From Saccharomycodes ludwigii (lineage: Eukaryota > Ascomycota > Saccharomycetes > Saccharomycodales > Saccharomycodaceae), in contig NC_060202.1 in NCBI RefSeq assembly GCF_020623625.1, forward strand, positions 1,739,501 through 1,803,500: a DNA stretch of 64,000 nt. Reading direction: 5' to 3'. The translations under genes and the position numbers were made by a program. The notes under the pieces were generated by a model, which was not told the DNA's origin, ran no database searches, and saw only the letters and a program-made list of their open reading frames with translations. How positions within the stretch are numbered: the first letter of the stretch is position 1; each line of letters starts with the position of its first letter. Below are positions 1 to 64,000 of the stretch, one piece after another.

Positions 1-825
1 TTAATAGGTTGTTGTTTGTCGATATTAATAGTCATTTTTTTGTATAGTATTGATTTAGTTGACTTGGAAGTTATTTTTATTGTTAAACTGCAGAATCACA
101 AAAAAATGATAGTAATAATAAAGTAGCTGAATGGAGTATTCTTCTTACTTTCCAAGACTAATAAGTTTCAATAAATAAATATTTTTTTTTTAAAGAAAAA
201 AAAATAAAAATAAAAAATTAAATGGGATTGATTGAGGTTTTCATTCGGTTACATATTTATATATAATATTTTCTCTGATTTATCCGAATTATTCTGTATT
301 GAGTTATTTATCATCATGCCATGCGTCACACAATTTAAAAAAAAAAAAAAAAATAAAGAGTGAACGATGTGAGATATTATTTTGTATGTGTGTTTATTAA
401 TATTATTTACTCGGAAATAATATTCCGCCGTTTATCTTTTTCTACTGTATTTTCTACCTCTTCTAATTTAGCCCCCCCCGGATTCCTTTAATAAGGAAAT
501 AACTAATAATATCTTCATTATTGTTTATTTACCAAAAATGCAAAATTACGTCTGCAAGCTGCCTTTTTTTTTTTTTGTAACAAATGTTGATCAAACTAAA
601 GAAAATAAACATCTTGCACCCATTTATCTTTTTATACGAATAAAAAAAAAATATATTGTTTATTTAAATATAAATAATAAACAGTACTAACTTTTAATCA
701 CTAAATTTTCAATATATAATGAACGTAAACTTTAACATAATAACAGCAAATTGAAATAGATAAAAAAAAAAGAAAAAGAAAAAGAAAAAGAAAAAAGAGA
801 AAAAAACAGAAAAAAACTTATCACA
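1..825. other. Intergenic region and ALG9 promoter
   Basis: No coding region is visible. The stretch is AT-rich with several A and T runs, a run of eight C at 472-479 and a small inverted repeat (TTCCTT at 483-488, AAGGAA at 493-498). A TTATCCGAATT element lies at 280-290, one of many TCCGA-type sites in promoters of this window. GTATGT (384-389), TACTAAC (685-691) and the next AG (CAG 744-746) are spaced like a yeast intron and could mark an intron in the ALG9 leader. The last 60 bases before the ALG9 ATG are almost pure purine. Confidence 0.6.
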
Positions 826-2544
826 ATGATATCAAATCACAAACTAAACAAAACATCTGTATTGTTAGTTATAATTTTATTCATTATAAGATGTGGAATT
901 GCTCCAGTATTTTCTCTTATAAGTGATTGCGACGAAACTTATAATTACTTGGATCCGTTAAATTTTCTACTAAGAGGTTTTGGTAAAGAAACTTGGGAAT
1001 ATTCGCCAGTTTATTCCATTAGATCCTGGGCTTTTTTATTACCATTCTACTCTATATTAAAACCATTGTCAGCAATCGGTTTACTTCCCAGTGATTTGTT
1101 ATTTTTCAGTTTAAGGTTTGTTTTAGGTGCATTTTCTGCATTGAGTGAGATATATTTGTTTAAGCAGTTATTAACTACTTTTAACTTAACACAAGCCAAT
1201 TGGTGGCTTTTTTTGCAAATTTTTAACCCTGGTTGGTTTCATGCATGTGTTGAATTGCTACCTTCTTCATTTGCCATGATTTTACTATTATTATCTACAG
1301 GCCATTTTTTAAAATATTTGAGTACTAAATCCACAGTATCATTTATAAACTCTTTAATATTTGTTTTCATTGCAGGTATTTTAGGCTGGCCGTTTGTTTT
1401 ATTAATAGCGGTACCATTAGTGTTACAATATGTTGTGTCAAAACACAAATGTTTTTTCACCAATGTTTTTAAAACCGGTGTCAAAAGTTTGATTGGATTA
1501 TTTTTGATTATCTTTATAGTGTTGACTATTGATTCAATAATCTATGGTAAAATAACCCCAGTTTTCTACAATATCGTAAGTTATAACGTTTTACAAGCCA
1601 ACGAGGAAACCGGCCCCAATATTTTTGGAGTTGAACCATGGTATTATTATGTTCTAAATTTGGTATTAAATTTCCCTATTTTAACTCTACTCGGAGTAGT
1701 TGGATTTTCATTACTTGTTCCATTTGATCACAATTTAATCCAAATTTTACCTATTTTTTCTCAATTATTTATTTGGATTGGTGTTTTCATTTCACAACCA
1801 CATAAGGAAGAAAGATTTCTTTATCCTATCTATGGGTTAATTACATTCACAGCCAGTTTATTCTACACGAAAATCTTTCAGAACAATGCCACAACAATGC
1901 AAAGTAACAATAGGTTACAACTAACAATTAAATCTTTTGTCAAACTTTTCAGCATAACTGCTATTATTATCCAATCGTTATTGAGAATATATGCTCTAAT
2001 TAATAATTATACTGCACCAATTGGCGTTTATTTCCACTTATTCGATATCCAGGATATTCTTACTGAATATAAAACAAACAACACAGATAATTCTTTAATT
2101 AATGTTTGTGTTGGTAGAGAATGGTATCATTTCCCCACTTCTTTATTACTACCAGATAATTTCCGCATAAGATACGTTCCCAGTGGGTTTGATGGTCTCT
2201 TACCTGGCGATTTTAATGAAAAAGTTGATAAGTTAACAAGCATTAGATCTATTCCACCAGGTATGAATAATGCAAATAGATTTGATGCGGGCAAAATTTT
2301 TGATCATAAAGATTGCGATTTATACGTTGATATATCTTCAACCATTGGCGAGAAGGATATTTTCAATCCGCAAAATATGAATGCCATATACTGTGAAAAA
2401 TTTATTGATATTGAGAACAGTAAGCTTTTAGGTAGAGCGTTCACTCTTCCTACACCAATTACTGATTTACCAACAGTAGCCAAAAATTTAAACAAAATTT
2501 ACCATGTGGAATATAAGGATTATTGTGTATATAGTTTATTATAA
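826..2544 (+). CDS. ALG9: Alpha-1,2-mannosyltransferase of ER N-glycan assembly (Alg9 type, GT22)
   Basis: A 572-residue polytopic membrane protein, close to the roughly 555 residues of S. cerevisiae Alg9. Known family role: it adds alpha-1,2-linked mannoses from dolichol-phosphate-mannose to the lumenal Man6 and Man8 dolichol-linked oligosaccharide in the ER. Seen here: an N-terminal membrane segment, then the acidic lumenal loop with D34, D36 and E37 followed by W and Y residues, typical of GT-C enzymes; many hydrophobic helices to about residue 365; and the family motif HKEERF at 326-331. The ATG at 826 is the first in frame. It is convergent with ADE12. The position beside ADE12 and POP1 matches YNL219C, which separates it from the GT22 paralogues GPI10, SMP3 and ALG12. 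Confidence 0.93.
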   Translation: MISNHKLNKTSVLLVIILFIIRCGIAPVFSLISDCDETYNYLDPLNFLLRGFGKETWEYSPVYSIRSWAFLLPFYSILKPLSAIGLLPSDLLFFSLRFVLGAFSALSEIYLFKQLLTTFNLTQANWWLFLQIFNPGWFHACVELLPSSFAMILLLLSTGHFLKYLSTKSTVSFINSLIFVFIAGILGWPFVLLIAVPLVLQYVVSKHKCFFTNVFKTGVKSLIGLFLIIFIVLTIDSIIYGKITPVFYNIVSYNVLQANEETGPNIFGVEPWYYYVLNLVLNFPILTLLGVVGFSLLVPFDHNLIQILPIFSQLFIWIGVFISQPHKEERFLYPIYGLITFTASLFYTKIFQNNATTMQSNNRLQLTIKSFVKLFSITAIIIQSLLRIYALINNYTAPIGVYFHLFDIQDILTEYKTNNTDNSLINVCVGREWYHFPTSLLLPDNFRIRYVPSGFDGLLPGDFNEKVDKLTSIRSIPPGMNNANRFDAGKIFDHKDCDLYVDISSTIGEKDIFNPQNMNAIYCEKFIDIENSKLLGRAFTLPTPITDLPTVAKNLNKIYHVEYKDYCVYSLL

Positions 2545-2767
2545 GTAGTACGAGTGTGCCTATAATTGTATATATATATATATATATATATAAGAAAAAC
2601 TTTTTTTTTTTTTTTTTTTTTTTTTCCAATAAAGATTACAAACTTTTACAAACAAAAATATAAAAATCTTAACGGAGAAAAAAAAAAAAAAAAACTGGTA
2701 TTTAAATAAATTATAAAAAGACAAGGAAAAAAAAAAAGAAAGCATATGCTCATATTCACATATAAGT
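2545..2767. other. Convergent 3' region ALG9/ADE12
   Basis: Short gap between two gene ends. It holds a (TA)n run (2570-2592), a T run of about 25 (2601-2625) and A runs near 2680 and 2728. These are plausible 3'-end efficiency and positioning elements for both genes. No gene is seen. Confidence 0.6.
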
Positions 2768-4066
2768 TTAAATTTCCTTATGCAACATACTTTCTCTGGC
2801 TGGACCAGTACCAACCCATTCAACTGGAACACCAACAAAGTCTTCAATAAATTTCAAGTACTTTTTAGCATTTTCTGGTAAATCTTCATACTTAGTAATC
2901 TTGGTAATATCTGAATCCCAACCAGGTAAAACAACATATTCAACATTTACTTTACCCAAAGTGATTAAATCCTCCGGGAAAGAATCTAATTTTTTACCAT
3001 TCAATTCATAAGCGACACCAATTGGAATGTTTTTAAATGTATCCAAAACATCCAACTTAGTGATGTTTAAAGAGGTGTATCCATTAATCCAAGTAGAATA
3101 CTTCAAAACAACCAAATCTAACCAACCACAACGACGCTTACGACCAGTAGTAACACCAAATTCAGCGCCGATTTTTTGCAATTTGTCACCTTCTTCATTC
3201 AATTGTTCAGTTGGGAATGGACCTTCACCAACTCTGGTAGTGTAGGCTTTAACAACACCATAAACATTTTTAATAGTTTGTGGCGGAATACCCAGCCCTG
3301 TACACACACCCCCAATGGCAGTTGAAGAGGACGTAACATATGGATAAGTACCAAAATCTATATCCAACATTAAGGCATTAGCACCTTCAACCAATATTTT
3401 TTTCTTTTCCTGTATAGCCTTGTGCATGAATGCTACAGAATCAACTACAAATGGTTTTAATTCTTCTCTATATTTAGCATATCTAGCTAATTCTTCATCC
3501 ACGTTATAGTCAAAGTCACCATATCTCTTTTTTCTGGTTTCAACTAATCTTCTGTATTTGGTGCAGAAATATTCCCAACTAGCCGGATCATCGTTAACCA
3601 AATGGTGAACTCTCAAACCTGATCTAGAAGCTTTAGTAGAATAAGTTGGACCGATACCCTTACCAGTGGTACCAATATTTTTACCATCTTTACTAGCACC
3701 TTTAAGTTCCAGTTCCCTTAATTTATCGGTGCGTTGATGGAAATCAAAAACCAAATGAGCCCTAGAAGAAATAAATAATCTACCACGACAGTTTTTCAAG
3801 CCTTTGGCTTCCAAATTTTTCAATTCTTGGAAGAAAGATGGAACATGAATGACAACACCAGATCCAATCAAATTGATACAGTTTGGATTAACTAACCCAC
3901 TAGGCAACATATGAAAATCGTATTTAACACCGTCAACAACAATAGTATGACCAGCATTGTTACCACCAGCACAACGAGCTACAATATCGTAACTGCTGAC
4001 TAATAAATCAACCAATTTACCCTTACCTTCGTCCCCCCATTGAGCACCTAAAACAACGTCAACCAT
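2768..4066 (-). CDS. ADE12: Adenylosuccinate synthetase
   Basis: 432 residues, practically the same length as the S. cerevisiae enzyme. It catalyses the first committed step from IMP to AMP: IMP, aspartate and GTP give adenylosuccinate, in the cytosol. The N-terminal phosphate-binding signature GDEGKGK (11-17) carries the catalytic Asp12, and the second signature NNAGHT (36-41) carries the catalytic His40. The substrate-binding block [16 protein letters not shown] follows in the middle, and the C terminus has the conserved VGTGPARE. The start is fixed by the conserved [15 protein letters not shown] directly after Met1. It is divergent from POP1 across about 1 kb. Matches YNL220W in context. 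Confidence 0.97.
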
Positions 4067-5001
4067 GGTATATATGTATATGTATTTTTAATTTTAATTT
4101 TTATTGTTTTTTTTTTTTTTTTTTTTGTTAGCTTCCTTTCAAAGTTAGACCGTCCTTTAAAAGAATGTATAATGCCATTTTTTTTTATAAAATTTTTATT
4201 TCTTATCAGAAAAAAGTAAAAAAAAAAAAAGGCATTTCAAGATAAATAAGGTTGACATTAGAAGTAAATGTTTTGTTAAGTGGAAGTAAACGAGTGAAAG
4301 AATAAAGTGAGACTTATCAAGTTAAGCTTAATAGCAAGAAAATCTGGGGGAAGAAGGAAGTTAAAAGGAAAAGAAAGAGAGAAAGAAAACGCTTGCTGTT
4401 TTTAACATGTAATATATATATGGTTGTAAAATGAAATCCAATAAAAAAATGGAAACGTTTTAAATAATAGGAGGTAGTTGTAGATAATAAATAACCAAAA
4501 AAAAAAAAAGAAAAAAAAAAGAAGCTCGAATTGAAAAAAAAAAAATTTTTTTCTTTTTTCATTTTTTTTTTTCATTTTTTTTAAATTACGACATTAACCA
4601 TTGATTTTTGGTTAGTGAAAACGATATGAAATCACCGAATAAAACAAAATCTCGAGAAGTAATCACACACACACCAACAATCAAATTTACTTTTGACTTC
4701 TTTCTTTGTAATATTTGTCTAAGACTCTTTTTTTTTTTTATTTTTTGCTTTTAATCCATTCTCTTCGTACAGAGTGATAACAATATATTTTTATATTCTA
4801 AAAAATAAAAAAAAAAGTACTTCAAAGGTATTGTAACTCCGAAACAAAATCGGTATAAGTAATACCTGGATAATAATTATTATTTTTTTCTTTCCTTTCT
4901 TTTTTTTCTTTTATTGATCTTTCAAAAAATATCCATTGCGTGCTTCAATTAATTATCATCAGTTATACCATTATTTATAAATTGGGCGATAAACAGACTA
5001 C

Positions 5002-5032
<31 letters not shown>

Positions 5033-5099
5033 TGTTTTCAAAGGACTAATACTGCTACTAACAAAAAACATATCCCCACATGTTTAAAAAGTTATAGCA
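4067..5099. other. Divergent promoter region ADE12/POP1
   Basis: About 1 kb with no gene. It is dominated by A and T tracts (4110-4126, 4498-4600, a run of about 28 A at 5001-5028). A CTCCGAAAC element lies at 4838-4846. TAACCA and TGGTTA arms around 4594-4616 form a weak inverted repeat. Next to POP1 there is a TACTAAC at 5056-5062 and a five-codon upstream ORF at 5080-5097 that ends two bases before the POP1 ATG. No Bas1/Gcn4-type TGACTC site was found for ADE12. Confidence 0.5.
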
Positions 5100-7751
5100 A
5101 TGTCAGCAAATAATGTCAATACATCATCATCTTATAATAGTAGCAACCATAAAAACAATCCTAGAAGAAAATTCAATGAAAATCAACAAAAGAAATTTCA
5201 AAGAGTTAGAAATGCTAGAACCATTAGAACAGAGATTATTCAAGATATAAGGCAAACTAGAAGACAGAGGAACAACAACGCAAATGTGTTTAGTGAGGAT
5301 GCTGGTGTTTTAAAATTACCTGAATTTATATCCTCTAGAGAATTTGAGATCAAGCAATTACAAAACGCAATGCATAATTCCAAAAAAAGTTCATCTACCA
5401 GGGTTTTTCAAGATTTACCACGTAAGTTGCGTAGAAGAACAGCGTCTCACAATGTGAAAAGAATTCCTAAAAGATTAAGGAAAAGAGCACTTAATGAAAT
5501 GAAAAAAAGTTCGCAAAGTATAACAACAGGTAACACACATTTGTTAAAGGACAAACCTCATTATACCAAGAAACAATTGTACAAATTAAAAATGTCCGTC
5601 AAATTACTGAGATTAGCTACTAAGTCCAAGCATATGAGATACTCTATAAATTATGAAACCAAAAATTTTAAAAAATATCAATTAAGAAGAAAATTTAGAG
5701 ATTTAAAAAAGCTTGTTAATATGCATAAAAACCTCAAGGATGGAAAAATTACTAGCATTAAAAACTCTGTGTTTTCTTTTAAAAATGCCGAAGAAATTTC
5801 AACACCCCATGCTAACCAACTAGCACCCCTTCCACTGGCAAAATCTATTAAATATATGAAAAGACAAAAAAAATATGCTTGGTTGCCAACTCATGTTTGG
5901 AATTCTAAAAGATCACACATGATTAAAGTATGGGGGAAAAATATAGCATACACTCCAACGCAAAAATGCTTTAGATTAACTCACAGGCTTGGCAATGCCA
6001 ACAGTTGTTTAAGTGATGGATGTTTAATGGAAGATTCTTGTTACAGGGGCAAAATGGTTGTATCTTCGAACAATTGTACTGAATCTAACTTACCAAAGCT
6101 TTTATCCCAAATTATTAAAAACAAAAACAAAATTGTTATTGATGGGAAAGTACTGGGTCCTGTGGATCTATATTGGATAGAAAAACCTTCCAAACTGCTT
6201 TTGATTTTGCATCCTTCTATTTATGCAACGGTTTTCAATTACATTGCTAGCAAATTTACAGAATACTTGTGCGTTACAGACTTCCAGTATAATATTGGTA
6301 GTATTGATTTATTTGGGGCCACTGTATTACAGACACTTGCCAAAGTTCTTAGAAGAGAATTTGACATTGTCAATATCGAACATAGAAGTAGCAGTCTTAA
6401 TGATGACTACCAACTTTTCATGCAGTTAGCAAGTAACGTCAGAGATATCAATGCTTTACCTATTAGCAAAGATTTTAACTTGGGCTTTATTGTCAAAGAT
6501 CCGAGGTCTTTGAAGAGACCACAGTTACCTAAAGATTTTAACAACAAAGTTTTTAATTTTGATGAAGTTATACAGCTGTTAGAAAATCGTGATAGTAACA
6601 GCGATGTATGGAAGAACTTATTTACTATGGAGGGGAAACATCATACTGATATTTTACGCTTTCCCTCAAAAAGTACAACCAAAGGCTCTGAATCTACGCA
6701 AAGTGGTAACACAGATAACTCTAACTCCGCTGTATCCATTCCACTGATTATAACCAAAACCACTCTGGGCTGGAGAGTTTTATTACCTTACCACTGGGTT
6801 CTCCCATTATGGAATAAACTGAATAAAGTCCCAAGAACTTACCATATTGGGTTGAAACAAGAACAACAGCTACATTATGAACAAAACAAACTATATTTCC
6901 CACATGACTGGCCGTTTACTCCGATGGGTTATCAATTAAATTGCAATGAAGCTGCCGCCAAGAAAGAAGTGTGGGAAAGGAAACCTTTTTCAAAAAAAAT
7001 AAATTATCAAAAAATAGATTCAATACATGAAGAAGAATTGCCTTATTGTGGAGAGATTGGAGATTGGTTTTGTTGTGATTGGAAATTGTTACAATTTTTG
7101 CACAATGGCATAAATTATTATCTGAGCAGCAATAACTGTTCTGGAAATAATAATGCTCTCACTGCAATTGACATACCTATTGTGAATGCTGCAAAAACTA
7201 CGCAGTTTGATAATCAGAATATTAGGAATATAACTTGTATTGTCGATATCTTTGAATTATACAAAGAAACCCATACCGCTGTAGATGTACCAATAGAGCT
7301 ATTTAATGTTAAAAATGGCACCGAAAATAATCTTAACTTACTACAGAAACATGATATTGTAACTAAGAGGTTACCGATCATACCAATTAAATTTGAAGCA
7401 ATCGATAGAGGACATCCATTGGACAATGCAAGGATATATGCTATATCTAGGTCCAAATGGGAGGATTATTGGCAATTAATAGTTAGTAAAAGCTTGAAAA
7501 CACCAAGCGGGAAAACTGACCATGAAAGTTATAAAGAAATGCTATCTAGTAAATATTTACCGAAGATTCAAGATTTAGTAGGATTTGTTACTTGTGGTAC
7601 GTTTAATTTGAGTAGTGGTAAAGGTACATGCATTGGCATGGTTGTCCCCCAAGAATTATTGAAATATGATTATTCGAGTAGTCATTATTTGATTAGAAAT
7701 ACAGGTACAAATTCGTACAGGATATTCAAATCAAGTCCAATTAAAATATAG
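5100..7751 (+). CDS. POP1: RNase P / RNase MRP protein subunit Pop1
   Basis: 883 residues against about 875 in S. cerevisiae. Pop1 is the largest protein shared by nuclear RNase P and RNase MRP; it binds the RNA core and is needed for tRNA 5' maturation and rRNA processing. The N terminus is basic and Asn-rich; a conserved block near residues 75-140 includes FEIKQLQNAM and an Arg-rich PRKLRRRTASHN segment typical of the family. The central region has the KRSHMIKVWGKNIAYTPTQK stretch, and the C-terminal half contains the POPLD-type and GcvT-like segments ending near residue 880. Start: the first in-frame ATG; a tiny upstream ORF lies immediately before it. Neighbours match YNL221C. Confidence 0.95.
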   Translation: MSANNVNTSSSYNSSNHKNNPRRKFNENQQKKFQRVRNARTIRTEIIQDIRQTRRQRNNNANVFSEDAGVLKLPEFISSREFEIKQLQNAMHNSKKSSSTRVFQDLPRKLRRRTASHNVKRIPKRLRKRALNEMKKSSQSITTGNTHLLKDKPHYTKKQLYKLKMSVKLLRLATKSKHMRYSINYETKNFKKYQLRRKFRDLKKLVNMHKNLKDGKITSIKNSVFSFKNAEEISTPHANQLAPLPLAKSIKYMKRQKKYAWLPTHVWNSKRSHMIKVWGKNIAYTPTQKCFRLTHRLGNANSCLSDGCLMEDSCYRGKMVVSSNNCTESNLPKLLSQIIKNKNKIVIDGKVLGPVDLYWIEKPSKLLLILHPSIYATVFNYIASKFTEYLCVTDFQYNIGSIDLFGATVLQTLAKVLRREFDIVNIEHRSSSLNDDYQLFMQLASNVRDINALPISKDFNLGFIVKDPRSLKRPQLPKDFNNKVFNFDEVIQLLENRDSNSDVWKNLFTMEGKHHTDILRFPSKSTTKGSESTQSGNTDNSNSAVSIPLIITKTTLGWRVLLPYHWVLPLWNKLNKVPRTYHIGLKQEQQLHYEQNKLYFPHDWPFTPMGYQLNCNEAAAKKEVWERKPFSKKINYQKIDSIHEEELPYCGEIGDWFCCDWKLLQFLHNGINYYLSSNNCSGNNNALTAIDIPIVNAAKTTQFDNQNIRNITCIVDIFELYKETHTAVDVPIELFNVKNGTENNLNLLQKHDIVTKRLPIIPIKFEAIDRGHPLDNARIYAISRSKWEDYWQLIVSKSLKTPSGKTDHESYKEMLSSKYLPKIQDLVGFVTCGTFNLSSGKGTCIGMVVPQELLKYDYSSSHYLIRNTGTNSYRIFKSSPIKI

Positions 7752-8655
7752 TTTGTATGTTTATTAAGTGTCTAAGTTCTAATATAATTAATCTATACAT
7801 AATAATAATAATAATAATAATAATAAACAAATTTTGTTATATTTACTGAAATAATTTTTATATAAAGGGGAAGGGAAACATCATTTATTATTTTGGATCC
7901 ATGATAACTTTTTATAACTTATACATTAGTCTTTTTTCTTCCCGCCTCCCCTTTCACATTAGCTGCATAATACTGTAAACATATGCCAGTTATTTATTTA
8001 ATAGTAACACATCATAACATAAGATTAGAAATATTTCTTATAACCCTGTATTACTTCAATTTTTTATTTATATTGACACAGTTAGATAGATCTAAAAACA
8101 TGTTAACTGTTGCTTTGATATGAAAGTTTTAATTTGAATCTATAATATTTATTTAATTTTGTTTTTTTTAAAGTGATTGTCATTATTGCAACACATTAGA
8201 TAAATTTAGATGATTAAAAGAACGCTGTTCAAGTAACTAGAATAAATAAATTTGTTAGAAATACTTATAGTCAGGGTCAAGTTAATTAACAAATAATTCG
8301 TGATTCTATCAAAATCTTTTATAAAATAATAATATAGATGTTTGTAGCAAATTATTTAAAGTTATAAGACAAAAATTAAGGATATTTAAGTGTTGGTAAT
8401 TTCGTTGCTCCATCATGGACTGTTGTACCATATGTATTATATTATATTTTATGATGACTGATCTTCAAGATAAAAAGGATTTCTATTATGAGATAAATCC
8501 CATAGCAGGATAGATAACCTGTCTATAATTGTAAATATATTAACTGTGTTTTCTTTAAGATTAGTATTGAATAATTAAATGACATATATAATAATAGGAA
8601 AAGATTAATTAAGAACAAATCGAATCAAGTACTGTTTAAGTATTTTAACAGAAAT
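7752..8655. other. Intergenic region upstream of tRNA-Ala
   Basis: About 0.9 kb between the POP1 end and the tRNA. There is a (TAA)n microsatellite at 7801-7825 directly after POP1. The rest (about 7900-8650) is less homopolymeric than other gaps here, with no ORF of note. The stretch 8391-8650 starts TGTTGG and ends AACA and lies next to a tRNA, but I could not confirm a mobile-element remnant there. An isolated ATGATGA (8450-8456) lacks a partner D box. Confidence 0.4.
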
Positions 8656-8728
8656 GGGCGTGTGGCGTAGTTGGTAGCGCGCTCCCTTAGCATGGGAGAG
8701 GTCATCGGTTCGACTCCGGTCTCGTCCA
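8656..8728 (+). tRNA. tRNA-Ala (anticodon AGC)
   Basis: 73 nucleotides without an intron, almost identical to yeast cytoplasmic tRNA-Ala. The acceptor stem is GGGCGTG paired with CTCGTCC and keeps the G3:U70 wobble pair that marks alanine tRNAs, with discriminator A at 8728. The anticodon stem is CTCCC/GGGAG and the loop TTAGCAT has AGC at 8689-8691. The T loop is TTCGACT with stem ATCGG/CCGGT. The D-arm region carries GGCGTAGTTGGTAGC (A box) and the T arm carries GGTTCGACTCC (B box), so the internal Pol III promoter is intact. T runs at 8737-8742 and 8745-8752 would terminate transcription. Confidence 0.98.
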
Positions 8729-9128
8729 GTATTATATTTTTTCCTTTTTTTTCATTTTTATTTTCTTTATGGACAAAATTTATGAACAGTTTGTATGCAA
8801 GCGCTTCGGGGAGTAAATTTATTCCCCATACAAAAACGTTCTTTTCTTTTCTTTTTCGTTCTATATAAAAATTAATTTTTTTTTCTTTTTTTCTTTTTTT
8901 CCCCTCTCAAACGTTGTTTGTTTTCTGAGAAAAAAAAAAGTTTTTTCTTAGTATATAAAGAGCAAGATATTTCGCATCAACATCTAACCACCCGTATTTA
9001 CTCTTGTTTTGTTTTCCATCTTTCTTTTCTTCTTTCTATAACTTTTAATTTTGGTATTTTAATAGTGTAGTTCTTTTTAGTCTTACATATGTTTTTTTAA
9101 AAATCTTTTTTGATTTACTTCCCTCCCC
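8729..9128. other. tRNA terminator and U1 snRNA promoter region
   Basis: Begins with the Pol III terminator T runs. A 20-bp palindrome with one G:U-type mismatch (GGGGAG... ...TTCCCC) lies at 8808-8827. TATATAAAG at 8952-8960 is the best TATA box, about 170 bases before the U1 5' end; the sequence between is pyrimidine-rich. No protein-coding gene is supported. Confidence 0.5.
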
Positions 9129-10360
9129 ATACTTACCTTGAGATGTAGAAGGAGATCAAGTAGTCCTTCCTACCAAACGTTTTACCTCTGAATGTTTTTT
9201 TGTTTTTTTTTCTTTAATGCTTTTTCATCTTTTCACTTTTGTTTTCTTTTTTCTTTTTTTGTTTTCTATTCCTTTTTTTAAGGATTAGTAGGATGATTGA
9301 GGAAGGGGGAAAATTGTGGAAAGTGTATGGCAGAGAGGATGAAAAACGGGGAAACATTGGAAGACTTTTATTTTATTTTAATATCAAGGAAAATTATTTG
9401 AAAGTTGAGTAGTAAGAAGATTTTTGTCTTTTTATTTTTTAACTTTTAAATTTCTGCGGTTTTTATTTTTTTTCTCAATTTTTTGAGGGAAAAATGAAAA
9501 TTGCTTTTTTTTCCTTTACAAGATATGGAATGGGAGATTCTCTTCTTTTTCATTTCTTGTTACCAATTGCAACGTTTTTGTTTTCTTACATTTGCTGTTT
9601 CCTGTATTTTTTTTCCCATTTTTTTCTTCTTTTTTTCTTTTTCTTTCTTCATTTGATGTATTTATACATTGAGTGTGGAGAGAATTTTTTTAAGAGAAGA
9701 GAAGGTGGATAAAATAAGGAATTTGCATTTTGATTTAGTTGCGAGCTTCTCAGTATTTTGGAGGTACGTTTGCTGACACTTTTTGATTCCTCGTTTCCTG
9801 AATTCAATTATATTTTATGGATTTGAAATGTTGGATCTTTGTTTGGGAGAGAGAGAAAAAAAGCTTTTTTTTTTTTTTTTTTCAACTGGATGGGGATCCG
9901 TTTTGTTTCTCTTCCTTTGTAAAGTATAGTTATACGGATTTAGGAAACCCTTTATGTCTCCAGCCATGGTGGAGGGTTAGCACAGACAGGAATTTTATAT
10001 TTATAAGGGGTGTATTAATTTCTTTTTTTTCTTTTTTTCTTTTTTAGTTCCTTTTAAGGATCTGATAAAAGGATGGACGAGAGAAAAGAAAAGAGTATGC
10101 TCTAAAAGGGGAGGAAATTAGTTTGTGAGGTGTTTTTTTTAACACTTTGCTTAATTTTCTTTCCATTAGAATGAATCATTTTTATACATGTTATTTATAT
10201 TTCATTATATTTAATGGTTCATTTATAAATATATGGTTTATACTATTTATTTTTTTTTCTAAATTGAAGAATTTTTAAAAATCTGTGCGGAGGAAGCTAG
10301 GGAAGAATTATTTCTTTTCTGGTGAAAGTGGGTAGGTCTCATAATTTTTGATTTATTTTT
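9129..10360 (+). ncRNA. SNR19: U1 spliceosomal snRNA, greatly enlarged
   Basis: The 5' end begins ATACTTACCTTGAGAT at 9129; ACTTACCT (9131-9138) is the segment that pairs with the 5' splice site. It is followed by stem-loop I: AAGGA / TCCTT closing the loop GATCAAGTAG, the U1-70K binding loop, with GTAG/CTAC extending the stem. Inside, GTTTGCTGAC at 9768-9777 repeats a block I recall from S. cerevisiae U1. The 3' end has the Sm site in ATAATTTTTGATTTATTTTT (10341-10360), preceded by GGTGAAAGTGGGTAGGTCTC, which aligns with the end of S. cerevisiae U1. The span is about 1.23 kb versus 568 nt in S. cerevisiae. It would act in the U1 snRNP in 5' splice-site selection. Gene symbol by homology; the exact 3' end is inferred. 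It is convergent with AIM6. Short ORFs within it are Phe/Ser-rich translations of T tracts and not genes. Confidence 0.9.
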
Positions 10361-10434
10361 TATTTTTATTTTTATTTTTTCTATTTTTATTTTTATTTCT
10401 ACTTTATTTCAAATTTTATTTTTTTTTTAATGGT

Positions 10435-10454
10435 CGTACATCGGTCGATGTACG
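10435..10454. terminator. Near-perfect palindrome downstream of the U1 Sm site
   Basis: CGTACATCG (10435-10443) and CGATGTACG (10446-10454) are perfect reverse complements separated by two bases, or an 8-bp stem closing a GGTC tetraloop. It lies about 80 bases after the U1 Sm site and about 90 bases past the AIM6 stop. In yeast, U1 precursors are trimmed after cleavage of a 3' hairpin by Rnt1; a hairpin here could serve that role, though the loop is not the canonical AGNN. It could equally be a 3'-end signal for AIM6. Confidence 0.4.
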
Positions 10455-10543
10455 TAAAGTAGAGAGAGAAAAATATGTGTATATATTACTTGTATTGTCT
10501 AATTATAACATTTTATATTATACAAACAAATTGTACAGTCGAT

Positions 10544-11857
10544 TTAAAATGCAATTATGGCGTCTAGATCATTAGTGTTTAAAAAGTTCGAGTTTAGTTC
10601 GTTGTATTGTTGTTTCCATAATGTGTTTCTGATGTGAATGGGCCACTCAGGAACACCCCAGATCCTTGTTTCTAAATTTACCTCATGCGCAATATTTATT
10701 TTGTTTTTAATACATCTAATTTCGAAATGGGCCATCTCTCTCGGGTAGAAAGGCAACTTGCGTATGCCGCTGTAACTTTCATAATCTTCACTATTGCTGT
10801 AACAAGATGCAATTAGTTTGGACATTGAAGAGGATGTAATCAATACAGCGTCCCTTTTTTCTTTTAATATTTGGATGGCGGCCTCTTTGGAAGTGAAATC
10901 ATCAAAGTCAATGTCAAAGAAAATATATGGTTTCAACATTTCATCTTCATGTCCATGAAGATCGGGATAATTACCCGTCAATATAATAGTTATTGGCTTC
11001 CAAACTATGGTATTTTCTATTGTGCCATCATTTGACGGTGTCCCACGGCGATAAGTTAAATAGCGAGATATAGTAGATAAATGGGATTCAACTAAAACAT
11101 TATACGTTTTTACAGAATCTTCCGATTTAAAATCGATAAATAGGAAAGTTGTGGTTTCTGGACTGTTGTAAAACATTCCATATGTTACATTGTTATCGTG
11201 GTTGATTTCATTTAACATATATACCATGGGGTCTAAATATAGCTTCTTTAAATTTTTGTGTTCTGGATTCAAGTATAGATTATTATGGCCGACGGCCAAT
11301 GTAGTATTATCATAGTCTTCCACCAACCAGACATCAGCTTCCACACTGTTTACTCCATGTAACAATGCATCAAATAAGGGCAATGCTCTCCAATAATCGT
11401 TATGAGAATGGACTGAGTTCAATGGGTCTACATCTCTAGTCAACACCTCTATCATAGATTGAGTGTCTAACTTGTTAGATAATATAAATTTCCAGAATAG
11501 ATCATAATAGGAAGATACTACAACTTTATTACTACTTGCATTTGTAGTATTCCCTTGATTATAATTGTTATTGTAAGGGTGGAAATGTTTTGGAATATGT
11601 TTGTTTAGATAATCCAAATTGTCATTGAAATACCGCAACAACTTAATACCAGACAATCCTCCAATAATGGGCTGGATTTTAGTCGAATCCTCCAGACTGA
11701 CATTAATATCATCATCGTTCCACCAACCGTCATTAATTTCCTTCCAAAAACCTTTACCACTATTATTATCGGTAGAGAACACTAGAAGTATATAATAGAA
11801 ACAGAGAAGGAGAAACACACTACTTACCACTTTGGAGTAAGTTACTGATTTTAACAT
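10544..11857 (-). CDS. AIM6: Aim6-like membrane-anchored protein with PLC-like phosphodiesterase fold
   Basis: 437 residues, somewhat longer than S. cerevisiae Aim6 (about 390). The function of Aim6 is not established beyond altered inheritance of mitochondria in the mutant. Seen here: one N-terminal hydrophobic segment (about 10-28), which reads as a signal anchor or signal peptide; a variable Asn-rich linker (about 95-112); then the conserved phosphodiesterase-like core with VHSHNDYW (149-156), EADVW (173-177), GHN (190-192), and later a DFKSED motif. These His, Glu and Asp residues sit as in glycerophosphodiester phosphodiesterase-type TIM barrels. It is divergent from GUD1, as YDL237W and YDL238C are in S. 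cerevisiae. Confidence 0.9.
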   Translation of the reverse strand: MLKSVTYSKVVSSVFLLLCFYYILLVFSTDNNSGKGFWKEINDGWWNDDDINVSLEDSTKIQPIIGGLSGIKLLRYFNDNLDYLNKHIPKHFHPYNNNYNQGNTTNASSNKVVVSSYYDLFWKFILSNKLDTQSMIEVLTRDVDPLNSVHSHNDYWRALPLFDALLHGVNSVEADVWLVEDYDNTTLAVGHNNLYLNPEHKNLKKLYLDPMVYMLNEINHDNNVTYGMFYNSPETTTFLFIDFKSEDSVKTYNVLVESHLSTISRYLTYRRGTPSNDGTIENTIVWKPITIILTGNYPDLHGHEDEMLKPYIFFDIDFDDFTSKEAAIQILKEKRDAVLITSSSMSKLIASCYSNSEDYESYSGIRKLPFYPREMAHFEIRCIKNKINIAHEVNLETRIWGVPEWPIHIRNTLWKQQYNELNSNFLNTNDLDAIIAF

Positions 11858-11967
11858 AATTTTTTGTTTTTTTCTTTGATTGGACTGGCTATTTTTTTTT
11901 TTAATTTTTTTGTAGATCTTGGCTTTTAGTTTGTAGCAGTATTGCCTAAACCTCGAAGGATTTTGTT

Positions 11968-11998
<31 letters not shown>

Positions 11999-12586
11999 AC
12001 GAAAAAAAGGAGTAAGATTATTCTTCGTTGGGTGATCGACTCAAAAAGGCGAATTTTTTCTATTGTATTGCATGCGTCGGAATATCCGTGTGTTCCGAGC
12101 ATTGCGGATGGATATTCGGAATATCCGAATTCATTATTAAGCTGCTGATAAGAAACTTTACACTTTTATAATATATAAATATATTTTTACCTTTTTGGTG
12201 CTTGAGAATCTTCATATCTCATCTATCTCCTTTTTTTTCTTTGTTTTTGTTTTTGTTAAATCACTCCAATTCTATTTTTATTATCCCTGATAAGATAATG
12301 TTTCTTTAAGAGAAAAACAAAATCAATAATAATAATGATGTATAAAAAATAATTAAATATTATTAACTTGTTATATTACAAAAAGTATATAAATGAAAAA
12401 CTACTATTTCAATTTGATTCATTATAAATTCCCTCCTCTTTACTACCCTCATTAGTAAACTTTTAAAAACGTATTATTTCTATTCTTATATTCCTTTTAC
12501 TTCTGTTAGTCGCTTTATTGGTATCAAAAATAAAAATATATACACACACACATATATATATATATATAAAAGCAATAAGAAACAAA
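11858..12586. promoter_or_regulatory. Divergent AIM6/GUD1 promoter with two CGG-N5-CCG sites
   Basis: The gap holds two identical CGGAATATCCG sites at 12078-12088 and 12117-12127, 39 bp apart start to start, with a CCGAGCATTGCGG block between them. The second is TTCGG-N5-CCGAA. Paired CGG half-sites are the usual target of fungal Zn2Cys6 regulators. The rest is an A run (11970-11993, where A-runs are broken once), AT-rich sequence and an alternating CA/TA stretch at 12540-12568 just before GUD1. Confidence 0.5.
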
Positions 12587-14047
12587 ATGACTATTAAAAA
12601 ACTTGTATTATTTTGTGGCACTTTTGTCGATACCCCCGAGTTGGGGACTTTAAGAGTAAGAATAAACACCACCATTGGTGTATCCCTTATGATCGGCAAC
12701 AATAACAATCATAAAAAAGGAGAGATAAAATTTATTCGAGAAAATTCACCTAATTATGATATAAACCCCATTTTAGATGCCTTAGAATATGATCCTACTT
12801 TACATACGTCTGAGATTGAAGTAATAAATTTACAACCTGGCACTGACTGGTTGAATGGTACAAGATTTTATTTCCCTGGATTTATTGACACACATTGCCA
12901 TGCTAGTCAATACCCCAACTCAGGTATTTTTGGGTCTTCCACTTTATTAGATTGGTTGGAGAAGTACACCTTCCCATTAGAAGCATCTTTAAAAGAGTAT
13001 AAACTGGCTTTTAATGTTTATAGTAAAGCCGTACAGAGAACTATTACCAATGGTACTACATGTTGTTCCTATTATGCTACAATAGATCCCAATTCCACTA
13101 ATTTATTGGCCGATATTTGCAATCGTCTAGGTCAACGTGCATTTATCGGAAAAGTTTGTATGGATCGAAATTGTCCTTCATACTATAAAGAACACAATGT
13201 ACAGGAATGTATGGACAATATGGATATTGTATTGAATCACATTTCCGATGAAATTCAAAATGATAGAATAAAACCTATCATAACACCAAGATTTGCTCCA
13301 ACTTGCTCTCAGGAAATGTTAACCTATTTGGGCGAACTTGTTAAAAAACACCGTTTGCATGTTCAGACCCATTTGTCAGAGAATGTCGAGGAGGTAAAAT
13401 GGGTTCTTCAATTGTTTCCAGATTGCAAAACCTATACTGATGTTTATCAAAAATTTGGATTATTGTCTGAGAAAACAGTTTTGGCTCATTGTATACACTT
13501 GTCTGAGCCAGAGTTAAAAGTTTTGCGAGAAACAGGCAGCGGTGTATCGCACTGTCCTATAAGTAACAGTTCAATTACTTCAGGCGAGTGTAGGGTACGC
13601 TGGCTTTTAGATAATGGCATTGATGTCAGTTTAGGTACTGATATTTCTGGTGGATTCAGTAGTAGTATTCTAAATACCGCAAGACAAGCACATTTAGTGT
13701 CAAGACATGTAGCTATGAAACAAAAAGAAAATAAGGATTATTATAAACTAAACGTGAACGAATGTTTATACATAGCAACAATGGGCGGCGCCAAAGTGTT
13801 GGATTTGCAGGACGCTATCGGTAGTTTTGACGTTGGCAAGCAGTTTGATGCGCAGCTAGTTGATTTAAATACCATAGGATCAAATGTTGATGTTTTTGAG
13901 TGGCAACTAACAGATCTAAATGACCGCAACAATGAGAAAAAAAATATGGAGCTTTTTCATGATATTATAGCCAAATGGTTTTTCAATGGTGATAGGTTTA
14001 ATACAGCTAGAGTTTGGGTTTCAGGTCAATTAATACATAGTATATAA
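12587..14047 (+). CDS. GUD1: Guanine deaminase
   Basis: 486 residues from the ATG at 12587, matching the roughly 489 of S. cerevisiae Gud1. The frame is open 23 codons further up but without another ATG, and MTIKKLVLFCGT is the usual family start. The enzyme hydrolyses guanine to xanthine and ammonia in purine salvage. It belongs to the amidohydrolase superfamily: zinc ligands H103 and H105 in FIDTHCH, H262 in QTHLSE, H301 in LAHC and D352 in LGTDISGG are all present. The 3' end is only 47 bases from the convergent SSU72 end. S. cerevisiae has this gene on chromosome IV next to AIM6. Confidence 0.95.
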   Translation: MTIKKLVLFCGTFVDTPELGTLRVRINTTIGVSLMIGNNNNHKKGEIKFIRENSPNYDINPILDALEYDPTLHTSEIEVINLQPGTDWLNGTRFYFPGFIDTHCHASQYPNSGIFGSSTLLDWLEKYTFPLEASLKEYKLAFNVYSKAVQRTITNGTTCCSYYATIDPNSTNLLADICNRLGQRAFIGKVCMDRNCPSYYKEHNVQECMDNMDIVLNHISDEIQNDRIKPIITPRFAPTCSQEMLTYLGELVKKHRLHVQTHLSENVEEVKWVLQLFPDCKTYTDVYQKFGLLSEKTVLAHCIHLSEPELKVLRETGSGVSHCPISNSSITSGECRVRWLLDNGIDVSLGTDISGGFSSSILNTARQAHLVSRHVAMKQKENKDYYKLNVNECLYIATMGGAKVLDLQDAIGSFDVGKQFDAQLVDLNTIGSNVDVFEWQLTDLNDRNNEKKNMELFHDIIAKWFFNGDRFNTARVWVSGQLIHSI

Positions 14048-14094
14048 CGTTTTTTATTATTTATTGTGTGTAAACAAGTGTAAACAGAAAAATT

Positions 14095-14703
14095 TTAATA
14101 ATATGCAGTAGAATATGATATAGGCAAAGTTGGGTAACTTTCCTGCCATTTGGCTAAAACAGCAATTAGATTATCTTCATAGTTGTAAGGGTGTTTTTCA
14201 ATAAGTTTTGTTATTTTATCTGCTAATGCAAGTATGCTTTTTGCACCTATTTGTGCATTTTCGTGGTCATCCTTTATATCCACATTAATAATGTGCACGA
14301 CTTTATCCATCTTCCCACCTCTGTTCATTAAATCTTCAATAACCGCATCAAAGCACCTTTCTTCACAGGTGAAAACAAAATCAAATTGTCTGTTATGCTC
14401 TAATTGCCATTTTTCTGGTGCCTTTTTTAAGTGACGATTCCTATCCAACATTTCTAATAAGCCGTTCCTCTTATATCTTTCTGGGGACTGTTTTAGTAAA
14501 TCATTATATATATTATCATATGGGGTTCCAAATTGATACACGTTTGGTTTATCAATAGATAAACCCGGTAGTCTAACTGCACTACCGGTACCAAAGGAGC
14601 TCACATTATAACCTGCTTCTTTTAAGACTTTATGTGCTTCCATTGATCTATTGTTATTTGAAGCACACACGGTGCAGTAGCTAAAATCTTGTTTTGGATT
14701 CAT
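14095..14703 (-). CDS. SSU72: RNA polymerase II CTD phosphatase Ssu72
   Basis: 202 residues, against about 206 in S. cerevisiae. Ssu72 is a component of the cleavage and polyadenylation factor and removes phosphate from Ser5 and Ser7 of the Pol II C-terminal domain. It has the low-molecular-weight phosphatase-like loop C13-ASNNN-R19-S20 (CX5RS) near the N terminus and a conserved acidic segment [14 protein letters not shown] late in the protein. The ATG at 14703 gives the usual short N terminus before the P loop. A perfect GTCCGAA-N7-TTCGGAC element lies about 205 bases upstream. Order with ATG4 and SQS1 matches YNL222W. Confidence 0.97.
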
Positions 14704-15089
14704 TTTTTAATTAGTATTTTTGAAAAAGGGAAAGATCTTTTCATATATTTAACTTGAATTTTTCCTTTTGAGTTGTATTTATCTTTTAATCATGAATGTG
14801 TTGTATAAGAAGTTATTTCAACATACTTTTGTCTAATTATGCATTTTAGCATTTTTTTTTTTTTTTTTTTTTTCCATCTTAATACAGTTTTTGTATTTTT
14901 ATTTGAAGTCCGAACCTGCTATTCGGACAACTATATTAAGAAACAGGGCCTAAATAAGGAAAATTGACAATCGGTTCAATCCCCCCCCTCACCAAGATGA
15001 ATTTTTATAACTAAATTTTCACCCGTTTTTAATTTGAAAAAAAAAAAAAAAAAAAAAAAAAATTGAAAATCCCAAACATAACTACAAAA
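14704..15089. promoter_or_regulatory. SSU72 promoter region / ATG4 3' region
   Basis: Holds a perfect 7-bp inverted repeat GTCCGAA (14908-14914) and TTCGGAC (14922-14928) with a seven-base spacer, a run of nine C at 14981-14989, a T run near 14853-14873 and an A run of about 24 at 15038-15061. No gene is seen. A GGTTCAATCC at about 14972 resembles a tRNA T arm but has no pairing stem. Confidence 0.5.
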
Positions 15090-16706
15090 TTACTTATATA
15101 TAGTAACTGTATCTTGTTCGCATAGAACATTTTCTTCTTCCGCTGCATTATCAAAACTTTGACTTTCATCGTTGTCGTCTAATATAACAATCTTTTGGTT
15201 TTTGCAATTAATTTTTTGGAAATCTTCTTCAATATCATCACCGTTCTTGCTGGGTTGTTTTTTATTTTTGAGCGAAAAAATCAATCCAACATCGACATAA
15301 TCGTCTGATGTTTCAAAATAGTTATTCTGAGCAACCCTAGTATTAACATCAACCAAGGAGCTTGTGTCGGTTTGTAAACCTTTTTTATTTGAATCATTCT
15401 CTGCTTCTACACTTTTGGTCCTTGCATCTTCCTCATGATCACAGACAAAACTAGTGTCCTCACTATTTTCCTCAATTACAAAAGATGCATCTTCTATATG
15501 TTTCCTACTTGTTATTTGCACGAGGTTTGATCCAGCCATTTGTTCCTGGAAAATTTGCCAACTTTCTTTTCCTTGGATAATAAAACCTAACATCATCGAG
15601 GGATCTACTTGAGACAAATGTATCTTATTGAATTTTTCGCCATGTGCGCTTTCCGCAAACGAAACAGCGTTAACACAAGCCTCTTGTGGATTATGTGGGT
15701 CCAAATATAACAAGTAGTCTTCTTCAACCCCAAAAAAATAATAGGAAGAAGATGGTCTTCCACCTGATATACCTACCGAAATATTTTCCAGAGACAATAT
15801 CCTTTTGATTTCATTCCAATAACATTTATTAATTTCATTGATGCCTAATCTAACGCAACACAATATCAACATTGTTTTTGTATTGCCATTATTGTACGTC
15901 TCTGGATGATTTTTAAAAAAAGACTCTATATCTTCTACATATATTGTAGCACTATCCGTCGATATCAAGCAGTAATCTATTCCAGAATTAGGGAAATCAC
16001 AGATTAGTTTGTGAATGCTTCTGGCAGTGGCACTAGGGCTAAACCATTCACCAGGCTTTTTTTTTGATAGTAGCCATCCAACACGAACAAAATTTTGAAT
16101 TGAAAATGGGTTTTCCAGCCGATCATTAAACCACGATAATATCTCATTCTCCTTGTTCTTTCTTTTTTCGTCATTACCATTACGTCTATAATCCCTCCCT
16201 AAATGAATGATTTGTAACGCGTTAGCCAACAAGCTTTGGCCTGTTCTAATCATACATCCCCAACCAATATCTGTAGTAAAAGATCCGTTGTTTACTAAAA
16301 TGTTGTTATACAATACCATAGGACCGCCTCTAAGTAAAACAGCCAATGCATGGTGATCTTCTTGGCCAGTTATTTTTTTTATGGGCTCAAATTCTGTCCT
16401 ATAAGTGAAGTTTATCCTGGAATGTATATCACCTAAAACTTCTGTATTGTATTCTGTTTGCTGGAATGAATAAACAAGATAATCATACATTTTACTTATT
16501 ACATTAGTCTCATCATAGGAATCATTATTAACATTATTAGCAGGGTTATTGTATATTTCTTGGTTCTTATACATTTTGTATTTTGAACCTAATATATATA
16601 AACTATCGTTATTTATGTTACAATCTGTATCTTTGGTTTTTTTCATTAAGTCATTATTATCATCAGTGTTGATGTTACTGGTACCGGTATTATTCTTATC
16701 AACCAT
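15090..16706 (-). CDS. ATG4: Atg4 cysteine protease (Atg8-processing)
   Basis: 538 residues, versus about 494 in S. cerevisiae; the difference is mainly in variable acidic and Asn-rich ends. Atg4 trims the C terminus of Atg8 before lipidation and later frees Atg8 from phosphatidylethanolamine, in the cytosol. The catalytic triad is intact: C151 in DIGWGCMIRTGQ, and D336 and H338 in LDPHNPQ. The regulatory-looking FFGVEEDYLLYLDPHN block precedes it. The N-terminal 70 residues and the last 140 are low complexity. ATG4 and ATG2, both autophagy genes, share this window but are 33 kb apart, so they are not co-transcribed. Context matches YNL223W. Confidence 0.96.
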   Translation of the reverse strand: MVDKNNTGTSNINTDDNNDLMKKTKDTDCNINNDSLYILGSKYKMYKNQEIYNNPANNVNNDSYDETNVISKMYDYLVYSFQQTEYNTEVLGDIHSRINFTYRTEFEPIKKITGQEDHHALAVLLRGGPMVLYNNILVNNGSFTTDIGWGCMIRTGQSLLANALQIIHLGRDYRRNGNDEKRKNKENEILSWFNDRLENPFSIQNFVRVGWLLSKKKPGEWFSPSATARSIHKLICDFPNSGIDYCLISTDSATIYVEDIESFFKNHPETYNNGNTKTMLILCCVRLGINEINKCYWNEIKRILSLENISVGISGGRPSSSYYFFGVEEDYLLYLDPHNPQEACVNAVSFAESAHGEKFNKIHLSQVDPSMMLGFIIQGKESWQIFQEQMAGSNLVQITSRKHIEDASFVIEENSEDTSFVCDHEEDARTKSVEAENDSNKKGLQTDTSSLVDVNTRVAQNNYFETSDDYVDVGLIFSLKNKKQPSKNGDDIEEDFQKINCKNQKIVILDDNDESQSFDNAAEEENVLCEQDTVTIYK

Positions 16707-17386
16707 TTTTTCTTTTTTTCTTTTTTTCTTTTTTGTTATCCTACAACACTGTTAGTAAACTACTATGTAAATCTTATCTGATTATGATATTTTTTGAAAT
16801 TAGGAGGTGTATAATAGATTAGAAAAAGTCAATATTAGTTATTCTGTTGTTCAGATTTTTTACATTAATTTGAAAATAACTAATAATATGAATTGATTGG
16901 TAATATTTTTGACCCTTTGTAAGTTATTTCATTAATTCTCCATCGCTGACTTTTCGTTTTATTCGCGCCTCCCCCTTAAACTTTTTTTTAATTTTTAATT
17001 TTTAATTTTTTTTTCTTGCTCCTTAAAAAAAAAAAATACAAAAAAAAAAAAAAAAAACAGTGTAAAATACGGACCTATTTTTAAGAATCGGATAAATGAC
17101 TTCCGGACATCGGTTTATTTTTTATTCCATTTCCCGAGATCCATTTTATCCGCTCTAGGAAAAAAGATTCATCCGAGAAAGTATAATGAGAAAAAAAAGA
17201 AAGGATCTGATATTAAAAAAACGTCGATCTTTCATTGCTTTCTTTTTTTCCATAATTACCTTTTTTCCCTGAAAAAAAAAAAAAAAAAAACACCATAGCA
17301 ACAACCTTATTTTGATTTTAATTCAGTCCAGGTAATATATCTAAAATTGGTAAAACAGTGTAGAAAGAAACATCACATATTCAAAA
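16707..17386. promoter_or_regulatory. Divergent ATG4/SQS1 promoter region
   Basis: Contains the densest cluster of TCCGA-like elements in the window: CGGAC (17070-17074), ATCGGATAA (17087-17095), TTCCGGACATCGG (17101-17113), TTATCCG (17146-17152) and ATCCGAG (17171-17177), with A tracts on both sides (17031-17057, 17272-17290). A GTTAGTA at 16751-16757 is a possible branch-point complement but has no matching 5' splice site. No gene is seen. Confidence 0.5.
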
Positions 17387-19621
17387 ATGTATAAAAAAAA
17401 TACTAAAGGTAGAAGAAAAAGAGGTACTGGAGCTAGAGGCGGTAGAGGTAGAGGAAAGTTTAATTATAATCAACAGTCACATTTCAACAAAAAACCAAGG
17501 TCAGATGGAAATGCAGCTGACGATTTTTTACCTCTAGTTGGCGGTGGTGATTTATCTAATCCAAATGCAATTTCAGATCTTTACTTTGGGAATATAAATT
17601 CGGCACCAAATTCAATGAAAATGGCCGCATTAGGCAGGAGAAGGTATAAATCAGGACAATTTCCCAATAGCGATGAAGACATGAACACAAAAAATCTTCC
17701 TTTAAGAAAAAGACCTATGATTTTTGTTAAATCTAAAGAAATATATGATCCCTCAAAAGATTTGATTGATTTATTAATAACAAAAAACAATGCAAAGAAT
17801 AATTACCAAGGAACTCTAGAAACTAAACCAAACGATGCTGTTGAATCGCAAGCAACAAACCAAGTTGTTGATAAACTGGAGGTTGTAGAAAACGGCGAAG
17901 ATGGAAGAAACACTGACAAAAACAAAGATGAAAAATACAGTTCAGATGAGAACGAAGAGCTACTGGAAGAATATGATAACACTTCCTCTTCAGATGGGTA
18001 CGTTTCAGGAGAAGATCTCTATAATTATGACATAGATCATGAGAATGAAAATATTTTGCCTCAAGAAAACATATTTTTCGTTGATGGACAGGGTACGAAT
18101 ATCAATATAGAAAACATACCCGAAACCATAGTAGGAGATGAAAATGAAAAAATAAAGAATACCGAGTTTCAAGATACACTTAAAATTGGGAAAGTCCAAT
18201 TAAATTTAGTTGAAAATGGTGAGGATGTAGAACTTATACCTTTTAAGAAGAAAATTAATATCAATAACGAAAAAAAAATTGATTTAGACACTAAAATGAA
18301 TAGATTAAATATAAACGAGTTTTTTGATAAAGATGAGAAATCAAAAACTCAGAAAGATACTGAATACAATAATACTACACCTAAAAGCGAAAACGAAAAC
18401 GAAAACGATGAACCTGAATTTGGGTTTTTAGATGCAGATTTTGTTGCCAATTCTTCTGAGATAGAAATAACAAACATAGCATTGGGTGGCGACTTTCAAA
18501 ACAATATGTACTACACGAAATCTTTCAAATATTTTGGCAATTATAATTTCCATTGGGTGGACACAGATGTTGTGGAAGATATATTAGGAGAATTGGGATT
18601 ACCTGAAGAAAGATATGCCTCTTATTTTGGATTCATTAAAGATAAATTAGTTAAACCTGAGGAAGAACCCCAGCCAACTTATTCCGATGTTTACATTTCA
18701 GAAAGTGGAGATGAATATGATAACAGTGAGTATTTTGTTAATAGAAACTTTGATTATATTCCATCAGATCACGAAGAGGAAATGTACTCAAAAGAGATTA
18801 CCGATGATATGAGAGAAGGATTGGAGGATCTAATCTCTTATAGTACTGCTTATGAGGGAGACAGGAATATGGAATATGAATCCCATAGTATAGCAACTAA
18901 GGGGAAGGGGAAAAACAGGAAACTTTTTTTTGACAATAATTCAGACATGGACGACGAACAAAGATTAATTTTGCAATCAAAATTTTCCTTAAGATTAGAC
19001 CGCAAGGCCACCAAAAGAAAGACAAAAATAGACTATCTCAACGAAGAACATATAAATTCTACGGATTTATTACTCAAATACCCATATGGTATGCATGTAG
19101 AAAATATTAAGGATGAATTCAAAAGCTATCTTAGTAGACCTAATCAAGAATTTTTGGTATTTCCACCTTTTGATTCGCATGGAAATCAAACTATTGTTAA
19201 ATTTTCGAAACATTTTAATACAAAGGCGCAGACAAGAAGAAAGGGAAAATCAAGTAGTGTAACTGTTCACAAAAGTAAAAAAACAAACAGGAAATCACCC
19301 AATTACGGGTTGATAGATCAACTATGCAGACAAAGAAGGGTTTTTATGAGATCTGATACAAGGGATCCGTCATTAGCAGCCCAAGACATAGACGATGAAA
19401 ATCCTAAAAAGCACAAGTATCATGTTAGAGAGGGGGAAATCATTGGTGAAAATGCCCCAGAGATTTCTCACGACAACATTGGGCGTAGACTATTAGAAAA
19501 ATTGGGCTGGAAGCATGGCGAAGGTCTTGGTATTCATGGCAATAAAGGTATTGTTGTACCGTTGCAAGTAACCGTGAAAAAAACCAAGAAGGGGTTAGGT
19601 CATGCTACAAAAGAACCTTAA
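17387..19621 (+). CDS. SQS1: Sqs1/Pfa1-type G-patch protein
   Basis: 744 residues, against about 767 in S. cerevisiae. Sqs1 (Pfa1) activates the DEAH helicase Prp43 in ribosome biogenesis and was isolated as a factor affecting splicing. The N terminus is Arg/Gly-rich (RGGRGRG, about residues 15-23). The middle is long and acidic. A conserved segment around 580-660, with LSRPNQEFLVFPPFDSHG and the YGLIDQLCRQRRVFMR stretch, is consistent with the R3H region. The G patch is at the C terminus (about 690-740): GRRLLEKLGWKHGEGLG and KGLGH. The ATG at 17387 opens straight into a basic region. Convergent with CNM67; matches YNL224C. Confidence 0.94.
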   Translation: MYKKNTKGRRKRGTGARGGRGRGKFNYNQQSHFNKKPRSDGNAADDFLPLVGGGDLSNPNAISDLYFGNINSAPNSMKMAALGRRRYKSGQFPNSDEDMNTKNLPLRKRPMIFVKSKEIYDPSKDLIDLLITKNNAKNNYQGTLETKPNDAVESQATNQVVDKLEVVENGEDGRNTDKNKDEKYSSDENEELLEEYDNTSSSDGYVSGEDLYNYDIDHENENILPQENIFFVDGQGTNINIENIPETIVGDENEKIKNTEFQDTLKIGKVQLNLVENGEDVELIPFKKKININNEKKIDLDTKMNRLNINEFFDKDEKSKTQKDTEYNNTTPKSENENENDEPEFGFLDADFVANSSEIEITNIALGGDFQNNMYYTKSFKYFGNYNFHWVDTDVVEDILGELGLPEERYASYFGFIKDKLVKPEEEPQPTYSDVYISESGDEYDNSEYFVNRNFDYIPSDHEEEMYSKEITDDMREGLEDLISYSTAYEGDRNMEYESHSIATKGKGKNRKLFFDNNSDMDDEQRLILQSKFSLRLDRKATKRKTKIDYLNEEHINSTDLLLKYPYGMHVENIKDEFKSYLSRPNQEFLVFPPFDSHGNQTIVKFSKHFNTKAQTRRKGKSSSVTVHKSKKTNRKSPNYGLIDQLCRQRRVFMRSDTRDPSLAAQDIDDENPKKHKYHVREGEIIGENAPEISHDNIGRRLLEKLGWKHGEGLGIHGNKGIVVPLQVTVKKTKKGLGHATKEP

Positions 19622-19739
19622 AGGTGGTAATTAACATAAATATATAAAGATAATTAACCAAAAGAAAATAAAAGAAAAGAAAAAAAGTATGTACTAGTGT
19701 CGGTACATAAATATATATATATATTATGTATATATAAGG

Positions 19740-19789
<50 letters not shown>
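19740..19789. repeat. A50 homopolymer at the SQS1/CNM67 3' junction
   Basis: An uninterrupted run of 50 A on the plus strand. The CNM67 stop codon (TAG) occupies 19790-19792, so in CNM67 mRNA sense the stop is followed directly by 50 T. A (TA)n stretch lies just before it at about 19710-19735. Confidence 0.9.
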
Positions 19790-19791
<2 letters not shown>

Positions 19792-22700
19792 ATATATTTT
19801 TTCGAAATCTTTCTATAATATCAACTAATAACCTATCTAAGCATTGTTTTAAAGGATGGTTGACTTTATCGATATTTTTAACAACATTATATTCTCCTAG
19901 TGCCATTTTTTCAAACTCTTTAATGTGAATTTTATCATTATACAATAGATAATGCAATTTGTGAGCAAATTTCACCAAATAACCTCGTTCCAAACGAACA
20001 TATATCGAAGTTAAAACCAATTTTTGATGTAGATAATCGTAAGGTATATTCATGGTTAAAATTACATTTTTCAACAGATTCTGTAACTCAACGATATCCA
20101 AATCATTAACTGCATCCACCTTCAAATGTTCATAGTGCTCTTTATCAATACCCATGGAAGACACCAAAACAGATTTTAGATTAATTGCTTTTCGACTATC
20201 ACCTTGAAGCAATTTTAAATTTTCTTCCAAAGCACTGTGACTTTGTTGAAGAGAAAAAAGCTTTTGTTGTAAGTCAACAATATTAGCTTGCTTAATACTC
20301 AACTCTTTGTTCAGATTAGCTAGCTTACTGTCAAATTCTTCGTTAAGTTGATTTTTGGATGCAAGATCGGTTTTTAATTCTGCGATTTGCTTTTCTAATA
20401 TTTCTTTGTCTTTTAAGTTGGACTTGATCTCTTGTACAGATATCGTAATTGTTGAGCTTAATTTATTCAACTCAGAAAGCTGAGAATCTAACTTACTTAT
20501 TTCTTCTTTGTTAGAGCAATTATTCAAAGCTTTTTTGAAGTCTTTGATGTTTGTGGTGTACGTTTGCATATTTTTGGTTTGTGATTTGGTTAGATACTCA
20601 ATAGGTGATTTCAATTTTTTTTCTAGACTATCTGGTAAATCTTTAACATTTTCTTTCAATGTTTTTAACAACAAAATTTGTTCATCTTTTAATTTTTTAT
20701 TTTCTTCACTGTATCTTTTGACTTCCTTTGTCATAAGCTTATTTTCTTCAATGTATTGCTTCATTTCTTCTGTTTTGGTCACATTTTCTTCAATTTGTTT
20801 CTGGATCTCTTTTGTTTTTAGTGCATTCTCCTGCTCCAAATGTGCAATTTGTTTTTGAATGTTTGCTTTAGTTTCAACGACCTTGTTTAACATTTCCATA
20901 TCTTCTTTTGTGTAGAATCGTTTAATGCTATACTTTTCATATAAAACTGTTTCTATATTGAATTCTTCTAGTTGCGGCTGGCAAATTTTTTTTTCTATTA
21001 AATCACCAAGTGGTATTTTAAATAGAAAAAAACAAGAAAGTTTTTTAGAAATGTCCTCAAATTTAAAGGTAGCCTCGTCTAAAAGTTTACCTGATTTCAA
21101 TTGTTTATCTTGTAAATCTACTAAAGCAGTGTTTAACATTTCGATTTCTTCAGCATTTGCGGTTATGGTATCATTTAATTTTTTAATTTCCGTCTCTTTC
21201 ATTTCCTTTTCTTTCTCATTTTTTTCCTTATTTTTCATTTCTGTGTCCTCCATCTCTTTATTTTTCCCTCTGCTTTCTTCGAGTTCATTAGTCAAGCTCT
21301 CTATTTGTTGCTTTAGACCATGAATTATTTCTTCATGTTTAAAACGTTCTTCCCTTTCTTTTTCCTTTAGTTTGTCAATGGATGTATTTTTTTCCTTTTC
21401 TATTTCTTCGCATTTGATTTTTAGTTTACTGAGTGTGCCATCTAATTCTTCAACTTTTTTGTCTTTCTGCGTAAGATCAAGTAAATTCTTTTTTATAACG
21501 TTTACGACGGAACTGGAGGGATTAGGATCATTTTGTATTTGCAAAATTTTGAATATATCATTGAAAATGCTTTCTTGGGATTCAATTTTTTTTTCTAAAC
21601 ATTTATTTTTAGTATTCATTTCGTTCAATTTTTGAATTTCACTTCGCTTTTTATCTTCGATAAGTTCTTCTAGGCCTTTAATTTTTTTTATGTAATCATG
21701 TTGTGATTTGTTCAAATTTGCTTTTAGGGACTGGACATCAAGGATAACTTCCCCAATTGTGTTACCGATTAGGCCACTGTTAAATTTTAAATGTTGCTGT
21801 TGCTGCAGTTTGTTTAAAGGAGTAGATTCTGACATAATATTATTACAGTTATTATTTTTATCATCATAATTTTCACAGTATTCTTTATACGGAGCCACTT
21901 TGGTCAACTTTTTGACTGATGAAGGTGTAGGGGTTTCTGGTCGACTTATGCTGACAGTATCGTTATCTTTGGTTTGAACAGTTAGTATAACAGTACCACT
22001 ACTGTTTTTATTTTTATTTTTGTCTTCATTTTTATCTTTATTTTTGTACTTATGTTTGCTTTCATCTTGGTCAGTACTATGTTCAGATACGCCAACCAAC
22101 TCTTCAGCTTTTTTATGTTCATCCGCGCCTACAAGTTCATTACCCAAAACAATATTTTTTTTCTCCTGAATTTTTTGTATTTCATTTTTGGATTCAGAGG
22201 GGTAAATATTGTTGGAAATTGAAGAAAAAGATCCTGGAAAATCAACCATTCCAACTCTATCACTATTCTCATTATAACAAGTAATAGAGTCAATATTATT
22301 TCCTTTGTTATTATCCTTTCGTTTTTCTTTATCAGACAACATTCCCCCCTTTTTCTTTTTATCTTTTTTCCCTGTTTCACATGTCATTATATGATCATTT
22401 ACAATTTGGCTTTTGTTAACTAATGGTTCTATTGGATCTTTTGGGATGTTGATTAGTTTAGTACTTACGACCCTGCGAGGTTTTGGATTACTAATAGATG
22501 ATTGTTTTGAAGAAATATTATTATTATTATTAAAAATATTAGTAGAATCTTGTAAAACATTACCATTATGATTATTGCGGATAGTAGTGACGGAAGCGGG
22601 TGCCGTAATACTATTACGTGAAGTTTTAGAAATAGATTGGTAATTGCTGGGGGTTTCATCACCCGAATACTTGCTATTATTTTTAATGGTGTTTACACTG

Positions 22701-23011
22701 ACATTTTCATTTTCCATATCCATGTCCAAATCAAAAGTTTCGTTTTTAAAATCCCGATTTAACTTCTTGTCCACAAGTCTCAGGGGTTCAATTGTTGGCT
22801 CCAGTGTCATTTGGTTTGCTTTCCCAGAAAAAATTTTATTCAAGTAGATAGAACAACTTTGAAAAAGATTATTTTCGTTATGTTCATTATTACTATCGGT
22901 ACTAATACTTTCCATACTAATAGTTTCATTAGTTGTAGTAATAGTAGAAGAGGAGGAAGAGGAAATCTCCGAACTACATGTATTTAGTCGATGTAACTCT
23001 TCAATGTCCAT
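19790..23011 (-). CDS. CNM67: Spindle pole body outer-plaque coiled-coil protein (Cnm67/Ady3 type)
   Basis: 1073 residues. In S. cerevisiae, Cnm67 (about 581) links the central plaque to the outer plaque of the spindle pole body, and its duplicate Ady3 (about 790) acts in prospore membrane and spore wall assembly. Here the N-terminal 390 residues are low complexity (Ser, Asn, Lys); long heptad-rich coiled coils run from about 395 to 640 and 700 to 960, with a non-coiled break containing FFLFKIPLGDLIEKK; the last 110 residues are a compact, globular-looking domain. Identity rests on the position between SQS1 and JJJ1 and on the architecture. It is oriented opposite to YNL225C. In a lineage without the duplication it could serve both roles. 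Confidence 0.78.
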
Positions 23012-23500
23012 TGTTATAATATAGGTTTCTTTTGTTATTGTTGTTGTTGTTAATATTATTATGTTAGATTGATAAACAAGTTGGAAAAAAAAAATATATA
23101 AATATATATATATATATATATACCAATGTTATTTGTTTATTTTCATTTATATTTTTTTTGTTTGTTTGTTTGTTTGTTTATAATTAAAGATATTTTTTTA
23201 TTTATTTTCATTAACCACAAAAAAAAAAGAAAAAAAAGGGCACAAAAAAATGTGCAATAATGACACAAAAGATATTAAATAGGTTCAAAGCCGAAGTATC
23301 CGATAAACAATACGCGGACTTTACTAAAAAAAAAAACAAAAAAAAAAAAAAAAACATGTAAACAATCTGAGGAAATATTTTCGATTGCATTATTTTTTTT
23401 TTTCATCTCTTACTAATAAATTATTGGTTATATATACATGTTAATAATACGTAAGAAAAAAAAAACAAAAAAAAAAAAAAAAAAAAAAAAAAACCATAGA
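23012..23500. promoter_or_regulatory. Divergent CNM67/JJJ1 promoter region
   Basis: Near CNM67 it has GTT/TTG triplet and (TA)n repeats and a (TTTG)n run (23157-23177). ATCCGATA at 23298-23305 and CGGAC at 23315-23319 are TCCGA-type elements. An in-frame ATG at 23438 starts a Lys-rich extension through an A27 tract into JJJ1, but the conserved JJJ1 start is at 23501. Confidence 0.5.
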
Positions 23501-25234
23501 ATGGGTAATACATGTTACTATGAACTTTTAGGAGTCGAAATATCAGCAACTGATACTGATTTAAAAAAAGCTTATAGAAAAAAGGCATTGCAATATCATC
23601 CAGATAAAAATCCAGATAATATAGAAGAAGCTACAGAAATTTTCTCTCAAATTAAAACGGCCTATGAAGTTTTATCTGACCCACAAGAGAGAGCATGGTA
23701 TGACACTCATAAAAATGAGATTTTAAATGATGATTATGATGATCAAGGTTATACCGATAATAATGTAGATCCATGTGATCCGAGAATAACCGGTGAAATA
23801 ACTACCGAGGATTTACTAAAATATTTCAACAACGGGTTGTACAATAATGGAACTAATAATATGTATGAACTTGTTGGCAGTCTATTTATTAAGATTGCTA
23901 ATGATGAAATATATTTTGGAAGGAAATATGGCTTAAAAAACTATGATAAATACCGGGATGATTATGTGTATGAAGAGCTAAAAAATAATGACTACAGTTT
24001 TATATCTAATAAATATTGTCAGAGCACATATGTTAAAACTCCTACGAATAATTTAAAATACCAGATATTTGGAGATCAATCTACTGACTATAATTTCTTG
24101 AAAAAGTATTTTTACAAAAATTGGTCTAGCTTCAATACCGTTAAGGATTTTTCATGGAAAGATCAATACATGTATTCAAGAACTTATGATAGAAAAACTA
24201 AGCGAGAGATTAAAAAGAGAAATGATAAACTAAGATTAGAGGCCAAAAGTGAATATAATAAAACTGTTAAAAATTTTGTGAAATATGTTAAAAAAATGGA
24301 TATTAGATTAAAAATAGGTGCAAAGAAGGAAGAAGAAATTAAAAGGTTGGAAAAAAGGAAAAATTTTGAATCACTTAAGCAGAGAGCAGGACAGAAGAAA
24401 CAAACAAGTACTATTAATTATGAGGATGAGTTACAAACTTGGCAAAAGATCGATGAATCTAAATGGGATGAGCTAGAAAAAAATTATTTTAGTGAAACAC
24501 AAGATGGGAAGGAAGAGGGGATATATAACGATAAAAACAAATATACTGAATCACATGATGATAAGAATGTTGATGCCGATCTATCTGATTATGAAGAAAT
24601 TATATTATACGAGTGTGCAGTATGCGGGAAATATTTTAAATCTGAAAATCAATTAAATAATCATAATAATACCAAGCAACATAAAAAACTATTAAAGAAG
24701 ATACAATGGGAAATGAAGAAGGAAAATATATCGTTAGGATTGGATAATATATCTGATATAGATGAGTTTGAATCGGCAGATGATGGATCTATCGAAGATG
24801 TGACAGAGGGGGAAAAAGATGTGACAGAGGGGGAAGAAGAAATTGACGAAGAATTGGCGAAAATTGAAAAAGAATTGGAAATGTTGGAAATGTTGGAAAA
24901 AGAAGATAAAGAAATTAATGAAGCTACCACTCAATTAGACAAAGATATAGATACCAAGGAAAAAGACGATTTATTAGACCAACACGGAGATGCTGCATTG
25001 GAGAATATGTTAAATAATTTGAACAAAAATAAAGATATTGATCAATATGATAAAGATGTTAAGAAAAGCAAGAAAAAGAACAAAAAGATAAGTACTGCTG
25101 CAATCAATAGTCATTCGTGTAGTATATGTTCTGAGACATTTACTAGTAGAAATAAACTATTTAAACATGTAAATGAATTAGGGCACGTTGCTTTGAAGTC
25201 AAAAGTTAAAAGTAGTAAGAGAAAAAAGAAATAA
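23501..25234 (+). CDS. JJJ1: J-domain protein Jjj1, cofactor in late 60S subunit maturation
   Basis: 577 residues from [13 protein letters not shown], near the 590 of S. cerevisiae Jjj1. Jjj1 stimulates the Hsp70 Ssa in the cytosol and works with Rei1 to release Arx1 from pre-60S particles. The J domain is at residues 1-70 with HPD at 33-35; a conserved charged middle includes [19 protein letters not shown]; two C2H2-type fingers lie at about 370-395 (CAVCGKYF...H) and 538-560 (CSICSETF...H). Acidic repeats (DVTEGE, twice) occur between them. An upstream ATG at 23438 is in frame but would encode mainly Lys from an A27 tract, so I chose the conserved start. Context matches YNL227C. Confidence 0.96.
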
Positions 25235-25740
25235 AGTTCATGATGGACATGTTTATAATTGTTTTCTTTACGGGGTTGTTCGGACATCATATATAAATAT
25301 ATGTGTATGTATTATTTACCGAGCCTTGCTACGGTTGTGTCTCCGATATAAAAACAAATTATTATCACGTGTATTTTACTCTCTATTAAAATTAAATGTA
25401 CAAGGAAAAGTACAGAAAGGGCCGTGGATGATAAATATCGCAAGGTAAAAAAAAAAAAAAAAAAAGAAATGAAGTTGAAAAAAAAAAAAAAAAAAAAAAA
25501 AAAAATAGTTAAAAAAAAAAATAACATTGAAATACAAACTTTCTTTTTCCCTTTTGCCTCTTTTCATTTTCTTTCATTCTCGCCTCTTTATTATTTTAGC
25601 AACGCTTAGCACTTTCAAAATGCTCTTCTAAAATTTATACTAAACAATATCAATCAACAGAAGCATAAAAAAAAAAAAAAAAATAAAACTAAGTAGTACT
25701 ACTAAAATATTGATAAACCAAGTCGTAATTATTAATAATA
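25235..25740. promoter_or_regulatory. JJJ1 3' region and URE2 promoter
   Basis: TTCGGACAT at 25279-25287 belongs to the recurrent TCCGA-type set. ATCACGTG at 25366-25373 is a Cbf1-type E box; no centromere CDEIII-like TTCCGAA follows, so a centromere is not supported. A tracts at 25446-25464 and 25479-25504 precede URE2. The ORFs here are translations of these tracts. Confidence 0.5.
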
Positions 25741-27006
25741 ATGGATAGTCAACAGGGAATCCCTCTAAATAATAATAATCTTGATAATAATAACAAAGAC
25801 AATGATAATAATAATAATACTGCAACCGCTAGTATATCTAATTTATCAAATGCTTTACGTTCTGTAAACTTAGGAAATAGTAATACTACAACTGACCAAT
25901 CAAATATAGATTTCGTTAGTATCGGACAACAGCAACAAAATCAAATCAATACTAACATCAATAACAATACCACCATTAATACAAACACTAACAGTGCTAT
26001 TAATCAAAGTGCTAACAATAATCACATCAACTCTATAAATAACACAGATGTTATTTCTAACCCCAAATCTATGAATAACAACATTCTTTCCTCCAGCGGC
26101 AGTTTTGTAAATAGGAATATTATAAATAGACATAGCAGCGGCAACCGTGTAATACAAAATCAACAAGGCAATAACATTAATAATGACAATCTACAAAACG
26201 CTTACACCTATTTGGGTGGTTCGCAAATTGATAATAGCAGAATTTTGAAATTTTTTGAAAATCCGCCACTAGAAGGGTTTACTTTGTTTTCTCATAGATC
26301 TGCGCCAAATGGATTTAAAGTGGCTATTGTTTTGAGTGAGTTGGGATTACCTTATAACACTTATTTTTTAGATTTTAATAAGGGAGAGCACCGTTGTCCC
26401 GAATTTATTAATATCAATCCAAATGCAAGAGTACCTGCTTTAATAGATCATAACAACGACAATTTATCCATTTGGGAAAGTGGTTCTATCATTTTATATT
26501 TAGTGAATCAATATTTGAAAATCTCTGGTGGTAATCCTTTGCTATGGGCTGATAATTTGGCTGACCAATCATGCATTACCTCCTGGTTATTTTTCCAAAC
26601 TTCAGGTCATGCTCCCATGATTGGTCAAGCTTTGCATTTTAAATACTTTCATTCTACAAAAGTTCCCAGTGCTATAGAGCGTTATACTGACGAAGTTAGA
26701 AGAGTATATGGTGTTGTTGAAATGGCTCTTGCTGAAAAAAGGGAAGCTTTGATTATGGATTTAGATACAGAAAATGCAGCAGCTTACTCTGCCGGAACTA
26801 CTCCAATGTCTCAAAGTAGATTTTTTGATTATCCTGTGTGGCTAGTTGGTGATAAGATTACTATAGCAGATTTGTCGTTTGTTCCTTGGAATAATGTTGT
26901 TGATAGAATAGGAATTAATATTAAAGTTGAATTTCCAGAGGTGTACAAGTGGACCAAGCATATGATGAGGAGACCTGCTGTAATTAAAGCCTTGCGTGGT
27001 GAATAA
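25741..27006 (+). CDS. URE2: Ure2: nitrogen catabolite repression regulator with GST fold and Asn-rich prion-like domain
   Basis: 421 residues versus 354 in S. cerevisiae. Ure2 holds Gln3 in the cytoplasm on good nitrogen sources, has glutathione peroxidase activity, and in S. cerevisiae forms the [URE3] prion. The C-terminal GST-like part (about 165-421) is highly conserved, including LEGFTLFSHRSAPNGFKVA and the final RRPAVIKALRGE. The N-terminal 160 residues are rich in Asn, Gln, Ser and Thr. The conserved core SNLSNALR (33-40) and TTTDQSNI (49-56) are kept, but the first follows about 32 residues of Asn/Asp-rich sequence instead of about 9. Start is the only suitable ATG. Matches YNL229C. 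Confidence 0.98.
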   Translation: MDSQQGIPLNNNNLDNNNKDNDNNNNTATASISNLSNALRSVNLGNSNTTTDQSNIDFVSIGQQQQNQINTNINNNTTINTNTNSAINQSANNNHINSINNTDVISNPKSMNNNILSSSGSFVNRNIINRHSSGNRVIQNQQGNNINNDNLQNAYTYLGGSQIDNSRILKFFENPPLEGFTLFSHRSAPNGFKVAIVLSELGLPYNTYFLDFNKGEHRCPEFININPNARVPALIDHNNDNLSIWESGSIILYLVNQYLKISGGNPLLWADNLADQSCITSWLFFQTSGHAPMIGQALHFKYFHSTKVPSAIERYTDEVRRVYGVVEMALAEKREALIMDLDTENAAAYSAGTTPMSQSRFFDYPVWLVGDKITIADLSFVPWNNVVDRIGINIKVEFPEVYKWTKHMMRRPAVIKALRGE

Positions 27007-27723
27007 ACTTTGTGTTTTTTTTTTTTTTTCTTTTTTCAATGTATATATATGTATTGTATATATACGTATGTGTTAAATAGTTTATATCATTGTTTAAGAT
27101 ATGATGATTTTATTACTACTGTTGTGTTCAATAGTGGTGATAACACTGTTATTTTGATTTTAAATGGGGGGGGGAGGGAGAGGAAATAACGAAAGGACAG
27201 GATACAAAATAACACTGTGTATACTTAATCATCATTTTACTTGATAATGAACATGTATTTCAGTATCTAAAGAATATGAATGTTATTATTATTATTAGTA
27301 GTAGAATAGTACCAATAAGAGAAATTTAAAAATGTATAGATGTTTAAAAGGTTTGGGTGTATTATTCTTGTATAAAATCTATTTTTTTATTTTTTATTTT
27401 TTATTTTTTTATTTTTTTATTTTTTATTTTTTTATTTTTTTATTTTTTTATTTTTTTATTTTTTATTTTTTTATTTTTTTGTAGTTTGATTTTATTTTTA
27501 AATTTAATACTTGCTTTTTTTTTTTTTTAATTTTAATTTTTAATCTTTTAGTTCATTGCGATATTCAGAAAAAAAAAGAAGGGAAAAGAATAAGAATCAG
27601 ATACTGAAAAATAAAAATAAAAATAAAAATAAAAATAAAAATAAAAATAACGTTCTTTTTTTTTTTTTTTTTTTAATCGAATGAAACATATTATTCTTAG
27701 CAATATATTTGATAACAACAATA
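27007..27723. other. URE2 3' region and ELA1 promoter with complementary T-rich and A-rich repeats
   Basis: Contains a run of nine G at 27166-27174. About 27377-27480 is a tandem array of ATTTTT/ATTTTTTT units, and 27608-27650 is an (AAAAAT)n array; the two are reverse complements and could pair. An upstream ORF of 19 codons (27681-27740) overlaps the ELA1 start out of frame. No gene is seen. Confidence 0.5.
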
Positions 27724-28923
27724 ATGAGAGATATACCTAGTTTATCATTACTAGCTCAGATCAAACTCCAACAGAATATTATATTGTTGAAAGATATTGG
27801 ACAAGTGCCTTATCACATAATAAGACCAATACTATTTAAGATCACAGATTATAAACAACTAGATTTATTGGAATCTAGTAACCCTTTGATAATAATAGAT
27901 GACGATGAGGTATGGTATGCATTAATAAAAAAAGACTTTCCTAATCATGCACTGGAAAATTATTCCATGCATAAAGATAAAATTCTCTCAAGCTTATTGA
28001 AAACTGTTTTTAAGTGCAAAGACAAAGATTTACGTGATTGGGTCATTAATAACCAGATAATACAAGCAAAGTATAATTCCTATAACTTCGAAGCGTTGCA
28101 CAGTAATTCCAATACTACCACTTCTCAACCCATCATTGAACGATATAAAATACCTTCTAAACTTTTATATATGAAGTATAGACAGGATATAAATAAAAGA
28201 GAGCAAGAAGCAGAGTTAAAGCTAAAGAAAACTATCAATGATTTACAAAAGTCCAGACAGGAAAATTCAATAATACACTTGAAAAATGATGAGGACATTA
28301 AACAACATTTGCCTAAAACTTCTTCAAGGGTTTTTAAATATCGGGGCGATCAACAGCAAAACAATACCAAATCAAAACTTTTTCTAAAATCCTTAAACGA
28401 ATGTAGACAGTATAAACGGAAATTTACAAAAAACTCGTTAAATTCGTTGACGGGCACATCAACTATAAAACAGCTTAGCACAAAGAATATGGGTGTTAAT
28501 ACGAACAATAATCCTTTAATAAATAACAAAAAAGACCAAAGTGCTTCGCCTATAGTTGTTGTTGGTGGTGGTGGTGGTGATGATAAAAAAACTAATACTA
28601 TTGGTAAGAAGACATCAACTACATCAGGAAGAATACGACAGAGCTTGTCTATGACAAAAAATAATTCTATTGGAAAGTCTACTTCTATGACTCCCTCCTT
28701 TTCGACCCCGTCTACCAATACATTATTCATACCAAGTAGAGAAACTAAGAAAAAAAAACTAACGAGCATTTTCCAGAAAAATAAGAAACCAAATGTGGGA
28801 AGTGATAATTCTTATCTTATAACTGCTGCAAATCCTACCGTCCGAAATAAAGCATCTGTGTATATTTATAACAATAATGACAGAAGTACTATAAATAAGA
28901 AAAAGACAGATGGAAACAGCTGA
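27724..28923 (+). CDS. ELA1: Elongin A homologue Ela1
   Basis: 399 residues from the ATG at 27724, against about 379 in S. cerevisiae. Ela1 pairs with Elc1 (elongin C) and Cul3 in the ubiquitin ligase that degrades stalled RNA polymerase II. The N terminus has a BC-box-like helix (SLLAQIKLQQNIILL) and then the F-box-like segment VPYHIIRPILFKITDYKQLDLLESSNP, followed by the DDDEVWYALIKKDFP motif common to elongin A. The C-terminal half is basic, Asn/Ser/Thr-rich and poorly conserved, with a GGGGG stretch. The frame is open five codons upstream but only from TTG. Position between URE2 and PDR16 matches YNL230C. Confidence 0.9.
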   Translation: MRDIPSLSLLAQIKLQQNIILLKDIGQVPYHIIRPILFKITDYKQLDLLESSNPLIIIDDDEVWYALIKKDFPNHALENYSMHKDKILSSLLKTVFKCKDKDLRDWVINNQIIQAKYNSYNFEALHSNSNTTTSQPIIERYKIPSKLLYMKYRQDINKREQEAELKLKKTINDLQKSRQENSIIHLKNDEDIKQHLPKTSSRVFKYRGDQQQNNTKSKLFLKSLNECRQYKRKFTKNSLNSLTGTSTIKQLSTKNMGVNTNNNPLINNKKDQSASPIVVVGGGGGDDKKTNTIGKKTSTTSGRIRQSLSMTKNNSIGKSTSMTPSFSTPSTNTLFIPSRETKKKKLTSIFQKNKKPNVGSDNSYLITAANPTVRNKASVYIYNNNDRSTINKKKTDGNS

Positions 28924-30385
<1,462 letters not shown>

Positions 30386-30511
30386 TAGTGATTATGTAAT
30401 TTTTTTTTTTTTTTTTTTTTTTTTTTCCCTTCTTTCTCTCGGCCCTCTGTTATTTATACGGGTCCCACTAGTGAGTTTTATCTTACTAAATATATATGTA
30501 TATATCTGGTT

Positions 30512-31432
30512 TCAAAACGGTTTAGCACATTTACGTTGTTCTAATACTTGTGAGGTTGGTGCTATCATTGTTTTCCAGTCAATCGCATACATCAATTCTC
30601 CTGCACCACCAAGCGATTTGGCAAATACCACCCCTAAATAATTTTTAGCAGTAGTTAAATAATAATTGTTACCATCCCCTAGGGATAAAACTTTGCAACG
30701 CACTATATCTCCTGGTTTGAAACATTCCGTAATTTTCACCGAATCTCTTTCAGTAGCTCTAACATCTTGTGATCTTATAACCCCTTTAAACGTTTCCCCC
30801 AAATCAGAGGAGGCTTGTGATATGAAAAATGTAACAGCTCCCGAACCGCCAGTGACTGAAGATACACCAGCACCATTTGTACCAACACCAGAATCTTTCA
30901 AGCAATTGTTGTTCTCTACCACTAAAATTTCGACATTAGCCTTCTGTGCAGATATTCTTGTTACTTTACACAACACAATATCCCCTTCCTTGGGTAAGTT
31001 ATTAGCAAAATCGTTATTTACCTCATCTTGTTGTCCTTCTTGTAAGTTGGGATCTTGCATCATTTCGTTTTTTTTTTCTTTAGATACAATAACGGTATAT
31101 TTTTTAATTATTCTATCAGAATTTACTTCTGGTGCCTCTAATTCATCAGCAAGTTTATTCTTATTCTCTGTATCATTCTCTTCTTTTTTTTCTGATTCTT
31201 TTCCTTCGGAATCTATATTAGTCTTTACTAGTTCTTCGAAATGAACAAAACCTTTCAATGTTGCAATCAAGACCTTATGTTCTTGGCTGTTTATTTTATA
31301 TTTTGTTATAGTAGTTCCTGGACCTGGGTGAAAACTGTATACAATTTTTTCATTATTATTATCGATATCATATAATGGTGATATTAAATCACCTGGCAAA
31401 ACCTTTTCTGGATATCTACTACTGTCTAACAT
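30512..31432 (-). CDS. CSL4: Exosome cap subunit Csl4
   Basis: 306 residues against about 292 in S. cerevisiae. Csl4 is one of three S1-domain cap proteins of the 9-subunit core RNA exosome, in nucleus and cytoplasm. The N-terminal domain has PGDLISPLYD and PGPGTTITKYKINSQEHKVL; a Glu/Asp/Lys-rich insert (about 75-110) separates it from the S1 domain (about 150-250), which starts at GDIVLCKVTRISAQKANVEIL. A glycine-rich insertion (GVGTNGAGVSSVTGGSG) lies within the S1 region. The C terminus ends with a short Cys-containing tail (EQRKCAKPF), as in the family. Same strand as BNI4; matches YNL232W. Confidence 0.95.
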   Translation of the reverse strand: MLDSSRYPEKVLPGDLISPLYDIDNNNEKIVYSFHPGPGTTITKYKINSQEHKVLIATLKGFVHFEELVKTNIDSEGKESEKKEENDTENKNKLADELEAPEVNSDRIIKKYTVIVSKEKKNEMMQDPNLQEGQQDEVNNDFANNLPKEGDIVLCKVTRISAQKANVEILVVENNNCLKDSGVGTNGAGVSSVTGGSGAVTFFISQASSDLGETFKGVIRSQDVRATERDSVKITECFKPGDIVRCKVLSLGDGNNYYLTTAKNYLGVVFAKSLGGAGELMYAIDWKTMIAPTSQVLEQRKCAKPF

Positions 31433-31633
31433 TTCATAAAGTTCTTTTTTTGTCCTTAATTATTATAGATATTACAGTAAAATGAATCCCTAGCTATAAA
31501 CTTGTTTTTATTTTCGACTGCGGAAAATAAAAATTACACAAATAAATAAACAAATAAATAAATGAACATTGAGAAAAGTATATAATGAATGAAGTTAGAG
31601 CGCTTGTTTTAATAATATATTTCTATTTTTGTT

Positions 31634-31664
<31 letters not shown>

Positions 31665-31688
31665 TAAAAAAAAAGAAAAGAAAGAAAG

Positions 31689-31719
<31 letters not shown>

Positions 31720-31795
31720 ACTTTTAATAAAGCACAAAACAATAATGAAGCAAATATATATAAATATTTTTATTATTATATATAGATATACATGC
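31433..31795. other. Intergenic region BNI4-CSL4
   Basis: CSL4 promoter and BNI4 3' region. It has a CTGCGG at 31518-31523, (AAAT)n near 31540-31560 and two A tracts (31638-31658 and 31690-31718). No gene is seen. Confidence 0.5.
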
Positions 31796-34480
31796 TTAAA
31801 AGAAATGTGTATATTTTTTTGAGTCCTCATGGATCTCCATTTCGCTTTTAAGTTGATTTAATTCTTGCTTAATCTGTACCGCCAATTGGGCTGTTAATTG
31901 GTTACAAGTGGCTAAATCTGGATGTCTATCATATTCTTCTTCTGAATATGTTTCAAATAATAATATTTTGGATGAAAAGTTGATAGTTTTCTTGGTTGTC
32001 GGAAGATTAGCTTCACCATCATTAAAGTTATTTGTCTCAAACGAAGGATCTGTCCCAGTACTACCAAATGAGTTATTACCGTTTTCTAACTTATCATTAT
32101 TATTTAAGCCTTTAAAGTTCCCATATGCATTATTATTTCCAATAATTCTAGGAGGAATTATTAATATTGGTTCACTGCCTTCATTCCCAATTGAAAAGTC
32201 TTGGTATGTTTCATCATTATCATTATTGATTGGATTTATAGAATATGTTATATCACGAGGTGTATATTCTGGATTTTCATCTTCCAAATCTATACTAATT
32301 TTCTGATTGTTATCTCCATAATAATAATACTCCTCGTCATCTTTCTTTCCCCCTCCCGTTTCTTCTTTCTCTTCATCGTCTTCTTCCAAATTTGAAGTTA
32401 AGGGCTCCTCGAAACTAAATTCTTTTTTTGTGGTAAGTTCCTCTAATATATCAATCGAACTTTTTGGATTTAACGTTTTATATTCGTTAAGCATACTACT
32501 ATCAATAATCATATCATCATTGTTTTCCTTATTAATATTTGTGTCTAAACTTAAATCTAAATCTCCACCAAAGTCAATGATATTTGCAAACTCTATAATG
32601 TCATTCGCATATTCTGAATCATCATAGTTTGAAAAAGAGGAAGAGATGGTAAATCTTTTTAAAAAAGATTGAGGTTGCTGGCCATCGGTATCGGCGGTAA
32701 ATATTTTGCTTTCCCTATCATCTATGTCTGAAGCCTTTACCTTATTATGTTTGTTTACATCAGATTCATATAAAAAGTCATCATCGTTTATTGTGTCCAA
32801 ACTAGTACTATAAACGCTATTTGAAATGGTAACGTCCTTATCATTAGTATTGACCTTATCATTAGTATTGACCTTATAATTATCAAATTTACCATTTTTT
32901 AAAATGCTACTGGTTGGCGATTTTGTCAAATCCGGAGTACTCTTCTTGACATTATTACCCACTTCTTCTATAACCATACCTTCATTCTCTGTTTTTACTG
33001 ATATAGTATCATTAAGTAATTTTTCCAATGTCGTTATAGAAGCATTCAAATCACTCGAAGTCTTATCCTTATTGCGGTTATCCCTAAGACTGGAAGCCGA
33101 TAGTTGACGCTCTAAAGAAACAATAGATCCAACTTCATTTTCATCTAATACTTTAGGAAGCACCGCTTTCCCAGCTAGTTTAGGAGTTGACTCAGACTTT
33201 TCAAAAGACTTGATATTCTTCTTATCATTGTTAATTGCATCGCCGATAATTTTTACTGGCGACGTTAATTTTTGCAAATTTAAAGGCCTAATTTTTTGTT
33301 TATAATAGACATCATTCCTTTTTACCGGGAAATCTGCATTTAAGCCATCTGTATCGGGGCCGTCTGGAAAGTGAAACTTGTGATGGTAATCAGTATCAAC
33401 AGTACCGTGATCTTTTTTTTGAAAATTGTGGGTGTCATTGGACGCGTTAGATCCGCCATTATGAGAGGTGAAAGATTCATGCAAAGAACTCTTGGATAAG
33501 TTTTTCTTGAAATTATAAAGCAAATTACTACCACTCGTTGAAGATTTCACCGTAACATTATCTTGATATTGTAAACTTTTATTTGATTTTTCGTGACTAA
33601 ATGATGTTGAAGTGGAGGTAGATGATGAAATAGACGAATATGTTGATGATGGAGGTAATTTAGAGCTAAACGTACCTGATATTGGCAGCGGCTCGTCATC
33701 ATTAATAGTAGTAGAATTACTTTTGTTATTGCTACTTTTATCACTAGTATAATTATTATTGTTGCCAGATTTATTTGTGGAAGTTATGGTAGTTGTCTTT
33801 TCATTTTCATTATTACTCGTTGCGGGTTTTTTTTTAAATATTGAAAAGATGCTCTTTTTTTTTTTCATTGATTCATGTACGAGTTTATTTTTTTGGTGTT
33901 GTTCCATAGGTGATGTTATAGAAGCAGATGATTTTTGTGTATGCTGTAAATGTTTTTTCAAGCTTGGAAATATATGTGGTTCTGTTGTATATGTGTATGA
34001 TGTGACGTCTGCTACACGTTGATTAGTTGAAGGGTACGTTATGTTTGTATTGCTTACGGATTCTGAATTGTTACTAGAATCTAAATTCATTGTGGTAGAC
34101 ATATCTTTATTTCCGTTGGAACATTCTGTTTTAATTAAATCAGCTAGTGCTGTTAGGGACGGCGAAGTACTAAACTTAATAGTCTGTGTTTGAACCTCTT
34201 GATGTGTATCAACATCATCGTCCAATAATTGGATAGGTACGTTAGTGGGGGTATTTTTATTTTTGTTATAGTTTATTTTTATGGATGTAATATCAACAGG
34301 ATCATCTTTTGTTGCAGCAGAAATATTGTCGATATCAATTTTTTTTAGAAATAATGAATTTCTGAAATTGTTGGCATGATCTGTGGTATTGATGTTTGAG
34401 CACGACTCGTAAAATATTGATTCTGAAGCTTCTATGCCATCATGTTTTGGAATATTTCTATCAGTATAATAACTTGACAT
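31796..34480 (-). CDS. BNI4: Bni4: septin-to-chitin-synthase scaffold and PP1 targeting subunit
   Basis: 894 residues, same length as S. cerevisiae Bni4 (about 892). Bni4 recruits Chs4/Chs3 and the phosphatase Glc7 to the bud neck so that the chitin ring forms. Most of the protein is disordered, rich in Ser, Thr, Asn, Asp and Lys. The signature is the last 65 residues: KKTINFSSKILLFETYSEEEYDRHPDLATCNQLT to the end SKKYTHFF. KTINF, at about residue 830, fits the RVxF-type Glc7 docking motif. A tandem VNTNDK duplication lies around residue 540 (DNA 32838-32873). Context between CSL4 and SIN4 matches YNL233W. Confidence 0.94.
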   Translation of the reverse strand: MSSYYTDRNIPKHDGIEASESIFYESCSNINTTDHANNFRNSLFLKKIDIDNISAATKDDPVDITSIKINYNKNKNTPTNVPIQLLDDDVDTHQEVQTQTIKFSTSPSLTALADLIKTECSNGNKDMSTTMNLDSSNNSESVSNTNITYPSTNQRVADVTSYTYTTEPHIFPSLKKHLQHTQKSSASITSPMEQHQKNKLVHESMKKKKSIFSIFKKKPATSNNENEKTTTITSTNKSGNNNNYTSDKSSNNKSNSTTINDDEPLPISGTFSSKLPPSSTYSSISSSTSTSTSFSHEKSNKSLQYQDNVTVKSSTSGSNLLYNFKKNLSKSSLHESFTSHNGGSNASNDTHNFQKKDHGTVDTDYHHKFHFPDGPDTDGLNADFPVKRNDVYYKQKIRPLNLQKLTSPVKIIGDAINNDKKNIKSFEKSESTPKLAGKAVLPKVLDENEVGSIVSLERQLSASSLRDNRNKDKTSSDLNASITTLEKLLNDTISVKTENEGMVIEEVGNNVKKSTPDLTKSPTSSILKNGKFDNYKVNTNDKVNTNDKDVTISNSVYSTSLDTINDDDFLYESDVNKHNKVKASDIDDRESKIFTADTDGQQPQSFLKRFTISSSFSNYDDSEYANDIIEFANIIDFGGDLDLSLDTNINKENNDDMIIDSSMLNEYKTLNPKSSIDILEELTTKKEFSFEEPLTSNLEEDDEEKEETGGGKKDDEEYYYYGDNNQKISIDLEDENPEYTPRDITYSINPINNDNDETYQDFSIGNEGSEPILIIPPRIIGNNNAYGNFKGLNNNDKLENGNNSFGSTGTDPSFETNNFNDGEANLPTTKKTINFSSKILLFETYSEEEYDRHPDLATCNQLTAQLAVQIKQELNQLKSEMEIHEDSKKYTHFF

Positions 34481-35282
34481 TTGCTATTTTATCTGATAAA
34501 GAAATTGATTTTTTTTTTTTTCTTTTTGCAATATCCTCTATATATTTTAAGTATTTGTATTCTTTAAAGAAATATATCTAGATGAAGCTTATTATTCCCA
34601 TTGAAACAAACTAGAAATCATTAAAATCCTTTTTTATTTATTTATTTTAATTTTTTTTTTTATTTTCTTCCTTTTTGGAAATACCCAGCAAGAGAAAAAA
34701 AAAAAAAAAAATAAAAAAAAATAAAATTAAAATTAAAATGTGGTTTTAGTTTTGAAGGTTGTTTTGGAATCTTTGTGCGAATGCGACTGTATCTTTTCCG
34801 AAGTGGGTATTCGTTACTATTACATACAAAGATATTTTGGTTTTATTTTACTCGAAGAGAAAAAAGAAAAAAAGAAAGTTCAAATCAGAAAACGTTTTAT
34901 CAAGATAAGCATAAAAGTGCCACACCTCTTGACTTAATTTCTTTTTACTTAGGCTTTCATTCTCTCTGCTTGATTTCATTATTCACAGTGGTTACTTTTT
35001 GAATGTTAATTTCTTGAAACATTTAATCACAAGTTCCACCTGACGCGAAAAAGAAAAAGAAAAAAAAAAAAAAAAAAAAAATTTGAGAAATATTTAATTA
35101 TATTTCCCAGTTAGGAAATAAGCGTTTGTTGTGCAAAAATAAGCACGTGATCTTTTGAGGTACCAGATCCCTCCCTTCGATTCTCAGAGGGAAAATAATT
35201 AGAATAAAAAAATTACTGTTGAATCCTACACAAATGCATAATCCATACATACTTACCAATACAATTACACAGTTTCTTAAAA
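34481..35282. promoter_or_regulatory. BNI4 promoter and SIN4 3' region; no globin gene
   Basis: No supported gene; S. cerevisiae has the globin-like YNL234W in this place. Seen: A tracts at 34697-34713 and 35058-35080, TTTTCCGAAG at 34795-34804, and a CACGTGAT E box at about 35144-35151 (Cbf1 type). A centromere is not supported: no CDEIII-like sequence lies at a suitable distance. The few ORFs here of 60-75 codons overlap each other and have no family features. Confidence 0.5.
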
Positions 35283-36683
35283 TCACATTTCATGTAACAT
35301 CCCAGAACATATACAAAGTCTTGAAAACACACTGCACCATCTTCTTGTGGATATTTTAGTATCAACAACCGTTTTATCTGATGGTATAATATACCCAGCT
35401 AAAGTAACAGAACCACATCTTACACATCTCTTATATTTTTTTGTAATTTCACCAGTATTACTATTGTTCTTTGCATTATCCAATGGTTCTTTGGTAACAT
35501 CATCTATTTCCAAACATGTAAACTCTTGAGATGAGCGACATTTCTCATCATTATCAAAAAACAATAACCCCTTATCCAATGGCTGTAATAAGTGGAAATA
35601 TTTGGATTTGTAATATTCTTCTGCATATAGCTTTAAACCACCTGTATCGTTGAAATATATTTTAGAAATATTTAGGTTGGACAATATGCTGTTTCGAAAA
35701 TAACCTAATAAAAACTGTTTAATATTTGAATCAAATTCAGCGGGTATGTCGCCTTTAACTATCATGTATGGCTCACGTTCCAAATTGGCTTTAAGAGCGC
35801 TGGCATCATTGTTACCGATATTAGTACTTAAACTGGATATTTCATTACCAATATCGGTTAGATGTGATTCAAATTTCTCAAAGTCTATTGGCGATTCATC
35901 CAATACTTTTCTCAATATAATTGAAGAATCATTTAAAGCGGGCAAACCTGTTTCTGTAAATTTTGTTATTAACTGATTGATTTTTCTTATTTCATTTAGT
36001 ATTGAAAGAATTAAAATTCTAGTGACTTTAGCACCTAATACTCCTAAAACCAAATTGTCTTGTTTGTCCTTAGGATTGTTTACTAATATTATAGATTGCT
36101 GAAGCAAAAAATTTATAAATTTAACAAACCACTTAGCTATTGGTATCAAAGAAAATATTAAATCCTGTTTACTAAATGAAAATTGAAATAATTTGGCTGC
36201 ACTTGTGTTTTGTCCATTCATTGTTGCAGAGTGTTGAATCATCATTTGGACATTTCTACAAACCGTGCTAAATGCAAATAGTACATCTCTCAAAGATATA
36301 CAACACCTTGCCATGCTATACACATTGCTATTTCCTTGGAAACTACTCCCTAGTTCTAACTGCAATAAAACTAATTTCTGCATCGGCTTAGTAACAATAA
36401 TCTTTTCCAGTATTTCTCGAGGAGCGTCAGGGTGAAACCCAAAAAGCTTATAACAAGCTTTAATAATTTTTAATATAATATCATCCTTGGGTAAAGTATC
36501 GTTGCACGTTTTAACCAAAAACTGTTTAATGGCAATAGATATATCCTCCCCCATACAGGCCTTATGTGTACTGGACACAAAAGTATACGATAACGCATTT
36601 AACACCTTTTGCAAGTTTGCTGGCTGTTTAATTAACTCCTGTTCGCTTTGTGTGTTGGAACCATATGGCTGGAAAAAAATCTG

Positions 36684-36734
<51 letters not shown>

Positions 36735-38465
36735 AGTTTTATAAATTAAGCCTGCACCTAGGGGGGACAAGGAACACCATTCAATGTTCCCAGGCAATGT
36801 TGAAAAGCTAAACCCAACTTCCAATGGAGAAACTTGATCAGATATAATCTCTTCATGATACGTTAATTCTTTCCAAGTGGTTCTTCTAAAAATTCTGACT
36901 TTCCCATTTGACAATCGAAACATTACTTGGTCTTGGATTTGGTAGGAGGTGATGTCTTCTATGGTATCTTCGAACACTATGTCACCCAAATGTTTTAGTT
37001 GATAGGACTCTATTGGATTGTTCAAATAGCTTCCTAACAAAATAGTGGAAAAATCAGTTGATGGAACTTTTTTTTCCAATTTATACCTTTTAACTATATA
37101 CTTGTTCTTCCCTATTATTTCATACCCAAGTAAAATTTCTGTATCGCTTTCTGGCTCACAAGTTCTTGACAACAAAACGTACTTAGCTAACTCCATTAAG
37201 TCATTATTCTCTTCTTTTTCGAAAATATCTGGGGAAAAATCAAATAGATGTTCAATGAACAGCAGAGGGTCATTTAAAAATGTTGAATTATTGCCTTGCT
37301 GTTGCATTTGCTGTTGTTGGGCGTTCCAATTGATGGAAAGTTTGAAAATGGAAAATGTCTTTAATTTTTTACAATATGTGGAGATTAAAAAGCAATTATT
37401 TTCAGCACAATGTGCCAATTGTGCAAAATCTAACCAATTATTTTCCATACAAAAATTGGGATTAACTTGAACGCTTATTTTCTTATGTTCCTTAGAATTT
37501 GAAAATTGGTACCAAAAGTCTAATTGTCCGCTTCTTCGAATACCAACGCAAGCAGACTTGATAAATTGGGGATGAAAAACACCAAATAACGGACAGGTGG
37601 TGAAATTTAATTTTGTTATCCCATCATTATCTGTAAAAGAGTTGTTTATATCCTTGTTTTTGTTACTATTGATCTGTTCCAAATTTAAATGCGAGGACAT
37701 AACTTGTTTTTGACTACCAATCCATTGAAAATCTAGTATAGAACTGCTATACTCTTTCTTGGTATGTTTTCTTTCTAAATTACTGGTACCACCATTGATG
37801 GAAGTGCACGTACTGCTGTTGCTGGAAGCATTTTCGGTATTAACAGGTGTTAAACTAACAATTTGGTTATGTATTTTGTAAACAGTATCTTGAAAAACAA
37901 CAGATAATTTTTCCAGTGTAGAAGGACCTGATTTATCATATCCTGCTAATAGCATCGTCAAAGAACCTACTTCATCAAATACAGCAGCTGTTTCGCCCGG
38001 TAACGCAGCCCAATTATTCCAGTAAACTTTTTCAATGTCAAAAAAGAATTGAACATTGTTCATATTATTAGTTGTAGCATTGAGATCTGTGTTATTGTTG
38101 GGCTGAGGTCCAGAAACTATATTATTAGCCATGGGTAAAGTAGAAGTGGGGGCTGAACCAGAAACCCCTGCATTGGTAGTAGCAGATGATGAAGCTGTTG
38201 TTGTGCTGTTTGACGTACTCGTAGTATTAGTATTGGTGCTACCAACATTTGATTTGGATTGTGTGGATCCGTTGGCTAAACTATCATACAATCCAGCATG
38301 TAAAACGTACCTTTGTGGCTCATGAAATCTCCAATTGGTACCATTAATTGATTCTAAAAAAGTTAAACATAAATTTGAATTTGGAGAGCTCTTGTCTGCA
38401 TACAAAATAAGTCCATTTTTAGACCAGCTTACTAGATTACTACTGCTATTCAATTGATAAAACAT
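35283..38465 (-). CDS. SIN4: Mediator tail subunit Med16 (Sin4)
   Basis: 1060 residues from the ATG at 38465 (the frame is open three codons further up but starts GTG); S. cerevisiae Sin4 is about 974. Med16 anchors the Mediator tail that binds activators and repressors at RNA polymerase II promoters. The start, MFYQLNSSSNLVSWSKNGLI, is the beginning of the family's WD40-like N-terminal domain. A poly-Asn run of about 17 residues (about 578-595), from AAT repeats at 36682-36732, sits in the middle. The C terminus has the conserved KRCVRCGSVTL and RWCSVFSRLCICSG cysteine-containing segment. An Ala/Ser/Thr-rich insert lies near 75-110. Matches YNL236W. Confidence 0.94.
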
Positions 38466-39482
38466 TATATTCACATATATATATTATATGTGTGTGTGTT
38501 TTGTTTATTATTTTTTATTTTTTTAAGAAAAAGAGGGGACTACAAAACTTGTAGGTTTTGATGTTGGAAAGATTGTTTAGGACTTATTAGTGATTACAAA
38601 AAAAAAGAAAAAAAAAAAAAAAAAGTTATGTTTAAAATATAAGGAATAAAAGGACACTATGCTAACAAATTTTTTTAACTTTTTTTTTTTTTTTTTTTTT
38701 CATTTTTCATTTCTCTCTTTTGCTTTTTATTACTGAAAAGGAAAAAAAAGAAAAAAACCAAAAATTTATCATTTACTAATTATTCCGAAGTATGCAATTA
38801 CCGTACAAATGTTTTTTGCAGTGTTCGGACAAATACAATTACGATTCTTGTAATGAATCCGAAAGAGCGAATATATATTGAAAAATGAACGTGTGTAATA
38901 ATGATAGTATTATTAGTATTATAAATGCCACAAATACTCGTAGTTATTCACATGACCACAGAAATCTCAATGGATTATAATGAAAATACAACATTCAAGC
39001 ATAAGAACAGTGCTCATTTTAATGACAGCGGTATCTTTCAACAAGGTGATGTGTATCGAAAATATTGGCTTCTATAATATAACACGCGTATTTCAAGAAG
39101 CTAAGTTCTTAATATTTTTTCAAATACTTTGGATATTATGCTTAATTGAATAGCAATTAAATATATATATATATATATACGTGTAGTAGTAAAAGTCTTG
39201 ATTGGTTTTTGAGTTATCAATTGATGTGTTCTAGACAAGGCTGCTCAATAATTAAGACATTAAAGTGGGTGTAATATCTTCGTATCTTATCTTTACAAAC
39301 CATTGTTACATGGAATGTGAGACATGTTAAACTGTATAAAATGATATTCTTTTTTTTTTTTTTTTTTCATAACAGGCAAAGCAAAAGAAAAAAAAGAAAA
39401 AAAAAAATATTGTCGAGCTCCTGACAGGTCTTAAAAGCGATAATCAGTACAATAAATTAAGCACCAGTTTTCTATTAAAAAG

Positions 39483-39519
<37 letters not shown>

Positions 39520-39816
39520 AAAATAAAATAAATAAATAAACAAATAAATAAATAAAGTAAAACTTAAATGAAAATAAATTAAAAATAAAAAGGCCACGAA
39601 AATACTTATACAACTATTTTGTCTTATTCCTTAATTTTGTTTTGATTCTCTTTTTGTTCTTTTATCTTTTTAACTTTACCTTTTACCTATTTATTTAGTC
39701 CAATTATTTATTTTCTCATTCTGTACTTTTTTTCTTTTCTTTTTTAATTCATAAATTCATATTTTGCTCAATTTTACAATAATAACAGAAACCTTGAAAC
39801 AATAAACAAAGCAAAG
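38466..39816. promoter_or_regulatory. Divergent SIN4/YTP1 region, 1.35 kb
   Basis: Flanks are homopolymer-rich (T 38680-38700; A about 39488-39517; (AAAT)n 39530-39560). TTCCGAAG (38783-38790), TTCGGAC (38824-38830) and AATCCGAA (38856-38863) cluster near the middle. The stretch 38880-39350 is unusually complex sequence with two overlapping short ORFs, 38925-39077 (50 codons) and 38980-39153 (57 codons), neither recognised. A (TA)n run is at 39161-39179. Confidence 0.4.
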
Positions 39817-41190
39817 ATGTTTAAGTGCCGTCAAAAAACAACCCCTCAGTTACTGCCCTCAGTATTGTTGATAATGTCTATTCTGCTATCAAAAGTCCGT
39901 GGTCATGAAATGGCTGGTATGGATGATACAGATGATTTAACTTTCCCCGATATAGTAGATTTTGGGCCCAAAATGACACATTGGTTATTATCAGTCTTTT
40001 TCCTATTATTGTTAAGTTCATTCTCTACTTCTTTAGCATTTTCAAGTAAAACACACGCATCCGTTTTAGTACAAACTATCATTACAATTTATGCATTTTT
40101 TGAAAAATTCCTTTTAAGATTCCCAGACAACGACGGCATAGAAAATAGAGTTTCCAGATGTTTTGGTTGGATTTTTTTATCAATATCTATAACAACATTA
40201 TTCTTTGGTAGTTTAGCTAGTGGAACAGGATTATTGTCAAAATACAAAAAGATAAATTCTTTGTCGTCCAAACTTGGCACTAAAGTGTTAGTATATATAC
40301 ATAGAGCACTATCCTTGGTTTTAATTTGGATTGGTTGGATTAAAGTATGTTTAGCTCCAGTAGCTTTATTCGGATTTTGTAGGGGCGGCTCAACTGGACA
40401 ATGTATAGCCCATGGTATCATGGGAACTTCTTTTGTAATTTATGGGTTTGTGTATTCGATGGTTCTTGTAGTTCCTTGGATAAGGTTAGCTAATTACTCA
40501 CAAGATCATGTTGATAGCTGGATTATTATGATTTGGGGTTGTGTTAATACGTTTACTGAAGGTCCTCATGGTGATTCTAATTGGTCCCATGGCGATTTTC
40601 AACATACATCTATGGGTATTATTTGGTGGTGTGCAGGACTGTTAGGCGTATTTTTAAGTCGCAACAAACAGAGAACATTTGTACCAAGTTTGGTTTTCAT
40701 TTTTACCGGATGGGCAATGATGGAACATGTCCAATTATTAATTATTAGCACAAAAGTGCATTACTTGTTTGGTCTAGTTTTGGTTAGTGGTGGGGTATGT
40801 CGCATTATTGAAATATCATTTCTTTTCAAAGATCGTTTGCATTTGGACAAAATATATTCTTTCCAATACCTTCCCCCATTTACTTTAGTATGCTCCGGTA
40901 TCTTATTCATGGGTGCCAATGAGGAGCAACTAAATTTAGTCTTAAGAATTGGGGCAGATCATTCTGCGTATAGTCTGGTTTTGTTAGCAGCTTCTTTTTT
41001 GGTTTATTTTTGGATTATTTGTTGTTTAAACATATATGTGAGATTTGTTGAAAGGGAAAAAGCAGGGTTTTTAGACTCCTATGAATCAAATCTAGTTAGA
41101 GAAAATAGTGAAAATTTTGAATTATCTGAGGGGGAACTAGATGATTTAAATGATAATATTGATGATCATGAAGAAGATATAAGTGTTTAA
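39817..41190 (+). CDS. YTP1: Ytp1 multi-pass membrane protein
   Basis: 457 residues, close to 459 in S. cerevisiae Ytp1, a membrane protein of unknown biochemical function, reported to resemble mitochondrial electron transporters. Seen here: an N-terminal signal-like hydrophobic segment (about 12-28), a short acidic lumenal stretch HEMAGMDDTDD, then about ten membrane helices with conserved His and Trp residues, including the central motif GPHGDSNWSHGDFQHTSMGIIWW, and an acidic cytosolic tail. The His-rich central motif is characteristic of the family. It lies between SIN4 and KEX2 as in YNL236-238, but is inverted relative to its neighbours when compared with S. cerevisiae. Confidence 0.94.
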   Translation: MFKCRQKTTPQLLPSVLLIMSILLSKVRGHEMAGMDDTDDLTFPDIVDFGPKMTHWLLSVFFLLLLSSFSTSLAFSSKTHASVLVQTIITIYAFFEKFLLRFPDNDGIENRVSRCFGWIFLSISITTLFFGSLASGTGLLSKYKKINSLSSKLGTKVLVYIHRALSLVLIWIGWIKVCLAPVALFGFCRGGSTGQCIAHGIMGTSFVIYGFVYSMVLVVPWIRLANYSQDHVDSWIIMIWGCVNTFTEGPHGDSNWSHGDFQHTSMGIIWWCAGLLGVFLSRNKQRTFVPSLVFIFTGWAMMEHVQLLIISTKVHYLFGLVLVSGGVCRIIEISFLFKDRLHLDKIYSFQYLPPFTLVCSGILFMGANEEQLNLVLRIGADHSAYSLVLLAASFLVYFWIICCLNIYVRFVEREKAGFLDSYESNLVRENSENFELSEGELDDLNDNIDDHEEDISV

Positions 41191-41581
41191 TTTTCGAAGC
41201 TAGTATATATGTATTAAAAGTTTCAAATTTTTTTAGTTATTACATATAATTATTTATTTTGTAACTTTAATATTTGCAAGTAAAAATAAATATTTAGAGG
41301 GGATTTGATTAACTAATTGTAATGTCCAGTAAAAATAATATAAGGATTAAAAAAGGAAAAAAAAAAAAAAAAAAATGAAATAAAATAAAACACATAATTC
41401 ACTAGTTTATTAAATACATAGCATATATTTTTTTTTTTTTTTTTTTTAGTATAAACTTGAATTTTGTTCTTAAATGCTTAATATATGATGTATTTTCAAA
41501 AGGTTAACAACAAAAGATAGAATAATATATATATAATTTCCATTACATTGTTCTCATTTTATCATTATCAGCATTGTTTGG
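41191..41581. other. Convergent YTP1/KEX2 3' region
   Basis: AT-rich gap with an A run of about 19 (41357-41375) and a T run of about 19 (41430-41448), plus (TA)n at 41525-41535. No gene is seen; both neighbours end here. Confidence 0.5.
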
Positions 41582-44113
41582 TTAATCCTCCCCTTTATTT
41601 TCCTTTATGTCATTGTTACTAGTGGCAGGGTGATTATCAGATGCATTAATGTCATCAAATGGATCTTTATAATTTTTCAGTTGATCTTGTAATTTGATAA
41701 CTGGCGAAGAGTTGTGTAGTAATTCTTCATCTGACAAATCAAAATCAAAATTCTCTAGATCATCAACAGATTGTGCTGCTGCCATTCCAGTTAAACTTTC
41801 AGATTGATCAACTGAGGAATCATAGTCTGAATCGCTGTCAATGATATCAAATTCGTAAGCCTCAGCTCTGCGCCTTTTAATTTTTTTCTTCGTTTTAGCG
41901 AAAATAATATAATATATTAATAATAGAAGGAAGCCTAGGAAAAATAAAAATAAAAAGTAATGTTTCTCAGGTCCAATATTTTGTGAATGCTGACCTCCAG
42001 TGTCTATGTTGGCACTATCTGGATCTTCTATTTTTTCTGGCTGCTCTGCCTCCTCTTGTGATCCGTCATTTACTGGTGTAGTCTCTGGTGTTGGTGTAGC
42101 CTCTGGTGTTGGTGTTGTCTCCGGTGTTGGTGTTGATGATTCTATCTCTGTTGTTTCTGTACTAGAATTTTCTTCTTCGGTAGTGTCACTGGTGACAGTA
42201 CCTGGCGAAGTGGTAAGCGATGACGATATTGTCAACGTAGAACTTGTATCCGGAGCAATAGATGAAGAAACATCTTTATCTTCTTTATATTTCAACGGCA
42301 TGGTCTTCTCTGGGTCAATGGATTCACCATAAAACTTTAGTTGCCAATCCTTTAATTCAACGTTGTTATCAGCATCTGCAGTACGAACTTGCAATTTCCA
42401 TTCACCAGCACCAGACTCGCCCCAATGCGCCACACTCATAAATGTCCAATTTGGGAACCCAGTGGTACTTCTATCCAGTCTTCTAACAACACCCAAATGA
42501 GAGACAGTTCCATCGGGAGAAATTAAATCTATAACTGTTTTGCCCCTTATATCAGAATTAATATTGACAGTAACAGTAACATGTTCTATTCTTTTCAAGT
42601 TTTCTGTCTGTAACATATCTTTTCCTACCACGATTGAACTCTCCAATACTTCATCAGTGGCGTTTGTCTTAGATTCACCATTTAAATCAACTTTAGGCAA
42701 TTCCACCCAAGTTTGTGGATTAACGTTTTGCCAATTTTTGGCCATCTCCACGATTCTATATGCATCTAACTTCCCATATCCATATTTGTGGGAATATCTT
42801 TTACCAAGCGTGCTGCCTGTTTCTTGCCATTCGGCGTCTTTGTTATCCACCTCTACGGATGAAAGGATAGTCAAGTATTGAACATCACGCCAGGTTAAAT
42901 CTGGATTTGCTTCTAACACCAAAGCATAAACACCTGCGGCCAAGGGAGCAGCAGCAGAAGTACCGCCATGCCTATCAGAACAGCCATCTTTGAAATCTGT
43001 AGAATGAATATATTCACCTGACCCAGAGGAATAAGTTACCACTAAAACAGCAGAGCACGATTCTGAATAAGGTGGATGTAACCCCTTGTGATCTATAGCG
43101 CCAACTGTGATGGAAAAGATAGAATTTGTGTAACCATCATAATTACAATTATCATCAAACATGGCACCATTACCACTAGCAAAAACATAAATGGCCCCCT
43201 TTTTATTCCTTCCCTCGGATACTCCCTTAATGAAAGATTTTTTAACTAATTCATCGGGTGCTAACATTTCCTTACCATTATCTGTTGGACCCCATGAACA
43301 AGAATAAATATCGTTGACATCTAGACCATAAACTAAAGAAGCAGCTTCATCTTCGGTGGTAATTTGTCCTGACAAAATTCTAATGCCGGAAACTTTGGAA
43401 TCATAAGCAACCCCAACACCACAAAATACATTTTTAACAGCAGCAATTTCTCCAGCACATCTTGTACCATGGTAATCGTCGTCTAATGTTGGTTTTGGTA
43501 GTTTTGTATTAGCATTGAAATCCCAGCTGCCTTCTTCGCAAAAATTGTCTTTTAAATCTGGGCTTTCATAATCTAACCCATCATCAACTATTGCTGTGAC
43601 CACGCCCTTTCCTGTGATATTCTGTAGCCAAACATCTGTCACATTGAGATCATGTGTTGGGTATTGTGTATTTAGTAAGTGCCATTGGCTGGGAAAAGCT
43701 GGATCTTTAATTTCCAACTCTTGACAGATATCCACTAATTTTTCTTGTGCTTCCTTTGGATTGCCTAATAATAAAGTGGTGTCCACTGGAACTGGTGCTC
43801 TTTTTTCTAAATTTTTTGGAGGTAGATCATGAAAGGAAAATATAATATTTTTATCAGAGTTGATATCTATATTGTTCCTTTTGTTTGGAAAAGATATGCT
43901 TTTTGAAAAGACATAATGGTCTTCTAAACCTCTCACCTCGTGTTCGAATGTCCAATCTGGATATAATTTTTCTATTGTGGGTATATCTTCCCAAGTTTCA
44001 ATAGCAAAATACCTTTTTTCTGTATGATTTTTTGGTGGAACTTTTATATGCTGCTGTGCCGTTAGGGTTATTGATAATGATATGATTTGTAAACCTAAAT
44101 GAAATAGATTCAT
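41582..44113 (-). CDS. KEX2: Kexin, Golgi proprotein convertase Kex2
   Basis: 843 residues from ATG 44113; the six codons above begin with TTG. S. cerevisiae Kex2 is about 814. It is the late-Golgi, calcium-dependent serine protease that cleaves after Lys-Arg and Arg-Arg in pro-alpha-factor and other precursors. Signal peptide about 1-20; propeptide ending at K104-R105 (LEKR), the autocatalytic site; subtilisin domain with D177, H215, oxyanion N315 and S386, almost the S. cerevisiae numbering; P domain to about 610; Ser/Thr/Pro-rich stalk with PETTPTPEATPTPE repeats; membrane segment about 716-738; cytosolic tail with YEFDII, the Golgi retention signal. Matches YNL238W. Confidence 0.98.
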   Translation of the reverse strand: MNLFHLGLQIISLSITLTAQQHIKVPPKNHTEKRYFAIETWEDIPTIEKLYPDWTFEHEVRGLEDHYVFSKSISFPNKRNNIDINSDKNIIFSFHDLPPKNLEKRAPVPVDTTLLLGNPKEAQEKLVDICQELEIKDPAFPSQWHLLNTQYPTHDLNVTDVWLQNITGKGVVTAIVDDGLDYESPDLKDNFCEEGSWDFNANTKLPKPTLDDDYHGTRCAGEIAAVKNVFCGVGVAYDSKVSGIRILSGQITTEDEAASLVYGLDVNDIYSCSWGPTDNGKEMLAPDELVKKSFIKGVSEGRNKKGAIYVFASGNGAMFDDNCNYDGYTNSIFSITVGAIDHKGLHPPYSESCSAVLVVTYSSGSGEYIHSTDFKDGCSDRHGGTSAAAPLAAGVYALVLEANPDLTWRDVQYLTILSSVEVDNKDAEWQETGSTLGKRYSHKYGYGKLDAYRIVEMAKNWQNVNPQTWVELPKVDLNGESKTNATDEVLESSIVVGKDMLQTENLKRIEHVTVTVNINSDIRGKTVIDLISPDGTVSHLGVVRRLDRSTTGFPNWTFMSVAHWGESGAGEWKLQVRTADADNNVELKDWQLKFYGESIDPEKTMPLKYKEDKDVSSSIAPDTSSTLTISSSLTTSPGTVTSDTTEEENSSTETTEIESSTPTPETTPTPEATPTPETTPVNDGSQEEAEQPEKIEDPDSANIDTGGQHSQNIGPEKHYFLFLFFLGFLLLLIYYIIFAKTKKKIKRRRAEAYEFDIIDSDSDYDSSVDQSESLTGMAAAQSVDDLENFDFDLSDEELLHNSSPVIKLQDQLKNYKDPFDDINASDNHPATSNNDIKENKGED

Positions 44114-44541
44114 TTTTGTTATTTTACTCAATTTTAATTTTTTTTTTTCTTTTCTTTTCCTTGTCTGGTGTATATGAGTTATATTAGTGGAACAGAATGG
44201 TTAATTATTTTGGATGTTTTGAAAATCTTGGCAGTTGATAGAATGTTGGAAAAAAAGTGGAAAGTTAAAAAATTTTGGACCTTATGTTTTTTAATATTTT
44301 GAGTAATGACAAGTTGGAAAAATCGGGCTTAGGGTTTAAAGAACGTTGGAAGATTACAATATATCAAAGAAAATTTGTTCATATGAAAAGTTGAAATTAA
44401 GAGGAGAAAAGAAATACTAAAAAAAAAAAAAAAAAAAATATATGAAATAAAATAGAAAAAAAAAAAAAAAGGTGTATGAAACGCGTGTAAAATCTGATAC
44501 ACCATATATCTTTTTTTTTTTACGGTATGGAAAGAACAGAT

Positions 44542-44578
<37 letters not shown>

Positions 44579-44705
44579 ACAAATTATTAAAAAAAAAAAA
44601 AAAAAGAAATTAAAAAAAATTAAAAGAAAAAGGGAATTGACATGGTCTATTAGAATTCTTAGATACAATTAATTTAAAATATTAAATAAATAGTGCAGTG
44701 ATCAA
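44114..44705. other. KEX2 promoter region and 3' region of the Ser-rich gene
   Basis: Dominated by three A runs (about 44420-44439, 44458-44470, 44546-44576, 44589-44605) broken by a T run. The apparent ORFs are poly-Lys or poly-Phe readings of these runs. No gene is seen. Confidence 0.5.
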
Positions 44706-45482
44706 TTAAATGATCATTAAATAACGAAAAACTTCAAAAACTATTTTGAAAACAGATGGAATATGTATGTTATGTGATGCAGAAGCTTTGTAAGTGGATG
44801 TTCCATTAATATCTCTAATAATCTCTTTGGTTTTTGTACTATAGGTAGAGGAATGTTTTCCAAAGGGAACAAGAACAACGTATGGAATATAAACAGTGGT
44901 ACGAGTTTCTGGTTTATTACCGTGGTTGTTGTTATTACTATTTCCAGAATTTCCTTTTGTACCACTTGAACTATTCTCGTTTCCTCCATCTTCACCTTCC
45001 TCTTCACTACTTGATTCACTACTTTCACCTCCTTTACTACTACTGCTGCTACTACTGCTACTACTACTTTCGCCTTCCTCTTCACTACTTGATTCACTAC
45101 TTTCACCTCCTTTACCGCTACTGCTACTACTGCTACTACTGCTACTACTACCTTCCCCTTCACCACTTGATGAATGTCCGCCACTTGATGAATGTCCGCC
45201 ACTTGATGAATGTCCGCCACTTGATGAATGTCCGCCACTTGATGAATGTCCGCCTTCTTTATCCATTGGCATAACATCTTTTCCATTTTTTAACTCAAAA
45301 TCAGATAAATACGTTTTTGAATAAACTGGGGATAATATTGTACAAGATGAATCATTTTTAAACTGTATATCCAGATCTTGACTAGTTGTATTTTTCGCAT
45401 TTGTTATAAAAAACATACAAAAAAATGCTACCGCAATTAAGTGAAAGTGAGAGATGTAATTTTTGGATCTACTATTAATCAT
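44706..45482 (-). CDS. Ser-rich secreted protein with GGHSSS repeats (unrecognised)
   Basis: 258 residues; I do not recognise a family. There is a good N-terminal signal peptide (hydrophobic about 12-28, ending ITNA) and an early conserved-looking stretch FKNDSSCTILSPVYSKTYLSDFELKNG. Then come five perfect six-residue repeats of GGHSSS (18-bp units), followed by long poly-Ser tracts and two copies of a GGESSESSSEEEGE unit. After an Asn/Gly linker lies TTVYIPYVVLVPFG and a moderately hydrophobic end containing Lys, Glu and Arg, which is a weak candidate for a GPI signal. It probably acts outside the cell or in the wall. No counterpart sits between KEX2 and LAP3 in S. cerevisiae. Confidence 0.72.
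   Translation of the reverse strand: MINSRSKNYISHFHLIAVAFFCMFFITNAKNTTSQDLDIQFKNDSSCTILSPVYSKTYLSDFELKNGKDVMPMDKEGGHSSSGGHSSSGGHSSSGGHSSSGGHSSSGEGEGSSSSSSSSSSSGKGGESSESSSEEEGESSSSSSSSSSSKGGESSESSSEEEGEDGGNENSSSGTKGNSGNSNNNNHGNKPETRTTVYIPYVVLVPFGKHSSTYSTKTKEIIRDINGTSTYKASASHNIHIPSVFKIVFEVFRYLMII
45163..45252 (-). repeat. Five perfect tandem 18-bp repeats in the Ser-rich gene
   Basis: Unit CCACTTGATGAATGTCCG on the plus strand, copies at 45163, 45181, 45199, 45217 and 45235, all identical. Each encodes one six-residue repeat on the minus strand. A second coding duplication of about 42 bp occurs at 44995 and 45073, 78 bp apart. Confidence 0.97.
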
Positions 45483-46217
45483 GCTTTTTTTTTTTTCTGG
45501 ATCTTTTTATTGCCTTTCTATGTTTGACTTTGTTCGTATGTGTTTGGTTTTTTTGCAAGTCCACTATTCCAATAATTTTTTTAAAAAAAAAAAAATAAAT
45601 ATATTATTTATGGACAACCAAGAGAAAAGATCCCATTTATATATTTATATGGACTAGAAGTGAATTAACTTTATAAGGGTATTGATATTATTTATTAATC
45701 TCAATATATTTTTATTATTTTTATTATTATTATTATTATTAAAAAAGTTTTACAGCCTCTTGAATTAATGACAGCCTTGATACCAAAGAAGTATTTTTTT
45801 TTTTTCTTGTTAAACAATTCATGGATATATGAATAAAAACATGTGATTGTAACCAAACATACTAAATTTTTTTTACCGTTTCTATTATTTATGCGGTGAA
45901 AAGAGAAAAGAAAAGAAAAAAAAGAAAAAAAAGAAAGGGGGAAAAAGATAGGGCTTAATTATTTTGTTAATGCGTAATTACGCATTATAATTAAGCCAAG
46001 GGTCTTATTTGTTGACAAAACGCCTCGGCCCCCTTGCTGCAATATCACTTGAAAAGTTATCTTAATTAAACTAAACAAAAACATCGATAATATATATTTT
46101 ACTATTGTTTATAATATTTAAGCCACAAATACCATCAGATAATTTATTCATCCCCCTTTCTTTACTATAGGACAAAACATTTATATATATATATTTTTTG
46201 GGTTCTCACATGCGTTC
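45483..46217. promoter_or_regulatory. LAP3 3' region and promoter of the Ser-rich gene, with nested palindrome
   Basis: Holds a perfect 20-bp palindrome (TAATGCGTAATTACGCATTA) at 45968-45987 nested within 11-bp arms (GGCTTAATTAT 45952-45962, ATAATTAAGCC 45987-45997). Also a (TTA)n run (45715-45740), a purine tract of AAAAG units (45898-45945), and (TA)n at 46182-46192. No gene is seen. Confidence 0.55.
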
Positions 46218-47582
46218 TTAAATAGCCAAGGCTCCCATAGGATCCCAAATAGGTAAAATAATTTTGGTAGCAGAAGATAATGATTCTTTGTCAGTGAACT
46301 TTTCCTTTAAATTTTCTGGTAACTCATCAAGATCAACAACAATTTGAAAAGCGTATTCTTCAAAATATTTTTGAGTCATCAAATATAATCCATCCTTACC
46401 AGAATCTTTCCCCCACGAGTTTTCCACGCGATATCTAACTGGCTTGCCATTTTCTGAAAGATGGCATCCAGTAATTAGCATGGCGTGCGTCATTAAACTT
46501 TCATGGTACTTGATACGAGAAGCTTTCGATTGGTTGCATTGATAACCAATTGCCTTATAATTCCACAGGTCAACATCCATAATCCCATTTTTTTTATCCA
46601 TGTACCTAGGGGTATGAGAACCAAAAAAAACAGCTTTGTTGTTTTTTAAACGTTTAACAACCAGTTCAGTTAGGGTATCATTGTCTACATTTAAATACAA
46701 AACAGCGTCACCCCCGGTAACATTACCTAATCTATCGATTTCGATTAGTTCACCGTAGGGGTGTCTAGGATCGTTTATCAATGAAACTGGTGGTTGTTCC
46801 AAATCCAAACCGCAAATGTTGGTGGCAAATTCTAGTGGAGTACATTTCAAAGATTTTAGATTTTTATCTTTATCCAAATATTCCCAGGAAAATTCCTCAT
46901 TTGGTTTGACAATAGAGGATGGCGCATCCATAAAAGTTGTTAGAATTTTGAAAATTTGCTTTTGGAATTTTTTTTGCAAGATTGGCAAATTTCCCACTTC
47001 TGGTTCCTCACGTAATACTTCAGCAAACTCTCTTAATTTGGTGGTTAATAATTGATTCAATTTTCTGCTTGCTGTAGTAGAGTAAGGCAAATCGCCATAT
47101 AAATCCTTTGGAACCAACCCATATTTCTTAACAATGTTAATAAACATGCTGTATTGGCCACCATCATTAGTTGGGGCCTCCAATAAGTACTGTACTAAAC
47201 GCGAATCAACCTTTTGATCACGAGTATCAATTATTTGTTCCAAAAAATAATTGCATTTTTCTAATTTGTCGTAAAAAAATACATAACTCTGAGATAATTC
47301 TAACTCTTTCAAAGACAATTTTTCCATAGCATTTAATCTCAATTGATTGGTGGCTGCAAATAACCAACATCTACCTGAAGATTTTTGGTTTGTTATTGGT
47401 GCTCCATCAATTTCCACAGTAGTATTATATACACGTGGATAATGTTTTAACAATTGTGTTTTATCCAATAATGCATCATCTGCATTATAATTTTTCAAAA
47501 CGGTTGAAGCCAAGCAATGAGTTAGATCGGTAAAAAATTCTTCATCCCATTTACTTAATTCTTCAATTGACAAAGAAGGCAT
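46218..47582 (-). CDS. LAP3: Bleomycin hydrolase / cysteine aminopeptidase (Lap3/Blh1/Gal6)
   Basis: 454 residues, same as the main S. cerevisiae form. It is a papain-fold, hexameric cytosolic cysteine aminopeptidase that degrades homocysteine thiolactone and bleomycin. The catalytic triad is present: C72 in [15 protein letters not shown]366 in MTHAML and N388 in VENSWG. The C terminus, WDPMGALAI, is the tail that lies in the active-site cleft and sets exopeptidase specificity; S. cerevisiae has a final Lys that is trimmed, here replaced by Ile. The start [16 protein letters not shown] corresponds to the short cytosolic form. Matches YNL239W. Confidence 0.97.
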
Positions 47583-47987
47583 TGCTTAATTTTTTTTTTT
47601 TTTTGTGTTTGTTTGTTTGTTTTGATCTAATCAATTTAATGTTTCTTTTTTTTTCTACTTGTTCATAAAAGTAATATTTAATCGTCAAAGTAATGAGTTA
47701 TTAAGGGGACCTCCAAAAAAAAAAAAAAAAATGTTAATGAATAATTTAAAAATGAAATAAAGCATTTATATATATTACAGTATCAAGTTATATATATAAT
47801 AAAATACTGTAGATAAAGGAATGAGCCAATCAATTATACGACTCTTAATATTAACATATCAGTAAACACGAAAGGACAAAAAAAAAAAAGCCATTTTGGC
47901 CTGTGAATCGTGTGCATCAAAAAAGCGCTTTTTCCAATTAAAAAAAGGACAAAAAAAAATAAAAAACCTCTACAGTACATTTAGCAT
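47583..47987. other. Intergenic region LAP3 promoter / SDR 3' end
   Basis: AT-rich, with a T run beside the LAP3 ATG (47591-47602), A runs at 47717-47731 and 47879-47890, and AAGCGCTTTT at 47923-47932. No gene is seen. Confidence 0.45.
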
Positions 47988-48734
47988 TCAATGAGCAGTC
48001 ATACCACCAGAAGCATATATGGTTTGACCAGTAATCCATTTACCTTCGGTAACCAACATACCGATAATTGGTGCAATGTCCTCAATCTTAGTTAGTCTAT
48101 GATCAATGGCAGCAGACTTGTAAAATTCAACATCTTCTGGTTTTTCTTGGGAGTAAAAAAATGGAGTATCCATAGGACCTGGAGCAACACAATTGACAGT
48201 AATTCTTTTGGATATTAATTCCTTGGAAGCCGATTTACTGTAATACTCAACAGCAGATTTAGTACCCTGATAAACAGAATAGAATGGTGTATAAGCAGCT
48301 AATAAGGAGGTTACCAAGGAAACAATGTGACCACCATTATTAACATGTTTAGCGGCTTCGGCTATAAAGAAAAATGCAACTTTGTTGTTGATAGAATCCA
48401 TGGCGTCAAATTCTTCCTCAGTAACTTCAACAATTGGTTTTTTCAAAACTTTACCAATATTATTAATAGCAACATCGATAGAACCAAACTTTTCTTGGCA
48501 AGCCTTGAATAGTTTTTGAACAGAGGCTTGTGAATTTAATTTTCCTTGGTATAATTCAACTTTGACACCGTATTTTGAAGCAATTTCTTCAGCAACCTTT
48601 TTCTCATCTCCTTGAGTAGAGTTATAATGTAAAAATAAATTGGCCTTGTGTTTAGAAGCTAATTCAATGGCAGTAATTTTACCCAAGTTTTTGGTACCGC
48701 CAGTGATTAAAACAGTTTTATTTGCTAAGGACAT
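47988..48734 (-). CDS. Short-chain dehydrogenase/reductase, substrate unknown
   Basis: 248 residues, a typical classical SDR length. Rossmann motif TGGTKNLG (11-18), a variant of TGxxxGxG; NNIG (91-94) in place of NNAG; active-site Y155 and K159 in YQGTK, with T142/S143 in the position of the catalytic Ser; PGPMDTPFF (185-193) after the active site; and the end ITGQTIYASGG that closes the cofactor domain. The HIVSLVTSLLAAYTPFYSVYQGTK region resembles a group of bacterial and filamentous-fungal SDRs more than any S. cerevisiae protein I know. Asn39-Ser-Thr after strand 2 suggests NADPH preference, weakly. It sits at an end of the inverted ATG2-NAR1 block. No counterpart at this place in S. cerevisiae. 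Confidence 0.85.
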   Translation of the reverse strand: MSLANKTVLITGGTKNLGKITAIELASKHKANLFLHYNSTQGDEKKVAEEIASKYGVKVELYQGKLNSQASVQKLFKACQEKFGSIDVAINNIGKVLKKPIVEVTEEEFDAMDSINNKVAFFFIAEAAKHVNNGGHIVSLVTSLLAAYTPFYSVYQGTKSAVEYYSKSASKELISKRITVNCVAPGPMDTPFFYSQEKPEDVEFYKSAAIDHRLTKIEDIAPIIGMLVTEGKWITGQTIYASGGMTAH

Positions 48735-49916
48735 TATGTATACGTATGAGTGATTGTTTTTTTTTCTTTTTTTTTTTTTTATTATTATCTTAGTTGATTG
48801 ATTGTTTTATATTAGTTCTATACAACAATATATATAAACTAGAAGAAAAAGAAAGAAAAAAAAAAAAAAAAAATAAATTATAAATTATAAATTAAAATTA
48901 ATCATCCTTATATATATATATACATATTTTTTCATTGAAATATCATATCTTTGATGTTATTAGTTTTAATGATAAATTTTAAAAGTATAATAGTGCTGTC
49001 ATAGTGTTGTTATTGGTAATGAATTCATCTATAAAAAGCACAAAGCAAAAAGAAAATAAGGTATTTTTGTATACTGTTCCCCTTATTTTTCACCCCAGTT
49101 AAATTCACCCCAGTTAAATTCACCCCGGTTAAATTCATCCCAGTTAAAAAAAAAAGTTGCGGCGGCGGCGGAGGAGGAGGAAAAAAGGAAAAGTTATGCC
49201 AATGAGACATTTTTGCCTTGGCAAATCTTTTTTTTAAAAAATAATATATTATATATATATATATTTCAATCAACGACATCCTTAACTATTTATCACAAAG
49301 GAAAAACCATATTTCTTTAAAATATATGCAGTACTACCGTACTCTCATACAAACTATTTAAAATAAATAAATAATATAATTTCCCATATAAAACAAAAGT
49401 CAAAGAGATTAAGATTTTTTAGGGTATCCTTGAATATATTATGTTTCGGACTGATCCAACACTCGGACATAAATTCCTTTATCCGTTATTATTTTTTTTT
49501 TTTTTTTTTTATACGATGGAATATATATATTTATATCTTTATCATAATTATTATTGTGGATAAGTAAAATCTAAAACAACTTTATCTATTTTTGCTTATG
49601 ATTCAGTGTTATCATCTAACCCTATTTTTTTAATATCTTTCCATATACAAAAAAAAATGTTTCTTTTTTATTATATTGTAGACTTTACTTACTTCAATAT
49701 AGTTTTAAAAATAAAAAATAAAAATAAAAAGCAATTTATTCTTCATTTTTTTTTTTTTTTTTATTATTTTGATTGTATTTACATTAAGATATATACATCT
49801 ACAATTATCAAAAACAATAATAATAATAAAATTGCCAACGGAAAACAACAACAATAGCTCTTTTCTTTCCCTTTTCCCTTTCTTTTTTCTTTTTTTTTTT
49901 TAAAAAAAGACCAACC
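48735..49916. promoter_or_regulatory. Divergent SDR/ATG2 region with 15-bp minisatellite
   Basis: About 1.2 kb without a supported gene. It has a 15-bp tandem repeat and an adjacent GGC/GGA triplet run (49089-49180), then TTCGGAC (49445-49451), CTCGGACAT (49462-49470) and TTATCCG (49479-49485), followed by T tracts at about 49491-49510 and 49747-49762. A minus-strand ORF of 84 codons (49025-49279) reads through the repeat as LTGVN units and poly-Pro; it lacks other protein features and I do not call it a gene. Confidence 0.45.
49089..49180. repeat. 15-bp minisatellite followed by GGC/GGA triplet repeat
   Basis: Four head-to-tail copies of TTCACCCCAGTTAAA at 49089, 49104, 49119 and 49134; the first two are identical, the third has one change (G for A) and the fourth one change (T for C). 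After an A run, GGC triplets and then GGA triplets occupy 49159-49180, strikingly GC-rich for this genome. Confidence 0.95.
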
Positions 49917-52900
49917 ATGTCATCCTGGTTTCCTCAAAATATACAAAAAAGGGTTATCCTTTATCTTTTACAAAAAATATCACTTTTTTCCAACATAGAT
50001 GTTAGTAATTTGGATGTTTCCATAGGTTCAAACTCTCATTTTTCCTTTAAAGATATAAATTTAGATGTAGATAATATAAAGATACCTAATATGATAGTGA
50101 GAAGCGGGGTTGTTGGGGCAATGGAGATGCATCTAAAGGTTGGCGGTGGCGTTTGTATAAATATAAAAAACGTAACCTTTGTAGTAAAACTTTTGAAACC
50201 GCAAGACAACGATAAGGATAACGCAACAAATTTTTCCCTAACTAAAAGTGTTATTGATTTAACTAATTCTGTAATGTTATCCATAGATGGGGATAATAAT
50301 GGAAATATTAATAGCGGCGAAACTGCTAATCAGGACGAATGTATCTCTTCGTTCTCTTCATCTTCATCTTCAACATCTGCCGCTAGCTCCAGCTCATCAC
50401 AAACATCATCTAATGGAACAAAATCGAAAAAGCTTGGCCCTTTGGAATCCATGCGAAATAAAGCTCTTTCCATGGCTTTACAAGACTTCCAACTAACAAT
50501 ACAAAATTTGGAAATAAAGCTACTTTTAGTGGAACAAAATTCATTGATCTTACATATTGAGACATTTTCAGCTACAATTCTGAATGAGGAACGTCGAAAC
50601 ATTGTTTTGAAAGGAATAACTTTGGAAAACCATCTCAGTTCCACTAAAGCACCGGGCTCTTCAACATCTGGCCCTTCATCCTCATTTAAGGATACTAAAA
50701 ATGCTAACCCAGACTCTTTTAGTATGATGGAAGGCAGTATGCTATATTCCGCAGAAGAAGCAACAAGCATCTTTATGAGTGCAATGCAGAGTATGCCCGA
50801 TACCTCAATTTACAATGACGCTACTCACAAGGCTGGAAATCAAGAGACCCTTGGGAAATCTTCATCTAAACTTTTTAATATAGCATGCATAAACAGCACT
50901 TTTGAAGGCTTTTCCAGCTTCGATGATTTATACCCAACAGATATTCAGACAAATTTTACTGAGATTGAAATTTGGCTTCAAAATGTTTTAAAACTTGATT
51001 TGACATCCCTTGAATTCTTATTAGCCAGTTTCACTAACCAAAAAATACCAGACTCAAGTTCAAAAACTGATAAATTGTATTCCTATAAAAGATTTCAAAA
51101 GGAACAAAACCTACTACCAGAACTTCCCCTTAAAGAGTTGGAGATTGAATCTTTTGTTTTGAATTTAACCGATAATCTAAACTTAAAATTTACTAAAGTT
51201 AACCTACAAAACGAAAATAAAACACATTTTGATTTGTCTATTCAAAATGTAGAAGCTTTGTTAGATCAATCCTACAGCTTGATAAATGATACAAACGGCG
51301 AAACGATTAAATTTGAAGTAAATTTATTAAAAGGTTATTATGATATCATTTTCAATGATAAGATATGTTTTAATATAAATACAAGACTGATGGAAGAGTT
51401 GTTAGGGGTTATCAACCGAGTTAATACAATCCTTTCAATTGCTTCTCATACAAAACAAACTTTTAAAATACACCAAAGTATTAATAATGCAGGCGCAAAC
51501 AATAGTAGTGTTACTCAACATAACAAATTCTTTATAAGTTTACCAAAGGGTGCTGAAATTAATATTTTTTTACCAAAAACTAACAAAATTGTGATTTCTC
51601 TTCCAACTAGTAGGGTTGATATACTTGACAAATTTTTAACACTTCCAGACTTTAGAGTAATCATCAATGGGCATAATTTTATACAAGCAACCGGTATTTC
51701 CATGGCTGTAAAGTTAAAGAAGGATATTAATTCATATGACTATAATCAAAAACCGTGTTTATATTCAAATTCCTTCAGAACAAGAATCTCAGAAGTTAAG
51801 TTAATGTTGACAGAAGATGTATTGAGTTCTTTGGTCCATGATATTACAGAAATGATGGACATTTTTTCCACAAGGGAAAAAAAGTCTTTTTTGTCTTCTT
51901 CCTTCCACATTCCTGCTAGCGGAAATAGTGCCAGTATCAAAAAAAGCGTTCGAATAATGAATAGTTCAAGTATCATATATAAACCAAGCTCCAGAGTTAA
52001 AAGTATGTTTTTTATAGAGGATCTCGATTTAAAACTTCTATTAAATGGATCCATTGGCCAGTTGAATTTTGCTTCTCGCAACTGCGAATTTATTATGGAG
52101 AATAATGGCAATTTCTTGTGTCACTTTTTCAATACAATTTTGGTTCGTGTATTAAACGATATTCCATTGGTCAAAAGTAGGAATGGGGAGAAAACGGATG
52201 ATGGTCCCAATATTACTATATTTAAAAAAAATCAACAACTGAAAATTTTATTGGAAAACTTGGTTGTTTTTTATCATGCAAAATTGTTAGATGAATTTCA
52301 AAGGAAAACACAGGTTATCGATCTTACCGTGGATCCCTCCGAACCTAAAGTATCCGTTAGACTTTGTGATATTAGATTAAAAGATTGTGATTTGCATTTA
52401 AAGCCTTATAGGTTAAATACATTACTTGTACAAAGAATAAAAAGTGGCAATATCGTTATTTTTAATAAGGGGAATAAAATTAGCGGCACTTTGCGTAATA
52501 TTACACCATGGTTGATAGATAATATAGATCTATGTAAAACGATTTCAAAATTAGATGGATTTATACATTTAGGGTTAATTGATACATTAAATCTAAATTT
52601 TGAAAAAAAGTGCAACAACAAAACATTTCTTTCTCTAAATATTGCAAATTTTGAAGGATTATTATGCTGCGATTCTTTTAATTGCCTAATCCAAACATTT
52701 TTAGATTTAAAATATCCAACAGGGTTCCCAAACAACGAAAAATATAGCATGTGTTTTGAAGAGGATAAAGATATCTTTCAGGATGTCGATTTGAACTTTT
52801 TCGATGATCCTAAAAATTTTAGCCTTAAGAAAAGTGTTAAGAAATATGAAAGCGTTGATGAAGCGTTTAGAAAACCTGATGTATTTACAAATACTTTTCA

Positions 52901-53533
52901 AATTCAAACTGATTATTTAGATTCATTATCGAGAAATAAAACGAATCTGACTAAAAAAGGGGAGACTAAGACAACCGATGGTTCTGTTTTAACGTCTAGT
53001 TTTCCAATTGCGTTAGATGTTGAAATTACTATAGGTGACATCAACTTAAAACTCTATGATGGTTATGATTGGCGCTATACAAGAAAATCAATTAATCAAG
53101 TAATTGAAGAGAAAGAAAGCAAGGATACGGAACATAGGAATCAATCGATAAATGCGGATAGAAGTGATGGTGATGGTGAAGAGAACGAAGCTCGTATTTT
53201 GTTTGATTCGATATTTATACAAAAGGGAGAACACGACCAAAATTTGCGACAAAGTATTCATGAGACAATTTATAACAATGAGGATATTATAAGCAACAGT
53301 GATAATTCAGGTAAAATGAGATTGAAACCAACGAAAAATTGCAAAGCAGAAATCCAAATTAGAGACTTGTGTGTCAATTTTCAAGGATTTGACATTGATT
53401 TCCCCTCAAAATTCGAAAGTGACATGTCTGGTGATGTAATTAACTATACGCACTTAAGCGTAGGTGATGTAGAGATATTTGATCACGTTCCTACATCTAC
53501 GTGGAATAAGTTTTTGACAAGAAGGAAGAAGAG

Positions 53534-53572
<39 letters not shown>

Positions 53573-54791
53573 GCCCAACACAAAAAATTACGAGCAAGAT
53601 ACCATTCCGATAATCAATATACAAATAGAAACAGTCAGACCCATTGATTATCTTTTTGCCTCTGAACTACGATTTAAATTGGATGAAGTCCCGCCATTGC
53701 GGATGTATATTGACGAAGATATGTTGGATTTTATGATTCGGTTTTTCACATTTAAAGACTCAAGATTTGAGTTGATAGATATATATCCGGATATAACTTT
53801 TCTTCAAAGATTTGAAATAGGTACAATAAACGTCAATGTTGATTTCAAAGCTAAAAAAATCGATAAAAGCGGGTTTAAAAGTATAATGCTATCAGGTTTG
53901 CGTAATTTTTTCGTAGTTGATGGTACTGAGGTGCTATTAAGACACGTGGTAGCTTATGGTATGGATGGATTTGGTATGTTGGGTGAATATTTGAAGGGGT
54001 GCTGGTTGCCAGATATTTTTTCAACACAAATAGTTCCAATTTTAAATGGTATTTCTCCTGTAAGAACTATGCTTACTTTGGGATCTGGGGTGAAAGCTTT
54101 GGTTGAAATGCCTATTCAAGAATACAAACGTGACCAAACGGTTTGGAGAGGTGTTCAAAAGGGCATGCTGTTATTCTTGCGAACAACTACGGGGGAGGCT
54201 TTGAGATTAAGTGTAAAATTATCAACAGGTACACAAACCATATTAGAGAACACAGAATCGCTTATCAAAACAAAATTTGATACAAATCTTTTAATTGAGG
54301 AAAATAGTATTAGCCCTGATCTGGATAATAGCATAAAGGGAACAACGGACGAACCCGGTACCCTTCTGAGTGACTCTTATATCGTGAAACAAAATATTTT
54401 TGAGGAAAATCAGCTAATAAACCAGCATAGAAAAAGTGCTTTAACTTCAACTAGCAGTAATGATCTTGATGGATCTGGAAAAGCAGAGGCTAATAATAAA
54501 GTGAGTTTGTATGCGAATCAGCCCGAAAGCCTTCAAGAAGGTCTTGTTAAGGCATATTCTTCATTTGGTAAAAATATGGGGGTAGCATACAATGTAGTTA
54601 AGAAAACAAGCAGTAATATATCTGAAACTAGTAGTAACAAAGAAATTGCGATGCGTATAGCAAGGGCTTCGCCAGTTATTGTTTTGAGACCATTAATTGG
54701 TGCGACTGAAGCGTTGTCCAAGACTTTGCAAGGGTTTAGTAATGAGTTAGGTTCAGAGAATAAACAGTTGAATAAGGATAAGTATAAGTAG
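49917..54791 (+). CDS. ATG2: Atg2, lipid-transfer protein of autophagosome formation
   Basis: 1624 residues, near the 1592 of S. cerevisiae Atg2. Atg2 bridges the ER and the phagophore edge with Atg18 and Atg9 and channels phospholipids for membrane growth. The N terminus MSSWFPQNIQKRVILYLLQKISLFSNID is the chorein-type lipid-entry motif. A long beta-rich rod follows. Ser-rich (about 145-165) and poly-Asn (about 1206-1218) inserts interrupt it. The conserved C-terminal block from about 1300 (FEIGTINVNVDFKAKKIDKSGFKSIMLSGLRNFF) through VRTMLTLGSGVKALVEMPIQEYKRD and RGVQKGMLLFLRTTTGEAL carries the Atg2 C-terminal domain. Divergent from the SDR gene. In S. cerevisiae (YNL242W) it is next to ZWF1; here LRG1 lies between. 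Confidence 0.96.
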
Positions 54792-55171
54792 CAAGAAATA
54801 TTGGTGGCTTTTGTATATATATATATATCTTTATGTGTATATTATTATTATGTTCAGTAATATCGGTAATTCCTGTCTTAATTTGTTATCTTGCTACTAA
54901 AAAAAGAAAAAAAAGGAATTTTTTCTCACTTTTTTTTATTTGGTGCCTGGTAATAAATAATTGGGTAATAATCAACGTTAAATTAGGTACATAAAAGCTT
55001 AGAGATGGCGCACACATCATTTGGATTATATTTTCTATCTTTTTTCTTTTTTTGTTTACTTTTGAACCACAAAAAAATTTTTTTTTTTTTTGAACAGAGA
55101 AAATAAAATAAAAATACTTTTGAGAATGATTTACTCTTTTATTCTATTAACACTAACTGGTTAGCTAACAA

Positions 55172-55202
<31 letters not shown>

Positions 55203-55572
55203 CATATATGTACATGTGGATATATATATGCATGTATATGGAAATAAATATATAAAAACTAGAATTGGATTACTCATAGTTAGGTCATCTATCGTCCATA
55301 CAAGAACATCCTTTTATAGATATACCGTTATAATTTGAAATTCAGGATAATAAATCGATATAGTCCTCTTTCCATTCTCCTAATCCAATAATTTACTTTC
55401 CTTTTCTGCATTAACTTTTTTTTTTTTTCCCTTCTTTCCCACATTCCTTTTCTTTCTTTTTTTTTTTTCTTTTCCACCCAATCCTCCTTCAATTACACTC
55501 CAACTTTTGTCAATCCTTCAAAGTAATTTTTTTCAATTTTTATTTTATTCTAATTTATCCACATCTAAATAT
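54792..55572. promoter_or_regulatory. ATG2 3' region and LRG1 promoter
   Basis: Contains a run of alternating TA/CATATA dinucleotides (55165-55240), T tracts (55079-55091, 55418-55428, 55460-55469) and a pyrimidine-rich leader before LRG1. The LRG1 frame is open upstream to 55507 but has no ATG before 55573. No gene is seen. Confidence 0.5.
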
Positions 55573-58500
55573 ATGTCCAAAAATAAACCAACTAATAACG
55601 CCACTCACAGCCATAATAATACACAAGATAGATCTAAAGTACCGATTTCACATTCTTCTTCTAGGCAAGTGAAAAGATGTTGTAAATGTGGAAAATCCAT
55701 CAATGGTCAGTTAATTAAAGCTTTAGGAGATATATACCACCAAAATTGTTTTACTTGTTACGATTGTGGTACAATATGCAAACCAAAATATTTCCCCTTC
55801 GAACTACCAGACACTAAAGAGCTTGTCCCTCTTTGTCATTACGATTATTTCAAACGAAACAATTTACTTTGCTATGTTTGTAACGAACCCTTGAGAGGCA
55901 CTTTTTATAATGCTTTTGGTAGGTTGTATGATGAAGAGCATTTTTGTTGCAAAATATGTGGTGAAAAATGTAGTTTAAAAACATGTTTTAACTATAATAA
56001 CAGCTTATATTGCAAATATCATTACTTGAAATTTTTTTCCAAAAGATGTAAAGGCTGTAAATATCCCATCACAGATCAACACTTTGAGTTTCCCAGAGGT
56101 GATAAAATTTATAGGTGGCACCCTGAATGTTACGGTATTCATAGGTATTGGCACATAGATCTAGTTCCGGAATCGTTGGCTATTCCTGAGTTACCTATTT
56201 TTGACCAGTCACAATCAAATAACAATAGTATCCTAAGTTCCAAAGACACAAATCCAAGTCCTAAGGAACTTGAGGTTTACATTAAAAGTTCAACCACTTT
56301 AATTTTCAAAACATGGACTATATTATACAGATTCGAAGAAGAAACCGCCGCCTGTATTTCTGACATGATCCAATATGCAACTAGCGAGAATAATTTAAAA
56401 GGTGTTAATTCGACTGCATTATTTGTACTTAAAATCGAATGTTTATTTAAAGCATTGGATGCTTTGCAGTCCCTAACCAATTTTGCAACATTAGGTGGCA
56501 GAATTAAAAACTCTTATTTACACGCTCCGGAAGCTCCTCAGGTAGAGGAAGATGATGACGAAGAAGAAGAAGAAGAAGAAGAAGAAGAAGGAGAAGAAGA
56601 AAATTATGATGTCAATAAAACTAGAGACAATAATAATGGAAACATTTTACCTAATACTTCCAACAATATGAATGTGAAAAAAAGAAAAGAATCCATTTCA
56701 CAAAAATATCGGAAATTCCCAAGAAATTTATCCACAGGCATTATGGTTTATTTACAACTATTAAGAAAATTCAACCCAATTCCAAAAGATAAAGATATGC
56801 CCGTTTCTAAAATTATGACGGTAATTAATGGCCTATCGCATTCGTTAAAATTGCTAATTCGTTACGGATTGTTTAATTCTTTAGAGTACAATATAAAGGT
56901 TCATTCGACTAACACTTTGAGTAAATTTTTGAGAGAAGTGGAAAAGAATTTAAACTATTCATTAAATTACAAAGATCCGTTTGAATTTATAGATGTGAAA
57001 CTTGATGCGACTGATTCCTGCGTGCAATGCGGTAAATATATCCAACAAGAATGTATTAGGTTCCAGAATAAGAGATGGCATATTCAATGTTTTAATTGTA
57101 GTTGTTGTCACAAGCATATAGAAAAGTACGATATTTTAGACGCTGCTTACCTTAAAAATGGCTGCAAAGTTTTATGTGCTCAATGCTCTTTAAACGAACC
57201 CGCATCTATTTCTGGTTTTAAGCCTGTGACAAGATTATCACAGTTGATTTTTTTATTGAAAATGGCATTGGTGAAAACAAAAACTGTCATGGAAATGAAA
57301 ATTAAAGAAAGTAAATTACGCCAAGAAAAAATGTTACTCACAGATAACAAAAATGATGCACATTTCAAAATCAATGTGAGAAATATAGCTCTAAGCTCGC
57401 CGGGGAAAACGTGTGGTGTTATGCAACAAGACTCGTCTTATGTTAGAACGTTAAACGATATTAAAGCACTAAGGGCCAAAAGAAATAGTTTGCGTATATC
57501 GCGTACTGATTCAAAGGTGAAAAAATCGCAACTAGTGGAGACTGCACAAAAAAACAGTGAAGAGAACAAGAGTGCCGACGACTCTTTAGAGATTGAAATA
57601 TCAGAGGACACAGAGAATGATTCACCTAAAGACACTACAATGTTCAATAACTCAAAAACATTGACCTTAGATGATATATCGAGGATTGTTGCCGCTGAAC
57701 AAGCCAGAGAACTAAGACCCAATGCCTTTAGGCACTTTAATAAACTTAAGGAAATTGATGAAGACGTAAAGTTGCCTACTTTAAACAAAAGTGGTGTATA
57801 TTATTCTGATTTATCCAGTGATCATCTGGTCAAACTACAGCTGATAGCTTTATCTGTAATATGTTGTGGGGATCACCGATTGTATAACAAGGATCAAAAA
57901 ATTATGGATCTAGTATTACAAATTGACAGTAAGAAGTCGACTAATTCCTCACCTGTTACTACTGATGATAATTCCAATGGGTCATCTCCAGTTGATGCAG
58001 TAAATGGCTTTTGGGGCATTTTTAAACCAAGAAAACCAAAGGACTTGAGAAAAAATACCAATGTATACGGTGCTGTGCATCATGTTTTTGGTGAATCATT
58101 GGATAGATTAACAGAATACGTTGGTATAGATTCAGATTTGGGAATTGGTTCATCAAGAGTTAAAATACCGCTACTAGTGGATGAAACCATTTCTACTTTG
58201 AAACAAATGGACATGTCGGTTGAAGGTGTTTTTAGAAAAAATGGGAATATTAAGAGGTTGCGTCTTTTAACAGAAGAAATCAATTCTAATCCAACAACGA
58301 TGCCAGATTTGTCCAAAGAGAACGCGGTCCAATTATCGGCTTTACTGAAGAAATTTTTAAGAGAGTTACCAGATCCTTTATTGACGTTTAGCTTATATGA
58401 TTTGTGGATAAAAATTCCAACGGTAGAACCTGTTTTGTATAGAAACATATTTTATGCCACTGTGTATGCTTTGTTACCAAAATTTAATCGAAATGTTTCA

Positions 58501-58941
58501 GAGGTTTTGTTTTCGTTTTTAAGTTGGGTATCATCCTTTTCCCATTTGGACGATCACATCGGCTCCAAAATGGATATCCATAATCTCTCTACTGTTATCA
58601 CACCAAATATTTTGTATGCAAAAAGTAAGCTGGATGCGTATACACTGACAAATTACAGTTCTGCAGCAATGAAAAATAATGGGGAATCATACTTTTTAGC
58701 TATTGAAGCGGTAGATTATCTAATTACACATAATGAAGATTTGGCTATGGTTCCGAAATTTATGATCAATTTGTTAAACGGAGTTGTAAAAAATAATTGG
58801 AATGATTTTGAGCAGATATATGCGTTCGTAGAAAGTAATTATGCTTTAATAGACTTTACCGAATTTAACTTTAGTGAAAAGATTTTGGCGCAAGGAGTTA
58901 CATCACAAGTTAAAGTGGAGCAGGTGAAAATCAACGAATAG
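55573..58941 (+). CDS. LRG1: LIM-domain RhoGAP Lrg1
   Basis: 1122 residues from ATG 55573; S. cerevisiae Lrg1 is about 1017. Lrg1 is a GAP for Rho1 that dampens 1,3-beta-glucan synthase and cell-wall integrity signalling. LIM domain 1 is at about 36-92 (CCKCGKS...CYDC) and LIM 2 at about 100-155 (CYVCNEP...CKIC); a third LIM is at about 479-536 (CVQCGKY...CSCC). A poly-Glu run (about 328-345, GAA repeats at 56560-56600) precedes a Lys-rich linker. The RhoGAP domain is at about 840-1060, with the arginine-finger motif GVFRKNG. Three LIMs plus a C-terminal GAP distinguish it from Rga1/Rga2. In S. cerevisiae it is YDL240W on chromosome IV. Confidence 0.95.
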   Translation: MSKNKPTNNATHSHNNTQDRSKVPISHSSSRQVKRCCKCGKSINGQLIKALGDIYHQNCFTCYDCGTICKPKYFPFELPDTKELVPLCHYDYFKRNNLLCYVCNEPLRGTFYNAFGRLYDEEHFCCKICGEKCSLKTCFNYNNSLYCKYHYLKFFSKRCKGCKYPITDQHFEFPRGDKIYRWHPECYGIHRYWHIDLVPESLAIPELPIFDQSQSNNNSILSSKDTNPSPKELEVYIKSSTTLIFKTWTILYRFEEETAACISDMIQYATSENNLKGVNSTALFVLKIECLFKALDALQSLTNFATLGGRIKNSYLHAPEAPQVEEDDDEEEEEEEEEEGEEENYDVNKTRDNNNGNILPNTSNNMNVKKRKESISQKYRKFPRNLSTGIMVYLQLLRKFNPIPKDKDMPVSKIMTVINGLSHSLKLLIRYGLFNSLEYNIKVHSTNTLSKFLREVEKNLNYSLNYKDPFEFIDVKLDATDSCVQCGKYIQQECIRFQNKRWHIQCFNCSCCHKHIEKYDILDAAYLKNGCKVLCAQCSLNEPASISGFKPVTRLSQLIFLLKMALVKTKTVMEMKIKESKLRQEKMLLTDNKNDAHFKINVRNIALSSPGKTCGVMQQDSSYVRTLNDIKALRAKRNSLRISRTDSKVKKSQLVETAQKNSEENKSADDSLEIEISEDTENDSPKDTTMFNNSKTLTLDDISRIVAAEQARELRPNAFRHFNKLKEIDEDVKLPTLNKSGVYYSDLSSDHLVKLQLIALSVICCGDHRLYNKDQKIMDLVLQIDSKKSTNSSPVTTDDNSNGSSPVDAVNGFWGIFKPRKPKDLRKNTNVYGAVHHVFGESLDRLTEYVGIDSDLGIGSSRVKIPLLVDETISTLKQMDMSVEGVFRKNGNIKRLRLLTEEINSNPTTMPDLSKENAVQLSALLKKFLRELPDPLLTFSLYDLWIKIPTVEPVLYRNIFYATVYALLPKFNRNVSEVLFSFLSWVSSFSHLDDHIGSKMDIHNLSTVITPNILYAKSKLDAYTLTNYSSAAMKNNGESYFLAIEAVDYLITHNEDLAMVPKFMINLLNGVVKNNWNDFEQIYAFVESNYALIDFTEFNFSEKILAQGVTSQVKVEQVKINE

Positions 58942-59060
58942 TTATTTTGGCTTAACAAATGTACGGAATCTTATAGTATACTTAGCATGAAGTATTTCGA
59001 AAATACACCCGCTCCGTTTTAAGTGTATAATATAATAATAATTATTTTTATTTTTATTTT

Positions 59061-59098
<38 letters not shown>

Positions 59099-59161
59099 CT
59101 TATACTTTGAAAACAATAGTTTATACAACATATATATTTAAAAAATGAAATCATATACTAA
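58942..59161. other. Convergent LRG1/ZWF1 3' region
   Basis: Short gap with (ATTTTT)n and an uninterrupted T run of about 36 (59063-59098), in poly(A) sense for ZWF1 on the minus strand. No gene is seen. Confidence 0.6.
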
Positions 59162-60673
59162 TCAAATCTTTGATGGTCTAGTGACAGGCCACTGGTAATC
59201 CTGTCTTTTTTCAAAGATATAACCATGCTTAGACAAATACTTTGACAAGCCTGAAGGGCCTCTAGTCCCGTATGGATATATCTCAGGAGCAGGACCATTT
59301 GGATTTTCCAAATAATTCAATAAAGGTGTAAACAATGCCCAACTAACTTCCAATTCGTCATCTCTAACAAAGTTTGAGTGATCATCCAATAGAACGTCTC
59401 TGATTAAAGATTCATAAGCTTCTGGAATCCAAAAGTCTTGATATCTTCTGGCATAGGTCAAATCCAAATCAGTAATTTGGGTGGAGTTTGAAAAACCTGG
59501 TGTTTTCATGTTACATTTCAAGTAAATGGCTTCGTCGGGTTGAACTCTAATAACCAATTCATTGCTTGGAATATCATTGAAAACACCGGATGGAACTGCT
59601 TTGAACTGTATTCTAATCTCCACTTTACCCTCATTCAGAGCTTTACCTGCCTTCATAATTATAGGAACACCATCCCAGCGTTCATTTTGGATATTAAAAG
59701 TTAAAGCAGCAAAAGTTATACACTTGGAACCTTCACTAACGGTTTCATCATCTAAATAACTTGGTTTGGTGCCGTCCAAAGAACGACCATATTGACCTAT
59801 TATTATATCTTTTTGATTTATAGGGGCAAAAGCCTTTAAAACCTTTACCTTTTCATCACGAACGCTTTCTGGATCAAAGGAAACAGGTCTTTCCATTGTC
59901 AATAGCGTCAATATTTGCAACAAATGATTCTGCATAACATCTCTAATAATGCCTATTTTGTCAAAATAACCACCACGACCTTCAGTACCGAATGGTTCCT
60001 TAAAAGTTAATTGAATGCATTTGATATTTTCTCTATTCCACCCAGCGTTAAAAACAGTATTCCCAAATCTGAACACTAACAAATTTTTAACCATTTCTTT
60101 ACCTAAATAATGATCGATTCTAAAAATCTCATCTTCTGGGAACAAAGGAGCCAATTCCTCTTGCAATTCCCTAGCAGATTCCAAATCATGGCCAAATGGT
60201 TTTTCAACAACAATTCTACAAACACCATTCTCTGGATATATATTCTTTTTGATTCTAGAAGCAACAGTAATGAAAACACTTGGTGGCAATGCCAAGTAAT
60301 AAACACGGTGCGGTTGTTGGGCCCCTTTTTCAAATTTTTCGATTTCACCCTTTAAAGATTGATAGCCCTCGTCTGAATCATATTGACCAGAAACATAGGA
60401 GATCTTGGACAAAAACTTTTCAACTTTTTCATTATCCTTATCCCCATGAATTTTTTTGAGAAATGGCTTTATTCTAGATCTTAGGCTTTCATCATCCAAT
60501 TTAGAACGAGCATAACCAAATATTTTTGTAGATTCATCCAAGTAGCCCTCTCTGTACAATCCAAATAGGGCAGGAAAAGTCTTTTTTTTACTTAAATCAC
60601 CACTAGCTCCAAAAACGGTTATAACTGTATTTTTTTCAAACTTTATTGGGCTTTTGCCGACGCTATGAGACAT
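59162..60673 (-). CDS. ZWF1: Glucose-6-phosphate dehydrogenase
   Basis: 503 residues versus 505 in S. cerevisiae. It is the first and rate-setting enzyme of the oxidative pentose phosphate pathway: glucose-6-phosphate and NADP+ give 6-phosphogluconolactone and NADPH in the cytosol. The NADP-binding fingerprint FGASGD is at 21-26, EKPFG at 157-161, and the active-site signature RIDHYLGK at 185-192 with the catalytic His region intact. The start MSHSVGKSPIKFEKNTVITVFGASGD matches the family's short N terminus. TGTCCGATT lies about 125 bases upstream. Same strand as NAR1; the pair matches YNL241C-YNL240C but as part of an inverted block. Confidence 0.98.
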   Translation of the reverse strand: MSHSVGKSPIKFEKNTVITVFGASGDLSKKKTFPALFGLYREGYLDESTKIFGYARSKLDDESLRSRIKPFLKKIHGDKDNEKVEKFLSKISYVSGQYDSDEGYQSLKGEIEKFEKGAQQPHRVYYLALPPSVFITVASRIKKNIYPENGVCRIVVEKPFGHDLESARELQEELAPLFPEDEIFRIDHYLGKEMVKNLLVFRFGNTVFNAGWNRENIKCIQLTFKEPFGTEGRGGYFDKIGIIRDVMQNHLLQILTLLTMERPVSFDPESVRDEKVKVLKAFAPINQKDIIIGQYGRSLDGTKPSYLDDETVSEGSKCITFAALTFNIQNERWDGVPIIMKAGKALNEGKVEIRIQFKAVPSGVFNDIPSNELVIRVQPDEAIYLKCNMKTPGFSNSTQITDLDLTYARRYQDFWIPEAYESLIRDVLLDDHSNFVRDDELEVSWALFTPLLNYLENPNGPAPEIYPYGTRGPSGLSKYLSKHGYIFEKRQDYQWPVTRPSKI

Positions 60674-61722
60674 TTTTTTTTTTTTTTTATTATTATTATT
60701 ATTACTATTATATTGTATTCGACCAAATTGTTTTATTTACACAGAAAAAAAAAATCTTATGATAGTCTGAGTGCTTTTTCTTTAACAAAGGGGAAATGTC
60801 CGATTATAAGGAAGTTGTGAATCTGTTATAATGTATTTATTTACATTTCTATTTTCATTTTTTCTTAAAAAAAAAAGCTATGATCGTTGTTGATATATAT
60901 ATATAAATATATAAATATGTGAGACAAACGAAGGGGAGCGAGGAGATGTTATTGCTTACTAAAAGATTTTTATTTGGTTTTTTTTTTTTTTTACACATTT
61001 TTTAAAAAATAGTTAATTAAAATGGTGGTTTCTTTAGAAAAAGGCGTAGTATAGCCATTACATATATACAAATTTCGAATAATATATATAAATTATTTTT
61101 TTTTTTTTTTTTTTTTTTTTTTGTTTTTCCCCTTTCTTGCATTTTTCTCTACGCAGTTTATTAGAAATGAATTCTTTGTAGGTGGGGGAGGGGGGCGAGA
61201 AGTGAAGGAAAATACTTTTTTGGTAATGTAGAAAAAGAACGATTGACACCCGACAAATTCAACGGGAGTCGCCCGCTCGTTAAAAAGGGAAAAAAAAAAA
61301 ATTGTAGATTTATCATTTGCTACGTCGTATTTAACAAGTTATAGTGGCAATGCCTCTCTCTCTCTCTCCCCGCAGAAACATCAGCTTGGTCATCTTAGAC
61401 GGATGTTTTGTAACCTGCTGTTATCCATTAGGCCCTTTTTTTTTATATACGTTATTGACATAATCGGATCACTGCCTTCCGAATAAAGCTATTCAAGGGA
61501 TAGAAATAGTCACAGGGTGCACTTTTTTTAATTTTATTTTAATGTTTTTATTACTAATATTGCCACAAACTTTATGTCATATACAAAAAAATATGTATCA
61601 CTAATAATAATATATTAAAGCAAACGAGTAAAAGAGAAATAAATAGATATATATATATATATATATATATATGTAAAACTTTATGATCCAGTGTACAAAT
61701 ACACTAAATTAACTAACACACC
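60674..61722. promoter_or_regulatory. ZWF1 promoter and NAR1 3' region
   Basis: Contains TGTCCGATT (60797-60805), T tracts (60979-60992, 61097-61123), a G-rich stretch (61183-61198), a small GC inverted repeat CGGG-AGTCG-CCCG (61263-61275), TACGTCGTA (61321-61329), CT dinucleotides (61355-61369), AATCGGATC (61462-61470) and TTCCGAATAA (61478-61487). A (TA)n run is at 61649-61671. Stress-type control of ZWF1 is plausible, but no clear Yap1 or Stb5 site was identified. Confidence 0.45.
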
Positions 61723-63255
61723 TCACCATTTAGAGGCAACATCAAGAGGGTTAGCATTCAGGTTATTGTTATCACTGGAAATATCACCAACATCCTTACT
61801 ATCTTTAACAGATTTAAAAGTGTACTCATAATAGGCATGTTTATCATGTTTGTTAATATCATCCTTGACTATCAAAGGCAGGTTTTTCAACTGTTCTTCA
61901 TACCTTTTATTTAATTCCTTAATATATAATGTACGTCTTTTTGCATTATTATCTGTTTGTTCCGGGAATATTAAACCACCTCCATTAATGCAGCCGCTAG
62001 GGCACGCCATTACTTCTATAAAATCTGATTTGAAAGGATCCACTTTAACGCCAGAGGTTGCAGTGTTTGTTGTAGTCCCCTTCAATCTATTCAAACGCGT
62101 ATTCAATTTAACTAATTTCTTGTTGATCTTATTGGCAGGACTTTTCAAGGTGAATTTCCGAACCATGTTTTGGATATTTCTAAATCCGTATAATTCGCAG
62201 CTACATTTTACAATTTCCCCATTTTTCATGAGCCTATACTCTTTTATGTCATTATTTTTCCCATGAACAGTTTCTATAGAATACAGCTCATCGCTAGTGT
62301 TATTCTCTGTGTATTTTTTGAACTCATGTAAAATGTACTGGTAGGCATAACCACCACTACTACTGCCCTCGTTGCTACACCAACTTCGAACCGGATCAGA
62401 AAAAACTTTTAACATGCTGGGATTGAATTTTTTATAAAAGACCTCCGCGTCCTTGTCTAAAACTACAGGATAAGCGTTAAAGTCTATATTTAAGTCTGCA
62501 AACATATTGACAACCTCTTTTGGTGTTATAACGCAATCAACTTCATTCTCGCCGTCCTCTCTAGAAGCCTCTAACTTCTTATCAAAGCAGGGCATAATGC
62601 TTAAATGATATATTTTATTTGAACGCAATCCGTTTTTTAACACTGATCCAGTAATCTGTTGCGGCGATTTCACGTTTAGTAAATGAGGTAAAAGAGTAGG
62701 ATTTGTCTTTTCGCAATATAAAACAAACCCAGGACATACTGACGATAATTTGGGTAACGCTCCAGTCGGTGTTGCACATTTGTCTAATTTATCTATCATT
62801 TGCTCTATCGCTATTTCTCTTCCGATTTGAGTGCCAACAATATATGTAGCTCCGAATTTTTCATGCATTATAGTTAAAAATATTTTATCAAATTCGCTGA
62901 CGGTAATGTCATTGAAATATTTACTTAATGAGATTCTGCACTGAGGTGAAATACTGACAGCCAAAATTCTATCCTGATTTTTTATGCTATTTTCATTCAT
63001 CCAAGAATCTAAAAACACTTTCGCACTTTGTTTGCTTAATAACAATTCTTCTGAGGATGTAATACAACCTGAACATGCTAAACAATCCTGCAAGGAAATG
63101 GAAACTTTCTCCAAATCCACATCTTCTTTTCCGACTTCTAATTCATTATCTTTTGTCTTTTCTATCTGAGTTTGTTTATTTTTTATGGGCTTTATGCATG
63201 CTGTCCCAGGAGATATGAAATCATTTAAATCTTCTTCAGATAAAATCGCACTCAT
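61723..63255 (-). CDS. NAR1: Nar1, cytosolic iron-sulfur protein assembly factor
   Basis: 510 residues versus about 491 in S. cerevisiae. Nar1 is an iron-only-hydrogenase-like protein of the cytosolic Fe-S assembly machinery; it links the Cfd1-Nbp35 scaffold to the Cia1-Cia2-Met18 targeting complex. It has the N-terminal cluster cysteines C20, C58, C61 and C64 (DCLACSGC) and the four C-terminal cluster cysteines C174 (SVCPGF), C223 (MPCFDKK), C418 and C422 (ACPSGC). The end here is DVASKW; the final Trp is the targeting-type C-terminal residue known from Fe-S clients and adaptors that bind the CIA targeting complex. Matches YNL240C; downstream neighbour ZWF1. Confidence 0.96.
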   Translation of the reverse strand: MSAILSEEDLNDFISPGTACIKPIKNKQTQIEKTKDNELEVGKEDVDLEKVSISLQDCLACSGCITSSEELLLSKQSAKVFLDSWMNENSIKNQDRILAVSISPQCRISLSKYFNDITVSEFDKIFLTIMHEKFGATYIVGTQIGREIAIEQMIDKLDKCATPTGALPKLSSVCPGFVLYCEKTNPTLLPHLLNVKSPQQITGSVLKNGLRSNKIYHLSIMPCFDKKLEASREDGENEVDCVITPKEVVNMFADLNIDFNAYPVVLDKDAEVFYKKFNPSMLKVFSDPVRSWCSNEGSSSGGYAYQYILHEFKKYTENNTSDELYSIETVHGKNNDIKEYRLMKNGEIVKCSCELYGFRNIQNMVRKFTLKSPANKINKKLVKLNTRLNRLKGTTTNTATSGVKVDPFKSDFIEVMACPSGCINGGGLIFPEQTDNNAKRRTLYIKELNKRYEEQLKNLPLIVKDDINKHDKHAYYEYTFKSVKDSKDVGDISSDNNNLNANPLDVASKW

Positions 63256-63474
63256 TTTGTTGTATGCAAAAGAGTCTTCTTCTTTTTAAAAAAACTTTGC
63301 TATACTTTTTCGTTATTTTTTTTAAGAGAAAAGAAAAAAAAAAAAAAAAAAAAAAAAAAAGAAAAGAAAAAAGAAAAAGACTAATATTATATATAATAAA
63401 ATATTATTTTATAGTTTAATTAGTAATCATCTACAAAAGTTAATCATTTCTTTTTTTCTTTTCTTTTTTTCTTT

Positions 63475-63521
<47 letters not shown>

Positions 63522-63783
63522 CAAATAAAAAAAAAGGCAATTAATCCATAGCAAAACATCCGTAACTCTACATCCGTTTATCCGTTCAAGATGAATAAAA
63601 GAAAGAAAAAATTTAGCACAAACCTTTCAAGAATCAAATTGATAAAATAGAATTTTTTTTTTTTTTTTAATATAAATAGTGAAAAAAATACACAACTTTT
63701 AAATACATTTCAACTGTCTAAAACATATAAATAATAGGAAAAAGGAAAAGGGAAAAGAAAAAAAAAAAAAAAAAAAACTCTTC
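63256..63783. promoter_or_regulatory. NAR1 promoter with a T45 tract
   Basis: An A run of about 26 (63335-63360), pyrimidine sequence, then an uninterrupted T45 at 63477-63521. Just beyond are ATCCG (63558-63562), ATCCG (63572-63576) and TTATCCG (63578-63584). Another A run of about 20 ends just before the 3' end of the next gene (63759-63778). Confidence 0.55.
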
Positions 63784-64000
63784 TCAGAAGAACAAGGCGT
63801 TAACTAAGCCAAGCAATAGTGCAGATAAAGAAGTGTTGATAACATTACCTCCGTTGGCTGATTTGGATGCTGAGCCAATAGTTGAACTCTCATTGGCACC
63901 AGAAGTAGCAGAAACATATTGACTGCTAGAAGCAGTAGCATTAGCTCCTCTAGTATTGGTAGCTGTAGTAGAGTTAATATAAGCTGAAGAGTTGGCTTGC
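63784..64000 (-). CDS. C-terminal part of a GPI-anchored cell-wall protein (cut by window edge)
   Basis: An open frame on the minus strand from the window edge to a TGA at 63784-63786, 71 codons. The protein is rich in Ser, Thr, Ala and Asn (SSAYINSTTATN, NATASSSQYVSATSGANESS), with likely N- and O-glycosylation sites. It ends with a textbook GPI signal: small residues NGG as the probable attachment region, a short spacer, and a hydrophobic tail (SALLLGLVNALFF). The product is therefore likely a plasma-membrane or wall protein. The N-terminal domain lies outside the window, so the family cannot be named. It is not the S. cerevisiae neighbour of NAR1 or ATG2. Confidence 0.85.
   Translation of the reverse strand, partial: QANSSAYINSTTATNTRGANATASSSQYVSATSGANESSTIGSASKSANGGNVINTSLSALLLGLVNALFF

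Follow-up and report, generated by a model that had tools for sequence, protein, structure and literature searches.

A predicted 1,231-nt U1 snRNA with a conserved core and lengthened arms in Saccharomycodes ludwigii

The U1 locus and its sequence elements

The Sd. ludwigii assembly amounts to 12.50 Mb and consists of seven contigs of 0.79-3.08 Mb plus one of 26 kb; the whole stretch of DNA analyzed here (hereinafter, the window) covers 64 kb of contig C3 (G000:C3:1739501-1803500) and has a GC content of 30.7%. Among 10 chromosome-contig ends (included in L019-L025, L028, and L031-L033), six carry irregular TGTGGG/CACACCC telomere-like repeats and seven carry tandem repeats built around TCCGAATATTATAACCCGAATACTTCA, in either orientation; the same repeats open the 26-kb contig C8.

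The genes flanking the locus belong to the Alg9, adenylosuccinate synthetase, Pop1, Ssu72, and Atg4-type peptidase families; POP1 and SSU72 flank the U1 gene of S. cerevisiae as well. Moreover, an open frame of 437 aa (10544-11857, reverse strand) lies between U1 and an amidohydrolase gene and gave no Pfam match at E<=0.001. The elements recognized at the locus are listed below, with window coordinates, strand, and, in brackets, the basis of each assignment.

8952-8959, forward: possible TATA box TATATAAA, preceding the start of the RNA by 177 bp (sequence; putative promoter role)
9129-10359, forward: U1 snRNA gene, predicted mature RNA of 1,231 nt (RF00488 matches to both ends, fold)
9129-9138, forward: 5' splice-site recognition sequence AUACUUACCU (10 of 10; RF00488 positions 1-10)
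9139-9144, forward: LR1, partner of LR2 at 10336-10341 (6 of 6 standard pairs; one double and one single change with respect to the S. cerevisiae sequence)
9145-9173, forward: stem-loop I (SL1), U1-70K site by homology, loop GAUCAAGUAG (RF00488, core pairs, fold)
9174-9772, forward: SL2 domain, 599 nt (closing stem and interior z of -13.8)
9175-9188, forward: 5' arm of SL2-1 (11 pairs, with five double changes and one single change)
9194-9355, forward: predicted hairpin occupying the position of SL2-2, its 66 pairs interrupted by bulges and small internal loops (mean pair probability 0.94)
9396-9727, forward: other predicted SL2 hairpins, at 9396-9451, 9456-9504, 9518-9560, and 9593-9727 (fold)
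9761-9771, forward: 3' arm of SL2-1, overlapping GTTTGCTGAC at 9768-9777 (core pairs, pattern search)
9773-10335, forward: SL3 domain, 563 nt (closing stem and interior z of -11.6)
9793-9948, forward: predicted hairpin of 65 pairs with an 18-U run at 9865-9882 (fold)
10336-10341, forward: LR2, partner of LR1 (hand-aligned pairs)
10342-10352, forward: Sm site UAAUUUUUGAU, in DNA TAATTTTTGAT (RF00488 match reaching the end of the model)
10435-10454, forward: downstream hairpin CGUACAUC-GGUC-GAUGUACG, candidate RNase III (Rnt1) 3'-processing site (fold; putative role)

The RNA begins with AUACUUACCU, complementary to 5' splice sites, and SL1 exhibits the U1-70K loop, whose Rfam consensus is GAUCAAGAAG and whose core is GAUCA-G. 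As in yeast-type U1 RNAs, the SL2-1 stem (9175-9188/9761-9771, 11 pairs) runs into GUUUGCUGAC, and the long-range helix beside the Sm site, which closes the four-way junction, can form all of its six pairs. An earlier note on this DNA had listed a U1 5' end, an SL1 loop, a shared internal block, an internal T run of 17-18, and an Sm site, and each of them was recovered in its place: ATACTTACCT at 9129, the SL1 loop GATCAAGTAG at 9154-9163, GTTTGCTGAC at 9768-9777, a run of 18 T at 9865-9882, and the Sm site TAATTTTTGAT at 10342-10352. The start of the gene at 9129 on the forward strand also stands; its 3' end, set at 10360 in the note, is moved by one base to 10359 according to the Rfam match. 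Upstream of the gene, the TATATA at 8952 is accompanied by a second copy at 8862; in the case of U2, the beginning of the Rfam match is preceded, at a distance of about 115 bp, by a TATATA.

The Rfam model of yeast U1 (RF00488, U1_yeast) retrieved the two ends separately: model positions 1-71 match 9129-9200 with 44.7 bits (E 7.5e-9, in an 80-base stretch), and positions 507-567, where the model ends, match 10300-10359 with 27.8 bits (E 8.7e-5, in a 71-base stretch), these E-values being valid for the stretches chosen by us; for the whole window, the E-values would be larger by a factor of about 800-900. At the gathering score (80 bits) the same model did not match anywhere in the window. When 8950-10550 was scanned at E<=10, with overlapping matches within one clan reduced to the best one, RF00488 was not listed and the sole U1 family was the general one, RF00003 (16.3 bits); furthermore, RF00488 had no match at E<=10 in 9755-9830. 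The covariance-model search that the earlier note had suggested thus succeeds for each end and fails for the gene as a whole, which represents an annotation gap. Weak matches to microRNA families and other Rfam entries in 8950-10550 look like chance fits to hairpins.

Pairing between the two ends and predicted fold

The core pairs were aligned by hand with those of the S. cerevisiae U1; the S. cerevisiae sequence used agrees with PMC5648754 in its length (568) and in the places of LR1/LR2 and SL2-1, and with the Rfam consensus at its ends. In S. cerevisiae, according to PMC5648754, the LR1/LR2 helix joins nt 11-16 to 545-550, and SL2-1 is formed by nt 46-60 and 154-167; in Sd. ludwigii, the same helices can form at nt 11-16/1208-1213 and nt 47-60/633-643, respectively. 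The 26 core pairs of LR, SL1, and SL2-1 are standard in both species (10 doubly changed, two singly changed, and 14 unchanged); in one SL1 pair (nt 21) the partner is displaced by one base. Judging from these 10 double changes out of 26 pairs, the 5' and 3' ends belong together.

When LR1/LR2 was enforced, keeping the 5' end and the Sm site open, the predicted fold reached -392.9 kcal/mol versus -393.6 for the free one, and the domains tiled the RNA without gaps (LR1 at nt 11-16, SL1 at 17-45, SL2 at 46-644, SL3 at 645-1207, and LR2 at 1208-1213). The free minimum-energy fold, favored by 0.7 kcal/mol, pairs nt 3-9 with 1203-1209 instead of LR1 with LR2: ACUUACC (9131-9137) can pair with GGUAGGU (10331-10337), a stretch closely preceding the Sm site, and this pairing competes with LR1/LR2; the 5' splice-site recognition sequence paired in a similar way when the S. 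cerevisiae U1 was folded. The stem closing SL2 (9174-9192/9757-9772) includes 16 pairs with a mean pair probability of 0.77, that closing SL3 (9773-9783/10324-10335) has a mean of 0.82, and the 18-U run is predicted to pair partly with the A/G-rich stretch preceding it.

The comparison with dinucleotide shuffles (24 per strand) gave a z of -19.3 for the RNA strand and of -3.5 for the reverse one, a difference that may arise from the G-U pairs, which are 98 out of 456 in the enforced fold. The interiors of SL2 and SL3 taken alone (40 shuffles each) gave the values listed above, while the 20 folds of ten intergenic stretches used as a control (399-570 nt, both strands) ranged from -5.0 to +1.6. 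Shuffling within blocks of 10, 20, or 40 bases, which preserves T-rich and purine-rich patches, yielded a z between -13.8 and -16.9 for the full RNA, with none of the 120 shuffles as stable.

Along the window, split into 160 non-overlapping 400-nt pieces folded on both strands (320 folds), the forward pieces of 9201-10400 rank from second to fourth; a z of -2.95 was obtained for the piece 8801-9200, into which the initial 72 nt of the gene fall. The top rank is held by a poly-A/poly-T inverted repeat in 63201-63600, whose arms (63316-63408 and 63442-63534) are 78% complementary and look like simple repeats. At a finer scale (150 nt), the signal is strong at about 9200-9350, 9320-9770, 9800-9980, and 9980-10250 and weak in between; it is weak or absent around the gene start and over some portions of 9651-9860 and 9861-10070. 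On the reverse strand, the lowest values (-5.3 and -5.4) fall at the downstream hairpin. With bulges and small loops allowed, the helices of 66 and 65 pairs exceed the longest helix of each of 40 shuffles (24-59 pairs). By the same measure, the longest helix of the S. cerevisiae U1 has 33 pairs and remains within its own shuffles (17-58), so that yeast U1 RNAs are not generally distinguished by the length of their helices.

From these predictions, we conclude that the whole interval 9129-10359 would represent one structured RNA. The earlier note had also considered that the extra length might be mere spacer; the strong structure of the RNA strand (z of -19 versus -3.5) argues against a spacer as well as against an intron.

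Alternative explanations, RNase III, and RNAi genes

In principle, the gene might be a genuine U1 whose middle is removed, either as an intron-like insertion or through RNase III cleavage, giving a shorter RNA or two annealed pieces. We consider this scenario improbable, even if it survives better than the others. The arms fold far above expectation on the RNA strand, as if they were kept in the RNA, and no GTATGT, GTAAGT, or TACTAAC occurs within the gene; looser intron-like sites do occur (GTATG at 9325 and 10095, and 13 YTRAY), and the motifs used may not be the species' own.

As for the cleavage, long double-stranded hairpins such as the 66- and 65-pair helices are possible RNase III substrates, and the genome encodes an Rnt1 homologue. 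Three genes with RNase III domains were found in the assembly, namely the Rnt1-like one and those for the mitoribosomal mL44 and mL57. The first (L051:709-2742, 677 aa) matches Rnt1 with an E of 4.9e-100 (named Ribonuclease 3 in the PDB entries) and K. polysporus Dcr1 with an E of 3.9e-27; unmatched stretches lie before, between, and after its matched domains. Rnt1 substrates are characterized by tetraloops of the AGNN/NGNN form. The enforced fold contains 13 hairpins besides SL1: none of the 12 loops examined is an NGNN tetraloop, and that of the thirteenth (nt 454-459) consists of six bases without G, which speaks against cutting within the arms. Downstream of the gene, the hairpin at 10435-10454 exhibits a GGUC loop, of the NGNN form, on eight pairs, within a fold (10360-10520) having a z of -2.1, with 5 out of 200 shuffles as good. 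These predictions would be consistent with long arms that evade cleavage and a 3' hairpin that undergoes it.

A search for Piwi domains (Argonaute) in the assembly retrieved nothing at E<=1, the control matching only in an archaeon, and genes for RNAi seem to be absent from the Sd. ludwigii genome. A 2017 review suggests that the lengthened outer branches of yeast RNAs may stem from the loss of RNAi (PMC5499181); the failure to find Argonaute, together with RNase III proteins restricted to the Rnt1-like, mL44, and mL57 types, fits this suggestion.

A further possibility is that the locus is a decayed or interrupted U1 copy and that a working short U1 lies elsewhere or is missing from the assembly. 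As to the specificity of the U1 elements, the 12.5-Mb assembly contains 21 copies of ATACTTACCT, of which a single one is followed by GATCAAG within 5-30 nt, with no occurrence in the control. GTCTCATAATTTTTGA, joining the helix strand to the Sm site, was found once in the window with 0 mismatches, in a search allowing two, at which 23 out of 100 shuffles also matched, so that the control is weak; its 14-nt core has one exact and 27 one-mismatch matches genome-wide, and the Sm site alone is thus not specific. The pattern GAGGT(N0-4)ACGTTT, derived from this very sequence, matched twice in the window versus 0.09 expected, in both cases in the arms of the SL2 closing stem. The DNA search of the assembly with the U1 gene returned 20 matches, i.e., the gene itself and 19 short ones (38-110 bases) falling in its T-rich parts or in its 3' end and flank.

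The second, shorter U1 gene that the earlier note had contemplated was therefore not found in the 12.5 Mb, either by pattern or by DNA search. The latter passes over simple repeats and computes scores for the best candidates only, and the assembly may be incomplete, so that some room is left for a missing copy; however, the ends and the core pairs are intact, whereas the structure of a pseudogene would decay, and a decayed copy appears very unlikely. Equally implausible is a misassembly of T-rich arms: T-rich and homopolymer DNA is error-prone, and run lengths may be a base or two off, but the match between the arms exceeds what local composition would give (block shuffles) and the genome was obtained by PacBio sequencing at about 200x with Illumina polishing, according to the assembly description in PMC8567612.

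The enlarged arms and comparison with known U1 RNAs

On the whole, it is very likely that 9129-10359 represents the only U1 snRNA gene found in the assembly and that it encodes an uninterrupted RNA of about 1,231 nt, with a conserved core and lengthened SL2 and SL3. The model matches to both ends, the long-range helices, the strand-specific fold, and the single locus support the reading of one continuous U1 RNA with expanded arms put forward in the earlier note. The enlargement is confirmed as well; its place, on which the note was silent, is mostly SL2. In fact, SL2 measures 599 nt versus 122 in S. cerevisiae and SL3 563 versus 377 (nt 168-544), the S. cerevisiae sizes being taken from published coordinates; out of the extra 663 nt, SL2 accounts for about 477 (about 72%) and SL3 for about 186.

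Concerning the proteins that might meet these arms, all three of the yeast auxiliary U1 proteins sought were found, out of a yeast set of seven also including Luc7, Nam8, Snu71, and Prp40: homologues of Prp39 (E 1.6e-101), Prp42 (E 9.4e-85), and Snu56 (Pfam E 4.5e-35; PDB sequence E 2.1e-6) are encoded. In S. cerevisiae, as described in PMC5648754, SL2-2 is the contact site of Prp42 and Snu56, and the non-essential U1A binds where SL2-1 and SL2-2 meet. The U1A (Mud1) motif CACAUAC, a feature of the S. cerevisiae SL2 and not a mark of U1 membership, is absent from 9129-10359.

According to this reading of a continuous RNA, the gene would be transcribed as one stable molecule, the core of which would work as in other U1 RNAs, with the 5' end pairing to 5' splice sites and SL1 as the U1-70K site. 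The LR1/LR2 helix, SL1, SL2, and SL3 would form a four-way junction beside the Sm ring, and the extra length would be confined to the outer SL2 and SL3, as long U-rich/purine-rich hairpins leaving the junction untouched. Rnt1 might generate the 3' end by cutting at the downstream hairpin, after which the RNA would be trimmed back to the Sm ring. The arms could offer a peripheral docking surface for proteins of the Prp42/Snu56 type or be a tolerated excess, tolerated possibly because the cell lacks Dicer and Argonaute.

Other RNAs were also considered. A single U2 locus was recognized by its core (22-base pattern, at most one mismatch); it is structured over about 800-900 nt (z of -9.75 for 1052-1950 of L027), with no clear sign of enlargement compared to the 1,175 nt of the S. 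cerevisiae U2. The RNase P RNA match, exactly at the cut-off, covers 237 nt and corresponds to positions 75-283 of the 301-position model (209 positions), and the matched stretch is thus hardly enlarged.

A broader scenario, in which this giant U1 arose independently of Nakaseomyces, through the growth of SL2 into selected 65-pair double-stranded hairpins enabled by the loss of Dicer and Argonaute, is conceivable and in our opinion rather doubtful. If true, a tractable yeast would be available for testing whether long RNA arms are connected with RNAi loss, as has been suggested. The locus shows how far an essential and highly conserved splicing RNA can enlarge with its working junction unchanged, and places the growth in the arm that meets yeast-specific U1 proteins. 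With few introns (a frequency of 3.3%; PMC8567612) and no RNAi genes found, Sd. ludwigii is a yeast in which the two possibilities for long double-stranded arms, protein docking and mere tolerance, could be tested directly.

Among the papers listed by searches of the open-licence literature, none dealt with the Saccharomycodes U1, and Saccharomycodes combined with snRNA gave 0 papers. At about twice the length of the S. cerevisiae U1 and more than seven times that of the human one, the RNA has the unusual size claimed in the earlier note, but is less unprecedented than implied there: the U1 of Candida castellii, reported in 2013, is 1,937 nt long (PMC3847288), so that this size class of yeast U1 is already known. 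What looks new, within the literature searched, is the Sd. ludwigii lineage and the SL2-centered growth.

The S. cerevisiae U1 (SNR19, 568 nt; PMC5648754) shares with that of Sd. ludwigii the order of 5' end, LR1/LR2, SL1, SL2-1, GUUUGCUGAC, Sm site, and 3' tail, with the first 60 nt in the same register, and differs in the CACAUAC motif of its SL2. The C. castellii U1 likewise far exceeds 568 nt in a budding yeast and is longer still; it belongs to another, post-duplication lineage (Nakaseomyces), and the passage reporting it gives its length and no structure (PMC3847288). The RNase P and telomerase RNAs of C. glabrata, enlarged according to passages of PMC3847288 and PMC5499181, are different RNAs that carry, as the Sd. 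ludwigii U1 does, longer outer branches on a conserved core. Finally, the human U1 (164 nt, as given in PMC5648754) shares the first 10 nt, the long-range helix, SL1, and the Sm site and differs in being devoid of SL2-2 and in having a small SL3.
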